Assembly (NCBI RefSeq): GCF_015840335.1
Contig: NZ_CP060395.1
Coordinates: 1,302,001-1,366,000, forward strand
Direction: 5' to 3'
From: Synechococcus sp. CBW1108
GTDB lineage: Bacteria > Cyanobacteriota > Cyanobacteriia > PCC-6307 > Cyanobiaceae
DNA length: 64,000 bases
Under the pieces are notes generated by a model, which did not search any database, was not told the origin of the DNA, and was given only the letters and a program-made list of their open reading frames with translations. The position numbers and the translations under genes are program-made. This document shows positions 1-64,000 of the stretch, piece after piece (positions within the stretch are counted from its first letter, which is position 1; every line of letters begins with the position of its first letter).

Positions 1-1
1 G

Positions 2-592
2 CGCTGCTGCCTGATTAGTGGCGGCAGCAGCCGGCGCATGGGCTGCGACAAGGCACTGCTGAGCCACCCCGAGGGCGGCAGTTGGCTGGAGCGCACGCTG
101 CTACTGCTAGCCCAACTCCAGGCGCCGATCGCCCTGTTGAGCCGCCATGGGCCGCACCTGGAGCGCTCCGAGGCGCTGCAGGTCGAGCTCAAAGCGAGCG
201 GCGTTGCCCTGGAGCTGATTGCCGAACCGCCGCCCTGGGAGGGGCCGCTGCTGGCCCTGCACCGGCTGATGGAACACCACCCAGACGAGCGCCTGTTGCT
301 CTGCCCGGTGGACATGCCGGATCTCAGCCTGGCCGCCCTGCAAGCCCTGCTAGCGGGCGCAGCAACCGGGAGCCCGATCCGGCTGCAGCTGGCCCACGAC
401 GGCGAGCGGCTGCAACCGCTGCTAGGCCTCTATCCGAGCAGCGCCCCGATCCGGGCCCACCTGGCCGCAGCGGTGGGCCGAGGCGAACGGCGCTTGCAGA
501 GCTGGCTGGCGACGCTGCCCTACCAGACGGTGCCATTGGATCCCCGTGCCATCCGCAACGTGAACCGGCCCGGGCCAAGTCAGTTGGCCTAA
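2..592 (+). CDS. mobA: Molybdenum cofactor guanylyltransferase MobA, 5' end cut by window edge
   Basis: MobA transfers GMP from GTP to molybdopterin to make the bis-MGD form of Moco in the cytoplasm. The reading frame is open to the left edge, and its first visible residues read LISGGSSRRMGCDKALL. This is the glycine-rich nucleotide-binding signature (LxGGxSRRMGxDK) that lies at the extreme N-terminus of the family, so only a few codons are missing. The ATG at 38 lies inside this motif and cannot be the true start. Further on, the LLLCPVDMPDLS segment fits the family's metal-binding aspartate region. The gene converges on the HEPN gene with a 6-bp gap. It belongs with the moa/moe genes at 7-14.5 kb and would serve the YdeP-like bis-MGD enzyme at 4760-7036. 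Confidence 0.93.
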   Translation, partial: RCCLISGGSSRRMGCDKALLSHPEGGSWLERTLLLLAQLQAPIALLSRHGPHLERSEALQVELKASGVALELIAEPPPWEGPLLALHRLMEHHPDERLLLCPVDMPDLSLAALQALLAGAATGSPIRLQLAHDGERLQPLLGLYPSSAPIRAHLAAAVGRGERRLQSWLATLPYQTVPLDPRAIRNVNRPGPSQLA

Positions 593-598
593 GCCAAT

Positions 599-982
599 TC
601 AGGCGTCCGATTCGCCCAGCGCCGCCACCATGCGCTCGCACCGCTCCAGCTCCGCCTCGACCAGGGCCAGCAGCTCCTGCCGCGGCGCGGGCAACGGAAA
701 TGGGCCCTGCTCATAGCGGGCCTCCACCGCAAACACCTGCAGCTCAAGCAGCAGGGGATCAAGCTGCTGACCAGCCAGGGCGAACAGATCTTCGAGGTCG
801 TGGACCCGGGGTGGCCGCCGGTCGGCCAGCACAATCCAGGCTTTGAGCAGTTTCTCCACCGCCTGCTGGGCGGTGAAGCCCCAGTCTTCGTCGGGATAGG
901 CAGAGTCAAGGGTCAGCCCCAGGCTGCGCAGATGGCGACGCACAATCGCCAGCAGCAGCAAGGCGTCTTCAGCGGGCGACAT
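599..982 (-). CDS. HEPN-domain protein, probable toxin of an MNT/HEPN pair
   Basis: A 127-aa mainly helical protein with a HEPN (PF05168-like) signature: FTAQQAVEKLLKAWIV followed by RPPRVHDLEDL, which supplies an R-x4-H motif typical of HEPN ribonucleases. I chose the ATG at 982 rather than 1036 because it overlaps the end of the upstream nucleotidyltransferase frame by 14 bases, the usual translational coupling for MNT/HEPN pairs. HEPN partners are either substrate-binding subunits or RNase toxins neutralised by the MNT protein. The R-x4-H motif favours a toxin, but this is inferred. It is the last gene of a minus-strand run (HPP, TSUP, MNT, HEPN). Confidence 0.82.
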   Translation of the reverse strand: MSPAEDALLLLAIVRRHLRSLGLTLDSAYPDEDWGFTAQQAVEKLLKAWIVLADRRPPRVHDLEDLFALAGQQLDPLLLELQVFAVEARYEQGPFPLPAPRQELLALVEAELERCERMVAALGESDA

Positions 983-1388
983 ACAGCACCCGGCCCTCAC
1001 GGGCCACATCGCCGAACACGTGCCAACGGGAGCCACTCAGGCGCTCGGCATCAGCGCTGCCCGCCACCACCAGGTCGACAGCCACTCCCTGCCGGCCCAG
1101 CGCTCGGTTAAAGCGCTTCCAGCAAGCCATCTTTTCGGTCGGCGTGAGCTGGGGCTGGCCCACGATCACCGCCAGATCCAGATCTGAGTCGGGCCGTGCC
1201 TCACCCCTGGCCCGCGAACCAAAGGCGATCACCGCCTGCACATCGGGTTCGGCGCACAGACGCGCCAAGGCTTCCCCAGACCTCTGGGGATCCAACCCCG
1301 GACCCAGCTCAGGAGCCGGCTCCAGCGCCAGGGGATGGCGCCAGGGGATGGGGGGCGGCGTGAAACGCTCGGCAGCGGAGGCGACCAT
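969..1388 (-). CDS. MNT-type minimal nucleotidyltransferase, probable antitoxin
   Basis: A 139-aa protein containing FGSRARGEARPDSDLDLAV, the GS-x10-DxD signature of polymerase-beta-like minimal nucleotidyltransferases, at about residues 56-74. Known MNT antitoxins AMPylate or bind their HEPN partner. The downstream HEPN gene starts 14 bases before this frame ends. The N-terminal 40 residues are proline-rich and poorly constrained, so the true start could be internal. The gene lies 21 bp after the TauE/SafE gene and probably shares its transcript. Confidence 0.82.
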   Translation of the reverse strand: MVASAAERFTPPPIPWRHPLALEPAPELGPGLDPQRSGEALARLCAEPDVQAVIAFGSRARGEARPDSDLDLAVIVGQPQLTPTEKMACWKRFNRALGRQGVAVDLVVAGSADAERLSGSRWHVFGDVAREGRVLYVAR

Positions 1389-1409
1389 GCTGAAACGCTA
1401 CCGCCAACA

Positions 1410-2159
1410 TCAGCCCGCGAAACCCAGGAGCTTCGCGGCGGCCAGCAGCAGCACCAAGGCCAGACAGCGACGGATCCAAGCCACCGGCCAGTGGCGGCTA
1501 CCAAGCCGCGAACCCACCGCACCGGCCAGCAGCACCATCAGCAACATCCAGCCCAGCTGGGCCGGCAGGGCCGGCAGCAGGGCCCCAGATGGCTGGCGGG
1601 CCAGCAGCAGGCCGGCCAGGCCGCTGAGCGAGTTGCCGAAGATGAACAGCGACGACACCGCTGCCGCCTGGCGGGTGGAGGCCCAGCTGCAACACAACAG
1701 CAGGGGCGTGAGGAACACGCCGCCGCCGGTACCGGTGAGGCCAGCCAGCAGCCCCAGCCCGGCACCGCTAAGCACAAGCAGAATCAGTGGCGGTTGCGTC
1801 AAGCGTTCGGGATCGCCTGGCTGGCGGAGAAAGCGCAGGGCCGAGGTCAGCAGCACCACTGCGACCAACCGCTGAAACCAGAGGGTGGGCAGATCGAGCC
1901 AGCCCCCCAGAAAGGCCGCCGGCAGGCCGGCCAGCAACACCGGCCAGAACAGCCGCCAGCGCAGGTGGCCGGCTCGCCAGAACTGCCAACTGCCCTGGGC
2001 CGCCACCGCGATGTTCAGGATCAGGGCAAGCGGCTTGATCTGCTCCGCCGGCAGACCGGCCAGGGCCAGCACGGCGATGTAGCCGGAGGCGCCCGCATGG
2101 CCCACGGTGGCATAGAGAAAGGCCACCAGGGCCAGGGGCGGCAGCAGCCAGAGGGTCAC
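1410..2159 (-). CDS. TauE/SafE (TSUP) family membrane transporter
   Basis: A 249-aa hydrophobic protein with about eight predicted membrane segments and the paired family motifs: ATVGHAGASGYIAVLALAGL near the N-terminus and LTGTGGGVFLTPLLL in the second half. The family exports or imports small anions (sulfite, sulfoacetate and other C2 or sulfur compounds); the substrate here is unknown. The longer open frame starting at 2744 runs through the HPP gene in another phase and is not real. The start is taken as the GTG at 2159, whose GTGA overlaps the TGA of the HPP gene by 4 bases, so the two are translationally coupled. Confidence 0.85.
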   Translation of the reverse strand: MTLWLLPPLALVAFLYATVGHAGASGYIAVLALAGLPAEQIKPLALILNIAVAAQGSWQFWRAGHLRWRLFWPVLLAGLPAAFLGGWLDLPTLWFQRLVAVVLLTSALRFLRQPGDPERLTQPPLILLVLSGAGLGLLAGLTGTGGGVFLTPLLLCCSWASTRQAAAVSSLFIFGNSLSGLAGLLLARQPSGALLPALPAQLGWMLLMVLLAGAVGSRLGSRHWPVAWIRRCLALVLLLAAAKLLGFAG

Positions 2160-2674
2160 AGCCAGTGGTGCGGATAGGGCAGCGCCCCCTTCACCCAGCG
2201 GCTGAAGCCGGTCGCCAGCAGCACCAGCAGCAGCGAGCCGCTGAGCACGGGGGTGAGCACAAACAGGGGCGTGGGCCCAAGCACCACCCCCAGAAACGCC
2301 AGCCCGCCGGCGGGCGGGTGCAGGCAGCGCAGCTGCTGACCGAGCAAAACCGTGAGCCCCACCGCCAGGGCGATTACCAAGGGCCCCCGGCCCAGCCAGG
2401 CCCCCGCCGCCACACTCACCAGCGCACCCAGCAGATTGCCGAGCACGATGTTGCGCGGCTGGGCCAGGGGGCTGGCGGGGTAGCCGAACAGCAGCACCGA
2501 GGAGGCTCCCAGCGGCGCCGCCAGCAGCACCATGCCGCTCCAGGCACCGAGTAGGCCGAGCAGGGAGAGCGCCAGCAGCGCACCCAGCCAGGTCACAGAT
2601 AACTGGCGGCGCTGGAAGTGGGGCTGATAGGCCCGCCCCCGCCGCCGCTGCTCCGCCAGCCAGCCTTCCCGCAT
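2156..2674 (-). CDS. HPP family membrane protein (possible nitrite/anion transporter)
   Basis: A 172-aa protein with four predicted membrane helices. The HPP signature reads LRCLHPPAGGLAFLGV, with LAAPLGASSVLLFGYPASPL and QPRNIVLGNLLGALV before it, matching the HPP domain in order. Characterised cyanobacterial and plastid HPP proteins transport nitrite, so an anion-transport role linked to molybdoenzyme metabolism is plausible; the substrate here is inferred. The ATG at 2674 is preceded by AAAGG. The frame is open farther upstream as far as the IS1182 end, so a longer N-terminus before the insertion cannot be excluded. The gene overlaps the TauE/SafE gene by 4 bp. Confidence 0.85.
   Translation of the reverse strand: MREGWLAEQRRRGRAYQPHFQRRQLSVTWLGALLALSLLGLLGAWSGMVLLAAPLGASSVLLFGYPASPLAQPRNIVLGNLLGALVSVAAGAWLGRGPLVIALAVGLTVLLGQQLRCLHPPAGGLAFLGVVLGPTPLFVLTPVLSGSLLLVLLATGFSRWVKGALPYPHHWL
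2618..2635. repeat. 18-bp direct repeat, copy 1 (inside HPP gene)
   Basis: The sequence GTGGGGCTGATAGGCCCG occurs here within the HPP N-terminal coding region and again, identically and in the same orientation, at 4710-4727 on the far side of the IS1182 element. In the HPP frame it encodes RAYQPH on the minus strand. Confidence 0.9.
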
Positions 2675-2892
2675 CACCTTTCGTACACGCCCATCGGATC
2701 GTCCCCGCCATCCTCGCGAGCCAGCCCCAACCTCCTCGGCGCACTGTCGATGGCAGCCGGCGCCACCATGGTGACGACGGCTACTAATCAGCCAGCCAGA
2801 CGCATCGGCCACGCTGCTGAAGACCTGGCCGTGACGAAGCCCGAGGGAGTCGTGGAGCACATGTCGCAGGTCCAGCGACTGAAGTTGCCGGG
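2675..2892 (-). other. Non-coding or remnant stretch between HPP gene and IS1182 element
   Basis: No recognisable gene fills this stretch. On the minus strand the HPP frame is open throughout. Another frame is open from 2787 down to a TGA that overlaps the HPP ATG (TGATG at 2676-2672). Such a coupling suggests the end of an upstream gene, but the frame has an internal stop at 2788-2790 and I recognise no family. It may be a decayed coding remnant that once joined the ydeP side to the HPP side, since removing the IS and one CTAG restores one continuous open frame across the junction. Confidence 0.3.
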
Positions 2893-2896
2893 CTAG
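2893..2896. repeat. Left target-site duplication CTAG of IS1182-family element
   Basis: CTAG directly precedes the left terminal inverted repeat, and the same CTAG directly follows the right one at 4696-4699. Because CTAG is itself a palindrome, it could also be read as the outermost part of the inverted repeat. Confidence 0.7.
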
Positions 2897-4695
2897 GAGG
2901 CTGTTGCGCATAGATCTGCGGCCAGCTTCTCCACAGACGCCTATCAATCTGCCCAGATTCCAGTGGTAGCAATGGATCTGGGCGATAGAATGGCACATGC
3001 ACAAGACCTTTCGATCCTGGCAGCCGGAGCAGACAACCCTGCTGCCGCCATCGCCGAGGGAGTGGCTCTCAGAAGACCACCAGGTGTATTTCCTGCTCGA
3101 CCTGGTGGATGAGCTGGATCTCTCGGCCATCTTGATCCCAGCGCAGGCCAAGGATCCCAGAGGTGAGAAGGGGTTTGACCCGCGGATGTTGACGATGCTG
3201 CTGCTCTACGCCTACTGCGTGGGCACCGTTTCCTCCCGCAAAATCGAGCGGGCCTGCTACGAGGATCTGGCATTCCGTGTGCTGACCGGCAACCAGCAGC
3301 CCGACCACAGCCGGATCAGTGAGTTCCGCCGCCGCAACCTCGAAGCGCTCAGTGATCTGTTTGTGCAGATCCTGCGGCTCTGCCAGGAGGCCGGGATGGT
3401 GAGCCTGGGCCATGTGGCGCTGGACGGCACCAAGGTGCAGGCTAATGCCAGTAAGCACAAGGCGATGAGCCACGAGCGGATGCTCAAAGCCGAGGCCCAG
3501 CTAGAGAAGGAGATCAGGGAGCTGCTGCGCAAGGCCGAGCTCCTGGATGCCCAGGAGGACAGCAAGTACGGCAAGGGGAAGCTGGCCAGTGACCTGCCCA
3601 AGGAGCTGCAGCGGCGTCAGGACCGGCTGGCGGCGATCAGCCGGGCGCGCAAAGCCTTGGAAGCAGAAACCGCCGCCGCTGCTGCCCGTGATCGCGCCAA
3701 GCAGGCAGCAGCGGCAGATGCTGCTGCCAATGCCGATGCCACAGATGCTGATGCAGCAGCGGATGCCAGCGAGCAGCAGCAGAAGCTGGCTGACAAAGCA
3801 GCCAGGACCAGGGAGAAAGCAGACGCCGCCAGGGAGCTGGCGATCGAGAAGGCCAACGAGGCAGGCCTTGAACCGCAGGGGCTGGAGCCACAGCCGGCTG
3901 ATGCCATGCCTTATCGCGGCCTGGCCCATCGGGCCGATGGCAGCCCCACTGCCAAAACCCAGCGGAATTTCACTGATCCCGACAGCCACATCGTCAAAAG
4001 CGATGGCAACGTGCTGCAGGGCTACAACTGCCAGGCGGTCGTTGATGGCGACTACCAGGTGATCGTGGCGATGGGGGTGAGCAACCAGCCTCCTGATGTG
4101 GAGCACCTGGTTCCCATGCTGGAGCGCACCATCGCCAATACCAGCCAGGTGCCCAGGACCTTGATCGCCGATACCGGCTACTGGAGCGAGGACAACGCCA
4201 AGGCCTGCGAGGACTGCGGCGTTGATCCCCACATCGCCACAGGCCGGCTGCCGCACGGTCAGCCACCACCACCGATCTATGGCCCGAACCCCAAGCATCT
4301 AGATGCCAAGGGCCGGATGGCCCGCAAGCTGCGCAAGAAGAAAGGACAGAAGATCTACGCCCGACGCAAAACGATCGCGGAGCCGGTGTTTGGTCAGATC
4401 AAGGAATGTCGTCGTCTGAGACGCTTCCTGCTGCGGGGCCTGGAGAAGGTGAATGGGGAGTGGTTGCTCTGGGGTGCAACGCACAACCTCAACAAGCTCT
4501 GGCGCTACATGAAGAAACAGAGGCAGCAGCAGGCCATGGCTACCGGGTGAGGGGATTCTGCCGCTCCAGGCTGCCAGGCGGGGCTGCGCAGCGCTACTGA
4601 AACAAAGAATCTGATAAATTCACCAGTAGACGGCACAAAAAATGTGCACGGCGGGGAGAGATGGCGTCTGAGACGGCGCTATGCGCAACAGGCTC
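2897..4695 (+). mobile_element. Complete IS1182-family insertion sequence (1,799 bp)
   Basis: Terminal inverted repeats are GAGGCTGTTGCGCATAG at 2897-2913 and its complement at 4679-4695, matching at 16 of 17 positions. Both ends are flanked by CTAG. The element holds one uninterrupted transposase gene on the plus strand and looks intact. It sits between the molybdoenzyme gene and the HPP gene, both on the minus strand, so it probably breaks a former transcription unit. Confidence 0.88.
2997..4550 (+). CDS. IS1182 family transposase
   Basis: A 517-aa DDE transposase. The N-terminal region (MHKTFRSWQPEQTTLLPPSP and GFDPRMLTMLLLYAYCVG) is typical of IS1182/DUF772. The first catalytic aspartate lies in VALDGTKVQANASKHK near residue 145. 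A second lies in LIADTGYWSEDNAK, and the C-terminal domain (EPVFGQIKECRRLRRFLLRG) carries the last acidic residue. A long alanine-rich charged coiled-coil insert occupies about residues 215-285. No frameshift is visible, so the transposase is probably functional. The ATG at 2997 lies 84 bp inside the left inverted repeat. Confidence 0.95.
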   Translation: MHKTFRSWQPEQTTLLPPSPREWLSEDHQVYFLLDLVDELDLSAILIPAQAKDPRGEKGFDPRMLTMLLLYAYCVGTVSSRKIERACYEDLAFRVLTGNQQPDHSRISEFRRRNLEALSDLFVQILRLCQEAGMVSLGHVALDGTKVQANASKHKAMSHERMLKAEAQLEKEIRELLRKAELLDAQEDSKYGKGKLASDLPKELQRRQDRLAAISRARKALEAETAAAAARDRAKQAAAADAAANADATDADAAADASEQQQKLADKAARTREKADAARELAIEKANEAGLEPQGLEPQPADAMPYRGLAHRADGSPTAKTQRNFTDPDSHIVKSDGNVLQGYNCQAVVDGDYQVIVAMGVSNQPPDVEHLVPMLERTIANTSQVPRTLIADTGYWSEDNAKACEDCGVDPHIATGRLPHGQPPPPIYGPNPKHLDAKGRMARKLRKKKGQKIYARRKTIAEPVFGQIKECRRLRRFLLRGLEKVNGEWLLWGATHNLNKLWRYMKKQRQQQAMATG

Positions 4696-4699
4696 CTAG
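4696..4699. repeat. Right target-site duplication CTAG of IS1182-family element
   Basis: Identical to the CTAG at 2893-2896 on the other side of the element. Confidence 0.7.
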
Positions 4700-4709
4700 G
4701 GCAATCGAG

Positions 4710-4727
4710 GTGGGGCTGATAGGCCCG
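4710..4727. repeat. 18-bp direct repeat, copy 2 (between IS1182 and ydeP)
   Basis: An identical copy of 2618-2635, in the same orientation. On the minus strand it can also be read as RAYQPH, as in the HPP gene, but the flanking codons do not match HPP. The 60-bp stretch 4700-4759 contains no gene. Confidence 0.9.
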
Positions 4728-4759
4728 GGCGTGGCAGACAGGGTGGCGACGGCAACAGC

Positions 4760-7036
4760 TCAGCCTGCCCCGCGCAACAGCACCGGCACCCGCTTGAAGG
4801 CCGGCGTACCGCTCTCGGGATCGCTCACCGCCCGCATCAGCACGTTGGCCTCCGGATAAAACATCAAAGCCGCGCCGCGGCGCACCGAGCCGGGGATCAG
4901 CTCGATCCCGTCGAGCTGGCCCGCCTCACCCTGCACGGTCACCCGCTGGTGGGCCCGCAGACCACAGGCGGCGAGATCCTCCGGGTTGACCAGGATCGTC
5001 TGGCGGTGCGGCATGCCCCGATAGCCGTCGCCCAGCTTGTAGACCACCGTGTTGTGCTGGCCGTAACTGCGGGCGGTGATCAGGTTCAGCACCAGGCCCT
5101 GCTCGCCGGCGGCCAGGCCGCCGAAGTGATCCGCGTGCGGCAATCCGAGCTCGGGCAGCGGTGTCACCGCCAGCTGGGCCCGGCCAGTGGCGGTGGCGAA
5201 ACGGGGCTCCTGGAACACCCGGCCGGCCACCTCAAATTCCTTCTTGCTGGCGTCGATCTCGGCGATAGCGGCATAACCGGGCACGGTGCGGGCGATCAGC
5301 TCGCGCACATACACCGGATCCTGCAGCCGCCGCCAGTCGATCGGCTCACTGCCGTGCAGGCGGTGGGCCAGCTCGGCCAGGAACTCCACCTCGCTGATCA
5401 GCTGGCCGCTGGCCAGATGGGTGCTGCCGGGCTCATTGAGCCGCACCCAGTTGTTGCCCGATTCAACGGTGGTGCGGTGGGGCGTCTCAAAGCGGTTGAA
5501 CACCGGCAGCAGCAGGGTCTGGCGGGCCGCCAGGCCGTGGAAGTGGCCGGTGTTGGGCTTGGTGGCCAGGTAGATGATCGTGTCGATGCGGCCAAGGGCT
5601 GCCTGGGCCTGGCTGCTGTGGGGGTTGGCGCCATACAGGTTGCCGCCCAGACAGAGCAGGGAATCGACGGCGCCGGCAGCGGCCGCCTCGATCAGGGCGC
5701 GGGTGTTGTAGCCCCGGGTGGGGCTGAGGGGCCGGCCGAGCAGCTGCTCAAGCGCCAACCGCATCGGCTCGCGCAGATTCACCGTCACCCCCATCGAGCC
5801 GAAGCCCTGCACGTTGGAGTGGCCGCGGATCGGCATCGTGCCAGCCCCCGGCCGGGCCACGTTGCCCGTAAGCACGGCCGTGTTGGCGATCGCCTGCACG
5901 TTGGCGGTGCCGTTTGCGTGGTGGGTGATGCCCATCGCCCAGGCGAACACCACCGCCTTGCACGCAGCCAAGCGGGAGGCGGTGTGCTCCAGCTCCTCGC
6001 GGCTGAGGCCGCAACAGCCCGTGATCGCCTCCCAGCTGGTGGTCTCGATCTGCTCGATCAGGGCCTGCCAGCCGTCGGCATGGGCCTTCACGAAGTCGAG
6101 GGCGATGGCGCCACGCTCCAGCAGGGCCTTCTGCAGCCCCAGAAAAACGGCGGTGTCGGAGCCGGGAATCGGCTGCAGGAACAGGGAGGCGATCTCACTG
6201 CCGCCGCCGAGCATGGAGCGAATCGGGAAGGCGGGCGAGCCGAACCTGAGCAGCCCCGCCTCCAGCACCGGATTGATCACGATCACCGTGCCGCCGCGCT
6301 CCCGCAGGCGGATCAGCTCGTTCATCAGCCGCGGGTGGTTGGCCGGCGCATTGGAGCCCACCAACACCACGCCATCGGCTTGCTGGAGGCTCTCGAGGCT
6401 CACCATCGAGGTGCCGCTGCCAAACACCCGGCTGAGACCGATGCTGGAGGGGGCGTGGCAGAGGTCGGAACAGTCGGCCAGATTGTTGGAGCCGAGAGCC
6501 CGCAGCAGCAGTTGCAGCAGATAGGCGGCCTCGTTGGAGGAGCGCCCGGAGCTGTAGGAAGCAACCCGCTCCGGCGACGGCCTAGCGAAGGCCGCGGCGC
6601 TGAGGTCGTGCACCTCCTGCCAGCCGATCGGCTCGTAGTGGTCGCTGCCGGCTCGCCGGATCAGGGGTCGATCGAGCCGGCCCAGCTGGTCGCATTCGGC
6701 GGAACTGAGCTGCTGGAGCTCAGCCAGGCTGCGGCCGGCAAACACCTCCGCTGGCACCGCCGACTGCAGTTCGGCTCCGATCGCCTCCACACTCTTGAGG
6801 CAGCGCTGCAGCGGCTCGCCCAGTTCATCGCGAAAGCCGCCGTTCTGGCCGCCCGTGCCCCAGGCGCAACTCAGGCAAGCACTTTTGTGGTTGAGAGTCT
6901 GCCAAAGCCGCAACCCCGTGGGTGAGAGGGTGGCGCGGGCCCAGCCCTCGATCAGGGGCCAGCCGCCCCCACTGGCGGCGTCTTCTGGGGCCGGCAGCTG
7001 GGTTGGTGCCGGCGATCCAGATAGCTCAGGCGCCAT
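4760..7036 (-). CDS. FdhF/YdeP family molybdopterin oxidoreductase
   Basis: A 758-aa cytoplasmic enzyme of the FDH-alpha-like YdeP family, which binds bis-MGD molybdenum cofactor. Only two N-terminal cysteines are visible (NHKSACLSCAWGTGGQNGG, C54 and C57), as in YdeP rather than in classical formate dehydrogenases with a full 4Fe-4S motif. Family-typical blocks follow: NLADCSDLCHAPSSIGLSRV, VVLVGSNAPANHPRLMNEL, GNVARPGAGTMPIRGHSNVQ, a CLGGNLYGANPHS block and, near the C-terminus, TARSYGQHNTVVYKLGDGYRG in the molybdopterin dinucleotide-binding domain. There is no Tat signal. The substrate is unknown in the family; in enterics YdeP is linked to acid resistance. It is divergent from moaA, and it is the only Moco-using enzyme in the window. 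Confidence 0.9.
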   Translation of the reverse strand: MAPELSGSPAPTQLPAPEDAASGGGWPLIEGWARATLSPTGLRLWQTLNHKSACLSCAWGTGGQNGGFRDELGEPLQRCLKSVEAIGAELQSAVPAEVFAGRSLAELQQLSSAECDQLGRLDRPLIRRAGSDHYEPIGWQEVHDLSAAAFARPSPERVASYSSGRSSNEAAYLLQLLLRALGSNNLADCSDLCHAPSSIGLSRVFGSGTSMVSLESLQQADGVVLVGSNAPANHPRLMNELIRLRERGGTVIVINPVLEAGLLRFGSPAFPIRSMLGGGSEIASLFLQPIPGSDTAVFLGLQKALLERGAIALDFVKAHADGWQALIEQIETTSWEAITGCCGLSREELEHTASRLAACKAVVFAWAMGITHHANGTANVQAIANTAVLTGNVARPGAGTMPIRGHSNVQGFGSMGVTVNLREPMRLALEQLLGRPLSPTRGYNTRALIEAAAAGAVDSLLCLGGNLYGANPHSSQAQAALGRIDTIIYLATKPNTGHFHGLAARQTLLLPVFNRFETPHRTTVESGNNWVRLNEPGSTHLASGQLISEVEFLAELAHRLHGSEPIDWRRLQDPVYVRELIARTVPGYAAIAEIDASKKEFEVAGRVFQEPRFATATGRAQLAVTPLPELGLPHADHFGGLAAGEQGLVLNLITARSYGQHNTVVYKLGDGYRGMPHRQTILVNPEDLAACGLRAHQRVTVQGEAGQLDGIELIPGSVRRGAALMFYPEANVLMRAVSDPESGTPAFKRVPVLLRGAG

Positions 7037-7341
7037 GGCTACTACTGGCTGCGTTTGTCAAACCCTAGGGGTATGGCAAAGCAGCTGCCTCTGAGGGCAG
7101 CTGTGCCCAACGGCTGTGCCCATCCACCTAAGCCCTGAAAAACGAACTTCATACGGGGCCTGGCCGCAAAGGGCACTCCAGCCGTTAAGAAGGCAACAAC
7201 CAATAAGGCCTGAAGTGATGAACTCATGGGTGCTGCCAACTCAACCCACTCCCCCGATGCAGTAGGCGCACAGGAGTTAGGCCAAATTTGCGCCGCTGAT
7301 GCTGGGGTTAACGCCTGAGCAGGAGCTCTAGCGTTGCGGCC
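7037..7341. promoter_or_regulatory. Divergent ydeP-moaA intergenic region
   Basis: A 305-bp gap between two divergent genes that must hold both promoters. I find no gene in it and could not match a Moco riboswitch. The clearest structure is the inverted repeat listed at 7082-7103. Confidence 0.5.
7082..7103. promoter_or_regulatory. Perfect 8-bp inverted repeat upstream of ydeP
   Basis: CAGCTGCC at 7082-7089 and GGCAGCTG at 7096-7103 with a 6-nt spacer, 46 bp upstream of the ydeP start. The form fits a dimeric regulator site or a small 5'-leader hairpin. No known operator is recognised. Confidence 0.35.
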
Positions 7342-8424
7342 ATGGCCAGCGCCGTCCCCCACCCCGAAACCGTCGCCACCCGCGCCCACCCCAGCGACCG
7401 ACTGGGCCGGCCGCTAGGGGTGCTGCGCCTATCGCTGACGGCCCGCTGCAACCTGGCCTGTCCCTACTGCCTGCCGGATGGCCACGAACCCCCGGGCCTG
7501 CTGACGCTGGGCCAGCGATTGCGGGTGATCGAAGCAGCGGTGGCCCTGGGGGTCCGCAGCCTGCGGCTCACCGGCGGCGAGCCCCTGCTGCACCGCCAGC
7601 TTGAGGAGTTGATCAGGGCCGTTCAGCCCCTGCGCGCCAAGGGCCTGGGCGAGATCGCCCTCACCAGCAACGGCGTACTGCTCAGTGCCGAGAGGGCCCG
7701 AGCCCTGCGCGCCGCCGGCCTCGACCGCATCACCCTCAGCCTCGACGGCACCACGGGCGCGGCAGTGGCCCGCATGGCAGGCCTTGGTGATGGGGCGGCC
7801 GGGGAACGCACCCTGGCCCAGGTGTTGGCGGCGATCGAGCACGCCCGCACCGCCGGCTTCGATCCAGCCCAGGGCCGCCTCAAGCTCAATGCGGTGATCC
7901 AGCGCGACGCCAACGACGACCAACTCCTACCCCTGGCGGGCCTGGCCCGGGAGCGGGGGCTGGAGCTGCGCCTGATCGAATTCATGGACGTGGGCAACCG
8001 CAACGGCTGGCGGGAAGCCCAGGTGCTCCCGGCCGCCGAGATGGTGGAGCGGATCGGCAGCCGCTGGCCCCTGGAGCCCCTGGGCCGCCCGGCCCACGGC
8101 ACCGCCAGCCGCTGGCGCTACCGAGATGGGGGCTCGGGTGGCGCAAGCCAACTGGCGGTGGTGGCCTCGGTGAGTGCACCTTTCTGCGGCGACTGCAACC
8201 GGCTGCGGGTCACCGCAGATGGCGTCGCCTACACCTGCCTCTTTGCCGCCCCGGGCAGTGGCCTGGATCTCAAACCATGGCTACAGGAAAAACAAGCTGG
8301 ACCAAAACTTGAACTAGCCATGGCCGCCCACTGGAATCAAAGAAGCGACCGCTATAGCGAGGAGCGCAACACTACAAATTCCAGCAACGGCGAACGCGCC
8401 GAGATGGCCTACCTAGGGGGCTAG
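7342..8424 (+). CDS. moaA: GTP 3',8-cyclase MoaA
   Basis: A 360-aa radical SAM enzyme that, with MoaC, converts GTP to cyclic pyranopterin monophosphate, the first step of Moco synthesis. The N-terminal SAM-binding cluster cysteines are C36, C40 and C43 (CNLACPYC). The C-terminal GTP-binding cluster cysteines are C282, C285 (FCGDCNRLR) and C299 (YTCLF). RLTGGEPLLH and ITLSLDG motifs lie between. The tail departs from the enterobacterial GG end but keeps the cyanobacterial form (DRYSEER, then EMAYLGG). It is divergent from ydeP and followed by a 159-bp gap. Confidence 0.96.
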   Translation: MASAVPHPETVATRAHPSDRLGRPLGVLRLSLTARCNLACPYCLPDGHEPPGLLTLGQRLRVIEAAVALGVRSLRLTGGEPLLHRQLEELIRAVQPLRAKGLGEIALTSNGVLLSAERARALRAAGLDRITLSLDGTTGAAVARMAGLGDGAAGERTLAQVLAAIEHARTAGFDPAQGRLKLNAVIQRDANDDQLLPLAGLARERGLELRLIEFMDVGNRNGWREAQVLPAAEMVERIGSRWPLEPLGRPAHGTASRWRYRDGGSGGASQLAVVASVSAPFCGDCNRLRVTADGVAYTCLFAAPGSGLDLKPWLQEKQAGPKLELAMAAHWNQRSDRYSEERNTTNSSNGERAEMAYLGG

Positions 8425-8583
8425 GAGCAAACAGCCTGCTAATAGGATATTTGCCGTTCACCCCACCAGGGCACAGCGTGCGGTCCGTCAAGGAATCTGA
8501 GGTTATTTTATTTAGCCCCCAGTGCGAGCATGGGCTCGCGATGAACCACATGCTGAATGCCATGGATCAGACCTAAGACTGGA

Positions 8584-8799
8584 TCAGCCTCGCCAAGTGG
8601 GCATACCTCCAGCCATGAAAGTTCCCCGATGGCGCCATAGCGCTTCAGGTGTCACGGAGATGTGGTTGACGGCTGCCAGCTTGGCGGCCTCTTGGGTTGA
8701 CCGGGTAGCCAGCAGAGCGGCAGTGAAGGCGGGATCGCGCCGGGCCAGCTCTTTGAGTTGATGCAGGGCGGCGGTGGATTGCATTTGGCAGGTAGTCAT
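8584..8799 (-). CDS. Nif11-like small protein (71 aa)
   Basis: A short protein with a Nif11-type helical region (ALHQLKELARRDPAFTAALL, then STQEAAKLAAVNHISVTPEA) followed by the tail ALWRHRGTFMAGGMPTWRG, a pattern I recall from picocyanobacterial Nif11-like proteins. It has no cysteine-rich core or double-glycine leader cleavage site, so it is unlikely to be a lanthipeptide precursor itself. A ribosome binding site (AGGAAAG) precedes the ATG at 8799. It sits alone between moaA and the IS66 element. Function unknown. Confidence 0.7.
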   Translation of the reverse strand: MTTCQMQSTAALHQLKELARRDPAFTAALLATRSTQEAAKLAAVNHISVTPEALWRHRGTFMAGGMPTWRG

Positions 8800-8940
8800 C
8801 TCACTTTCCTCAACTATCTGTACCTATGCTAGGCAGCCTTATTCAGTCCAGAGATGAGTAAAAATACCCGTTTTGTTTGACACACAAAGGCAAGGCTCCT
8901 GCCTCTGGCAACCGCGCCAGCAACCCCTGGGCGGCACATT
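8800..8940. promoter_or_regulatory. Upstream region of the Nif11-like gene
   Basis: A relatively AT-rich 141-bp stretch that should contain the minus-strand promoter of the 71-aa gene. I see no other gene in it. Confidence 0.35.
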
Positions 8941-8948
8941 CATTCAGG
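8941..8948. repeat. Left 8-bp target-site duplication of IS66 element
   Basis: CATTCAGG lies directly outside the left end and is repeated exactly at 10641-10648 outside the right end. Eight bases is the usual IS66 duplication length. Confidence 0.95.
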
Positions 8949-8992
8949 GTATGCGTTCAGGGGTCGGGACGCCCCGCCGCACGAATGCAAGC

Positions 8993-9018
8993 CTGATCAC
9001 TCACCGCTGAGCGATCAG
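8993..9018 (-). terminator. Hairpin downstream of IS66 tnpC
   Basis: CTGATC-A-CTCA / TGAG-C-GATCAG folds into a stem of ten pairs interrupted by one A-C mismatch, with a CCGC loop, 29 bp after the tnpC stop. There is no following T run, so termination is only a guess. Confidence 0.3.
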
Positions 9019-9046
9019 AAACTCTTCCTTGCTCGTTCTTCTTCCC

Positions 9047-10537
9047 TCAGGGGTCGCTCAGCAGTGACGGCATCACCCCACCGCGGTGATGGGAGATCCA
9101 GGCCTGCTCGAGGAACTCCCAGACATCCCGCCCCTGTTGCCTAAGGGTGGTGGTGACTGTGAGCAGGCGGCTGCGGCAGATGGCACCGCTGGCTGATTGG
9201 ACGCCGTGACTGATCTTGCGCTGAATCACCGATTGGCGCCGGGCACGTTCTGCGGCGTTGTTGGTGGGCTCTATTCCCTCGTTCTCCAGGAAGGTCCACA
9301 ACCCATCTGTCACCTTCTGGAGCTGCTGGCAGGTGCGCACTGTGCTGGCCCAAGGCGTTCGCTCGCCGCGCTGGTAGCCCAGCTCCACTACCCGCTGCAA
9401 CGTGGCCTCAAAGGTCTGGCGAATCGGCAGGCAGCTTTGCTGCAAGGCGGGCCAGTCAATCTTTCCCTCCTTGTAGTTGTGCCAGTGGCCAAACAGCTGC
9501 TGCTGCAGGCCCAGCAGCTGGGCTCCAAACTCAGCGCTGGCGCCCGGGCGTTCGGCGATGGCCGTTAAATCGCGGATCAGGTGCGCCCAACACAGCTGCC
9601 TTTGCATCACCGGCAGGTGGTTGTAGGCCGAGAAGCGATCGCTCACGACAATCCCGCCAAAGGCACTGCCGAGCAGCTCAATCGCAGCGGCCGTAGAACG
9701 GCTCAGCCCCTGCAGAAACACCGTCACCAGCGGTGTGACCATGACCCACTGCCAGCCCCGCTTTCCAGTGGGATTGTTGCCGTCGGCGTTGCCGGTGGGG
9801 GCGCCGGTCTCATCCACGTAAGCCACCGGTTGCTGACGGGCGGCCCGCAGCGCCTGGGCCATCGGTTCGGCCAACGCTGCACTCAGGCGCTGACGGACCC
9901 GTGCAATTGCTCCACGGCTCATCTCCACACCCAGCAGCTGCTGGAGCAGGGCCTGGGTCTTGCTGAAACTCAACGGGAAGGCACTGCCCAGTAGCCCCAC
10001 CAGGGCACTGAGACGTGGCCCGTAGCGGCTGAGCTCCACATCAACCGGCAACGGGGCGCAGGTGCTGGTGGAGCAGCAGGGGCAAACCAACCGATGCAGG
10101 TGATGCTCGATCACCAGCGGCGTGATCGGTGGAATCTCGATCACCTGGTGACGCAGCGGCTCAAGGTCATCTCCCTGCAGCAGGGTGCCACAGCGGCGGC
10201 AGGCATCCGGGTAATGATCCACCACCTTGTCGACACGCTCAATCGGCAGCAGCTCCGGCCCACTGCCGGGATGGCCCTGCTGGCCGCCCCGCTTGCGGCC
10301 ACTGCCCTTGCGCCGCTCTGGAGGCTTAAAACCCAGACCATCACTGGAGGGCGGTTTGGAAGAGTTGCGCGAACTGCGGCCAATCCGCTCCCGCAGGCTG
10401 GCCAGCTCGGTGGCCAGGGCGGTGAGTTGGCTGCGGAGCAGCTCAATCTCCTCATGCTGGGAAAGGATCAGCTCTCTTGCACCAGCCGGCCAGGTCTTCC
10501 AGTCAGCTTCTGAAATTCCGGCCGGAGGTGTGCTCAT
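9047..10537 (-). CDS. IS66 family transposase TnpC
   Basis: A 496-aa protein from the ATG at 10537; an in-frame ATG at 10564 would add nine residues. It has an N-terminal leucine-zipper-like helix (EEIELLRSQLTALATELASL), the SSRNSSKPPSSDGLG linker, a zinc-binding region (CRRCGTLL and CPCC) and the catalytic domain with YVDETGAPTG, IVVSDRFSAYN and EPTNNAAERARR supplying the D-D-E triad. The frame is intact, so the element may be active. Confidence 0.95.
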   Translation of the reverse strand: MSTPPAGISEADWKTWPAGARELILSQHEEIELLRSQLTALATELASLRERIGRSSRNSSKPPSSDGLGFKPPERRKGSGRKRGGQQGHPGSGPELLPIERVDKVVDHYPDACRRCGTLLQGDDLEPLRHQVIEIPPITPLVIEHHLHRLVCPCCSTSTCAPLPVDVELSRYGPRLSALVGLLGSAFPLSFSKTQALLQQLLGVEMSRGAIARVRQRLSAALAEPMAQALRAARQQPVAYVDETGAPTGNADGNNPTGKRGWQWVMVTPLVTVFLQGLSRSTAAAIELLGSAFGGIVVSDRFSAYNHLPVMQRQLCWAHLIRDLTAIAERPGASAEFGAQLLGLQQQLFGHWHNYKEGKIDWPALQQSCLPIRQTFEATLQRVVELGYQRGERTPWASTVRTCQQLQKVTDGLWTFLENEGIEPTNNAAERARRQSVIQRKISHGVQSASGAICRSRLLTVTTTLRQQGRDVWEFLEQAWISHHRGGVMPSLLSDP

Positions 10538-10640
10538 CACAAGCAGTCTCTGCCTGAGATGCAACCGGAAATCAAGCTGTCGTCAAGGGTTCGGCAGGGA
10601 CAATGTTCGCACTGAGCAGTCCCGACCCCTGAACGGTTAC

Positions 10641-10648
10641 CATTCAGG
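10641..10648. repeat. Right 8-bp target-site duplication of IS66 element
   Basis: CATTCAGG, identical to 8941-8948. On the minus strand it contains the TGA stop of the Nif11-like pseudogene. Confidence 0.95.
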
Positions 10649-10847
10649 TCCAGTTCCACTCCCATAGCAAATGGGCACCGATGAGGCGCTTATTGGAGAG
10701 CCAATCAGCCTTGGAGACATCAAATCCTGCCGCCTTGGCAACGGTTACGGCAGCATCAAGATCAGCTGCGCCCATGAGCTTTTCCTGTAACTCCGCATCG
10801 TCTTTGAGCTGGAGCAGCAAGGCCTACAATTGATCTTGCGCCATCAT
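10644..10847 (-). pseudogene. Nif11-like gene with in-frame TAG (nonsense mutation)
   Basis: On the minus strand from the double ATG at 10847 the frame reads MMAQDQL, then TAG at 10826-10824, then ALLLQLKDDAELQEKLMGAA, DLDAAVTVAKAAGFDVSKAD and WLSNKRLIGAHLLWEWNWT before TGA. The helical core is a textbook Nif11 domain, normally starting with the residues that lie before the TAG, so the stop interrupts the domain and the gene looks dead. The C-terminus lacks the usual GG leader motif. The stop codon lies inside the IS66 target duplication, so the insertion did not itself shorten the protein. A strong AGGAGG lies about 16 nt before the ATG, farther away than usual. Confidence 0.72.
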
Positions 10848-10887
10848 CAAAAAGGATTAATGTTCCCTCCTTAACCTACTCCTGACT

Positions 10888-10911
10888 CTCCCCCTGGATG
10901 TACTCCCCCTG
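10888..10911. repeat. Two 9-bp direct repeats (15-bp period)
   Basis: CTCCCCCTG occurs at 10888-10896 and 10903-10911, between the Nif11-like pseudogene start and the 3' end of moaB. On the minus strand it lies upstream of the pseudogene. A paired regulator site is possible. Confidence 0.4.
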
Positions 10912-10941
10912 CATGGAGCAAGATCTCAGGGTTGCTGAGGC

Positions 10942-11463
10942 TTATGGGCCAGCCTGCCCATCCTGCGACTCTCGCAACCGCGGCAGCAGCTGAACCAGGT
11001 TGCAGGGTCGGGTGGCGCCATTGAGCTGGGCGGAGATCAGCCGATCCCAGGCCGTTTGCACCGCATCGAGGGAACCGGGCAGCACGAAGATCACGGTGCC
11101 GTTGGCAACTCCCGCCAGGGCTCGGCTCTGCAGGCTGCTGGTGCCGATCGTTTCAAAGGAGAGCACCCGAAACAACTCACCGAAGCCCTCGATCGTCTTG
11201 TCGAGCAGGGGCGCCACCGCCTCCGGCGTGCCGTCGCGGCCGGTGAGACCGGTGCCGCCAGAGCTGATCACCACCTGCACGCCTGCATCGGCAATCCAGC
11301 GGCTCACTTCAGAGCGGATCTGATAGCGGTCGTCTGGCACCAGCAGGCGCTGCACCAGCCGGTGGCCGGCCGACTCAAGCCGCTGCTGCAGGGCGTCACC
11401 GCTGCGGTCGTCTTCCAGGGTGCGCGTGTCCGACACCGTGAGCAGGGCGATGGCGAGGCTCAC
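10942..11463 (-). CDS. moaB: Molybdenum cofactor biosynthesis protein MoaB/MogA
   Basis: A 173-aa protein of the MoaB/MogA family, which adenylylates molybdopterin before molybdenum insertion. Motifs include LLTVSDTRTLEDDRSGDAL at the N-terminus, VVISSGGTGLTGRDGTPEAV (the binding loop) and the C-terminal FVLPGSLDAVQTAWD. It is divergent from moaD with an 89-bp gap. The name MoaB follows cyanobacterial usage; it probably does the MogA job in this organism. Confidence 0.92.
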   Translation of the reverse strand: MSLAIALLTVSDTRTLEDDRSGDALQQRLESAGHRLVQRLLVPDDRYQIRSEVSRWIADAGVQVVISSGGTGLTGRDGTPEAVAPLLDKTIEGFGELFRVLSFETIGTSSLQSRALAGVANGTVIFVLPGSLDAVQTAWDRLISAQLNGATRPCNLVQLLPRLRESQDGQAGP

Positions 11464-11552
11464 GGGCAGGGCTCAGGCGTTTGGGGCATTCTGAGTGGCG
11501 GAGCCAGGCGCTCGATAGTGATCGCTCCGCCCGAACCCTGCTGCTGCAAGCC

Positions 11553-11819
11553 ATGGCCGTCTCAGCTGATCTGCCATCCCAAGTGCAGGTGCGCCTTTTC
11601 GCCGGCTTGAGAGAAGCGATGGGCTGGAGCGAGCAGCTGGTCGAGCTAGCCCCAGCAGCTGACGCCACACCTCACCAGCTTTGGCGGCAACTCGGTCTGC
11701 AACCCGCCCATCCCCCCGCCGGCGTGCGGGTGGCAATCAACCAGCAGTTCGCCACCTGGGACGCCAGCCTGGCAGCTGGCGATGAGCTGGCCTTCCTGCC
11801 ACCGATCAGTGGTGGCTGA
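11553..11819 (+). CDS. moaD: Molybdopterin synthase small subunit MoaD
   Basis: An 88-aa ubiquitin-fold protein that carries sulfur as a C-terminal thiocarboxylate for molybdopterin synthase. It begins VQVRLFAGLREAMGWS and ends FLPPISGG, the required Gly-Gly terminus. I use the ATG at 11553; the frame is open upstream to 11481, but the family starts near VQVRLF. It ends 4 bp before moaE. Confidence 0.95.
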   Translation: MAVSADLPSQVQVRLFAGLREAMGWSEQLVELAPAADATPHQLWRQLGLQPAHPPAGVRVAINQQFATWDASLAAGDELAFLPPISGG

Positions 11820-11823
11820 CGCG

Positions 11824-12273
11824 ATGGTCGCAATCCAGCTGGAAGCGGAGCCGTTTGAGCCGCTGCATGCCCTGGCCGAGTGGCATCAATTGCTGGCTGC
11901 AGAGCTGGGAATACTGCCTGCGGCCGAGAGTCATTTCGTGGGCCGAGTGCGCCCCAGCGGCGCCAACGACGCACCCCTCACAGCTCTGGAGCTGGAGCAC
12001 TACCCAGGCATGAGCGAGGCCTGCATCGCCTCCCTGGCGGCCGCCGCCGCCGGCCGGCACGGGGCGACTGCAGTGCTGGTGAGACACCGGATCGGCTTGG
12101 TGTTGCCGGGAGACGCCATCGTGCTGGTGGCCATCGGCGCCGACCGCCGCGGCCCGGCCCAGCGCTGCTGCAAGGAGCTGTTGGAGGCCCTCAAGCACGA
12201 CGCCCCCTTCTGGAAAAGGGAGTGGCACGCCGATGGCAGCAGCGCCTGGATCACGGGCAATACGGCCCTGTAA
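11824..12273 (+). CDS. moaE: Molybdopterin synthase catalytic subunit MoaE
   Basis: A 149-aa subunit that pairs with MoaD to convert cPMP to molybdopterin. Family blocks are FVGRVRPSGANDAPLTALEL, LEHYPGMSEACI, VRHRIGLVLPGDAIVLVAIG and the catalytic lysine segment LKHDAPFWKRE. The ATG at 11824 lies 4 bp after the moaD stop, so the two are co-translated. It converges with the RelE-like toxin gene 11 bp away. Confidence 0.95.
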   Translation: MVAIQLEAEPFEPLHALAEWHQLLAAELGILPAAESHFVGRVRPSGANDAPLTALELEHYPGMSEACIASLAAAAAGRHGATAVLVRHRIGLVLPGDAIVLVAIGADRRGPAQRCCKELLEALKHDAPFWKREWHADGSSAWITGNTAL

Positions 12274-12284
12274 AGCCATGCCCC

Positions 12285-12566
12285 TCAGCTCCTGTAAACC
12301 GCGTCGTGACTGCCGATATCAATAGGGATCAGGCGCTGGCCATCGATTATCAGCTCCAGGGTGATCCTGTAGCTGATGTTGATCGACACGGAATGCAAGC
12401 CCTGCAACCGCCCCTTGAGGGCATGCAAGCGCAATGACGGATGACGCGGATTCGCTTCCAGCAGCAGCGGCGTCTTGCGGTAGGTGTCACGCAACTCAGG
12501 GTGACGCTGCAGAAAACGGGCCGCGCGCCGGTTGTAGCGCTCCGTGAACAGAAGGGTCCAACTCAA
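12285..12566 (-). CDS. RelE/ParE superfamily toxin
   Basis: A 93-aa basic protein with the RelE/StbE fold pattern: LLFTERYNRRAARFLQRHPE at the start, LRLHALKGRLQGLHSVSINI in the middle and ISYRITLELI then LIPIDIGSHDAVYR at the end. Family members are ribosome-dependent mRNA endonucleases or gyrase inhibitors; which applies here is unknown. It starts 4 bp inside the end of the antitoxin gene (ATGA overlap), the normal antitoxin-first order. Confidence 0.88.
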   Translation of the reverse strand: MSWTLLFTERYNRRAARFLQRHPELRDTYRKTPLLLEANPRHPSLRLHALKGRLQGLHSVSINISYRITLELIIDGQRLIPIDIGSHDAVYRS

Positions 12567-12793
12567 GGCCGCTCAGCCGCCAGGGCATCCAATCGCGCCA
12601 GGTGATCATCCACAGACTCCTGAACGCATCTCCCGGCGGCCACATCAGCGCGTGTCTCCTGCAGGGCCAGCTCCAGCACCACATACCTGAGGCGGCCGCG
12701 CACCGTCACGCCTGCCTCGCGTTCGTGCTCCAACGCCCGTGTGATCGCACTCACCCCAGCGGTCTTCAGCTCGTTGGCCGAGAGGATCTGCAT
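12563..12793 (-). CDS. Antitoxin of the RelE/ParE-type pair (Phd/RelB-like)
   Basis: A 76-aa protein with a short DNA-binding N-terminus (MQILSANELKTAGVSAITRA), a beta segment (GVTVRGRLRYVVLELA) and an acidic helical C-terminus (ETRADVAAGRC, DDHLARLDAL) expected to wrap the toxin. Such antitoxins repress their own operon. The pair lies 44 bp downstream of moeA on the same strand, so it could be transcribed with the Moco genes. Confidence 0.85.
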   Translation of the reverse strand: MQILSANELKTAGVSAITRALEHEREAGVTVRGRLRYVVLELALQETRADVAAGRCVQESVDDHLARLDALAAERP

Positions 12794-12837
12794 CGCACGG
12801 GTGCCAGATTCTTAAACAATACGAACAACCGCACGCT

Positions 12838-14073
12838 TCAGAGCAGTGGCAGCCGCAGCAACTGAGCCCACAGCTCCGTGCCCGCCTCCAGGGCCCCCAG
12901 CTCCGCCGGGATCTCCAGCAGCAGATCCGCCCCCTGCAACGAGCCGATCCGCGAGGAGGCCTGGGACCCTGCCACCCGGGCCAGCAGCCCGCCATCGGCT
13001 GCCACCACGAGCTGGGCCCGGGCCAGCTCCGGCCGCCCCGCCCCCCGCCGCAGCGGCGCCTCCAGCCGCACCTTCAGCCGCGGCAGCAACTGGGGCTCCG
13101 CCCCCTCAAGCCGCTGCAGGGCAGGCCAGAGCAACTGCAAAGCCGTGACCGCCGCCGCCACTGGATTGCCCGGCAGCCCGAAAAAGGGCACCCCGGCCAC
13201 CTGGCCCCAGGCGAATGGTCGCCCCGGCTTGAGGAACAGCTTCCAGAAGTTCACGGCCCCCAGCTCCGCCACCAGCGGCCGAATCCAGTCGCTGTCGCCG
13301 GCGGAGACGCCACCGGTGCTCACCACCACATCGCAACCGGCCGCCAGCTGCAGCAAGGCAGCCCGCAACTGCTCCGGTTGGTCCCCAACCACCCGTTGAT
13401 CGGCCACCGCATAACCGAGCCGGTTTAGCAGAGCCGTGAGCAAGGCCGAATTGCTCTCCCAGATCTGGCCCGGAGCCCGCTGCCTCCCTGGCGGCAACAA
13501 CTCATCACCACTGATCAACAGACCCAGCCGCGGCCGCTGGGTCACCGTCAGCTGGCGCACCCCGCAACTGGCCAGGCGTCCCAGCTCCGCCACCCCCAGC
13601 CGCTGGCCCGCCGCCACCAGCTCCTGACCGGCAGCAGCCTCCTCTTCGGGCCCGCGGATCCAAACGGAGGCTCCACAGGGCTTCAGCAGCTCCAGCTGAT
13701 CCCCCTCCAACCCCACCAGCTCCTGGGGCAGCACCCGGCCACTGCCCGCGGGCACCACGGCGCCCGTGAGGATCCGCACCGCCTCACCCGCTGCCACAGC
13801 CGCGCCATAGGGGGCCCCGGCGGCCGAGGTGCCCTGCAGGCGCCAGCGGGCTCCCACCAGCGGCTGGTCGGAGCCGGCAATGGCGTAGCCATCCATGATC
13901 GAGGCCCGAAAGCCGGGCACAGCCTCGCCAGCCAGCATCGGCTGAGCGGTGATACGGCCCAGACAGACCGCCAAGGGCAGCTGTTCCACCAGCCCCAGGG
14001 GTTGGAGCTGCTCCAGAATCCGCTCGCGGGCCAGCTCCAGCGGCAGGCCCTCCGGGCCGAAGGGTTCACCCAT
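12838..14073 (-). CDS. moeA: Molybdopterin molybdenumtransferase MoeA
   Basis: A 411-aa enzyme that inserts molybdenum into adenylylated molybdopterin. It shows [17 protein letters not shown] near the N-terminus, the domain with [31 protein letters not shown] (the molybdopterin-binding loop), [13 protein letters not shown] and [16 protein letters not shown]. The start is the ATG at 14073, which overlaps the moaC stop by 8 bp; an ATG at 14103 would give a longer overlap and is less likely. Confidence 0.95.
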
Positions 14074-14551
14074 GCCGTTGCCACTCCCCACCGCGGCCGC
14101 CACTCTTGGCCAGCAGCCGCACCGGACCGATGGTCATGGCTGGATCGGCGCTCTTGAGCATGTCGTAGAGGGTGAGCAGGCCCACCTGCACGGCCGTGAG
14201 CGCCTCCATCTCCACCCCGGTGGGACCGGTGGTGCGGGCGGTGGCAGTCAGGTGCAGACCAGAGCCATCGGCGGCGGGCTCGAGCTGCACACTCACGCCG
14301 CTGAGAGCGATCGGGTGGCAGAGGGGGATCAGCTCCCAGGTGCGCTTGGCGGCCTGGATTGCCGCCACCCGCGCCACCGCCAGCACATCCCCCTTGGGGG
14401 CGCGGCCCTCCAGCACCAGGGCCAGGGTGGCCGCCTCCATGCTGATGAACCCCTCAGCGGTGGCCTGGCGGGCGGTGGCGGGCCGATCGCCCACCTCCAC
14501 CATGTGCACCTCGCCGGCGGCATTGAGGTGACTCAACTGGGGTGCCGTCAT
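14066..14551 (-). CDS. moaC: Cyclic pyranopterin monophosphate synthase MoaC
   Basis: A 161-aa enzyme acting after MoaA in cPMP formation. It contains [18 protein letters not shown], the conserved [32 protein letters not shown] and the catalytic [11 protein letters not shown] region. The ATG at 14549-14551 has GAGGAGGAG directly in front on the minus strand, which decides against the longer frame from 14755. Divergent from the MFS gene only 31 bp away, so promoters must be compact or lie in coding sequence. Confidence 0.95.
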
Positions 14552-14582
14552 CTCCTCCTCAAACCGGGCGCCAGGCCCAAGC

Positions 14583-15917
14583 ATGGATTGCCCGGCGCCA
14601 ACCGTCCTCCCCTCCCCCCATAACGTGAGGAATCCCAGCCGCCCGGCCATCTCCCGCCCCTCCACCTTCTTCTGCGCCTTCCTCACCCTGCTCAACGACC
14701 GGCTGGGGGAGTCGATCGTGTTTCCGCTGTTGCCCTTCCTGCTGGCGAGCTTCACCGGCGACGGCCGGGTGCTGGGCCTGCTGGCCGGCAGCTATGCGGT
14801 GGCCCAATTTGCCTTCACGCCCCTGATCGGCGCCCTCAGCGATCGCTTCGGCCGCAAACCGGTGATCAGCATCTGCGTGGCGGGCTCGGTGCTGGGCCTG
14901 GCCCTGTTTGCCATCACCGTAAGCCTGCCCTGGCGGAGCCTCTGGCCGGCCACTAACGCCGCCGGGCTGCCCCTGGCCCTGTTGTTTGCCGCCCGGCTGA
15001 TCGATGGGGTGAGCGGCGGCACCGCCGCCACCGCCAGTGCCGTGCTGGCCGACATCTCGCCGCCGGAAAAACGGGCCAAGGCCTTCGGCCTGATCGGTGT
15101 GGCCTTTGGCCTGGGTTTCATTCTCGGCCCGGCCCTGGGGGGGCTGCTCGGCCAGATCAACGTCACCCTGCCGCTGGTGCTGGCGGTGGCCATCGCCGCA
15201 CTCAACCTGGTGCTGGTGCTCACCCTGCTGCCGGAAACCCACCCGCCAGAAGCACGCCGGGCCATGCCGCGCAGACGGGATCTCAACCCCTTTGCCGCCC
15301 TGCAGCGGGTGTTCACCAACCCCCAGGTGCGGCGGCTTTGCGTGGCCTTTTTTCTGTTTTTTCTGGCCTTCAACGGCTTCACCGCCGTGCTGGTGCTCTA
15401 TTTCAAGCAGGCCTTCAACTGGGGGCCCGGCCTGGCGGCGTCCGCCTTCCTGGTGGTGGGGGTGGTTGCCACGGTGGTGCAGGGCGGCCTGATCGGCCCC
15501 CTAGTGAAACTCTGCGGTGAATGGCGCCTCACCCTGGCCGGCCTGGGCTTTGTAATCGCCGGCTGCCTGCTGATCCCCCTGGCCACAAAGGCCAACGCCC
15601 AGCCGGTGGTGTTCAGCGCCGTGGCTATCCTGGCCCTCGGCACGGGCCTGGTCACCCCCTGCCTGCGCAGCCTGGTGTCGCGCCGACTCGACAGCGAGGG
15701 CCAGGGCGCCGCCCTGGGCAGTCTCCAGGGGCTGCAGAGCCTGGGCAGCTTTCTGGGGCCGCCCCTGGCCGGCCTGGCCTACGAAACCAGCGGTCGCCAG
15801 AGCCCCTTCTGGCTTGGCATCGCCCTGCTGGTGGGGGTGGCCCTGCTGGTGGCTGGCGGCTTGCCGGGCCAGGGTCCAGGGGGAATGACAACCCCGATAC
15901 ACGGTTCAGAAGGCTGA
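14583..15917 (+). CDS. MFS transporter, drug:H+ antiporter (Tet-like) family
   Basis: A 444-aa protein with 12 predicted membrane helices. The MFS loop motif is [13 protein letters not shown] between helices 2 and 3, and [20 protein letters not shown] fits the helix-4 and motif C region of 12-helix exporters. [17 protein letters not shown] and [20 protein letters not shown] lie in the second half. Such proteins export drugs or metabolites by proton exchange; the substrate cannot be told. The gene precedes ppk by 43 bp and may share its transcript. Confidence 0.88.
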
Positions 15918-15960
15918 GATTGCTACCTTGCGAACCTTCGAGGCCCGGGGCGCCACGGCC

Positions 15961-18099
15961 ATGGCAAAAACTGAGACGCTGCTGGCCCCTGAGCTCTACA
16001 TCAACCGCGAGCTGAGCTGGCTCGATTTCAACTACCGGGTGCTGGCCCAGGCCCTCGACGAGTACACGCCCCTGCTGGAGCAAGCCAAGTTCAGCGCCAT
16101 CTTCAGCAACAACCTCGACGAGTTCTTCATGGTGCGGGTGGCATCACTGAAGTCCCAGATCGAAGCTGGCGTCAGCACCCTCAGCGACGACGGCCTCACC
16201 GCCCAGCAGCAGCTCCAGGCAATCCGCGCCAAGCTGCGGCCCCTCCTGGAGATCCAGCAGCAGCACTACCGCCATTCACTGAAGAGCCAGCTCTCCAGCT
16301 ACGGCGTTCACCTGATCGACTACGCCAACCTCAACGACGGCCAGCGCGAGTGGATCGAGACCTACTTCCAGAACGCCATCTTCCCGGTACTGACCCCCCT
16401 GGCGGTGGATCCCTCCCACCCCTTCCCCTTCATCAGCAACCTCAGCCTCAACGTGGCCGCCCTGGTGCGGGATCCGGATACGGGCCAGCAGGAGTTCGCC
16501 CGGGTGAAGGTGCCCCAGAAAAACCTGCCCCGCTTTGTTCAGATTCCTGCCCAGCTGAGCGGAAAACAGCCCGAGCCGGTGTACACCGCCGTGCCGCTGG
16601 AGCAGGTGGTGGCCTTCAACCTCAGGCTGCTGTTCCCTGGCATGCATGTGGAAGGTCACTACTTCTTCCGCGTCACCCGCGACGCAGACCTGGAACTGCG
16701 TGACCTGGAAGCCGATGACCTGATGGAGGCCCTGGAGGAGGGGCTGCGCAAACGTCGCCGCGGCGGCGAGGTGGTGCGGCTGGAGGTGGCAGACGAAATG
16801 CCCGAGGTGGTGGTGCAACTGCTGATGGAAGGCACCGCGGTGGAAGCCGAGGACGTCTACCGGGTGAACGGCCCCCTGGGCCTCGACGACCTGATGAGCC
16901 TGGTCGCCATCCCGCTACCCCAGCTGAAGTTCAAGCCCCACAAGGGCCGCACCGCCACCGCCCTGGCCCGCACCCAGAAGGGCCAGCTGGAAGACGGCTC
17001 GATCAAGGCGGAGGAATTCGAGAGCATCTTCTCGGTGATCAGACGCGGAGACGTCCTGCTGCATCACCCCTACGACCTGTTCTCCACCTCGGTCGAGGAA
17101 TTCCTCAACCAGGCGGCCGATGACCCCCTGGTGCTGGCGATCAAGATGACCCTTTACCGCACCTCGAAAAATTCAGCGGTGGTGGCAGCCCTGATCCGGG
17201 CAGCCGAAAACGGCAAGCAGGTGATGGCCCTGGTCGAGCTCAAGGCCCGATTTGACGAAGACAACAACATCCAGTGGGCCAAGCAGCTGGAGGCATCAGG
17301 GGTGCACGTGGTCTACGGGGTGCTGGGCCTCAAGACCCACACCAAGATCCTACTGGTGGTGCGCAAGGAAAAGGAACGTCTCAATAGCTACGTGCACATC
17401 GGCACCGGTAACTACAACTCCAAAACTTCCAGCCTCTACACCGACATCGGCCTGCTCACCGCCCGGCCCGAATTCGGGGCCGACCTGGTGGAACTTTTCA
17501 ACTACCTGACCGGCTTCTCCAAACAGCAGAGCTTCCGGCGGCTACTGGTCGCACCCGTCACCCTGCGCAGCCGCATGGAAGGCCTGATCCGACGTGAAAT
17601 CGACCACGCCCTGGCCGGCCGGGGGGGCCATATTCGGGCCAAGATCAATTCCCTGGTCGACCCGGCAATCATCGCCCTGCTCTACGAAGCCTCCCAGGCT
17701 GGGGTGACCATCGAATTGGTGGTGCGAGGCATGTGCAGCCTCAGGCCAGCTCTCGAGGGCATCAGCGATGGCATCACTGTGATCAGCGTGATCGGGCGTT
17801 TTCTTGAGCATTCGCGCATCTTTTGGTTTGGCAATGGCGGCGCAGCCGAATTGTTCATCGGCAGCGCCGACTGGATGTCACGAAACCTTGACAAGCGCGT
17901 GGAAGCTGTTGCCCAGATTGAGGATCCACGCCTGCGCCAGCAGCTCGAACAGATTCTCGATCTATACCTTCAAGACACCGGTGCCTGGCACATGAACAGC
18001 GAGGGCCAGTTCCAAAAGCGTCAACATGGGGGCGAACAACATCTCGTGCAGCAAGAAATGGTGAAGCGCTGGCGAGGCGGCCTGATAGCAGCCACTTAG
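15961..18099 (+). CDS. ppk: Polyphosphate kinase 1
   Basis: A 712-aa enzyme that makes polyphosphate reversibly from ATP at the membrane or polyphosphate bodies. The N-terminus YINRELSWLDFNYRVLAQA, the SNNLDEFFMVRVASLK block, LFSTSVEEFLNQAADDPLVL, the catalytic histidine motif YVHIGTGNYNSKTSSLYTD and the second HxK-like region (FIGSADWMSRNLDKRVE) are all present. I use the ATG at 15961, since the family begins just before YINRELS; a GTG/TTG extension to 15928 is possible. Length matches the family. A 12-bp tandem repeat starts at its stop codon. Confidence 0.96.
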   Translation: MAKTETLLAPELYINRELSWLDFNYRVLAQALDEYTPLLEQAKFSAIFSNNLDEFFMVRVASLKSQIEAGVSTLSDDGLTAQQQLQAIRAKLRPLLEIQQQHYRHSLKSQLSSYGVHLIDYANLNDGQREWIETYFQNAIFPVLTPLAVDPSHPFPFISNLSLNVAALVRDPDTGQQEFARVKVPQKNLPRFVQIPAQLSGKQPEPVYTAVPLEQVVAFNLRLLFPGMHVEGHYFFRVTRDADLELRDLEADDLMEALEEGLRKRRRGGEVVRLEVADEMPEVVVQLLMEGTAVEAEDVYRVNGPLGLDDLMSLVAIPLPQLKFKPHKGRTATALARTQKGQLEDGSIKAEEFESIFSVIRRGDVLLHHPYDLFSTSVEEFLNQAADDPLVLAIKMTLYRTSKNSAVVAALIRAAENGKQVMALVELKARFDEDNNIQWAKQLEASGVHVVYGVLGLKTHTKILLVVRKEKERLNSYVHIGTGNYNSKTSSLYTDIGLLTARPEFGADLVELFNYLTGFSKQQSFRRLLVAPVTLRSRMEGLIRREIDHALAGRGGHIRAKINSLVDPAIIALLYEASQAGVTIELVVRGMCSLRPALEGISDGITVISVIGRFLEHSRIFWFGNGGAAELFIGSADWMSRNLDKRVEAVAQIEDPRLRQQLEQILDLYLQDTGAWHMNSEGQFQKRQHGGEQHLVQQEMVKRWRGGLIAAT

Positions 18100-18158
18100 G
18101 CCTGGTAAATGGCCTGGAAAGAGGCTTGGAAAGAGGCTTGGAAAGAGGCTTGGAAAAA
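18099..18158. repeat. Five-unit 12-bp tandem repeat after ppk
   Basis: Units start at 18099, 18111, 18123, 18135 and 18147. The consensus is GGCTTGGAAAGA; the middle two copies are identical, the others differ by 1-4 bases. The array begins at the last base of the ppk stop codon. It could be a slipped-strand repeat whose copy number varies between strains. Confidence 0.92.
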
Positions 18159-18269
18159 TCGGCGCAGCCTTATTAAACGGCAGCAATCCATACAGGAAGC
18201 CTTACCAATCAAGAGGCAGTGTGCGCGGTAGTGCTACATTCCTGTCAAATTCAATTCGGAGGCTTGGGT

Positions 18270-19310
18270 GTGGGGACGCCTTTGCAATCCGTTCCTGACG
18301 TTGTTGACAGCAGCGTTGCGGAGCGATCACCATCAGAGCTATCTAGTCAAGAGCCATCCTTGATGGCGTCCACAACAGCAGCAAAACCTGGCAAAGCCAA
18401 GGTTGTGCTGCCCCGCACCGGCGGTCGCGTCAGTGCAGATTCGATCGGCTGGTATCTGAGCACCATCGGCAGGGTGCCCCTGCTCACCGCAGCCGAAGAA
18501 ATCGAGCTGGCCCACCATGTGCAGGCGGGCAAAAAGCTGCAGGAGCTACCCGCAGAGGAGCACACCCCCAGGCATAAACGCCAACTGCGCATGGCCCAGC
18601 GGGCCCGCGACCGCATGATGGCGGCCAACCTACGCTTGGTCGTCAGCGTGGCCAAGAAGTATCAAAACCAGGGGCTGGAACTACTCGATCTGGTTCAGGA
18701 AGGGGCAATTGGCCTGGAGAGGGCCGTCGACAAATTTGACCCTGCAATGGGGTACAAATTCTCCACCTATGCCTACTGGTGGATCCGCCAAGGGATGACC
18801 AGGGCAATCGACAACAGCGCCCGCACCATTCGCCTCCCGATTCACATCAGTGAAAAGCTCTCCAAGATGCGCCGCATCAGTAGGGAGCTTTCCCATCGAC
18901 TGGGTCGCCAACCCAACCGGCTGGAGCTCTCCCACGCCATGGACATGGCTCCCCATGAACTGGAGGAGCTGATGACCCAGAGCGCCCCCTGCGCCTCGCT
19001 CGATGCCCATGCCCGCGGCGAAGAAGACCGCAGCACCCTGGGGGAACTGATCGCCGATCCGGCCAGCAACGAGCACATGGACTCGATGGACCGCCATATC
19101 CAGAAAGAGCACCTGGGCGCCTGGCTCTCCCAGCTGAATGAGCGGGAGCAGAAAATTCTCAAGCTGCGCTTTGGCCTGGAGGGTTCCGATCCCCTCACCC
19201 TCGCTGAGATCGGCAGGCTGATCAACGTCTCCCGCGAGCGGGTGCGCCAGCTGGAGGCCAAGGCGATCATGAAACTGCGCCTGATGAGCAACTACCAGCA
19301 GGCCGCCTGA
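18270..19310 (+). CDS. RNA polymerase sigma factor, group 2 (SigA-like)
   Basis: A 346-aa sigma-70 family protein. Region 1.2 reads DSIGWYLSTIGRVPLLTAAE, region 2 reads ANLRLVVSVAKKYQNQGLEL through YKFSTYAYWWIRQGMTRAID, region 3 follows, and region 4 ends in a helix-turn-helix (LTLAEIGRLINVSRERVRQL). It lacks the long region 1.1 and spacer of the primary factor, so it is a group 2 factor, used in cyanobacteria for circadian and stress responses. I chose the GTG at 18270 because GGAGG stands 7 bases before it; an internal ATG at 18363 is the alternative. Confidence 0.93.
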   Translation: MGTPLQSVPDVVDSSVAERSPSELSSQEPSLMASTTAAKPGKAKVVLPRTGGRVSADSIGWYLSTIGRVPLLTAAEEIELAHHVQAGKKLQELPAEEHTPRHKRQLRMAQRARDRMMAANLRLVVSVAKKYQNQGLELLDLVQEGAIGLERAVDKFDPAMGYKFSTYAYWWIRQGMTRAIDNSARTIRLPIHISEKLSKMRRISRELSHRLGRQPNRLELSHAMDMAPHELEELMTQSAPCASLDAHARGEEDRSTLGELIADPASNEHMDSMDRHIQKEHLGAWLSQLNEREQKILKLRFGLEGSDPLTLAEIGRLINVSRERVRQLEAKAIMKLRLMSNYQQAA

Positions 19311-19314
19311 GCCG

Positions 19315-19989
19315 GTGCCCGGCGGCTGGCCGCAACAACTCATCGGCGGTGCCGCAGTGGCTGGCTGGCTCACCCTGCTGGCCATCGCCGCCCGCCAGGT
19401 GCGGCAACGCTGGAACGGCCAGAGGGAGTGGAGTCGCAAGCTGGTGCACATCGGCACCGGAGCTGTGGTGCCGATCGCCTGGGCCTGCGGCACCAACCGG
19501 CTGATCGCCATCCCAGCCGCCGGGGCGATCACCCTGCTGGCGGCGCTCAACCACCGCTTCCGCCTGTTGCCGGCCATCGAGGATGTGGGCCGCCGCAGCT
19601 ATGGCACCGTGGCCTACGGCGCCTCCATCACCCTGCTGCTGCTGCTGTTCTGGCCCCAGCAGCCGGCGGCAGTGGCCGCCGGGGTGCTGGTGATGGCCGT
19701 CGGTGATGGCCTGGCCGGGCTGCTGGGGCCCCTGGTGGCCTCCCCAAGTTGGCAGCTATGGGGCCAACGCAAATCTGTAGTGGGGACCGCTGCCATGGCA
19801 GCGGGCAGCCTGGCCATGCTGCTGCTGGTAAGTCAGCTGGCGCTGAATACGGGCCAGCCCCACCCGGAGCTTTCACCCCTGTTGGCCATCACGGCCGTTG
19901 CGGTGCTGTTGGAGCAGGTGGCGGTGGGAGGCCTCGACAACTTCACCGTGCCGCTGGCAGCCGGCTGGCTCTGGCAAAGGCTCAGCTGA
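19315..19989 (+). CDS. Phytol/dolichol kinase-like membrane protein (VTE5-like)
   Basis: A 224-aa protein with about six membrane helices and the CTP-dependent kinase signature: SRKLVHIGTGAVVPIAWACG, VMAVGDGLAGLLGPLV and GQRKSVVGTAAM. Homologs phosphorylate phytol released from chlorophyll for tocopherol or phylloquinone synthesis. It begins with GTG 4 bp after the sigma factor stop, so the two are probably co-transcribed. It overlaps the convergent DAHP synthase gene by 8 bp. Confidence 0.86.
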   Translation: MPGGWPQQLIGGAAVAGWLTLLAIAARQVRQRWNGQREWSRKLVHIGTGAVVPIAWACGTNRLIAIPAAGAITLLAALNHRFRLLPAIEDVGRRSYGTVAYGASITLLLLLFWPQQPAAVAAGVLVMAVGDGLAGLLGPLVASPSWQLWGQRKSVVGTAAMAAGSLAMLLLVSQLALNTGQPHPELSPLLAITAVAVLLEQVAVGGLDNFTVPLAAGWLWQRLS

Positions 19990-21064
19990 GCACCAACTGG
20001 GTCTGACCCACAGCCTGGGCCAGGGTGTCGAGGGCAGCGGCGGTAGTGGCCAGATCAATGCAAGCATCGGTGATGCTCTGGCCGTAGGTGAGCGAGGCGC
20101 GCTGGAGCTGGGCCAGATCGGAGGGAATCTTTTGGCTGCCGGCCACCAGGTGGCTTTCCAGCATCACGCCCATCAGCTGGCTGGAGCCAGCCCGCAACTG
20201 CTGAGCCACCTCGCATGCCACCTCACTCTGACGGCGGTAGTCCTTGTTGGAGTTGCCGTGGCTGCAGTCCACCATCACCCGATGGGGCAGCCCCGCCTTG
20301 GCCAGCTGGGCGGCAGCCTGATCCACCGCCTCAAGGTGGTAATTGGTTCCCCCCTTGCCCCCCCGCAACACCAGGTGGCCATCGGGATTGCCGGTGGTCG
20401 AGACAATCGCCGCCTGGCCGTCGCCGTTGATGCCGAGGAAATGGTGGGGCCGGGCCGCGGCCTCCATCGCATTGATTGCCGTGATGGCACTGCCATCGGT
20501 GCCGTTCTTGAAGCCGATCGGCATCGACAGCCCCGAGGCCATCTCCCGGTGGGTCTGGCTCTCGGTGGTGCGGGCGCCGATGGCGGTCCAGCTGATCAGG
20601 TCTGCGATGTATTGGGGCACCACAGGATCCAGCAGCTCGGTGGCGGCAGGTAGCCCCATCTCGGCCAAGTGCAGCAGCAGGCCGCGGGCCAGCCGCAGGC
20701 CGGTGTTGATGTCATAGCTGCCGTCGAGGTGGGGATCGTTGATCAGCCCTTTCCAGCCCACGGTGGTGCGGGGCTTCTCGAAATAGACCCTCATCACCAC
20801 CTCCAGCTCGGCGCGGTGGCGCTGGCGCGCCTCGGCGATGAAGTCGGCGTACTCGTGGGCCGCCGCCACGTCGTGCACCGAGCAGGGCCCCACGATCACC
20901 AGCAGGCGGGAATCGCGGCCATGCAGGATGGCCTGGATCCGCTCCCGGGCCTGCTGCACCGTGCTGGCGGCCCGATCGCTGAGGGGGAGGTCCCGATGCA
21001 GCACCGCCGGAGGCACCAGCGGCCGGGTTTCCACGATGTGGAGATCGCTGGTGGTGGCGTGCAT
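19982..21064 (-). CDS. aroG: 3-deoxy-7-phosphoheptulonate synthase, class I (AroF/G/H type)
   Basis: A 360-aa enzyme joining PEP and erythrose 4-phosphate, first step of the shikimate pathway. Motifs are VIVGPCSVHDVAAAHEYADF, MRVYFEKPRTTVGWKGLIND, GARTTESQTHREMASGLSMP, GFKNGTDGSA and MVDCSHGNSNKDY, all diagnostic of the enterobacterial-type class I enzyme with metal-binding Cys and His residues. I use the ATG at 21064; a GTG at 21076 is possible. The specific paralog name is uncertain. aroE, a later gene of the pathway, lies at 32218 but in another unit. Confidence 0.94.
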   Translation of the reverse strand: MHATTSDLHIVETRPLVPPAVLHRDLPLSDRAASTVQQARERIQAILHGRDSRLLVIVGPCSVHDVAAAHEYADFIAEARQRHRAELEVVMRVYFEKPRTTVGWKGLINDPHLDGSYDINTGLRLARGLLLHLAEMGLPAATELLDPVVPQYIADLISWTAIGARTTESQTHREMASGLSMPIGFKNGTDGSAITAINAMEAAARPHHFLGINGDGQAAIVSTTGNPDGHLVLRGGKGGTNYHLEAVDQAAAQLAKAGLPHRVMVDCSHGNSNKDYRRQSEVACEVAQQLRAGSSQLMGVMLESHLVAGSQKIPSDLAQLQRASLTYGQSITDACIDLATTAAALDTLAQAVGQTQLVLS

Positions 21065-21204
21065 AAAGTGCAGCACAGGGTTGGTTCAGCCTAGAGAGCG
21101 CTGAGCCAGCGACCCCTGCCAGCTGCGGGGCAGCCGCCCGATCAGCATGTTCTGCAGCCTTCGTCACCAAGGCCCCGGGGGCCGTTAAGAAGAATGGGAA
21201 GCAG

Positions 21205-23835
21205 ATGACGCACAAGGGCATGTCCGCAGCCACCTTCCTCAGCAGCTACCGCGCCGCCGTCGCCGAGCGCGAAGCCCTGGGCGTGCCTGCCCTGCCGCTT
21301 ACCGCCAGCCAGGTCCAGGCGCTCACCGAGCTGCTGGCCGCCCCCCCCGCCGGCGAGGAAGCTTTCCTGCTGCACCTGCTGAGTGAGCGCATCCCACCCG
21401 GCGTCGATGAGGCCGCCTACGTGAAGGCCGGCTGGCTCAGCGCCGTGGCCCAAGGCAGCGCCACCAGCCCGCTCGTGAGTCCGGTGGAGGCCGTGCAGCT
21501 GCTGGCCACGATGATTGGTGGCTACAACGTCAGCGCCCTGATCGAGCTGCTCAGCAACTCCGATCTGGCCATCGCCAGCGCCGCCGCCGAGGGGCTGAGC
21601 CGCACCCTGCTCGTCTACGACGCCTACAACGACGTGCTCGAGCTGGCGGCAGGCAACGCCTATGCCCAGCAGGTGATCGATAGCTGGGCCGCCGCCGAGT
21701 GGTTCACCGCCAAGCCCGAGCTGCCCGCCGAGATCACCGTGACGGTGTTCAAGGTGGAGGGTGAAACCAACACCGACGACCTTTCCCCCGCCACCCACGC
21801 CACCACCCGGCCCGACATCCCCCTGCACGCCATGGCGATGCTGGAAACCCGCATGCCCGGCGGCCTGGAGCTGATCACCGAACTGAAAACCAAGGGCTAC
21901 CCGGTGGCCTACGTGGGCGATGTGGTGGGCACGGGCAGCTCGCGCAAATCCGCCATCAACTCGGTGCTGTGGCATACCGGCAGCGACATCCCCCACGTGC
22001 CCAACAAGCGCGGCGGCGGTGTGATCTTGGGCGGCAAGATCGCGCCGATCTTCTTCAACACCGCCGAAGATTCCGGCGCCCTGCCGATCGAGTGCGACGT
22101 GAGCGCCCTCAACTCCGGCGATGTGATCACGATCCGCCCTTACGCCGGCATGATAGAGCGGGCCAGCGGCGAGGCGAACGCCGGCGAAATCGTGGCCCGC
22201 TTCGAGCTCAAGCCTAGCACGATCAGCGACGAGGTGCGCGCCGGCGGCCGCATCCCCCTGCTGATCGGCCGCTCCCTGACAGACAAGGTGCGCGCCCAGC
22301 TGGGGCTGGCCGCCAGCGACCTGTTCATCCGCCCGGTGGCCCCGGCCGACACCGGCAAGGGCTTCACCCTGGCCCAGAAGATGGTGGGCAAGGCCTGCGG
22401 CCTGGCGGGCGTGCGCCCCGGCACCAGCTGCGAGCCGCTGATGACCACCGTGGGCTCCCAGGACACCACCGGGCCCATGACCCGCGATGAGATGAAGGAG
22501 CTGGCCTGCCTGGGATTTTCCGCCGATCTGGTGATGCAGAGCTTCTGCCACACCGCCGCCTATCCCAAGCCGGTAGACCTCAAGACCCACGCCGAGCTGC
22601 CTGATTTCATGGCCTCACGCGGTGGCGTGGCCCTGCGCCCCGGCGATGGGATCATCCACAGCTGGCTCAACCGCATGCTCCTGCCCGACACCGTGGGCAC
22701 CGGCGGCGACAGCCACACCCGCTTCCCGCTCGGCATCTCCTTCCCGGCCGGCTCGGGCCTGGTGGCCTTCGCTGCCGCCATCGGCGCCATGCCGCTCGAC
22801 ATGCCCGAATCGGTGTTGGTGAAATTCACTGGCTCCCTGCAGCCAGGCGTGACCCTGCGCGATGTGGTGAACGCGATCCCCTACGTGGCGATTCAGCAGG
22901 GCCTGCTCACGGTGGCAAAGGAGGGTAAGAAAAATGTGTTCAACGGCCGGATCATGGAGATCGAGGGACTGCCCGATCTCAAGCTCGAACAGGCCTTTGA
23001 ACTCACCGACGCCACTGCCGAACGCTCCTGTGCCGGCAGCACGATCAAGCTCAGTGTTGAAACGGTGAGCGAATACCTGCGCAGCAATGTGGCGCTGCTC
23101 AAAAACATGATCGCCCGGGGCTACGGCGATGGGCGCACCCTGGCCCGCCGCATCCAGGCGATGGAGGCCTGGCTCGCTGATCCACAGCTGCTGGAGGCCG
23201 ATGCCGATGCCGAATACGCGGCTGTGATCGAAATCGATCTCGATGCCATCAGCGAGCCGATCCTGGCCTGCCCCAACGACCCCGACAACGTCAAAACCCT
23301 GAGCGAAGTAGCCGGTGCGCCCATCGATGAGGTGTTCATCGGCAGCTGCATGACCAACATCGGCCACTACCGGGCCGCCGCCACAGTGCTCAAGGGCCAG
23401 GGTGAAAATGCCGCGCGCCTGTGGGTATGCCCCCCCACCCGCATGGACGAAGAGATGCTCAAACAGGAGGGCTACTACGCCATCTTCGAGGCTGCCGGCT
23501 CCCGCATGGAGATGCCCGGCTGCTCCCTATGCATGGGCAACCAGGCCCGGGTGGAAAACGACACCACGGTTTTTTCTACCAGCACCCGCAACTTCAACAA
23601 CCGCCTGGGCAATGGCGCCCAGGTGTACCTGGGCAGCGCCGAACTGGCGGCGGTGTGCGCCCAACTGGGGCGGATACCTTCGAGGGTCGAATACCTGAAG
23701 ATCGCCGCCGAAAAGATCGACCCCTACGGCGCCGAGCTCTACCGCTACCTCAACTTCGATCAAATCGAGGGTTTCGAGAACAGCGGCCGGGTAGTGAGCA
23801 GCGAAGCAGAGGCCAAGGTGCTCGCGGGGGTGTAA
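21205..23835 (+). CDS. acnB: Aconitate hydratase B
   Basis: An 876-aa AcnB that interconverts citrate and isocitrate. The HEAT-like N-terminal domain ([20 protein letters not shown]) and the swivelling domain come first, the order unique to AcnB. Cluster-binding and active-site segments include [56 protein letters not shown] and the cysteine pair in [14 protein letters not shown]. Length is standard. It is divergent from the DAHP synthase gene. Confidence 0.97.
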
Positions 23836-23844
23836 AAGGCAGCC

Positions 23845-24756
23845 ATGCTGCTTTCTCCACAGGATGCACGCCGCTTCATGACCACCTACGAGCGGGTGGC
23901 CATTGCCCTACATGCGGTCTGCGACAAGAAACCACCGAAGAGTCCATCCGCTTGCCTCGCTGCTGCCCGCAAGCGGCTCCAGCAGACCCCCGCACTGCTC
24001 GACCAAGCCGTTCGGTTTCTGGAGCAACGCGACACTGAGGCGGACCCAGAGGTGATCACGGCACTACGCCAGCTGCAGCTGGCGGAATGGGTACACCTCA
24101 AAGACCTAAAAAGCGGTGCCATCTTTCTCAATCAGGAGGGCACCGAGGCTTACAGCGTAGTGGGCCTCACCCAACTGCCGAGCGCCATCATCGGAGATCG
24201 TGGATTTCTTGTGGAAACCGCACTCTGCCCCTTCGCCGGCAAAATTCTCTGTGATGGGATTTTTGTCGCAAGAATTCAGCTGGGACAGGGGATCTGGCGC
24301 AGCTTCCATACGCGCTACCTCAGCCTCAAGGCCGCCGGACGCTTACATCGCAAGCCTGCCACTGCTCCGCCCTGGCAGCGGGCAGCTGCTCAATCAGCCG
24401 CACCCCTCAAAGACCCCCCGGCCTTGGAAATCCTGGAGCCTTGGGAGATGGTGCCGCTGGATGTGGTGGACGACGCTCTTGCCTATCTGGAGGCCAAATT
24501 GCAACACCATCACCCCCTGCGAGAGCACGCACTATTTCCCTTGCTCAAACGGGAAGACAGCCAGATCTGGATTGTCACCAAATACGATGACGACGGCACC
24601 ACCTGGCTACTCGATCTCACCAGCAAGCGAAGGTTCCAAGGACGCACGATCTACGCCTTTCGGCAACTTACAGACCACGACGAGCTAGAGCTGATCATCC
24701 AACAGGACCACCAGCAATGGCTGGACGAGTTTGATGACGAAACCGATGCCCGCTGA
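23845..24756 (+). CDS. Hypothetical protein (303 aa), family not recognised
   Basis: I do not recognise this protein. It starts 9 bp after acnB. The N-terminal half is helical (TYERVAIALHAVCDKKPPKS, AARKRLQQTPALLDQAVRFL). The centre has strand-like segments (GRIF-like AIFLNQEGTEAYSVVGLTQL and GFLVETALCPFAGKILCDGI), where residues such as GDRGFLVETAL suggest an enzyme-like or regulatory fold, and the C-terminus is strongly acidic (EFDDETDAR). No membrane segment or signal peptide is visible. Its base composition looks lower in G+C than acnB, so it may be an acquired gene. Confidence 0.7.
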   Translation: MLLSPQDARRFMTTYERVAIALHAVCDKKPPKSPSACLAAARKRLQQTPALLDQAVRFLEQRDTEADPEVITALRQLQLAEWVHLKDLKSGAIFLNQEGTEAYSVVGLTQLPSAIIGDRGFLVETALCPFAGKILCDGIFVARIQLGQGIWRSFHTRYLSLKAAGRLHRKPATAPPWQRAAAQSAAPLKDPPALEILEPWEMVPLDVVDDALAYLEAKLQHHHPLREHALFPLLKREDSQIWIVTKYDDDGTTWLLDLTSKRRFQGRTIYAFRQLTDHDELELIIQQDHQQWLDEFDDETDAR

Positions 24757-24860
24757 GGCCTGCGTCTCTGCATCAGCCACAAAGGCACCCCCAACGCCGC
24801 CATGAGTGGCCTGATGGGTCCGCTGTCTGCCCTCGCCGGCAGATAAGACCAGGATGGTGT

Positions 24861-24896
24861 GGTGAGACGCTGGAGGTCACCATCCGGCGTCTCACC
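24861..24896. promoter_or_regulatory. Perfect 10-bp inverted repeat upstream of radical SAM gene
   Basis: GGTGAGACGC at 24861-24870 and GCGTCTCACC at 24887-24896 are exact complements with a 16-nt loop. The hairpin lies between the 303-aa gene and the radical SAM start and has no T run, so it could be a leader structure, an operator or a 3' stabiliser. Confidence 0.55.
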
Positions 24897-24946
24897 TGAA
24901 CCAGGAAACCCTGCTGTTTGAACCCGCCCAACCGGTAGCGGGAGCG

Positions 24947-26542
24947 TTGCGTGCCGTGCTGGCCTTCCCCAGCACCTACACCGTGGGGATCACCAGCCTG
25001 GGCTACCAGGTGGTGTGGGCCAGCCTGGCCCAGCGGGCCGATGTGGATGTACGCCGCCTATTCACAGACCAGGGCGACCCGCCGCACCGCCACTGCGACC
25101 TCTTCGGGCTATCGCTGAGCTGGGAGCTGGATGGGCCGGTGCTGCTGGATCTGCTGGAGCAGCAACGCATCCCGATCTGGGCGGCCGAGCGGGGCGACGC
25201 TGACCCGATCGTGTTCGGCGGCGGTCCGGTGCTCACGGCCAACCCCGAGCCCCTGGCCCCCTTTTTTGATTTGGTGTTGCTGGGCGATGGCGAGCTGCTG
25301 CTACCCGCCTTCATCGATGCCCTGCAGCAGCACCGCAGCGCCCCGCGGGCCGAGCGACTACTCCAGCTGGCCCAGCTGCCGGGGGTGTATGTGCCGAGCC
25401 TCTATGCCCCCCGCTACTCCAGCGATGGCCAGCTGCTGGCAGTGGAGCCCAACCAAGCCGGCGTCCCCGCCACCGTGGCAAAACAAACCTGGCGCGGCAA
25501 CACCTTGAGCCATTCGGCGGTGATCACCCCGGAGGCGGCCTGGCCCTCGATCCACATGGTGGAGGTGGTGCGCAGCTGTCCAGAGCTGTGCCGCTTCTGC
25601 CTGGCCAGCTACCTCACCCTGCCCTTTCGCACCCCCAGCCTGGAAGAAGGCCTGATCCCGGCGGTGGAAAAGGGCCTGGCCGCCACCCAACGGCTGGGAT
25701 TACTGGGAGCCTCAGTAACCCAGCACCCCCAATTCGCCGACCTGCTGGCCTGGCTCGATCAGGATCGCTTCGAGGGCGCCCGGGTGAGCGTGAGCTCAGT
25801 GCGGGCCGCCACCGTGACCGCCGAGCTGGGCCGGATCCTGGCCAAACGGGGCAGCAAATCGCTCACGATCGCCATCGAGAGCGGCAGCGAGCGCATGCGC
25901 CAGGTGGTGAACAAGAAGCTCAGCAGCGAGGAGATCTACTCAGCAGCCCGCTATGCCAAAGATGGTGGCCTCACGGGCCTGAAGCTCTACGGCATGGTGG
26001 GCCTCCCCACCGAAGAAGACGCCGATGTGGAGGTCACCGCCGCCCTGCTGCTGGATCTAAAAAAGGCCACGCCAGGGCTGCGGCTGAGCCTGGGGGTGAG
26101 CACCTTTGTACCCAAGGCCCACACACCGTTCCAATGGCAGGGGGTGCGCCCGGAAGCGGAAAAACGCCTGAAGCTGCTGGCCAAGCGCCTCAAGCCCAAG
26201 GGCATCGAGCTGCGCCCCGAGAGCTATGGCTGGAGCGTGATCCAGGCCCTGCTCTCCCGCAGCGACCGACGCCTGGCGCCCGTGATCGCCGCCGCCCGCG
26301 GCCGCCACGACAGCCTGGGGGGCTGGAAGCAGGCCTATCGGGGGGTGCGGGAGCAAACCTCCGGCCCCGAAAGCCCGCCCGCCTGGGAGGAGGTGATCCA
26401 TGCCAGCTGGAGCCCGGGGCGCGTGCTGCCCTGGGAGCACCTGGAGGGCCCACTCCCCAAAGCAACGCTCGCCCAGCACCAGGCTGGGGCCCTCACTCAA
26501 ACACCGCCGTGCGCCCCCGATAGACCATCACCTGGCGCCTGA
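24947..26542 (+). CDS. Radical SAM protein with B12-binding-like N-terminal domain
   Basis: A 531-aa protein. The N-terminal region (FPSTYTVGITSLGYQVVWAS, VFGGGPVLTANPEPLAPFFD) resembles the Rossmann-type domain of B12-binding radical SAM proteins. The SAM cluster motif is CPELCRFC at C211, C215 and C218, followed by SVSSVRAATVT and TIAIESGSERMRQVVNKKLS. The reaction is unknown. No ATG or GTG lies near the start: the frame opens at 24866, and only the TTG at 24947 or a CTG upstream can serve. The 3' end overlaps the convergent purU gene by 50 bp. Confidence 0.85.
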   Translation: MRAVLAFPSTYTVGITSLGYQVVWASLAQRADVDVRRLFTDQGDPPHRHCDLFGLSLSWELDGPVLLDLLEQQRIPIWAAERGDADPIVFGGGPVLTANPEPLAPFFDLVLLGDGELLLPAFIDALQQHRSAPRAERLLQLAQLPGVYVPSLYAPRYSSDGQLLAVEPNQAGVPATVAKQTWRGNTLSHSAVITPEAAWPSIHMVEVVRSCPELCRFCLASYLTLPFRTPSLEEGLIPAVEKGLAATQRLGLLGASVTQHPQFADLLAWLDQDRFEGARVSVSSVRAATVTAELGRILAKRGSKSLTIAIESGSERMRQVVNKKLSSEEIYSAARYAKDGGLTGLKLYGMVGLPTEEDADVEVTAALLLDLKKATPGLRLSLGVSTFVPKAHTPFQWQGVRPEAEKRLKLLAKRLKPKGIELRPESYGWSVIQALLSRSDRRLAPVIAAARGRHDSLGGWKQAYRGVREQTSGPESPPAWEEVIHASWSPGRVLPWEHLEGPLPKATLAQHQAGALTQTPPCAPDRPSPGA

Positions 26543-27365
26543 GGTGCAGCCTCACAGCCCTGGCCAGGGCGAGCCGTTCGCAATCACGACCCATCCGAAT
26601 CAGGTCTGCGACCTCATCACGGTGACCCACCGCCACGGTGGACTGGGCAATGATCGGACCGCCATCGAGCTCCTCGCTGACGTAGTGGGCCGTGGCGCCA
26701 ATCAGCTTCACGCCCCGCTCCCAGGCCCGGTGATAGGGCTGGGCCCCTTGAAATGCCGGCAAGAATGAATGGTGGATGTTGATCACCCGGTGGAAGGCAT
26801 CGGGGGAATCGAACGCCGCCAGAAAACGGGGCGTCAGCACCTGCATGTACTTGGCCAGGATCACCAACTCGATCTGATGCTCCGCCAGCAACTCGAGCTG
26901 GCGGGCCTCCGCTTCCTCTCGGTTGGCCGCTGAGACCGGCAGGTAGGCAAAGCGTGCCCCGAATTGGGCCGCGATCGGCTCCAGATCGGCATGGTTGGCG
27001 ATCACCAGCGGCACCCGCATCGGCAGCTCGCCGCTGCGCACGCGCCAAAGCAGGTCGAGCAGGGCGTGGTCTTGCTTGCTGACAAAGATGGCCACCGCTG
27101 GGCGGTAATCCGAGAAATTCACCCTGTAGGCGCCGTCCAGACGCTCAGCCAGGGCTCGGGCCGTGGGGCAGATCGCCTCCCGCGGCAGCCCAAAACCCTC
27201 CAGCTGCCATTCAATACGGCTCAAAAAGAGGCCGGCGCCCTGATCGCTGTGGTGGTCGGCGTGCACGATGTTGCCGCCATTGGCAGCCACCCAACCGGAA
27301 AGCTCCCGCACCAGCCCCGGCTGGTCTGGGCAGATCATCTGCAGGATGGCGGTGGGGGCAGACAT
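26493..27365 (-). CDS. purU: Formyltetrahydrofolate deformylase PurU
   Basis: A 290-aa enzyme that hydrolyses 10-formyl-THF to formate and THF. An N-terminal ACT domain (ILQMICPDQPGLVRELSGWV) precedes the formyltransferase domain with NIHHSFLPAFQGAQPYHRAW, the conserved active-site Asn and His, and the catalytic Asp in HYVSEELDGGPIIAQ. The ATG at 27365 is chosen over the longer frame because the ACT domain begins right after it. It is divergent from the psbQ gene. Confidence 0.95.
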   Translation of the reverse strand: MSAPTAILQMICPDQPGLVRELSGWVAANGGNIVHADHHSDQGAGLFLSRIEWQLEGFGLPREAICPTARALAERLDGAYRVNFSDYRPAVAIFVSKQDHALLDLLWRVRSGELPMRVPLVIANHADLEPIAAQFGARFAYLPVSAANREEAEARQLELLAEHQIELVILAKYMQVLTPRFLAAFDSPDAFHRVINIHHSFLPAFQGAQPYHRAWERGVKLIGATAHYVSEELDGGPIIAQSTVAVGHRDEVADLIRMGRDCERLALARAVRLHLRRQVMVYRGRTAVFE

Positions 27366-27503
27366 GGTGCTGGCTCCTTCAGCTGCAGAAGTAGCACTCA
27401 AGGCACCGGCAGGATGCAGATTGCAAGCGACTACAGACCCTTCTAGGGGGCCGACCAACCCCGATACACTCAGGCCCACGAACCCCTGGCCTTGGCGACT
27501 GCA

Positions 27504-28025
27504 ATGGTTTTTGCACAGATACCCGCCGTGATACCAGCTCCAATCCGTGCCTTGGCCCAGCAGCTGCGCCGGCTGGCCGCCCTTGGCCTGGCCCTGGCGC
27601 TCTGCCTTGGCCTGGCCGCCTGTGACGGCAGCCAGGGCAAGAAGCCCCCGAGCATCAGCCCCGAGGACATGGCCCTGATCGAGCGGCAGGCGGAGGGCTT
27701 CCTGGCAGCCCGCAACCGCCTACCCGAGTTGGCCGCCCTCGTAAATGACCGCAACTGGGTCTTCACCGCCAACTTGATCCACGGCCCAATGCAGGAAGTG
27801 GGCCGGGAAATGAGCTACATAAACCAAAGGCTGCTGCCCGCTGACCGCCCCGAGGCCGAGAAGCGCGCCGCAGCCCTGAAAACAGCCTTTGCCCAACTCG
27901 ATGAGGCCGCCAAGCTCCAGGACGGCGACAAGCTGCGCAAGGCCTATATCAAGGTGGCGAGTGGCTTCGGCCTCTACGCCCAGGTGCTGCCTGCCCAGGT
28001 GCAGCAAGACCTGAAACAGGCCTGA
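27504..28025 (+). CDS. psbQ: Photosystem II lipoprotein CyanoQ (PsbQ)
   Basis: A 173-aa lumenal lipoprotein of photosystem II. A signal peptide ends in the lipobox LGLAAC with the lipidated cysteine at C40. The mature part is a four-helix bundle with the conserved NDRNWVFTANLIHGPMQEVG segment, typical of CyanoQ, which supports oxygen evolution and PSII stability. I use the ATG at 27504; a TTG lies 12 bp upstream. This is good evidence that the organism is a cyanobacterium. Confidence 0.93.
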   Translation: MVFAQIPAVIPAPIRALAQQLRRLAALGLALALCLGLAACDGSQGKKPPSISPEDMALIERQAEGFLAARNRLPELAALVNDRNWVFTANLIHGPMQEVGREMSYINQRLLPADRPEAEKRAAALKTAFAQLDEAAKLQDGDKLRKAYIKVASGFGLYAQVLPAQVQQDLKQA

Positions 28026-28066
28026 TCCAGCCAAGCCCCAGGGCCACCAGTCCGCGCTCGGTAATT

Positions 28067-29140
28067 GTGATCGGCGCGGGGCTGGTGGGTCGTTCCTGCG
28101 CCTGGCTGCTCCAGGGCCTTGGCCACCAGGTGCAACTGCTCGATCCCTGTCTGAACGGGGCCCCCGATCCAACCGCAGGCAGCTGGGCCGCCCTGGGAGT
28201 TGTGATGGCCCACGTGTTCCAGCGCGGCAGTGGCCGGGCCTGGCGGCTGCGCCAGCGCAGCCTGCACCTCTGGGGCCGCTGGCGCCAGGAGCTGGGGGAG
28301 CAGGGCTGGCCGCTGGCCTGGCAGCCGGGGCTGCTGATCCTGGCCAGCAGCCCCATCGACCTGGAGCGCCAGCAGCGGCTCCAATCCGAGCGCCAGCGCC
28401 AGGCCATCCCGCTGGAGATCTGGAGCCGTCAGCGGCTCGCCGACCTGAGCCCAGCCCTACCAGACGGGGCCATCGGCGGGCTCTATTCCCCCGCCGATGG
28501 CCAACTGGATCCGGGCCCGGCCCTGCAGGCGCTGCTGGGGGATGGGCGGCGGCTCGGAATCCAAACCTGCGGGGAGGCCGCCGCAAGGCTGGAGCGCCGC
28601 TCCGGCCAGTGGACGGTGCACACCCAAGCCGGCCAGGCCCTGCAGGCCGAAGCCGTGGTGCTCTCGGCAGGGGTGGCCAGCGCCGGCCTGCTGGAACCGC
28701 TCGATCACTTCCTGCCCTTGGAGCCGGTGCTGGGCCAGGCCCTCGAGCTCGAGCTTCCCCCCGGCACCCACTGGGGCCCCAGCCCGGCCTGGCCCGGCGC
28801 CGTGGTGTGGGAGGGGATGAACCTGGTGCCACGCCCCCCCAGCCAAGCCCAGGGCGAGCGGCTGTGGCTGGGGGCAACCCTGGAGCCGGGCTGCCGGGCC
28901 GATCCAGACGCCCTGGCCGCCCTGCGGGAACTAGGCGGCGCAGCGCCCACCTGGCTGCGGCAGGCCCAGCTGGTCAGGCACTGGCAGGGCCACCGGCCCC
29001 ACCCGATCGGTGGCCCGGCCCCCTTGCTGGAACAGCTGGAACCCGGGCTGGTGCTGGCCAGCGGCCACTACCGCAACGGCCTGCTGCTGGCGCCAGCGAC
29101 GGCGGAATGGGTGGCGCAGCAGCTGGAGGCTCCTTCTTAA
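28067..29140 (+). CDS. FAD-dependent amine oxidase, ThiO/DadA-like
   Basis: A 357-aa DAO-fold flavoprotein. The dinucleotide-binding motif is VIGAGLVGRSCAWLLQGLGH at the very start, and the C-terminal GHYRNGLLLAPATAEWVAQQ closely resembles glycine oxidase ThiO. It could make the glycine imine for thiazole synthesis, but other DAO enzymes remain possible. The GTG at 28067 begins inside the first beta strand; homologs usually have a few residues before it, so an upstream non-ATG start is likely (the frame is open to within psbQ). Confidence 0.8.
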   Translation: MIGAGLVGRSCAWLLQGLGHQVQLLDPCLNGAPDPTAGSWAALGVVMAHVFQRGSGRAWRLRQRSLHLWGRWRQELGEQGWPLAWQPGLLILASSPIDLERQQRLQSERQRQAIPLEIWSRQRLADLSPALPDGAIGGLYSPADGQLDPGPALQALLGDGRRLGIQTCGEAAARLERRSGQWTVHTQAGQALQAEAVVLSAGVASAGLLEPLDHFLPLEPVLGQALELELPPGTHWGPSPAWPGAVVWEGMNLVPRPPSQAQGERLWLGATLEPGCRADPDALAALRELGGAAPTWLRQAQLVRHWQGHRPHPIGGPAPLLEQLEPGLVLASGHYRNGLLLAPATAEWVAQQLEAPS

Positions 29141-29154
29141 CCAAGCCCTAACCT
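29136..29154 (+). promoter_or_regulatory. Pho-box-like direct repeat before pstS
   Basis: CTTAACCA, a 3-bp spacer, then CCTAACCT: two 8-bp units 11 bp apart, as in the cyanobacterial PhoB/SphR box (CTTAACCT repeats). It overlaps the stop codon of the ThiO-like gene and ends 7 bp before the pstS ATG, unusually close for an activator site. Confidence 0.5.
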
Positions 29155-29161
29155 GGCCCCT

Positions 29162-30160
29162 ATGGCACTCATCCGTTTTGGTTCACGCGCAATGGTGGGG
29201 GCAGCCCTCGGCCTGGTTGGCCTCAGCGGTTGCGGCGTATCCCCCGGCGGGGGCACCAACCAAATCCTGCAGGCGGCAGGAGCCAGCTTTCCGGCGGGGC
29301 TCTACCAGCGCTGGTTTGCAGACCTGGCCGCCAGGGAAAGGATCCGGGTCAACTACCAGTCGGTGGGTTCCGGCGCCGGCGTGCGTCAGTTTGAAGCAGG
29401 CACGGTGGATTTTGCCGCCAGTGACAAACCTCTAGATGCCCGCGAGGCCGCATCGATCCAGCGGGGCGTGGTTCAACTTCCCCTCACCGCCGGCGCCATC
29501 GCCGTTGCCTACAACCTGCCCGGCTGCAGCCTCAAGCTCAGCCAGGCCCAACTGGTACAGATCTTCGAGGGCAAGATCACCAACTTCCAGGAGCTTGGCT
29601 GCGCCAACCAACCAATCCAGGTGGTGGTGCGCTCCGATGGCTCCGGCACCACCTACAACTTCACCAATTCCCTGGCCGCCTTCAGCCCCAGCTGGAAGAA
29701 CGGGCCCGGCGTCGGCAAATCGGTGAACTGGCCCACCGGCGTGGGGGCCAAGGGCAACGAGGGAGTCGCCGCCAGCATGCTGCAAACCAAGGGCAGCATC
29801 GGCTACGTGGAAGCGGCCTATGTGCGGGGCGTGCTGCAAGCCGCCGCGATCGCAAACCGCAGCGGCAGCTTTGCCCTACCCGATGCTGCCGCTGCCAGCC
29901 AGGCCCTGGCCACAATCGACCTTGGGGCCGATCTCACCGGCAGCGATCCGAATCCCAGCGCCGGCTACCCGATCGTCACCTTCACCTGGGTGCTGCTTTA
30001 CAAGACCGGCAACGGCGCAAAACTAGCTGCCCTTCAGCGCACGATCAATTACGCCCTCAGCGATGGGGCCCAGCGCCAGGCCCCTGGGCTCGGCTACATC
30101 CCACTCCCAGCTGGCGTGGTCACCAAGGCGAAGGCAGCGCTGGCCGGCGTGGGAGCCTGA
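29162..30160 (+). CDS. pstS: Phosphate ABC transporter substrate-binding protein PstS
   Basis: A 332-aa periplasmic lipoprotein with lipobox LSGC (C24). Phosphate-binding blocks are AAGASFPAGLYQRWFAD, YQSVGSGAGVRQFEAGTVDF, VVVRSDGSGTTYNFTNSL and TGVGAKGNEGVAASML. No pstC, pstA or pstB lies nearby, so this is a stand-alone copy as is common in picocyanobacteria. The Pho-box-like repeat just upstream suggests induction by phosphate starvation. Confidence 0.95.
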   Translation: MALIRFGSRAMVGAALGLVGLSGCGVSPGGGTNQILQAAGASFPAGLYQRWFADLAARERIRVNYQSVGSGAGVRQFEAGTVDFAASDKPLDAREAASIQRGVVQLPLTAGAIAVAYNLPGCSLKLSQAQLVQIFEGKITNFQELGCANQPIQVVVRSDGSGTTYNFTNSLAAFSPSWKNGPGVGKSVNWPTGVGAKGNEGVAASMLQTKGSIGYVEAAYVRGVLQAAAIANRSGSFALPDAAAASQALATIDLGADLTGSDPNPSAGYPIVTFTWVLLYKTGNGAKLAALQRTINYALSDGAQRQAPGLGYIPLPAGVVTKAKAALAGVGA

Positions 30161-30174
30161 GACCAGGCCCCCCT

Positions 30175-30189
30175 CTTAATCAAGCCCTA
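30175..30189 (+). repeat. Second copy of the 15-bp motif flanking pstS
   Basis: CTTAATCAAGCCCTA here matches CTTAACCAAGCCCTA at 29136-29150 in 14 of 15 positions. It lies between the convergent pstS and dnaK genes, where no promoter is needed. Confidence 0.85.
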
Positions 30190-30194
30190 GGGCC

Positions 30195-32105
30195 CTATTT
30201 GCTCTCGGTGAACTCCGCATCGATCACGTCGTCACTGGCCGAGCCGCTGGCCCCATCGCTGGCGGCAGCGTTGCCGTCGCCACTAGGCGTGGCTCCGGCC
30301 GCGCCTGCCTGCTGGTAGACGGCAGCACCGGCGGCATAGAGAGCCTGTTGCAGGGTTTCGAGTTCCGACTTCATGGTGTCGAAATCGTCCTTGGCAATGG
30401 CCTCCTTGAGCTTGGTGGAGGAAGCCTCCACCTTGGCCTTGTCCTCGGCACCCACCTTGTCGCCCAGCTCGCCGAGTTGCTTTTCGGCCTGGTAAACGAG
30501 GGTTTCGGCCTGGTTCTTGGTGTCGATGCGCTCGCGCTTCTCCTTGTCGACGCTGGCGTTGGTTTCGGCATCCTTCACCATCTTCTCCACCTCGTTTTCA
30601 CTGAGGGTGGAAGCGCCGGTGATCGAGATGCTCTGCTCCTTGCCGCTGCCCTTGTCCTTGGCGGTGACGCTGAGGATGCCGTTGGCATCGATATCGAAGG
30701 TGACTTCGATCTGGGGCACACCCCGGGGAGCAGGCGGGATGCCGTCGAGGCGGAAGGTGCCGAGCGACTTGTTGTCGCTGGCCATCTCGCGCTCTCCCTG
30801 GAGCACGTGGATCTCCACGTTGGTCTGGCCATCCACCGCCGTGGAGTAGGTCTCCGACTTCTTGGTGGGAATGGTGGTATTGCGGGTGATCATCTTGGTC
30901 ATCACCCCACCGAGGGTTTCCACCCCCAGGGAGAGCGGTGTGACATCCAGCAGCAGGATGTCCTTCACCTCACCGGCCAGCACGCCACCCTGGATGGCGG
31001 CCCCCACGGCCACTACCTCGTCAGGGTTGACAGTCTGGTTGGGGTCCTTGCCGGTGACCCGCTTGACCAGCTCCAACACCGCGGGGATGCGGGTGGAACC
31101 GCCCACCATCACGATCTCGTCGAGTTCGGCCGACTTGAGCTTTGCGTCCTTGAGGGCCTGCTCCACCGGCACCCTGCAGCGATCAATCAGCTTGGAGGCC
31201 AGCTCTTCAAACTTGGCGCGGGTGAGGTTGAGGTCGAGGTGCTTAGGGCCCTCCGGAGTGGCCGTGATGAACGGCAGGTTGATCTCACTCTGGGTGGCAC
31301 TGGAGAGCTCGATTTTGGCCTTCTCGGCAGCCTCGGTGAGGCGCTGCAGGGCCTGCTTGTCCTGGCGCAGGTCAATGCCCTCATTGGCCTTGAAACTGTC
31401 AGCCAGATAGTCAACGATCACCTTGTCGAAGTCATCGCCGCCCAGGTGGGTGTCACCGGAGGTGGAGAGCACTTCGAAAACGCCATCCCCCACTTCCAGC
31501 ACCGACACGTCGAAGGTGCCGCCGCCCAGGTCGAACACCAGGATGCGCTCATTGCTCTTGCGGTCGAGGCCGTAGGCCAGGGCCGCCGCCGTGGGCTCGT
31601 TGATGATGCGCAGCACCTCCAGGCCGGCGATCTTGCCGGCATCCTTGGTGGCCTGGCGCTGGGAGTCGTTGAAATAGGCAGGAACGGTGATCACCGCCTG
31701 GGTGACGGTTTCACCGAGGTATTTGCCGGCGTCTTCCGCCAGCTTGCGCAGCACCTGGGCACTCACCTCCTCAGGGGCGAACTGCTTGTTCAGCACCGGG
31801 CACTTCACCTTGACGTTGGAGCCCGCCTTCTCGACGCCATAGCTCACTTCCTTCGACTCTTCGTTGACCTCGTCGACCCGACGGCCGATGAAGCGCTTGA
31901 CCGAATAAAAAGTGTTCTCGGGATTCATCACCGCCTGACGCTTGGCGATCTGGCCCACCAACTGATCTTGGTTTTTGGTGTAGGCCACCACGGAAGGGGT
32001 TGTGCGGAACCCTTCGGCGTTGGCTATCACAGTTGGCTTGCCGCCCTCCATCACGGCGACACAGCTATTCGTAGTGCCGAGGTCAATACCAACAACCTTG
32101 CCCAT
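30195..32105 (-). CDS. dnaK: Molecular chaperone DnaK (DnaK2 type)
   Basis: A 636-aa Hsp70. The ATPase domain starts [20 protein letters not shown] and carries [20 protein letters not shown] and [20 protein letters not shown]. The linker [20 protein letters not shown] leads to the substrate-binding domain, and the tail ends in an acidic segment ([12 protein letters not shown]) after an alanine-glycine rich stretch. An AAGGAGG site lies 8-9 bases before the ATG. Its high similarity to bacterial DnaK fits the essential cyanobacterial DnaK2. No CIRCE element is seen upstream. Confidence 0.97.
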
Positions 32106-32217
32106 GGATTCCCACCTCCTTGCGGTGAATGAAACGATCTGGAAACATCTTCAGCAACCAGGGCCTTTCCAGGCGAGGGGTGGTTCCCGAACAGGCCCAA
32201 GCACCGCCCCTTTCGCC

Positions 32218-33147
32218 ATGACCCCATCGATTTCCGGACACACTGCCCTAGCTGGGGTTCTGGGGAACCCGGTGCACCATTCCCTCTCTCCGGCCATGCA
32301 CAACGCCGCCCTGGCGGAGCTGGGCCTTGACTGGGTGTACCTGGCCCTGCCCGCCGCCGCCGACCAGCTGGAGGCGGTGTTGCGGGGGCTGGAGGCCGTC
32401 GATTGCCGCGGCCTCAACGTCACCTTGCCCCACAAGCAAGCCGTTGCCGGGCTGTGCCGCACCCTCTCACCCCTGGCCGAGCGGCTGGGCGCGGTGAACA
32501 CCCTGGTGCGCCATCCGCTGGGGGGCTGGCGGGGCGACAACACCGATGTGGCTGGTTTCCTAGCTCCCCTGCGGGCCAGCAGGCGCGACTGGCAGGGCAA
32601 GCAGGCCGTGGTGCTGGGCTGCGGCGGCAGTGCCCGGGCCGTGGTGGCCGCCCTGGTGGAACTGGGTTGCGGCAGCATTGCGCTGGCTGGCCGCAACGCC
32701 GCCAAGCAGGAGGCCCTGCTGGCCAGCTGTCGCAGCTGGGCACCCCAGCTCGAGGCGCTCACCTGGCAACCCCAAAGCACCCAGCCCTGCCAAAGCACCG
32801 GGCTGGAGGGCGCGCTGGCCGAGGCCCGCCTGGTGGTCAACACCACTCCCGTGGGCATGGCCTCCGCCAGCGACCCAGGGGCCAAAGGCCGCTGCCCACT
32901 CAGCCCCGTCGAACTGGAGGCGCTGCAGCCGCAAACCTGCGTCTACGACCTGATCTACACCCCCCGACCCACGGCCCTGCTCGCGGCGGCCGCCGCCCAG
33001 GGCTGCGAAGTCCTGGACGGCCTGGAGATGCTGGTGCAACAGGGGGCCGCCGCCCTGCGCCAGTGGAGTGGTATCGACGCCTTGCCGGTGGCGGCGATGC
33101 GGGCTGCGGCCTTGGCCCAACTCTCCCCGCCAGGCACCGGCCCTTAG
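32218..33147 (+). CDS. aroE: Shikimate dehydrogenase AroE
   Basis: A 309-aa NADP-dependent enzyme reducing 3-dehydroshikimate. GNPVHHSLSPAMHNAALAEL binds substrate, NVTLPHK holds the catalytic lysine, GAVNTLVR and GDNTDVAGF the catalytic aspartate, and VVLGCGGSARAVVAAL the NADP loop. The ATG at 32218 is chosen from domain position; the frame extends upstream into the dnaK gene region. It is divergent from dnaK and followed 28 bp later by the Tic20-like gene. Confidence 0.95.
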   Translation: MTPSISGHTALAGVLGNPVHHSLSPAMHNAALAELGLDWVYLALPAAADQLEAVLRGLEAVDCRGLNVTLPHKQAVAGLCRTLSPLAERLGAVNTLVRHPLGGWRGDNTDVAGFLAPLRASRRDWQGKQAVVLGCGGSARAVVAALVELGCGSIALAGRNAAKQEALLASCRSWAPQLEALTWQPQSTQPCQSTGLEGALAEARLVVNTTPVGMASASDPGAKGRCPLSPVELEALQPQTCVYDLIYTPRPTALLAAAAAQGCEVLDGLEMLVQQGAAALRQWSGIDALPVAAMRAAALAQLSPPGTGP

Positions 33148-33175
33148 CCTTTGGGGATCCGGCACAATCGAGGCC

Positions 33176-33637
33176 ATGCAGGCTCCCCCGATCTGGCAAA
33201 GGCTGCTGGCAGCCCTGGCCTACCTGCTGCCCTGGAGCGACGCCTTCCCCTTCGGCCGCAACCTGTTTGGCCTGTTCCCGGCCCTGCAGTGGCTGGGGGT
33301 GCCGATCCTGCCCATCGCCCTGCTGGAGCAGGCGGTGCCCTTTGGCGGCCTGGTGCTGTTCTTGGTGCTGTTCCTGGCGGTGGTGCGCAACAGCCGGGTG
33401 CCCTACCTGATCCGCTTCAACGTGCTCCAGGCGATCCTGGTGGACATCGTGATAGTGCTGATCAGCCTGGCCTTTCAGGTGTTCCAGCTCCATTCCCTCG
33501 ACTTCATCGGCAAGACCCTCAGCAACACGGTCTTCCTGGGCGCCCTGGTGCTGGTTTCCTTCGCGGTGGTTCAAAACCTGCGGGGCAAGGAGGCCGACAT
33601 TCCCAGCCTGTCTGAGGCGGTGCGAATGCAGCTGTAG
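33176..33637 (+). CDS. Tic20-like membrane protein
   Basis: A 153-aa protein with four predicted membrane helices. The pattern [20 protein letters not shown] near the N-terminus and [20 protein letters not shown] in the middle match cyanobacterial Tic20-family proteins, relatives of the plastid import channel. The cyanobacterial function is unknown. It lies between aroE and rpsF. Confidence 0.85.
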
Positions 33638-33714
33638 GGTGTTGGATCCGTCGCCGGTGGGCCCCAGCCCGCTGGCCGCTGCCCCAAACCCTGAGGCGCC
33701 AACCCCAAGCGACC

Positions 33715-34077
33715 ATGACGCAGCCCTATTACGAGACCATGTACATCCTTCGCCCGGACATTCCGGAGGAAGAGGTGGAGAGCCATGTCACCAAGTACCG
33801 CGATCTGGTCACCGAATCCGGCGGCGAGGTGCTGGATTGCCAGATGCGCGGCAAGCGCCGGCTCGCCTACACGATCGCCAAACATCGCGAAGGCATCTAC
33901 GTCCAGCTCAACCACAACGGCGACGGCCAACAGGTGGGCCCACTCGAGCGGGCGATGCGGCTCTCCGAAGATGTGATTCGCTATCTCACCGTCAAGCAGG
34001 ATGGGCCCATGCCCGCTCCCCGCACCCTGCCAGGGGCAGTCAGCGAAGCTGCCCCGATGGAACCGGCTGCGGTTTGA
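33715..34077 (+). CDS. rpsF: 30S ribosomal protein S6
   Basis: A 120-aa S6 with the typical [20 protein letters not shown] start, [35 protein letters not shown] and the C-terminal [15 protein letters not shown]. As usual in cyanobacteria it stands apart from rpsR and rplI. It binds 16S rRNA in the platform with S18. Confidence 0.97.
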
Positions 34078-34159
34078 TTCGGCCCGCAACCTGACACGCG
34101 ATTAGGTCCAGGATCTGGCCCAACTTGTAATGCTTGCTGCGCAAGCGTAACCTCGGGCC

Positions 34160-34540
34160 ATGGAGCCGGATCCCAGCCAAATCGAACCGGATACGCTGGG
34201 GCTATCTCCCCAGCAACTGGAGCGGGAGCTGGCCAGAACCAGGGAGGAGCTGCAGGCGATGCAGGCCCTGCTCGAGGACCTCCCCAGCGTTTTTGAGAAC
34301 AAATTCCGGCAGCGACTGCAGCCCCTGCTCGAGCAGCAACAGCGACTGCTCAGCGAAAACACCGTGCTGCGCCAACACCTGCATCAACTCCAACCTGGCG
34401 TCGGCACGGCTCCCCAACCAGTGCTGCTGCCGCAGCAACAGGAAAGGCCCCGGCTGCGCCGGGCCCTGCGCCACGCCTTTGGACTGGCTGACCACAGCCA
34501 ACATGACCAGAGCCAACCTGACCAGAGAAGTGCTGCCTAG
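34160..34540 (+). CDS. Hypothetical coiled-coil protein (126 aa)
   Basis: A soluble, glutamine- and leucine-rich protein predicted to be almost wholly helical: [40 protein letters not shown], then a basic segment [14 protein letters not shown]. No domain is recognised. The similar gene position next to rpsF and argG is shared by related picocyanobacteria as far as I recall. Its stop overlaps the convergent argG stop by 4 bp. Confidence 0.75.
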
Positions 34541-35736
34541 CGCCGGCGGGCAGCCCAGAGGCGGGTGGGCAGGCCCCACACATAGATGAAGCCCTCGGCA
34601 GCCCGGTGGTCGAACTGATCGCCGGCGTCGTAGGTGGCCATGGAGGGAACGTAGAGGCTGTCGCTACTGCTGCGCCCCACCACAGTGGCGTTGCCCTTGT
34701 GAAGCCTGATCCGCACGGTGCCGTTAACCGCGCTCTGGGTCCGGTCGATGAAGCCGTCGATGGCGTCCTTGAGCGGCCCATACCAGAGGCCCTGGTACAC
34801 CAGGTCGGCCCACTGCTGCTCGAGCTGGCGCTTGCTGCGCAGCACATCGGCCGCCAGGGTGAGGCTCTCGAGCTCCTGGTGGGCCTTAATCAGCAGCAGC
34901 AGCCCAGGGGTTTCGTAGATCTCCCGGCTCTTGATGCCCACCACCCGGTTCTCAATCATGTCGAGCCGGCCGAAGCCATGGCTGCCGGCCAGGGTGTTGG
35001 CGCGGCGGATCAGGTCCACCGGATCGAGGCGAACCCCATCGATGCTCACCGGGTTGCCCTGCTCAAAACCGATCTCCACCAGCTGGGCCTGATCCGGAGC
35101 CGCGTCCACGCTCACCGTGAGGGCATAGATCTCCTCGGGGGGCTCCACGTTGGGGTCTTCGAGGGGGCCGGCCTCGATCGAGCGGCCCAACAGGTTGAGG
35201 TCGATCGAATAGGGCGACTTCTTGCTCACCGGCGAGGGGATGCCGCAGCGCTCGCCGTAGGCGATTGTTTCCTCCCGGCTCATGCCCCACTCCCGCGCCG
35301 GCGTGAGCACCTTGAGATCGGGGGCCAGGGCGCCGATAGTCACATCAAAACGCACCTGGTCGTTGCCCTTACCGGTGCAGCCATGGGCCACCGCATCGGC
35401 CCCCACCTCGCGGGCGATCTCCACCAGCCGGCGGGCAATCAGGGGCCTGGCCAGGGCCGTGCTGAGGGGATAGCGCCCCTCGTAGAGAGCATTGGCCCGG
35501 ATCGCCGGGAAGGCGAATTCGGTGATGAAGGGTTCGATCAGGTCAGTCACAATCGACTGGCTGGCGCCGGATTCGAGCGCCTTGCGGCGAATCGGCTCCA
35601 GCTCATCCCCCTGGCCCAGGTCGGCTGCGAAGGTGATCACCTCCTCCACGCCCCATTCCTGCTTTAGGTAGGGGATGCAGACGCTGGTGTCCACCCCGCC
35701 GGAATAGGCCAGCACCGCCTTCTTAGCCCGACCCAT
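34537..35736 (-). CDS. argG: Argininosuccinate synthase ArgG
   Basis: A 399-aa enzyme making argininosuccinate from citrulline and aspartate with ATP. The P-loop-like [20 protein letters not shown] is at the N-terminus, with [19 protein letters not shown]-type motifs ([20 protein letters not shown]) and [20 protein letters not shown]. The ATG at 35736 matches the family start ([14 protein letters not shown]). argH starts near the right edge of the window but is not linked in an operon. Confidence 0.97.
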
Positions 35737-35752
35737 CCAGCCACTCCCGTGC

Positions 35753-35971
35753 TCAGACGTTCGATTCTCCCCTGTCGGGGTCGGGCAAGGACCAGTGAGT
35801 GAGCAACCACAGCCCCAGGGCCAGAGGCGGCACAAGCACCAACAACCACACCAGGGCAGGTTGCAAGGGCAAGGGCGCCGGCCAGCGCTGACCCGCTGCA
35901 GCCAGCAGGGCACTGAGGGCCAGGGCCAGGCTCCAGAGGCGTGCCACTCCAGCCAGTTTCATGATTTCCAT
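35753..35971 (-). CDS. Small membrane protein (72 aa)
   Basis: Two predicted membrane helices ([15 protein letters not shown] and [19 protein letters not shown]) with a short polar tail. The second ATG at 35962 would give a 69-aa protein and is equally possible. It lies 16 bp upstream of argG on the same strand, so the two may be one transcript. Family not recognised. Confidence 0.6.
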
Positions 35972-36021
35972 CCTCTACACCGCTATGGTGATGGATTGGA
36001 CTTGTCAAGCGCAGCCCCTTC

Positions 36022-36297
36022 ATGAGCAACCTGGCAACCAGTGGCAGTAGCCGGCTCGACAGCATCAACCCTTCGCTGACGCGCTACGGCCGCAGCGAAC
36101 CGGCTCCGGTGCTGCCCCTCCGAGATGAGCCCGACCTGCTGAGCTGGCTGGAGAGCAGCGGTCGCCTGGTGGCTGACGAGGAAACCGCCAGCACCGACGT
36201 GAGCACGGTGGAAGAGGAGGAACTCTCGGCATTGATGGGTGAGAAAGAGGACTACAACAAGGACGACGAACAACAGGAGGAAAACTGGGAAGACTGA
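36022..36297 (+). CDS. DUF3134 family protein (91 aa)
   Basis: A small, very acidic protein conserved in cyanobacteria. [20 protein letters not shown] and [15 protein letters not shown] match DUF3134, followed by [16 protein letters not shown] and an acidic tail. Function unknown. It is divergent from the small membrane gene and ends just before mraY. Confidence 0.85.
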
Positions 36298-36332
36298 GGT
36301 TGGTGGTGTCCCCAGGTTCCGGCAGTCAGCCC

Positions 36333-37388
36333 ATGGCCTTACTGCTCGGCGGCGTCCTGCTTCTGGCCTGTCTGTTGAGCGACTGGCAGAGCCGCTCCCT
36401 CCAGCTCTCCGCGCCGCTGCTGCTGGCCGCCCTGGTCAGTGGGGGAGTCACCGCCTGGGGGGTGCCGCGGCTGCAGCGACTCAAACTCGGCCAGGTGATC
36501 CGGGAAGAGGGCCCCCAGGGCCACAGGAGCAAGGCGGGCACTCCCACCATGGGGGGCCTGCTGGTGGTGCCCGTGGGCGTACTGGTGGGCGGCCTGATCG
36601 CGCCAGGCGATCCGCGCCTGGTGGCGGTGGCGGCCGTCACCCTGGCCTTCATGGCCATCGGCGCCATTGACGACTGGCGCAGCCTCACCCGCCAGACCAA
36701 CAAGGGCCTGACCGCCCGGGCCAAACTGCTGCTCCAGGCACTTGCGGCCACTCTGTTTCTGATCTGGGCTGGCCTGGGCCAGTGGCTGGGCGGGGCCGAT
36801 GCTGGGGACATCGCCCTGCCCCTGGGTTGGGTGCTGCCGATCGGCTTGCTGATCTGGCCCCTGGGCCTGTTTGTCTTCATGGCCGAAAGCAACGCCACCA
36901 ACCTCACCGATGGGCTCGACGGCCTGGCGGCCGGCTGTGGCGCCGTGGTTTTCTCAGGCATGGGGCTGCAACTGATGCTGCGCGGCCACGGGGGCGATGC
37001 CTCCCTGGCGGGCTTCTGCGCCGCAATGGCCGGCTGCTGGCTTGGCTTTCTGGCCCACAACCGCCATCCGGCCCGCCTGTTCATGGGCGACACCGGTTCC
37101 CTGGCGATGGGGGCGGCCCTCAGTGCCGTGGCCCTGCTTGCCAACAGCCTCTGGCCCCTGTTGCTGATGGGTGGGGTGTTCCTGGCCGAATCCCTCTCGG
37201 TGATCCTGCAGGTGTGGGTGTTCAAGGCCACCAAAGACCCAGCCACCGGCCAGGGCCGGCGCCTGTTCAAGATGGCCCCGCTGCACCACCACTTCGAGCT
37301 GGGGGGGCTGGGCGAGCAAACCGTGGTGATCCGTTTCTGGATCGCCAGCCTGCTACTGGTGGGAATGGGTTTGGTGCTGCTGCCCTGA
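36333..37388 (+). CDS. mraY: Phospho-N-acetylmuramoyl-pentapeptide transferase MraY
   Basis: A 351-aa integral membrane enzyme with about ten helices that makes lipid I for peptidoglycan. Signature blocks are [31 protein letters not shown] (the DD pair), [32 protein letters not shown] and the histidine motif [12 protein letters not shown]. The ATG at 36333 is chosen; in-frame TTG and GTG codons lie upstream to 36300, immediately after the DUF3134 stop. Linked to cell-wall growth, as is the LCP gene at 37931. Confidence 0.96.
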
Positions 37389-37411
37389 ACCCTGCCCCCT
37401 CCCCCGATCCC

Positions 37412-37648
37412 ATGGCCTACTTCACCTGGAAGGAAACCGGCCTCAGCTCAGACTGTGCCAGCCTGCCGGCCATGGCCGCCCGCTTTGAAGAAGCCGCCGC
37501 CCTGATGCGCCGCATGGCTGCCGAAGGTTTCCAGCTTGAGCGGCACAGCGACGGCCAACACATCACCCACCCGGATCCCAGCGTGTTTGAGGCCTACGGC
37601 TTCATCAACGAGGAATCCCCCGTGCGCCAGCTCACCCTGCTGAACTGA
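37412..37648 (+). CDS. Small conserved hypothetical protein (78 aa)
   Basis: Starts 23 bp after mraY. The sequence is soluble and regular (MAYFTWKETGLSSDCASLPA, then MRRMAAEGFQLERHSDGQHI and FEAYGFINEESPVRQLTLLN). The pattern looks like a small cyanobacterial protein family, but I cannot name it. The start is fixed by the ATG at 37412; the same frame continues upstream inside mraY as a shadow. Confidence 0.75.
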   Translation: MAYFTWKETGLSSDCASLPAMAARFEEAAALMRRMAAEGFQLERHSDGQHITHPDPSVFEAYGFINEESPVRQLTLLN

Positions 37649-37671
37649 GCTGCCAACGCCCAACCTGGGGA

Positions 37672-37833
37672 TCAGTTGCGCCGCAGATAACCCACCACCC
37701 ACACCACCACAAAGGCCAGGGAGGAAAGACCCAGGTAGATCAGGGCCCATTTCTGCAACGTGACAATGTCCCAGCCGAACAACAATCCATTGGCCGCGTC
37801 GCCGGCTGTGCTGAAACCCAACGGCCAACCCAT
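37672..37833 (-). CDS. Small single-pass membrane protein (53 aa)
   Basis: The short form from the ATG at 37833 has one clear membrane helix (WALIYLGLSSLAFVVVWVVG) and a positive end (YLRRN). The N-terminal half is MGWPLGFSTAGDAANGLLFG. It is open for 81 more codons upstream, but those lie in the LCP region and look like shadow. Support is moderate, and function is unknown. Confidence 0.5.
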   Translation of the reverse strand: MGWPLGFSTAGDAANGLLFGWDIVTLQKWALIYLGLSSLAFVVVWVVGYLRRN

Positions 37834-37930
37834 CTGCGTGTCCCTGGATAGAAGTAAACCACTCTGATTGTGCCGGGTGCCAACCATCGTTGCGGCCCCC
37901 AGCGCCTGGTAGGCAAGGGATTTGGCCCTT

Positions 37931-38941
37931 ATGGTGCATTCAGCAAAAGCAACCATGAGCCAGGTCCCACTCCGCCAGCGTCGCAGTGACGGCGACAGCA
38001 GCAGCCCGCCTGGGGTGACCGACCTGCGCAGCCGCCGCAAATCACCCCAACCGGCCAAGCCAACCGTGGCCGCCAAACGGCGCCGCCCGCCCCTGGTGCC
38101 CTTTGCCCTTGGGATTGCCCTGGGCTACGGCCTGGCCGGCCCCCTGCCCCAGCTGGCCACGGGAGCCATGGCCGCCCTGCTGCATGGGCCCCAGCAGCTC
38201 AGCGCGCTGATCAACCCCTTCGCCTCCGCCAAACGGCGCATCCTGGTGATCGGCACCGACAAGGTCGCCGAAAACACCGATGTGATGTTCACGGTGCAGC
38301 TCAAGGACGGCACCACCCAGCTCACCCAGGTGCCCCGGGACACCTTCGTGGAGTCGAGCGAATTCGGCATCGTCAAGGCCAATGCCCTCTACGCCTTCGG
38401 CGGCATGGATGCTCTGAAGCAGGAAATCGCCAACCTGCTGGATGCGCCGGTGGATCGCTATGTGCGGGTGAACCTGCGGGCAGTGGAGCACCTGGCGGCA
38501 GCCCTCGGTGGCGTCGAAGTGGATGTACCCAAACGGATGTACTACGTCGACAACGCCCAGAACCTCTACATCGACCTCTATCCGGGCCGCCAGGTGCTCA
38601 GGGGGGAGCAGCTTGAGGGCTTCCTGCGCTTCCGCCACGACGAACTGGGTGACCTGGGCCGGATGGAGCGGCAGAAACTGGTGCTGGCCGAGGTGTTTCG
38701 CAAGCTGGCCCAGCCAGCCACCCTGAACCGCCTGCCCGAGCTGCTCAAGGTTGCCGGCAACGACATCAAGACCGATCTCTCCCCTCTGGAGCTGGGCCAG
38801 CTGGTAACGGCCATGGCCAGCACCAAGCTCAGCACCGGCCAGTTACCCGGCCGACTGTTCTGGCACAACGATCTGAGCTACTGGATGCCCGACGCCAACA
38901 GCGAATACGCCGGTATTGCCAGCCAGGAACCGGAACCCTGA
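37931..38941 (+). CDS. LytR-CpsA-Psr (LCP) family protein
   Basis: A 336-aa protein with a basic cytoplasmic N-terminus, one membrane segment (VPFALGIALGYGLAGPLPQL) and an extracytoplasmic LCP domain: ILVIGTDKVAENTDVMFTVQ, QVPRDTFVE, YVRVNLRAVEHLAAALGGVE, and LEGFLRFRHDELGDLGRMER with the conserved arginines. LCP enzymes attach glycopolymers to peptidoglycan. I use the ATG at 37931, preceded by an AAGGGA; an ATG at 37955 is possible. Confidence 0.9.
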   Translation: MVHSAKATMSQVPLRQRRSDGDSSSPPGVTDLRSRRKSPQPAKPTVAAKRRRPPLVPFALGIALGYGLAGPLPQLATGAMAALLHGPQQLSALINPFASAKRRILVIGTDKVAENTDVMFTVQLKDGTTQLTQVPRDTFVESSEFGIVKANALYAFGGMDALKQEIANLLDAPVDRYVRVNLRAVEHLAAALGGVEVDVPKRMYYVDNAQNLYIDLYPGRQVLRGEQLEGFLRFRHDELGDLGRMERQKLVLAEVFRKLAQPATLNRLPELLKVAGNDIKTDLSPLELGQLVTAMASTKLSTGQLPGRLFWHNDLSYWMPDANSEYAGIASQEPEP

Positions 38942-39046
38942 TCCGCCCTGGGTTCAACGAAACATTGGGGTAATATCAATACAATTCAAAGAAAAGGGAG
39001 CTTATTTATGTTCCCAAAACGAGAATTGTCCCGAACAAAGATCGGC

Positions 39047-39328
39047 CTATTGAGAAATAAAATTAAAGCATTCAGCGCCCCGCTCTTCCGGCTTGCCGGA
39101 GAAACCACCAGGTTCAGGCACATGGGCCATCAGCACATCGGCAACAAAGCGATCCGATGACTCCTTGGAGTCCCAAATTGCCACAATCAACACACCACCA
39201 TCAACCGCTCCAGCTGCGTGATGGAGCTGCCCCTTTGGCAAGCCACCCTTTGGATGAACAGCTGCGACTTCGTCCCGATACTGCTGTTCCGTTGCACCTG
39301 GCCAGAAATGGGTAAGGATATAAGCCAT
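39047..39328 (-). CDS. Small antibiotic-biosynthesis-monooxygenase-like (ABM-fold) protein
   Basis: A 93-aa protein. HFWPGATEQQYRDEVAAVHP, LPKGQLHHAAGAVDGGVLIV and WDSKESSDRFVADVLMAHVP fit the ferredoxin-like ABM/dimeric alpha-beta barrel pattern of small cyanobacterial and actinobacterial proteins; the catalytic role is unproven. The ATG at 39328 is preferred. The surrounding intergenic sequence is unusually AT-rich, which suggests acquisition. It is convergent with the LCP gene. Confidence 0.65.
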   Translation of the reverse strand: MAYILTHFWPGATEQQYRDEVAAVHPKGGLPKGQLHHAAGAVDGGVLIVAIWDSKESSDRFVADVLMAHVPEPGGFSGKPEERGAECFNFISQ

Positions 39329-39353
39329 CAGCGAGAACGAAATAATAACCTTC

Positions 39354-39371
39354 CCACAGTAGCGACTGTGG
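39354..39371 (-). promoter_or_regulatory. Hairpin upstream of ABM-like gene and downstream of uvrA
   Basis: CCACAGT at 39354-39360 and ACTGTGG at 39365-39371 are perfect complements around AGCG. On the minus strand it follows uvrA and precedes the ABM-like gene by 26 bp. It could end uvrA transcription or regulate the small gene. There is no T run. Confidence 0.4.
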
Positions 39372-39444
39372 CAAAGCAATCATGACTTCATCGTAAATGT
39401 TATTGTTGTAACAGGATGACGAAATCCTTATATCCTCTCTTGTA

Positions 39445-42444
<3,000 letters not shown>

Positions 42445-42515
42445 CCAGACGGCTCGACAGCTAGCCACTCTACGGATGCTCCCCGACCAGCTTGTAGGGG
42501 CGCCCCCTAGCGGGG

Positions 42516-44216
42516 CTATGCCGAACACTTCTCCAACAGGCTGGCGGCATAGCTGCGGGCTTCGCCGGAATCCCCACCCGCCAGCTCGGCGAGTTCCAGC
42601 TGGCGGGCTCGGATGTCCCGCAGGTGGGACACCCGGGTATGGGTGATGCCTGCCTCCACCTGCTTGGCAACACGGAAGTGGTGGTCGGCCGCCGCGGCCA
42701 CCAGGGGCTGGTGGGTGACGCAGAACACCTGGCGACGCTGGGCCAGACGGGCCAACAAAGTGGCCATGGCCCCACTCACCCTGCCACTCACTCCCGTATC
42801 GATCTCGTCAAACAGCAGGGTGACGTGCTGATCAGCTGCGGCCAGACAGGTTTTCAGCGCCAGCAGAAATCGGGACATCTCGCCGCCAGAAGCCACCTCT
42901 GCCAAGGGAGCCAGGGGCACTCCCGGGTTAGCGGAAAACTGAAACTGCACCCCATCGGCCCCCTCCTCAGCCGCCGGCGCCGGATTGATAGCCACCGCAA
43001 AGCGCACATTGGCCAAGCCCATCGGCCGCAGGGCCTCCATCAGCTGCCGCTCGAGCTCACTGGCGGCCTGAAGGCGGGCCGCACTGAGCTCAGCATTGGC
43101 CCGATCCCTTTGCTGGCGGGCCCCATGCTCGGCCAACTCCAGGGCCGCCAGGGATGCCGCACCGCCCCCCGGAGCCAGCTGCTCCCGCAGGCGATCCCGC
43201 AGGGCGATCAGGGCCTCCAGCCCCTCGCCATGGCGGCGCTCGAGGGCCTTGAGCTGGGCCATCCGCTCCTGTAGGGCCCCGAGGCTTTCGGGATCGCTGT
43301 CGAGGGCAGCGCCATAGCCATCCAGGTTGCGAGCCAGCTCCTGGAGGCCTGAAAGGGAATCACTGCAGAGGTTGCGCAAGGGGGCGACCCCGCCGTCGAG
43401 CCCCTCCATCAGGAGCAGCTCCTGCTCGCAGACTGCAAGATGGTCGAGCACGGAGGGCGCCTGCTCCGCCCCCTCCACCAGGCGACCCAGCAGGGCCATC
43501 ACCCCTTCCTGCAGCCGCACGCCGTGGGCGAGGCGATTTTCCTCCGCCAGCAACTGCTGGCGCTCCTGGGGATCCTCGAGCTGGGCGGCCTCCAGGTCTG
43601 CCAGTACCTGTTCCTGCAGGGCACGCTTCTGCTCAATCTGGTCAAAGTCAGCGCGCGCCTGATCCAGTTCCGCCGCTGCCCGTTTCCACTGGCTCCAGGC
43701 GGTGGCCACCGGCTCCAACAGGGCCTGGACGGGATCCCCAGCGAAACGGTCCAACCAGCGCCGCTGCTGGCCAGGTCGGCCCAGTTGCTGGGTTTGGCCC
43801 TGCACGGTGAGATCCAGCAGCAGGGGCCTCAGCTCCTGAATCTGGGCCCGACTCACCGCCACACCGTTGAGACGATGGCGGCTGGTCAGTCGCTCCTCCG
43901 TGAGCCGCCACTCCCGCGTCAGCAGCAATTCATCTTCCGGCTCCAGTTGCTGCTGCCCTAACCAGTTCAGAACTGGAGGGGTGAGGCTGAAGCTGGCCTC
44001 AATCACGCCGCGCTCGGCACCCTGGCGCAGCAAGCGGGCCCCCGCACTGCCCTGGGCACCGCCCAACAGGGCATCGAGGGCATCGAGCAGGATCGACTTG
44101 CCCGCCCCGGTTTCGCCGGTGAGCACCGTGAAACCCGCGGAGAAACTGAGCTCGAGCCCCTCGATCAGGGCGATGTTCTCGAGACGCAGTCCAGTCAGCA
44201 CAGGTCCGTCCGACAA
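42516..44216 (-). CDS. recN: DNA repair protein RecN
   Basis: A 566-aa SMC-like ATPase for double-strand break repair. Walker A is VLTGETGAGKSILLDALDAL at the N-terminus. A long coiled-coil middle contains the QTQQLGRPGQQRRWLDRFAG region. The C-terminus has SGGEMSRFLLALKTCLAAAD and TLLFDEIDTGVSGRVSGAMA (signature and Walker B), then CVTHQPLVAAAADHHFRV. It lies upstream of uvrA on the minus strand, divergent from the ABC1 kinase gene. Confidence 0.96.
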   Translation of the reverse strand: MSDGPVLTGLRLENIALIEGLELSFSAGFTVLTGETGAGKSILLDALDALLGGAQGSAGARLLRQGAERGVIEASFSLTPPVLNWLGQQQLEPEDELLLTREWRLTEERLTSRHRLNGVAVSRAQIQELRPLLLDLTVQGQTQQLGRPGQQRRWLDRFAGDPVQALLEPVATAWSQWKRAAAELDQARADFDQIEQKRALQEQVLADLEAAQLEDPQERQQLLAEENRLAHGVRLQEGVMALLGRLVEGAEQAPSVLDHLAVCEQELLLMEGLDGGVAPLRNLCSDSLSGLQELARNLDGYGAALDSDPESLGALQERMAQLKALERRHGEGLEALIALRDRLREQLAPGGGAASLAALELAEHGARQQRDRANAELSAARLQAASELERQLMEALRPMGLANVRFAVAINPAPAAEEGADGVQFQFSANPGVPLAPLAEVASGGEMSRFLLALKTCLAAADQHVTLLFDEIDTGVSGRVSGAMATLLARLAQRRQVFCVTHQPLVAAAADHHFRVAKQVEAGITHTRVSHLRDIRARQLELAELAGGDSGEARSYAASLLEKCSA

Positions 44217-44294
44217 GCGGAAGGTGATCGCCCTGACCGTAGCGGCTGGGTCTTTCGTTTAGAAGGGGGGGAAATTCTTAAACGGCCCCGTGGC

Positions 44295-46238
44295 ATGGTG
44301 AGCGCCCCTCCTGAGCCAGCTCCGGAAATCACGCCTGAGGCCCCAGCTCAAGGCGACAAAGAGTCTCCCGCTCGAAGCGACAAAACCGAGCTCAGCGACT
44401 TCATCGAAGCGGCAGGCCTACTCAGCTACGACCCGGCCGCCATCACCCGGATCTACGCCGGCCACCCCCAGAGGCTGATCCGGCGCCTCTGGCAGACCCT
44501 GGTGCCGATTGGCCTCTACCTGCTGGGGGTCTGGTTTGACTGGTTCACCGGCCTGCTGAAGGGCCCCGATCGGGCCCGGGCCCGGGCCCGGGAAGCAGCA
44601 GATCTGATCGCCTCCCTGGGCCCCGCCTTCATCAAGGCCGGGCAGGCCCTCTCCACCCGGCCAGACATCGTGCCGCCGCTGTTGCTGGAGGAGCTGGCCC
44701 AACTTCAGGACCAACTTCCAGGCTTCGATTCAGCCCTGGCCATGGCCTGCATCGAGGATGACCTCGGTGCCCCGGTGCTGGAGATCTATGAACAGCTAGA
44801 TGCAGAACCGATCTCCGCCGCCTCCCTCGGCCAGGTGCACAAAGGGGTGCTCAAGGGCGGTCAGGAGGTTGCGGTCAAAGTGCAACGACCGGGGCTGCGC
44901 GAACAGATCACGCTCGATCTCTACATCGTGCGCAACATCGCCGCCTGGCTGAACCAGAACGTGGGCCTGATCCGCAGCGACCTGGTGGCCCTGATCGATG
45001 AGCTGGGCAAGCGGGTGTTCGAGGAGATGGACTACTGCAATGAGGCGGCCAACGCCGAACGTTTCGCAGCCCTGCACGCCCACAACACCCGCATCGCCGT
45101 CCCCCGCATCTATCACCAGGCCACCAGCCGCCGGGTGCTCACCATGGAGTGGATCGAGGGGGTGAAACTCACCAACCTCGAGGCCGTGCGTGGCATCGGC
45201 GTTGACCCCGACGAAATGGTGAATATCGGTGTTAATTGCAGCTTGCAGCAATTGCTGGAGCACGGCTTTTTTCACGCCGACCCCCACCCGGGCAACCTGC
45301 TGGCCCTCTCTGACGGCCGCCTGGCCTACCTCGACTTCGGCATGATGAGCGAAGTGAGTCGCGAATCGCGCACGGGCCTGATCCAGGCGGTGGTGCACCT
45401 GGTCAATCGCAACTTCGGCAAGCTCAGTAAGGATTTCGTCAGCCTGGGCTTTCTTGCCGAAGACGTCAATCTCGAGCCGATCGTGCCGGCCTTCGAGAAG
45501 GTCTTCGGCCAGGCGATCGAGCAGGGCGTCAGCCGCATGGATTTCAAAGCCGTTACCGACGACCTCTCCGGGGTGATGTATCGCTTCCCCTTCCGGGTGC
45601 CGCCCTATTACGCCCTGATCATCCGCTCCCTGGTGACCCTGGAGGGGATCGCCCTGAGCGTGGATTCTGAATTCAAGATTCTTGGCGCCGCCTATCCCTA
45701 TTTCGCCCGGCGACTGATGGAGGATCCCGATCCCAGCCTGCGTCAAAGCCTCAAGGAAATGCTCTTCGACGGCGACATCTTCCGCTGGCAGCGGCTCGAC
45801 AACCTGATTGCCAGCGCCTCCCAGGGCAGCCAGCTGGATCTTGAGGGGCTACTGGATCAGGTGCTGACCTTCCTGTTTTCAGCCAATGGGGGGCTGCTGC
45901 GCCAGCAACTGGTGGAAGCGGTGGTTTTCCGCATGGACGCCATGGCCTGGCACACCACCTTGCGGATCGGCAAACGGTTACCGGAGAGGCTCCAGCCCCC
46001 TGGCCTGCGCAAGCACCGGCTGAGCGACGCCAACGAGCCGCTGCTGGACCTTGAACCGGTGCGGCAATTAACGGGAATTCTCCAGGCCCTGCCGGGTTTT
46101 GAGCCCCAGATGCTGATGCGGCGCCTGCCCAGGCTTCTGGGCGAACCCCAATTGCGCCAGATGGGCATTCAACTTGCCCGTGGCCTGGCTGAACGCAGTG
46201 TGGTGCGCCTGGTGCGCGATGTGTTCGTCTCCGCCTGA
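44295..46238 (+). CDS. ABC1/UbiB family atypical kinase
   Basis: A 647-aa protein. ABC1 motifs are present: LGPAFIKAGQALSTRPDIVP (the KxGQ helix), EPISAASLGQVHKGVLKGGQ (A-rich loop in place of the P-loop), the VAVKVQRPG lysine, HADPHPGNLLALSDGRLAYL and the metal-binding DFGMMSEV. Cyanobacterial and plastid relatives act on prenyl-lipid (quinone, tocopherol) metabolism. There is a C-terminal extension of about 150 residues after the kinase core. Substrate unknown. Divergent from recN by 78 bp. Confidence 0.9.
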   Translation: MVSAPPEPAPEITPEAPAQGDKESPARSDKTELSDFIEAAGLLSYDPAAITRIYAGHPQRLIRRLWQTLVPIGLYLLGVWFDWFTGLLKGPDRARARAREAADLIASLGPAFIKAGQALSTRPDIVPPLLLEELAQLQDQLPGFDSALAMACIEDDLGAPVLEIYEQLDAEPISAASLGQVHKGVLKGGQEVAVKVQRPGLREQITLDLYIVRNIAAWLNQNVGLIRSDLVALIDELGKRVFEEMDYCNEAANAERFAALHAHNTRIAVPRIYHQATSRRVLTMEWIEGVKLTNLEAVRGIGVDPDEMVNIGVNCSLQQLLEHGFFHADPHPGNLLALSDGRLAYLDFGMMSEVSRESRTGLIQAVVHLVNRNFGKLSKDFVSLGFLAEDVNLEPIVPAFEKVFGQAIEQGVSRMDFKAVTDDLSGVMYRFPFRVPPYYALIIRSLVTLEGIALSVDSEFKILGAAYPYFARRLMEDPDPSLRQSLKEMLFDGDIFRWQRLDNLIASASQGSQLDLEGLLDQVLTFLFSANGGLLRQQLVEAVVFRMDAMAWHTTLRIGKRLPERLQPPGLRKHRLSDANEPLLDLEPVRQLTGILQALPGFEPQMLMRRLPRLLGEPQLRQMGIQLARGLAERSVVRLVRDVFVSA

Positions 46239-46252
46239 ATCCTCAAACGGCC

Positions 46253-46277
46253 GATCTAGGTTTGACCCAACTAGATC
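46253..46277 (+). terminator. Inverted repeat between ABC1 kinase and DUF1400 genes
   Basis: GATCTAG at 46253-46259 and CTAGATC at 46271-46277 are exact complements; with one bulged G, two further pairs extend the stem. It lies 14 bp after the kinase stop and 17 bp before the DUF1400 start. It could be a terminator, although no T run follows. Confidence 0.35.
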
Positions 46278-46294
46278 CATCTAAAAGGTTGCAC

Positions 46295-46894
46295 ATGCAT
46301 AGGACTCGGGTGCTGGGCCGTACGGCGGCAGCCGCCGTGATGGGCATGAGCCTGCTGGGGGGCCTGGGGATCTGGTCGCCACCCACCGCCGGTGCCGCTG
46401 AGAATCTCGTCTTCGTCAGCGGGGCATTTCGGCGCTCGATCCCCGTGGCCGATCTGGAGAAACTGGCCGCCACCGGCCAGGCCCAGGGCCTGCTTGCCGA
46501 TGTGCTGAGATTCAGCAACCAAAATCCCAAGACCGTTGGCCAGCTGCTCAACCAGTCGGTGAAGCTGCCGGTCACACTGGTCAGCAGGCTGCTGAACACC
46601 CGCATCGGTGAGGCCATCCTCGAGCGACTGGCCCAGATTGTTTTTCCCCTCAACGCATCTCAAGCTGGTGTCGTTGCCCTTCGCTCCGGCCTGGTCATGG
46701 GTGTGGTGGAGGGCAATGGTTCGATCTCAGCCATTTCCTTTTTCCGGGCCTACCCGGTTCGGGAAATGGAGGTGAGCATCCCTGCCCTGATGAACCTGAT
46801 CCGCAAGGCCAGCTCAATCACCGACCTGGTGCGCTTCTTCTCCGAATCCCCCCTCGATGGCCTGCGCGGCGAGACCCCTAAAGGCACACCGTAG
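46295..46894 (+). CDS. DUF1400-containing secreted protein (alpha/beta hydrolase-associated)
   Basis: A 199-aa protein with a signal peptide (AAAAVMGMSLLGGLGIWSPP, cut after TAGA). The mature part starts ENLVFVSGAFRRSIPVADLE and continues KLAATGQAQGLLADVLRFSN, the DUF1400 pattern usually fused to or beside cyanobacterial alpha/beta hydrolases. Here no hydrolase domain follows. AAAGG precedes the ATG at 46295 by 6 bases, which decides against the upstream ATG at 46262. Function unknown. Confidence 0.8.
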   Translation: MHRTRVLGRTAAAAVMGMSLLGGLGIWSPPTAGAAENLVFVSGAFRRSIPVADLEKLAATGQAQGLLADVLRFSNQNPKTVGQLLNQSVKLPVTLVSRLLNTRIGEAILERLAQIVFPLNASQAGVVALRSGLVMGVVEGNGSISAISFFRAYPVREMEVSIPALMNLIRKASSITDLVRFFSESPLDGLRGETPKGTP

Positions 46895-46920
46895 ATTCGG
46901 CCTAGCAACTGCCTTAAACC

Positions 46921-48039
46921 GTGTCCCTGCTCCGTTCCCTGAAACGTCTGAGCCAGGGGCAATATGCTGGCTGTCCCACGATGCAGGACTGGCCGGGCCT
47001 GATTGAGGCCTATCGCCGTTGGTTGCCGGTCAGCGACAAGACGCCGGTGATCACCCTGCGCGAGGGAGCCACTCCCCTGATCCCCGCTCCCTTGATCGCA
47101 GAGCGCATCGGCAGAAAGGTGAAGGTATTCCTGAAATACGACGGTCTCAATCCCACCGGCTCCTTCAAGGACCGGGGCATGACGATGGCGATCTCCAAGG
47201 CCAAGGAGGAGGGCTCAGAAGCGGTGATCTGCGCCAGCACCGGCAACACCTCGGCCGCTGCCGCCGCCTATGCCCGCCGCGGCGGCATGCGGGCCTTTGT
47301 GCTGATCCCAGATGGCTACGTTGCCCAGGGAAAACTGGCCCAAGCTCTGCTCTATGGCGCCGAGGTAATCGCCATCCAGGGCAACTTTGATCGGGCGCTT
47401 GCAATTGTGCAGGACATGGCCAGTAAGTATCCAATCACCCTGGTGAATTCGGTCAATCCATACCGCCTCCAGGGCCAAAAGACAGCAGCCTTTGAAGTTA
47501 TAGAAGCCCTTGGGGAAGCGCCAGATTGGCTCTGCATCCCCGTTGGCAATGCTGGCAACATCAGTGCCTACTGGATGGGATTCAACGAATACAAGGCAGC
47601 TGGCCGCAGCAGGAAATTGCCGCGGATGATGGGATTTCAGGCCGCCGGCTCTGCCCCCCTGGTGCTGGGCCATTCGGTGGACCAACCAGACACGATCGCC
47701 ACAGCGATCCGGATTGGCAACCCAGTAAACAGGGACAAGGCTCTCAAGGTAAAAGACGAAAGTGGGGGGGATTTCATGGCCGTAACTGATGCCGAAATCA
47801 TTGACGCCTACAAGCTGCTCGGCTCTGGTGAAGGGGTGTTCTGTGAACCCGCCAGTGCCGCCTCGGTAGCTGGGTTGTTGAAGCGTCGAGAGGAAGTGCC
47901 CCCGGGCGCAACGGTGGTGTGCGTGCTGACCGGTAACGGCCTCAAGGACCCAACCACTGCCATCGAACACAACGATGCCCGCTTTCACACCGGTCTGGCG
48001 GCGGATACGGCCAAAGTTGCAGAGGTGATGGGCTTTTAA
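46921..48039 (+). CDS. thrC: Threonine synthase
   Basis: A 372-aa PLP enzyme converting O-phosphohomoserine to threonine. [20 protein letters not shown] holds the PLP lysine, [20 protein letters not shown] binds phosphate, and [16 protein letters not shown] is conserved. The GTG at 46921 and the ATG at 46981 (which starts the family-typical [16 protein letters not shown]) are both possible, and neither has a good ribosome binding site. It is the gene preceding dnaN in picocyanobacterial maps. Confidence 0.94.
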
Positions 48040-48438
48040 AAACGCTCCCTTGGCCCCAACCAATTATCAAAGTGGCTAATTCATACCTGGGGGAAAGGCA
48101 TGGAAAAGGCGGGGATGGTGATCCGATTTCGCCAACCTCCTGGTAAAGCATTTTTCCCCAATGGCGGGAAACTGGGCAAAAGACTTGGCCATCCCCAGCA
48201 CCGATTCAAAATGCCCCAGCCAAATGGGCCGGCAATGGCTTCTAGGAACTGGGGTCTGGTGGGTTTTCCACCGTTCCCCCAGCCCCTACTACGGATGTTT
48301 TTATTTCTTCTAAAAATCCTTTAATCCCTTAATCAGAAGGGCGGTTGGATACGGTTCACCGGCGTTGCGGAATCAGCCAGGCTGTGGAAGCGTGGGTCCT
48401 AACCAACGCTGGCCTCCAGGCAACCCAGTCCATACGCC
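48040..48438. other. thrC-dnaN intergenic region, candidate replication origin
   Basis: A 399-bp gap without a credible gene. It contains near-matches to the cyanobacterial DnaA box TTTTCCACA: TTTTCCCCA at 48152-48160 (8 of 9), TTTTCCACC at 48264-48272 (8 of 9) and, on the other strand, GCTTCCACA at 48391-48383 (7 of 9). An AT-rich block follows at 48297-48340. In related genomes the origin lies next to dnaN. It also holds the dnaN promoter. Confidence 0.45.
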
Positions 48439-49593
48439 ATGAAGCTGGTCTGTTCCCAATCCGAACTGAGCTCCAGTCTCCAGCTGGTGAGCCGGGCGGT
48501 GGCGAGTCGCCCGACCCACCCGGTGCTTGCCAACGTGCTGCTCACTGCCGATGCGGGCACTGGACGCCTGAGCCTCACTGGTTTTGACCTCAGCCTCGGC
48601 ATTCAGACCAGCTTCTCCGCCAGCGTGGAAACCAGCGGCGCCATCACCCTGCCGTCCAAGTTGTTTGGGGAAATTGTCTCGAGGCTCGCCAGTGACAATC
48701 CGATCACCCTCCACTGTGAGGAGGGGACTGAGCAGGTTGAGCTCACCAGTGTTTCCGGCAGCTACCAGATGCGAGGCATGCCGGCGGAGGATTTCCCTGA
48801 CCTTCCCCTGGTGCAGAGCGGCACCCCAATCCGACTGGAGGCTGAGGCGCTGGTGAAGGGCCTGCGGGCCACCCTGTTTGCCAGCAGCAGTGATGAGTCC
48901 AAGCAGATTCTCACCGGTGTGCACCTGCGGCTGGATCACCAGGGGCTCGAGTGTGCCGCCACCGACGGCCATCGCCTCGCCGTTCTCTGCCTGGCCCACG
49001 CCGGTGCCCCCGCTCAGGCCGAAGACGGTGAACCAGGTGAACCATTCGCGGTCACCGTGCCGGCTCGCTCCCTGCGCGAACTGGAGCGCCTGCTCTCCGG
49101 CCGCCAGTCGGACGAGCCCCTGAGCTTGTTTTATGACCGGGGCCAGGTGGTGTTTCTCTGGGCTGATCAGGTGCTCACCAGTCGCAGCCTGGATGGCACC
49201 TATCCCAACTACCGGCAACTGATCCCCGATGGGTTTAGCCGCACCATCAGCCTTGATCGCCGCGCCCTTGTGTCTGCCCTGGAGAGAGTGGCCGTACTCG
49301 CAGATCAGCACAACAACGTGGTGAAATTCAGCGCGGATCCGGCCACCGGCCAGCTGCTGATCCAGGCCGATGCCCAGGATGTGGGAAGTGGCTCTGAGGC
49401 CGTAGCGGCCGAGATCACAGGGGAAGGGGTCCAGATCGCCTTCAACGTGCGCTACCTGCTCGATGGTCTCAAGACGATGGCTGCCGACAAGGTGTTGCTG
49501 CAGTGCAACGCCCCCACCACACCGGCGATCCTTACGCCTGGCGACGGTGCCCAGTTCACCTACCTGGTGATGCCCATCCAGATCCGCAGCTGA
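48439..49593 (+). CDS. dnaN: DNA polymerase III sliding clamp (beta subunit)
   Basis: A 384-aa clamp that tethers polymerase III. It starts MKLVCSQSELSSSLQLVSRA and contains the three similar clamp domains, including VASRPTHPVLANVLLTADAG, SSDESKQILTGVHLRLD, and the C-terminal NAPTTPAILTPGDGAQFTYL with VMPIQIRS. The C-terminus matches the conserved MPxRL-type end. It is the usual first gene of picocyanobacterial genomes. Confidence 0.97.
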   Translation: MKLVCSQSELSSSLQLVSRAVASRPTHPVLANVLLTADAGTGRLSLTGFDLSLGIQTSFSASVETSGAITLPSKLFGEIVSRLASDNPITLHCEEGTEQVELTSVSGSYQMRGMPAEDFPDLPLVQSGTPIRLEAEALVKGLRATLFASSSDESKQILTGVHLRLDHQGLECAATDGHRLAVLCLAHAGAPAQAEDGEPGEPFAVTVPARSLRELERLLSGRQSDEPLSLFYDRGQVVFLWADQVLTSRSLDGTYPNYRQLIPDGFSRTISLDRRALVSALERVAVLADQHNNVVKFSADPATGQLLIQADAQDVGSGSEAVAAEITGEGVQIAFNVRYLLDGLKTMAADKVLLQCNAPTTPAILTPGDGAQFTYLVMPIQIRS

Positions 49594-49595
49594 AG

Positions 49596-50288
49596 GTGGG
49601 CAAGCTTCCGGAGCAGTTGCTGTTGAGTGAGCTGCTGCGCAGACGGGTGCGCTGCCACCAGGGGTTGGACCACGGGGCCGGCCTCCAGGTGTGGATGCAT
49701 CCCCCTGTTCATCGGGTGCTGGGCTGGATCTCGAGGCCTTCAGCGTTTGGTTCCCGCCGGCTGGTTTGGAAGCTCAACCAGCTGCGCGGCTTGATCGACC
49801 TGGAAGTGTTGGTGCAGGGGGAGCCGGCCGAAACGGAACAGGGGGTGGTCGAGAGGTTGCCCTGCCTGATCGAGGCCGAGGTGCTCGACCGGCGGCAGCA
49901 ACCGATGGGCACCCTGGCGGATGCCGCCATCGAGTTGGCCACCGGCCGTATTCGCCATTACCTCTTGAGCCGCAGCGATCCCCGCCTGCCCGGCAGCAGC
50001 CGCTGGCGGCTCAGCTTGGATCGCCTGGTCGATCAGCAGCCAGGCCGGGTATGGACCAATGTCGAGGGTCTCGACGACCTGCCCCTGGCCAGGGCGAGTG
50101 TGCGGCAGGACGTTTTGCGGCGCTCCCGGCGCTGGCGAGAGCAGATGCAGCAGGTGAGTGGTCGTTTTGAGGAGAAACTCGAAGGATGGTTGGAGGAAAC
50201 CCCTTGGCAGGAGCCGGGTAGCCCCCCTGAGCCAGCCCAGCAGGAAGCCCAGCCCAGCCGTTCCCGAGATGACGATCCCTGGATCTGA
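49596..50288 (+). CDS. PRC-barrel domain protein
   Basis: A 230-aa protein lying 2 bp after dnaN. The beta-rich N-terminal half (LPEQLLLSELLRRRVRCHQG and MHPPVHRVLGWISRPSAFGS) fits the PRC-barrel fold, with a further barrel-like segment around VLDRRQQPMGTLADAAIELA. The C-terminus is acidic and proline-rich. I use the GTG at 49596. It is conserved in this position in picocyanobacteria; function unknown. Confidence 0.78.
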   Translation: MGKLPEQLLLSELLRRRVRCHQGLDHGAGLQVWMHPPVHRVLGWISRPSAFGSRRLVWKLNQLRGLIDLEVLVQGEPAETEQGVVERLPCLIEAEVLDRRQQPMGTLADAAIELATGRIRHYLLSRSDPRLPGSSRWRLSLDRLVDQQPGRVWTNVEGLDDLPLARASVRQDVLRRSRRWREQMQQVSGRFEEKLEGWLEETPWQEPGSPPEPAQQEAQPSRSRDDDPWI

Positions 50289-50345
50289 CCAACCCAGGGC
50301 GACCGGTCCAGCCACCCTCGTGGAAACTGGAAAGATCTGCCTCAG

Positions 50346-52697
50346 GTGTCTGTGGTCGCCGCTCCCGCCTATTCCGTTCCCGAGGCACTGAAAAAGGAGA
50401 ACCTCAGCCAGGCCGATTACGACGAGATCTGCCGCCGCCTGGGCCGGGCCCCCAACCGGGCCGAACTGGGCATGTTTGGGGTGATGTGGTCGGAGCACTG
50501 CTGCTACCGCAACTCGCGGCCCCTGCTTGCGGGCTTCCCCACCACCGGCCCCCGCATCCTGGTGGGCCCTGGCGAGAACGCCGGCGTGGTGGATCTGGGC
50601 GAGGGCCAGCGCCTGGCCTTCAAGATCGAGAGCCACAACCACCCCTCGGCGGTGGAGCCGTTCCAGGGGGCGGCCACGGGTGTGGGCGGCATCCTGCGCG
50701 ACATCTTCACCATGGGAGCCCGGCCGATCGCCCTGCTCAATGCCCTGCGTTTTGGGCCCTTGGAGGACGGGCGCAACGTGGGCCTGATGGAGGGCGTGGT
50801 GGCCGGCATCGCCCACTACGGCAACTGCGTGGGCGTGCCCACCGTGGGCGGTGAGGTGGCCTTCGATCCCAGCTACTCCGGCAACCCTCTGGTGAACGCC
50901 ATGGCCCTGGGGCTGATGGAAACCGAGCAGATCGTCTGCTCCGGCGCCGAGGGCGTGGGCTACCCGGTGGTGTACGTGGGCAGCACCACCGGCCGCGACG
51001 GCATGGGCGGCGCCAGCTTTGCGTCCGCCGAGCTCACCGAGGCCTCCTTGGATGATCGGCCCGCCGTGCAGGTGGGTGATCCGTTTCTCGAGAAAGGGTT
51101 AATTGAGGCCTGCCTGGAGGCCTTCGCGAGCGGCGATGTGGTGGCCGCCCAGGACATGGGCGCCGCCGGCCTCACCTGCAGCTGCTCGGAGATGGCCGCC
51201 AAGGGGGGGCTGGGCATCGAGCTGGACCTCGATCGCGTGCCCGCCCGCGAGACCGGCATGACGGCCTATGAGTTTCTGCTCAGCGAATCCCAGGAGCGGA
51301 TGTTGTTTGTGGTGAAGCCCGGCACGGAGGAGGTGCTGATGGAGCGTTTCACCCGCTGGGGCCTGCAGGCGGCCGTGGTGGGCAGGGTGCTGCAGGAAAA
51401 TGTGGTGCGGGTGCTCCAGAACGGGGAGGTGGCGGCCGAGGTGCCCGCCAGCGCCCTGGCCGACGACACCCCGATCAACCACCACGAATTGCTCAGTGAG
51501 CCTCCGGCCGAGATCCAGGCCCACTGGCGCTGGCGCGAAGACCAGTTGCCAGCTGAGCTGCCGATCAGCTGGAACGGTGCCCTGCTGGAGCTGCTAGACG
51601 ACCCCACCATCGCTTCGAAGCGATGGGTGTATCGCCAATATGACCACCAGGTGCAGGTCAACACCGTGGTGCCCCCTGGCGGTGCCGATGCGGCCGTGGT
51701 GCGGCTGCGTCCCCAGCAGGGGGAGGGCGCCATGGCGGCATCGAGCCGTGGCGTGGCAGCCGTGGTGGATTGCCCCAACCGCTGGGTGGCCCTCGACCCC
51801 GAGCGGGGGGCCATGGCGGCGGTGGCTGAAGCTGCCCGCAACCTCAGCTGCGTCGGCGCTGAGCCCCTGGCGATTACCGACAATCTCAACTTCCCCTCGC
51901 CGGAAACATCCACCGGTTACTGGCAGCTGGCGATGGCCTGCCGCGGCCTTTCGGCCGCCTGCACGGCGCTCGACACGCCAGTCACCGGCGGCAACGTCTC
52001 TCTCTACAACGAAACTCGCCTGCCCGATGGCTCCATGCAGCCCATCCAGCCCACGCCGGTGGTGGGCATGGTGGGCCTGGTGCACGATCTGGCCCAGCTG
52101 CGGGGCCTGGCCTGGCGCGAAGCCGGTGATGCCATCTGGCTGCTCGGGGTGCCCCTGGCAAGCCAGGCTGGCGCCGCCATTGAGGAAAGGGTGAGCCTCT
52201 CTGGCAGCAGCTACCTGGAGCGCATCCATGGTTTGGTGACTGGTCGCCCGCCGCTGATCGACCTGGCATTGGAACGGCAGGTGCAGGCGTTCCTGCGCCA
52301 GGCCATTGGCGCCAACCTGGTCAATTCCGCCCACGACCTCAGCGATGGCGGCCTGGCGGTGGCTGCAGCGGAGTGCTGCATTGCCAGTGGCCTTGGCGCC
52401 CAGCTCCAACTGCCCCCCAGTGGCGATCGCCTGGATCGCCTGCTGTTTGCCGAGGGCGGTGCCCGCATCCTGGTCAGCGTGGCGCCTGCGGCGGCCCAGA
52501 GGTGGCAGGCGGCGCTCGCCGCTGCTGCCGTTCCGGCCCAGCCGATTGGGACAGTCACGGCCCTGGCCTCCCTGAGGATCAGCCAGGCCGGCAGCTTGCT
52601 GGTGGATCAGGGAATTGGGGAGCTGCAGACCTGCTATGAGCAGGCCATCCCCCGGCGCATGGGTGGGGATCTGGTGCAGAATGCCAGCTCCTTCTGA
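50346..52697 (+). CDS. purL: Phosphoribosylformylglycinamidine synthase subunit PurL
   Basis: A 783-aa small-type PurL, ATP-dependent, acting with PurS and PurQ in purine synthesis. Typical blocks are [71 protein letters not shown] and the second-half [20 protein letters not shown]. It begins with GTG at 50346 and is followed 15-25 bp later by purF. Confidence 0.97.
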
Positions 52698-52721
52698 TCC
52701 TTACGTGGGTCCGTGCTGGTG

Positions 52722-54203
52722 ATGCATTCGGACCCCACCGATCAGCGGCCTGACAAACCAGAGGAGGCCTGCGGCATCTACGCCGTACTGGCGCCTGGGG
52801 AGCCGGTGGCAAACCTCACCTACTTTGGCCTCTATTCCCTCCAGCATCGCGGCCAGGAGTCGGCAGGTATCGCCGTCTTCGATGCCGGCCACAAGGTGCG
52901 GCTGCATAAAGACATGGGCCTGGTCAGCCAGGTGTTCGACCAGGACGTGTTGGAACGCCTGGTCGGCGACCTGGCCGTAGGCCACAACCGTTACTCCACC
53001 ACCGGTAGCAGCAAGGTCTGCAATGCCCAGCCGGTGGTGCTGATGACCCGGCTAGGCCCGTGCGCCCTGGCCCACAACGGCAACCTGGTGAATGCGGCCG
53101 AGCTGCGCCTGGAGCTGGCAGATATCGCCAGCGAGCTCACCTCCACCACCGATTCCGAGTTGATTGCCTTTGCGATCCAGCAAGCGGTGAATGGCGGCCG
53201 CGACTGGGATGGGGCAATCCGCCATGCCGCCAGCCGCTGCCGCGGCGCCTTCAGCCTGGTAATCGGCACCCCCCAGGGCTTATTCGCCCTGCGTGATGGT
53301 CACGGCATCCGCCCCCTGGTGTTTGGTCACATCGGCGATCTGGTGGATGCCCAGTGGGTTGTCAGCAGTGAGTCCTGTGGTCTCGACATCATCGGCGCTG
53401 TTTTTGACGGAGACGTGGAACCAGGCGAGATCATCCATTTCAGAGCGGGTGATCCCCTGCCGGAGCGCAGCAGCTGGTGCGTGGAGGAGGCCAAGCTCTG
53501 CATCTTCGAGATGATCTATTTCGCCCGACCCGACAGCCGCTTCTTCGGCGAATCCCTCTACAGCTACCGGGTGCGGATCGGCGAGGCCCTGGCCCGGGAA
53601 ACGCCTGTGGCGGCAGACATTGTTATCGGTGTGCCCGATTCCGGCATTCCGGCTGCCATCGGTTACTCCCAGGCGAGTGGCATCCCCTTCGGCGATGGCC
53701 TGATCAAGAACCGCTACGTGGGTCGCACCTTCATCCAGCCCACCCAGGCGATGCGCGAGGCGGGAATCCGGGTCAAACTCAACCCCCTGCCCGATGTGCT
53801 GGCGGGCAAGCGGGTGGTGGTGATTGATGATTCGATCGTGCGCGGCACCACCAGTCGCAAGTTGGTGCAGGCCCTGCGCGATGCCGGGGCCCTCGAAGTG
53901 CACATGCGGATCAGTTCGCCGCCGGTCACCCACCCCTGTTTTTATGGCATCGACACCGACACCCAGGACCAGCTGATCGCTGCCCGGCTCAGCCTCGCTG
54001 AGATCTCCTCCCACCTGGGCGTCGATTCGCTCGCCTACCTGAGTCAGCAGGGCATGGTGGAGGCGGCCCAGGCAAATTCCAGCCATTTCTGCACGGCCTG
54101 CTTCGACGGAAGCTACCCAATCGAGATGGACGAGCAGGTGCGTTCCAGCAAGTTGATGCTGGAGCCCTCCGGAATCGCTGCCAGCGTGCTGCTGCACCGG
54201 TAG
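52722..54203 (+). CDS. purF: Amidophosphoribosyltransferase PurF
   Basis: A 493-aa first enzyme of purine synthesis. The glutaminase nucleophile is C17 in EEACGIYAV, freed by cutting a short propeptide. LYSLQHRGQESAGIAVFDAG and AVGHNRYSTTGSSKV complete the glutaminase domain. The phosphoribosyltransferase domain has RVVVIDDSIVRGTTSRKLVQ. Fe-S ligands are likely the C-x2-C in FCTACFDGSYP and further cysteines, as in the 4Fe-4S type. A GTG at 52713 is an alternative start. Confidence 0.96.
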   Translation: MHSDPTDQRPDKPEEACGIYAVLAPGEPVANLTYFGLYSLQHRGQESAGIAVFDAGHKVRLHKDMGLVSQVFDQDVLERLVGDLAVGHNRYSTTGSSKVCNAQPVVLMTRLGPCALAHNGNLVNAAELRLELADIASELTSTTDSELIAFAIQQAVNGGRDWDGAIRHAASRCRGAFSLVIGTPQGLFALRDGHGIRPLVFGHIGDLVDAQWVVSSESCGLDIIGAVFDGDVEPGEIIHFRAGDPLPERSSWCVEEAKLCIFEMIYFARPDSRFFGESLYSYRVRIGEALARETPVAADIVIGVPDSGIPAAIGYSQASGIPFGDGLIKNRYVGRTFIQPTQAMREAGIRVKLNPLPDVLAGKRVVVIDDSIVRGTTSRKLVQALRDAGALEVHMRISSPPVTHPCFYGIDTDTQDQLIAARLSLAEISSHLGVDSLAYLSQQGMVEAAQANSSHFCTACFDGSYPIEMDEQVRSSKLMLEPSGIAASVLLHR

Positions 54204-54228
54204 TTGCACTACCAGCTGCACCGGTAGT
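54191..54228. repeat. 14-bp direct repeat across the purF stop codon
   Basis: GCTGCACCGGTAGT occurs at 54191-54204 (including the purF stop) and again at 54215-54228. Between them GGTAGT-TGC-ACTACC can form a small hairpin in the 34-bp gap between convergent purF and the topoisomerase gene. Confidence 0.8.
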
Positions 54229-54237
54229 GGCCCGGCA

Positions 54238-56757
<2,520 letters not shown>

Positions 56758-56816
56758 CCGTTGCTGTGGTCTAGGGAGGGAAAGTGGGGCTCAGCCTACA
56801 GATGCTGTCCAGGGAT

Positions 56817-56833
56817 CCCCAGCCCATCTGGGG
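56817..56833 (-). terminator. GC-rich hairpin between TPR and topoisomerase genes
   Basis: CCCCAG and CTGGGG pair around a 5-base loop, 20 bp past the TPR-gene stop on the minus strand. Without a T run this is only a weak terminator candidate. Confidence 0.35.
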
Positions 56834-56853
56834 GGTTCAGTTCAAGCTTGGCC

Positions 56854-57753
56854 TCACTCCTCTTCGCTGCTTTCCCCCTCAGGGCTGGCATTGGCGAGGG
56901 CCCGATCCACCACTGGTTTGAGCTCGCCCAGCAGCAGCAGTTGCTGGGTGGTGCTGCGCAGTTTCGGACCCCAGAGCTGTTCTTTTTGATAGCTCTCCAG
57001 CACGTAGTTGGGGTCGTTGTCTAGGGCTTTGCTGGCCAGTTCCAGGGCTTCGCTGCGCCCTTCGGCGCCACTGGCAAACAGGCCAGCGGCCAGGGCCAGG
57101 GTCGGTTCGGCAGCGTCTGGTTTGATGCCCAACACCTGGCGCCAGCGCTGGATGGCGGCCTTGTTCTGGCCCTGCTCGAACAGCACCAGCCCCTGGTTGT
57201 TGAGGGCTTCCCAGAAGTCTTTGCGCAGGGAGGAGGCCCGCTCAAAGGCCGCCAGGGCCTCGCCGCTCTGGCCGAGAAGGATGCGGGCGTTGCCGAGGTC
57301 GAAGTAGGCCCCCGCATTGCTCCTGTCGAGCTTCAGGCCCTGCTCCAGCAGGTTGATGGCCTCACTTGGCTTGCTGGCCCGTAGGGCCAGGGAGCCCTCG
57401 GCAAACCAGATGCCCGGGTTGCGGGGATCGAGTTGTTTGGCCTTCGCCAGGGAGATGCCGGCCTGCTCCAACTGGTTGCTGCGCAGCTGGGCCTCGGCCA
57501 GCAGCACCCAGCCGCGGGGGTCTTCAGGCAGCAGCTGCACCGTCAGGGCCGCAAGGCGCGCCGCATCCCCGGCCTGGCCTAGGCGCAGCAAGCGGGCGGC
57601 CGCCTGGGCAATTCCCATTCCGGCGCCTTCGAGCTCCTGGCGTTGGGGTACATAGACGTAGGGCACCAGGGCCTTGGCGGGTAAGCCCGTGGTGAGCAGC
57701 AGTCCGATGGCACCAACCAGAGACCAACAAGTGCGCATCCGGCGCCGTGCCAT
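56854..57753 (-). CDS. TPR-repeat protein with signal peptide
   Basis: A 299-aa protein. An N-terminal signal or anchor (WSLVGAIGLLLTTGLPAKAL) is followed by about five tetratricopeptide repeats, for example PRGWVLLAEAQLRSNQLEQA, PGIWFAEGSLALRASKPSEA and GAYFDLGNARILLGQSGEAL. It ends in an acidic tail (ESSEEE). TPRs mediate protein contacts in the periplasm or thylakoid lumen, but the partner is unknown. It sits between the topoisomerase gene and queG as in related genomes. Confidence 0.88.
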   Translation of the reverse strand: MARRRMRTCWSLVGAIGLLLTTGLPAKALVPYVYVPQRQELEGAGMGIAQAAARLLRLGQAGDAARLAALTVQLLPEDPRGWVLLAEAQLRSNQLEQAGISLAKAKQLDPRNPGIWFAEGSLALRASKPSEAINLLEQGLKLDRSNAGAYFDLGNARILLGQSGEALAAFERASSLRKDFWEALNNQGLVLFEQGQNKAAIQRWRQVLGIKPDAAEPTLALAAGLFASGAEGRSEALELASKALDNDPNYVLESYQKEQLWGPKLRSTTQQLLLLGELKPVVDRALANASPEGESSEEE

Positions 57754-57777
57754 CGCTTGGGTACAGGTTTGGCCACC

Positions 57778-58725
57778 CTAGACATGGCTGCCCTCATTGG
57801 CCCTGAGGTTGCGACGCCACATCCAGGGTTTGATCCGTCGCAGGGCCGATGCCCGCAGTTTTTCATCCCACTCACCGTCACCCCACTGCAGGGCTGATTC
57901 GGCCCGCAGATCCAGCAGCCAGGGCCGCGGCTGCAGATCCGGGTCGTCGCTGCTCGCCAGGGGCTGCTGGTTCCAGGGACACACCTCCTGGCAGATATCG
58001 CAGCCGGCCACCCAGCCCTCCATTGCCGTGGCGATGGCGGCGGGCAGCTCGCCATCGCGGTTTTCGATTGTGTGGAAGGCGATGCAGCGGCGGCTGTCCA
58101 CCACGAATGGTTCGCTGATGGCGCCGGTGGGGCAGGCCGGCAGGCAGCGGCTGCAGCTGCCGCAGAGGGGCTGGGCGGGGGCGTCGGCGGGCAGCTCCAG
58201 GCTGGTGAGCAGGTGGCCTAGCAGCAGCCAGGAGCCCCGTTTCCGGTGGATCAGGTTGCCGTGCTTGCCGATCCAGCCCAGGCCCGCCTCTTCGGCCCAG
58301 GCCTTGTCCAGCAGCGGGGCGCTGTCGACGCAGGCCCGCCAGCGCACGCCGGGCACCTGCTGTTCCAGCCAGCGGCCCAGCCGCCGCAGGCGGCCATCGA
58401 TCAGCCGGTGGTAATCGCGGCCCCAGCCGTAGCGGGCCACCTTCAGGGAGCCGGGGGCCCGCTCGGCCGCCACGTAGTAATTGAGCCCCACCGCCAGCAG
58501 GCTGCGCACCCCCGGCAACAGCTGCTCCACCGCGCGCCGGCGCGGGTCGGCCATCCAGGCCATGTCGGCCTGATATCCCGCCGCCAGCCAGCGCTCCAGG
58601 GCCGCCGTTCGCAGGCCCAGGCGCTCCCCGGCGGGCACGGCGGCGAGGCCCACCGGGTCAAACCCCAGCTGGAGTGCCTGCTGTTTCAGCTGGAGTGCCA
58701 GCTCCCCGTGGGCGTTGTGCGCCAT
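57778..58725 (-). CDS. queG: Epoxyqueuosine reductase QueG
   Basis: A 315-aa B12- and Fe-S-dependent reductase for the last step of queuosine tRNA modification. It has VARYGWGRDYHRLIDGRLRR, AWAEEAGLGWIGKHGNLI and two 4Fe-4S sites: CGSCSRCLPACPTGAI and CDICQEVCPWNQ. The C-terminal RASALRRIKPWMWRRNLR is typical. The ATG at 58725 is chosen; the longer frame on this strand lies opposite the HpsJ-like gene and is a shadow. Confidence 0.95.
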   Translation of the reverse strand: MAHNAHGELALQLKQQALQLGFDPVGLAAVPAGERLGLRTAALERWLAAGYQADMAWMADPRRRAVEQLLPGVRSLLAVGLNYYVAAERAPGSLKVARYGWGRDYHRLIDGRLRRLGRWLEQQVPGVRWRACVDSAPLLDKAWAEEAGLGWIGKHGNLIHRKRGSWLLLGHLLTSLELPADAPAQPLCGSCSRCLPACPTGAISEPFVVDSRRCIAFHTIENRDGELPAAIATAMEGWVAGCDICQEVCPWNQQPLASSDDPDLQPRPWLLDLRAESALQWGDGEWDEKLRASALRRIKPWMWRRNLRANEGSHV

Positions 58726-58773
58726 CGCCCGTACACTTGCGCCGTTATCCCAATCTGCCGCGAGCATCCGCCT

Positions 58774-59445
58774 GTGAGCACTGCCTCCTTCGGCCGCCTG
58801 GGCCATCTGCTGCGTTGGCTTGGCCTCACCCTGGTCGTGTTGTTCGGGCTGCATCTGCTGGCCCTGGTGGCCAGTTGGAACTGGTCGCTTGAACCCTTCC
58901 GCTCCCTGCTCGCCGAAAGGTTGGTCAACGAGGCGCCCCTGGCACTGGTGGGTTTGCTGTTGATGCTGCTCGGCAGCCGTCTCGACCATCCCGCCGCCGG
59001 CCGCACCCCCCTGCGCTTGCTCGTGGCCGTTCTGGCCATCCTGCTGGCCGTGGCGATGGTGGTGGGGGTGCCCCTTTCGATCGGCGCCAGCCAGGCTCTT
59101 GAGGAGCAGGCCAGCCAGGCCGATGGGGCCATCGCCCAGCAGTCTGCCCAGCTGGAGAGGCAGAAGCAGCAGCTGCAGGACCCTGCCTTTGTGGATCAGT
59201 TGATCGCCCAGGCGGAGCAAAACGGCCAGATACCCGAAGGCGCCAGTTCGGAACTCAAGAAACAAAAAGCCCAGGAGTTCATCGAGACCCAGCTCAAGCC
59301 CCAGCTCGAGCGGGCGGAGCAGCAACTCGCCCAGGCCAGCCTGGGCCGTGATGTGGCCGTTCAGCAGCGCCGCTATGCCGGCACTGGTGCCGCAGTGGTG
59401 CTGGCGATCGGCTTCGTGCTGGTGGCTCTGGTGGCCCTGCTCTGA
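58774..59445 (+). CDS. HpsJ-like membrane protein
   Basis: A 223-aa protein with about four membrane helices (LTLVVLFGLHLLALVASW, LALVGLLLMLLGSRLD, LRLLVAVLAILLAVAMVVGV and a last one near AGTGAAVVLAIGFVLVALVA) and a central coiled coil (LEEQASQADGAIAQQSAQLE). The layout matches the HpsJ family, of cyanobacterial polysaccharide export, but the specific job here is unknown. Starts with GTG at 58774, divergent from queG. Confidence 0.75.
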   Translation: MSTASFGRLGHLLRWLGLTLVVLFGLHLLALVASWNWSLEPFRSLLAERLVNEAPLALVGLLLMLLGSRLDHPAAGRTPLRLLVAVLAILLAVAMVVGVPLSIGASQALEEQASQADGAIAQQSAQLERQKQQLQDPAFVDQLIAQAEQNGQIPEGASSELKKQKAQEFIETQLKPQLERAEQQLAQASLGRDVAVQQRRYAGTGAAVVLAIGFVLVALVALL

Positions 59446-59516
59446 TCAGGCGAAAGGTGCGCCTGGCTGGCTAAGTTGCAGAGTGGTAGCTGCAGGCCGG
59501 ATTTCCGGATTGTCAC

Positions 59517-60242
59517 TTGGTTCAAGCCAATCCCAAGACAGATCAGCCCCTGGGGGACCGGCTTCAGGCTGACCTCAAGAACGACCTGATCGCCGGTTTG
59601 CTGGTGGTGATTCCCCTGGCTACCACGATCTGGCTGGCCACCACGGTGAGTCGTTTTGTGCTGGCTTTTCTCACATCTATCCCCAAGCAGTTCAACCCTT
59701 TCAATACCCTCAGCCCCCTGCTGCAGGAGCTGATCAACCTGGGGGTTGGGCTGCTGGTGCCCCTGCTCGGCATCCTGCTGATCGGCCTGATGGCCCGCAA
59801 CATCGTCGGCCGCTGGCTGTTGGAATTCGGCGAGGGCACCCTGCTGCGCATTCCCTTGGCGGGCTCGGTCTACAAGACCCTCAAGCAGTTGCTGGAAACT
59901 TTCCTGCAGGGCAACTCAACTAAATTTCGCCGCGTGGTGCTGGTCGAATATCCCAGGGAGGGGCTGTTTGCCCTGGGGTTTGTGACCGGCGTGATTGGCA
60001 GTGCCCTCCAGGCCGGCCTGCCCGAGCCCATGCTCAGCGTGTTCATTCCCACGGCCCCCAATCCCACCACTGGCTGGTACACCCTGGTGCCGGAACGCTC
60101 CGTCAAGGACCTTGAGATCTCGGTGGAGGATGCCTTCCGCACCATCATTTCCGCCGGCATCGTCAACCCTGACGAGCGGTCCACCCCCAATCGCAGTTTT
60201 TCCAGCCTGCTGGCCCAGCTGCGCACCCCCCAACTCTCCTGA
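59517..60242 (+). CDS. DUF502 family membrane protein
   Basis: A 241-aa protein with two predicted membrane segments (LIAGLLVVIPLATTIWLATT and GLLVPLLGILLIGLMARNIV) and the conserved RIPLAGSVYKTLKQLLETFL and FVTGVIGSALQAGLPEPM blocks of DUF502. The start is a TTG at 59517. Its stop overlaps the nusB ATG by one base (TGATG), so the two are coupled. Function unknown. Confidence 0.88.
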   Translation: MVQANPKTDQPLGDRLQADLKNDLIAGLLVVIPLATTIWLATTVSRFVLAFLTSIPKQFNPFNTLSPLLQELINLGVGLLVPLLGILLIGLMARNIVGRWLLEFGEGTLLRIPLAGSVYKTLKQLLETFLQGNSTKFRRVVLVEYPREGLFALGFVTGVIGSALQAGLPEPMLSVFIPTAPNPTTGWYTLVPERSVKDLEISVEDAFRTIISAGIVNPDERSTPNRSFSSLLAQLRTPQLS

Positions 60243-60880
60243 TGCAGAGCCGCACCCTCTCCCGCGAACTGGCCCTGCTGATGCTGGGTCAGATCAGCGA
60301 CCGCGGTGGCCCAAAGCCGGTGCTGCCCACCGCCATGGATTGCCTGCTGCAGCAGGTGCTCGCCACCTTGAGTCAGCACGTGCGCGACGCCCTTGACCGA
60401 TCCGCAGAGGATCTGCAGATAGCCCAGCAGCAGTTACTGGACAGCGAGTTGCAGGAGCAGGGTGAGCAGCAGCTGCCACGGGTGCGTCAGCACCTAAATG
60501 CGGGTCTGGCGGCGGCCGAGCAGGCCATCAATCGCCTCTCCGCCAGCCTGGAGTTGCCGCGGCTGCTGCTGCTGGCCGATCAGGATCAGGTGCGCCGTGG
60601 AGCCCTCGCCCGGGTTGAGGCCGTACTGCGCGATCGCGAACTGATCGATGGCCGGCTCGATGGGGTGATGGAGGGTTGGCGCCTTACCCGCCTGCCCCGC
60701 ATCGACCGCGACATCCTGCGTCTGGCAGCCGTGGATCTCGACAGCTTCCAGACCCCCCCGGCGGTGGCCTGCAACGAGGCCGTGGAGCTGGCGAATCGCT
60801 ACAGCGACGAACAGGGGCGCCGCATGATCAATGGGGTGCTGCGCCGTTTCACCGCCGCCCGAGCGGTGGCGGGAGCCTGA
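60242..60880 (+). CDS. nusB: Transcription antitermination factor NusB
   Basis: A 212-aa NusB; RELALLMLGQIS at the start and the RNA-binding C-terminal half (LTRLPRIDRDILRLAAVDLD, ACNEAVELANRYSDEQGRRM, INGVLRRFTA) are characteristic. It is longer than the enterobacterial protein because of a central insert (around LQIAQQQLLDSELQEQ), as in other cyanobacteria. It acts with NusE in rRNA antitermination. ftsY follows after 7 bp. Confidence 0.94.
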   Translation: MQSRTLSRELALLMLGQISDRGGPKPVLPTAMDCLLQQVLATLSQHVRDALDRSAEDLQIAQQQLLDSELQEQGEQQLPRVRQHLNAGLAAAEQAINRLSASLELPRLLLLADQDQVRRGALARVEAVLRDRELIDGRLDGVMEGWRLTRLPRIDRDILRLAAVDLDSFQTPPAVACNEAVELANRYSDEQGRRMINGVLRRFTAARAVAGA

Positions 60881-60887
60881 GGGCGCC

Positions 60888-62366
60888 ATGGCATACGACT
60901 GGTTCAATCGCACCGGCCCTGGCGAAAGTGAAGCTGGGGCCCCACCGGATCTAGCCGCTGACGCGCCAGATCCCAATGCAGAGGCGCTTGAGTGGGCCCG
61001 TCAGGCCTATGCCCGGCTCAAGGCCCAGCAGGAAGCCCAGCAGGTGGCCGAGCAGGTGGCGGAGCAAGGACTCGCGCCGCTTCTCCAGGCAGAGCCCGCG
61101 TTTTCGACAGGGTCCCAGATCGGGTCCCCTCCCACCCCCCCGCAGAATTTTGTACAATCTGTACGGAATTCTGCAGGGGACAGTGCCCCGTCCTCCGCTG
61201 CCTTGGCCCCCGCTCCCGAGCCGGCTGCAGCGGCTCCTTCCCTGTTGGAGCGGGCTGCGGCCCAGCGGGCTGAACGCCAGCAGGCGATCACCGCCAGTCC
61301 GCCCGCAGACACTCAGCCCGCAGACACAGAGACAGATACCGCCGAGCCCAGCCTGGGTGACTTCGACACAGTCTTCACCTGGTCTGCCGAGGTGTTGGCG
61401 GCCCAGGGCAAGCGCGCCGATCAGGTGTCACTTGAGGAGATCGACTGGCTCGGCCGCCTGCGCGGTGGCCTGGAGAAAACCCGCCAGGGCTTTGTCACCC
61501 AGCTGCTCGACAAGCTTGGCGATGACCCCCTCACCCCGGAGGTGCTGGACGATCTGGAAACCACCCTGCTGCGGGCTGATGTGGGCGTGAAGGCCACCGA
61601 CCAGGTGCTCGATGCCCTGCGCCAGCGCCTAAACCTGGAGGTGGTCGATCCCAGCGAGGGGCTGCGCTTTCTCAAGGAGCAGCTGCGCGCCATTCTCGAC
61701 AAACCGATCAAGGCCAGCCCGGCATCCTTGCTGGCTCCCCAGCGGCAGCAGCTCAATGTGTGGCTGCTGGTGGGTGTCAATGGCGTCGGCAAGACCACCA
61801 CCCTGGGCAAGCTGGCCAATCTGGCCGTGCGCAGTGGCTACAGCTGCCTGATTGCGGCCGCTGACACCTTCCGGGCCGCTGCGGTGCAGCAGGTGCAGGT
61901 GTGGGGCGAGCGCAGCAACGTGCCGGTGGTGGCTAACCCCAGCGCCAATGCCGATCCGGCGGCGGTGGTCTACGACGCCATCGGTGCGGCCCAGGCCAAG
62001 GGCACGGAGCTGGTGTTGGTCGATACGGCCGGCCGGCTGCAGACCAAGCACAACCTGATGGAGGAGCTGGCCAAGGTGCGCCGCATCATTGACAAGCTGG
62101 CTCCCGAGGCGGTTGTGGAGTCATTGTTGGTTCTCGATGCCAGCCAGGGTCAGAACGGGCTGCGTCAGGCGATGGCCTTTGCCAAGGCGGCTGGCCTTAC
62201 CGGCGTGGTGCTCACCAAGCTCGATGGCAGTGGCCGCGGCGGCGTCGCCCTGGCGGTGGCATCGGAGGCGGGGCTGCCGATCCGTTTTATCGGCGCCGGC
62301 GAGGGTATTCGCGATCTGCGCCCCTTCAACAGCTTTGAATTCGTCGAGGCCCTCCTGGCTCGGTGA
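60888..62366 (+). CDS. ftsY: Signal recognition particle receptor FtsY
   Basis: A 492-aa SRP GTPase receptor. The N-terminal A domain is long, glutamine/alanine/proline-rich and variable, then the NG domain: LLVGVNGVGKTTTLGKLANL (G1), AADTFRAAAVQQVQVWGERS, VLVDTAGRLQTKHNLMEEL (G3) and VLTKLDGSGRGGVALAVASE (G4 and closing loop). A self-complementary DNA element interrupts the variable linker near residues 85-96. Its stop overlaps the phosphatase gene start (GTGA). Confidence 0.96.
   Translation: MAYDWFNRTGPGESEAGAPPDLAADAPDPNAEALEWARQAYARLKAQQEAQQVAEQVAEQGLAPLLQAEPAFSTGSQIGSPPTPPQNFVQSVRNSAGDSAPSSAALAPAPEPAAAAPSLLERAAAQRAERQQAITASPPADTQPADTETDTAEPSLGDFDTVFTWSAEVLAAQGKRADQVSLEEIDWLGRLRGGLEKTRQGFVTQLLDKLGDDPLTPEVLDDLETTLLRADVGVKATDQVLDALRQRLNLEVVDPSEGLRFLKEQLRAILDKPIKASPASLLAPQRQQLNVWLLVGVNGVGKTTTLGKLANLAVRSGYSCLIAAADTFRAAAVQQVQVWGERSNVPVVANPSANADPAAVVYDAIGAAQAKGTELVLVDTAGRLQTKHNLMEELAKVRRIIDKLAPEAVVESLLVLDASQGQNGLRQAMAFAKAAGLTGVVLTKLDGSGRGGVALAVASEAGLPIRFIGAGEGIRDLRPFNSFEFVEALLAR
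61142..61174. repeat. 33-nt palindromic element inside ftsY
   Basis: GCAGAATT at 61142-61149 pairs with AATTCTGC at 61167-61174; inside, two GTAC blocks pair around AATCT, and TT pairs with GG as wobbles, giving a 14-bp stem with a 5-base loop in RNA. Outside it, CCCC can pair with GGGG across one bulged A. The stretch is AT-rich in a GC-rich gene and stays in frame, encoding about QNFVQSVRNSAG. Confidence 0.85.
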
Positions 62367-63721
62367 GCAACAAGCCGCCACCGCGCCCCCCGCAGCAGGC
62401 CAGCCCGGTCCTCTCGGCGGCTGCTTCTCTGCGGCAGTTACTCGACAGCCTCAGCCGGGAGCAGCGCCGTAACCAGGAGCTGCTCGTCTCCCTGGCCTTC
62501 ACCCTGCGCAGCTTCACCAACCTGGGCCGCTTTCTGGAGCTGGTGCCCCTGGTGGCATCCCGGCTGGTGGAGGCAGAGGGGGCCGTGCTGGTGGTGTTTC
62601 ACGAAGATGGCCGCATCTGGCGCGAGCAACTCCAGGCTTCGCCTGGGGATCGCTGTGCCGAGCTGGTGCGTCAACTGGCTGCCCTCGGGGATGGGGAGCT
62701 GAACCTGCTCGACCAGCGGGTAGGCCGCTTGCTGGGAGGTAGCCAGGTGTTTGCCACCTCGGTGATGGCCCGCAGCGTGCAGCGGGGGCGGCTTTATGTC
62801 TTCAGTGGGCGCCAGGGCTTTGCCTGGAGTGAGGTGCATCGACGCCACCTGCAGCTGGTGGCCGATCTCAGCGCCGTGGCCCTGGAAAATGATGCCCTGC
62901 AGCAGACCATGCGGCGCCATGAGCGCCTCGATCGCCAGCTCAGTACGGGCGCGGAGATCCAGGCCCAGTTGCTGCCCGATCACTGTCCAGTGATCGACGG
63001 GGTCGAGCTGGCAGCCCGCTGCCGGCCCGCCTTCCAGGTGGGTGGTGACTACTACGACTTCATCCCCACCTGCCCCCAGTTGCAGGGCCAGCGCCGTGAG
63101 CAGGCCCGCTGGGCCCTGGTGATGGGAGATGTGATGGGCAAGGGTGTGCCCGCGGGCCTGTTGATGACCCTGTTGAGGGGCATGTTGCGGGCGGAGGTGT
63201 TGAGCGGCCACTCCCCGGAACGGATCCTTCACGATCTCAACCAGCTGGCCCAGGAAGACCTGGCCCATTCGCACCGTTTCGTCACCCTCTTCTACTCCGA
63301 TTACGACCCCAAAACTCGCCGATTGCGCTTCGCCAATGCGGCCCACAATCCGCCCCTGATCTGGCGGCGGCGGCGCAACCAGGTGGATCGTCTTGATGCC
63401 CCCGGCCTGCTGATCGGCCTGCAGAGCGAGGCTGACTACGGCATCGAGCAGGTAGTGCTGGAGTCGGGTGATGTGGTGCTCTATTACACCGATGGCGTCA
63501 CGGAGGCCACCGGGTTCAGCGGCGAACGCTTCGATGAGGAGCGGTTGATCCGCCAGCTGCAGTCGGCCTGCCATGCCGGCCTGGGAGCCCAGGGGATTCT
63601 CGACCAGCTGTTTGCCCGGCTCGATCGCTTTGTGGGGGTGGAACGGCAGCTTGACGACGATGCCTCGATGGTGGTGCTGAAGGTGCGGGAGGAGCTGATG
63701 CTGCCCTTGCTGCCAAGCTGA
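62363..63721 (+). CDS. PP2C-type serine phosphatase, SpoIIE/RsbU family with GAF-like domain
   Basis: A 452-aa protein. A GAF-like sensor region (about residues 50-185, [20 protein letters not shown]) is followed by a short coiled linker and the SpoIIE phosphatase domain: [59 protein letters not shown] and DDDASMVVL supply the metal-binding aspartates. It may act in partner-switching control of sigma or other regulators; the partner is not in the window. GTG start overlaps ftsY by 4 bp. Confidence 0.92.
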
Positions 63722-63753
63722 ATCCCCGCCCCGCGCCCTTTGCCCAGCCCCGA

Positions 63754-64000
63754 ATGGCCATTGATCCAGCTGAGACCAACTGGAGCCAACGCTTTGAGCA
63801 GGGGCTGAATCCGGCCATTGAGCGTTTCAACGCATCGATTGGTTTCGACATCAACTTGCTCCAGCATGACCTTGACGGCTCCGTCGCCCATGCCCGCATG
63901 CTGGGTAGCTGTGGGGTGATCAGCGAAGCCGAAGCGCTCCAACTGATCGAGGGCCTGGAGGCAGTGCGTGCCGAGGCGGCCTGCGGCAGTTTCCAGCCCG
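63754..64000 (+). CDS. argH: Argininosuccinate lyase, 3' end cut by window edge
   Basis: The first 82 residues from the ATG at 63754 read [40 protein letters not shown] and [20 protein letters not shown], matching the ArgH N-terminus (WxxRF, DxxGSxAHAxML). The frame is open to the right edge. ArgH splits argininosuccinate to arginine and fumarate, the step after ArgG (34537-35736). Confidence 0.94.

Follow-up and report, generated by a model that had tools for sequence, protein, structure and literature searches.

A probable old in-frame copy of a REP/RPE-like palindromic repeat family in the ftsY gene of a picocyanobacterium

Among the small palindromic repeats described so far, the Rickettsia palindromic elements (RPEs) are dispersed repeats of about 150 bp, some of which lie in frame within genes for unrelated proteins, where they encode a constant peptide (PMC10969869, PMC3733652). 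In PMC3733652, REPs are palindromes of 20-40 bp located mainly downstream of genes, between co-directional or convergent ones, with some intragenic copies; the stems measure 5-13 bp in this survey, its cyanobacterial REPs come from Nostoc, Anabaena and Cyanothece, and the word Synechococcus never occurs in that paper. Intergenic and intragenic palindromic repeats are also treated in PMC3116915. GTAG-REPs need the tag and RAYTs. The palindrome analyzed here resembles the RPEs by its in-frame copies with a constant peptide in unrelated genes (ftsY, cobD, an lhr-like helicase gene and ylqF), but it is only 21-41 bp long, belongs to Cyanobacteria and is mostly intergenic, and it is likened to them by description. 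Like REPs in the broad sense, it is a short palindrome with numerous scattered copies, which are mostly found outside and downstream of genes; its stems reach 20 bp, beyond the range of that survey, and its copy number is low. It was found in a window of 64 kb, the whole stretch of DNA that was analyzed (positions 1302001-1366000 of contig C1), taken from a single-contig picocyanobacterial genome of 3.23 Mb (G000), and no description of the palindrome family was found in the open-access literature searched, subscription papers being outside that scope. The small dispersed repeats (SDRs) that Elhai et al. (2008) reported from Nostoc punctiforme are said to be very small cyanobacterial repeats of 21-27 nt, some with compensatory changes, and reportedly are confined to a filamentous subgroup; our palindrome, also a very small cyanobacterial repeat with compensatory changes, is set beside them by description. 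The sites of the parS, Noc and SlmA systems are palindromic and richer towards the origin. The palindrome resembles them in both respects and differs by its core and by its absence from several congeners; the window, which includes dnaN, holds no match to the universal parS consensus at up to 3 mismatches, and a parS site was rejected for this reason.

The hairpin in ftsY is 33 nt long and has two G-U pairs in its stem (Table 1). The preliminary description had counted 14 bp, which leaves a 5-nt loop in the same helix; the helix and its two G-U pairs are confirmed, the stem actually having 15 bp. The CCCC/GGGG extension that it proposed exists as well, set off from the helix by one mismatch, which gives a longer symmetrical element. 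When G-U pairs and loops of 3-8 nt are allowed, no longer uninterrupted stem is present in the window. The hairpin folded with its flanks (61120-61195) gives z = -5.1, none of 200 dinucleotide shuffles folding equally well, and its GC content of 39% against 66% for the window agrees with the AT-richness noted earlier. The ftsY frame is open and matches its family model with 329.6 bits (cut-off 260.7); the palindrome corresponds to about residues 85-96 of FtsY, in the variable N-terminal part, the conserved domain beginning near residue 218, in agreement with the in-frame position first claimed.

Table 1. Coordinates, in the 64-kb window, of the palindrome, its host gene and the origin landmarks.
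Feature	Position	Strand	Remark
Inferred oriC between thrC and dnaN	48040..48438		about 12.7 kb from the palindrome; GC-skew minimum nearby
dnaN, origin landmark	48439..49593	+	TIGR00663
ftsY, host gene of the palindrome copy	60888..62366	+	TIGR00064
Extended symmetrical element with CCCC/GGGG arms, one mismatch	61137..61179		43-nt gap at this position in G015
Palindromic repeat copy in ftsY, 15-bp stem, 3-nt loop	61142..61174	+	in frame, within PQNFVQSVRNSA
Family core TTYTGTACANNNTGTACRGAA, in ftsY as TTTTGTACAATCTGTACGGAA	61148..61168		core match

When up to 3 mismatches are allowed, the 31-nt ftsY element still matches nothing but itself in its genome, and the genome collection contains no exact copy of it. 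A near-exact repeat of 31-33 nt was rejected because only the element itself was matched, and the family is visible only with a shorter core, which was derived from the similar hairpins held by the ftsY linkers of relatives. This core has a single match in the window (100 shuffles: mean 0.02, maximum 1) and, with up to 3 mismatches, 21 places in the whole genome; the reversed-pattern control has 0. Some of these places are degenerate (G000:1390506, for example, is almost stemless). With a 27-nt pattern and up to 3 mismatches, matches were obtained in 10 of 30 related genomes, all from the same genus (control 0); as 16 of the 30 belong to the genus, 10/16 of its genomes are positive. At up to 1 mismatch, the core was detected in 39 of 251 family genomes and in 7 of 59 genera, the own genus and six others (control 0), and is absent from most of the family's genomes; 4 of 16 congeners have 0 copies, G002, G003 and G009 have 0-1, and G008 and G011 none. 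The multiple copies that the preliminary description had proposed to look for thus exist, both in the own genome and in those of most congeners, and six other genera have them too. The strain-specific presence it had envisaged does not hold, as the ftsY copy is old: 10 of the 16 genomes of the genus have it, and it also occurs in another genus.

The 118 distinct copies inside the fetched loci, fewer than all listed matches, were grouped by their flanking DNA into 52 site groups. Many sites, above all ftsY and cobD, are common to several species, so that the family is largely old and static. Several species (L212, L226, L259, L242, L181) likewise have in common a copy close to where an IF-2B/mtnA-like gene begins. 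The consensus in the genus copies is near CTCTCCTGAATTCTGTACAG-S-CTGTACAGAATTCAGGAGAG. A conserved 21-nt core lies within a palindrome that can reach about 41 bp; G010 and G001 have perfect ones of 37-41 bp.

The outer arms vary between copies yet remain complementary within each copy. Over the 118 copies, at each distance of 10-14 and 16 from the centre the Watson-Crick fraction was higher than in any of 200 shuffles of the partners. When every site group contributed a single copy, the values at 10, 11, 15 and 18 passed the 97.5th percentile, and those at 12, 14, 16, 17 and 19 were equal to it or just under it. This covariation can result from selection for fold-back or from correction of imperfect palindromes by template switching. 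The ftsY element of G011 carries such a paired change, GTA to GCA and TAC to TGC, in both halves; the preliminary description had reasoned that bases conserved without paired changes, with no other copies, would speak against a mobile element, and both paired changes and copies were found. At position 7 from the centre, pairing is below the shuffles (48/118; shuffle mean 61, p = 0.001), and this weak pairing gives the palindrome a polarity without visible link to the direction of transcription. Among 59 copies oriented by this polarity, no base exceeds 51% in the stretch outside the arms, 21-30 nt away from the centre; the palindrome thus differs from GTAG/CGTC REPs and REPINs by the lack of a conserved terminal tetranucleotide.

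Internal copies were confirmed by homology (family models) in four genes: ftsY, cobD, the lhr-like helicase gene and ylqF. The ftsY copy is found in 10 of 16 genus genomes and lacking in 6, when up to 3 mismatches are allowed and weak copies, those of G001 and G004 among them, are included. It is also present in G160, from another genus, and in 11 of 81 other loci, some from the same genomes, scanned at up to 5 mismatches, a threshold at which codon-shuffled linkers gave 50 matches in 1620, the 11 real ones having at most 3. The cobD copy occurs in 9/13 (0-4 mismatches), the lhr-like one in 2/10 (G010 and G014) and the ylqF one at 3 loci from two genera (G015, G160, G221). In all four genes the centre falls at codon position 1 and the peptide is roughly (D/N)SVQPVQN, or (D/N)SVQxVQN-like, which is polar and suited to a linker. 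The two remaining frames are open too, and their peptides would be Cys-rich or aromatic; selection for a tolerable linker would be the simplest reason for the constant frame. Taken alone, the constancy of frame is weak statistically: with four independent sites, the other three would agree with the first about once in 27 cases. Apparent copies near N-termini (mtnA, dienelactone hydrolase and others) lie in other frames and have uncertain true start codons, and they were left out of the intragenic count. Locus L342 was rejected as a case of another frame, being ylqF on the opposite strand in the usual frame.

The analysis of genomic context covered 86 copies, those of the own genome, of 8 congeners and of the G005 loci, with genes called by a simple script: 40 are between co-directional genes, 17 between convergent and 8 between divergent ones, 16 lie inside called genes, unproven ones included, and 5 at locus ends were set aside, leaving 81 classified. 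Thus, of the 65 intergenic copies classified, 57 have co-directional or convergent neighbours, as a raw proportion, and the distance to gene 3' ends is mostly below 100 nt. An intrinsic terminator was rejected, as a T tract after the hairpin is nearly absent (4 of 130 flanks with at least five T in 10). The DNA-uptake-like octamer CTGTACAG was not found in the window (0 against 0.26 expected). In G000, islands at 1.12-1.14, 1.46-1.48 and 1.54 Mb carry PIN/Phd-type, Fic and rve-type genes, and many copies lie within such toxin-antitoxin/IS islands, where they are embedded in longer repeats. In one of these islands (L174:1-20000, G000:C1:1464001-1484000), 2-kb blocks carrying PIN-domain genes and rve-type transposases are repeated, and a variant palindrome AAATCTGTACA..TGTACAGATTT occurs there at six places inside a longer repeat. 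In G005, two copies 314 nt apart (L249:1197 and L249:1511) adjoin a match to a Phd/YefM-like antitoxin.

The presence of the palindrome at a given site differs between relatives. In the nearest relative, G015, the alignment shows a 43-nt gap exactly over the ftsY palindrome, and in G007 a 36-nt gap lies over the cobD palindrome that G014 possesses; both gaps look like losses because most relatives keep these copies, and no target-site duplication is evident by eye in either alignment. The lhr genes of G010 and G014 contain 30-42 extra residues with the palindrome, an insertion longer than the palindrome itself and lacking in 8 others, which looks like a gain in the G010/G014 branch. No transposition event or mobilizing enzyme was found for the palindrome. 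The Y1/RAYT-type transposase family PF01797 is present in 5 of 16 genus genomes and absent from the copy-rich G007, G010 and G014, unlike what GTAG-REPs need; a RAYT origin was rejected on this distribution, and beside the transposases of 7 loci checked the best match to the core has 5 mismatches.

The family is best read as REP/RPE-like repeats, small and palindromic, with neither a GTAG tag nor a matching RAYT; the ftsY hairpin is an old in-frame copy. We consider it probable that the ftsY element is a copy of a small picocyanobacterial palindromic repeat family, of the general REP/RPE kind, which spread by means of the palindrome. The RPE-like element suggested earlier is upheld as regards dispersal, in-frame placement in other genes and variable presence at sites; its transposition is a step that we infer. 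The copies would have arisen by spread of the palindrome, probably in the form of a DNA hairpin mobilized by a trans-acting protein, or else through template switching during replication. Copies landing in a variable linker and in a tolerable frame would have survived selection, and the ftsY copy may be an old and tolerated one, with an effect on FtsY probably close to neutral. Translated palindromic repeats are known from Rickettsia and from some REP families, and the palindrome would be a cyanobacterial case at the smallest scale, marked by a constant frame, DNA-level conservation within the gene of an essential SRP receptor, and copies that lean towards the origin, unlike those of ordinary mobile repeats. 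It offers a tractable and harmless case for asking how a palindrome of less than 50 bp spreads without a recognizable transposase.

Palindromes do arise in linkers, but the shuffle test and the existence of a copy family, with zero reversed-pattern matches in the own genome, refute a chance hairpin, the probability of which we regard as negligible. A conserved SVQPVQ peptide motif, with the palindrome as a by-product of its codons, would explain why the frame is identical and the peptide alike in four unrelated proteins. It is nevertheless very improbable: the majority of copies lie outside genes, the peptide drifts (NFVQSVRN in the own genome, DSAQPVQI with the paired change in G011), and 25 of the 28 Val codons of the element in 14 ftsY genes are GTA, a codon used for 16 of 546 (2.9%) in the rest of these genes. 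The GTA retention and the paired change of G011 indicate that the DNA palindrome, not the peptide alone, is held. Selection of the hairpin as an mRNA structure, for 3'-end stabilization between genes or ribosome pausing in ftsY, appears unlikely. It agrees with the stable fold in ftsY and with the many copies 0-100 nt past stop codons, but the T tracts are lacking, Rfam has no match for the palindrome, and ftsY is without it in the nearest relative and in 6 of 16 congeners. Moreover, the wobble pair shows no transcribed-strand bias among the 40 co-directional copies (U-G 11, C-A 12). As the copies are mostly in non-coding and unrelated places, the earlier suggestion of an mRNA role in ribosome pausing or SRP targeting is left unsupported.

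The palindrome could also be the recognition site of a putative protein organizing the origin region, like parS, Noc and SlmA sites, a useful DNA site being kept in its in-gene copies. The neighbouring thrC (46921-48039, confirmed by family model) and dnaN and the GC-skew minimum near 48-50 kb place oriC probably between these two genes, a pair also present in G005 and G160. Within 250 kb of oriC lie 18 of 21 copies in G000 (3.3 expected; clusters p = 0.0003, copies within 20 kb being merged first), 8 of 18 in G005 (3.4 expected; clusters p = 0.009) and 8 of 13 in G160 (2.3 expected; all-copies p = 0.007, clusters p = 0.11). The origin-ward lean is thus clear in two complete genomes and weak in the third, and in G000 it partly reflects the three islands mentioned above. 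Such a bias is not expected of a neutral repeat and counts against the repeat-element reading; the GTA codons held in ftsY and the positions common to several species also fit a DNA site. Its absence from several congeners and most of the family argues against a core function, however, and the covariation extends past the 21-nt core, a feature that would be superfluous in a protein site. Together with the many G000 copies in toxin-antitoxin/IS islands and the non-significant cluster test in G160, this makes an origin-organizing site a doubtful alternative to the repeat family. If it were true, FtsY, CobD and YlqF would carry a peptide imposed by chromosome organization.

In a viral contig (L285:6610-7902), the gene of a phage replication protein O (TIGR01610) contains two similar in-frame palindromes, with the peptides TESVHPVQD and TDSVQGVQK. 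They could be iterons of an origin lying in the O gene, with an independent resemblance.
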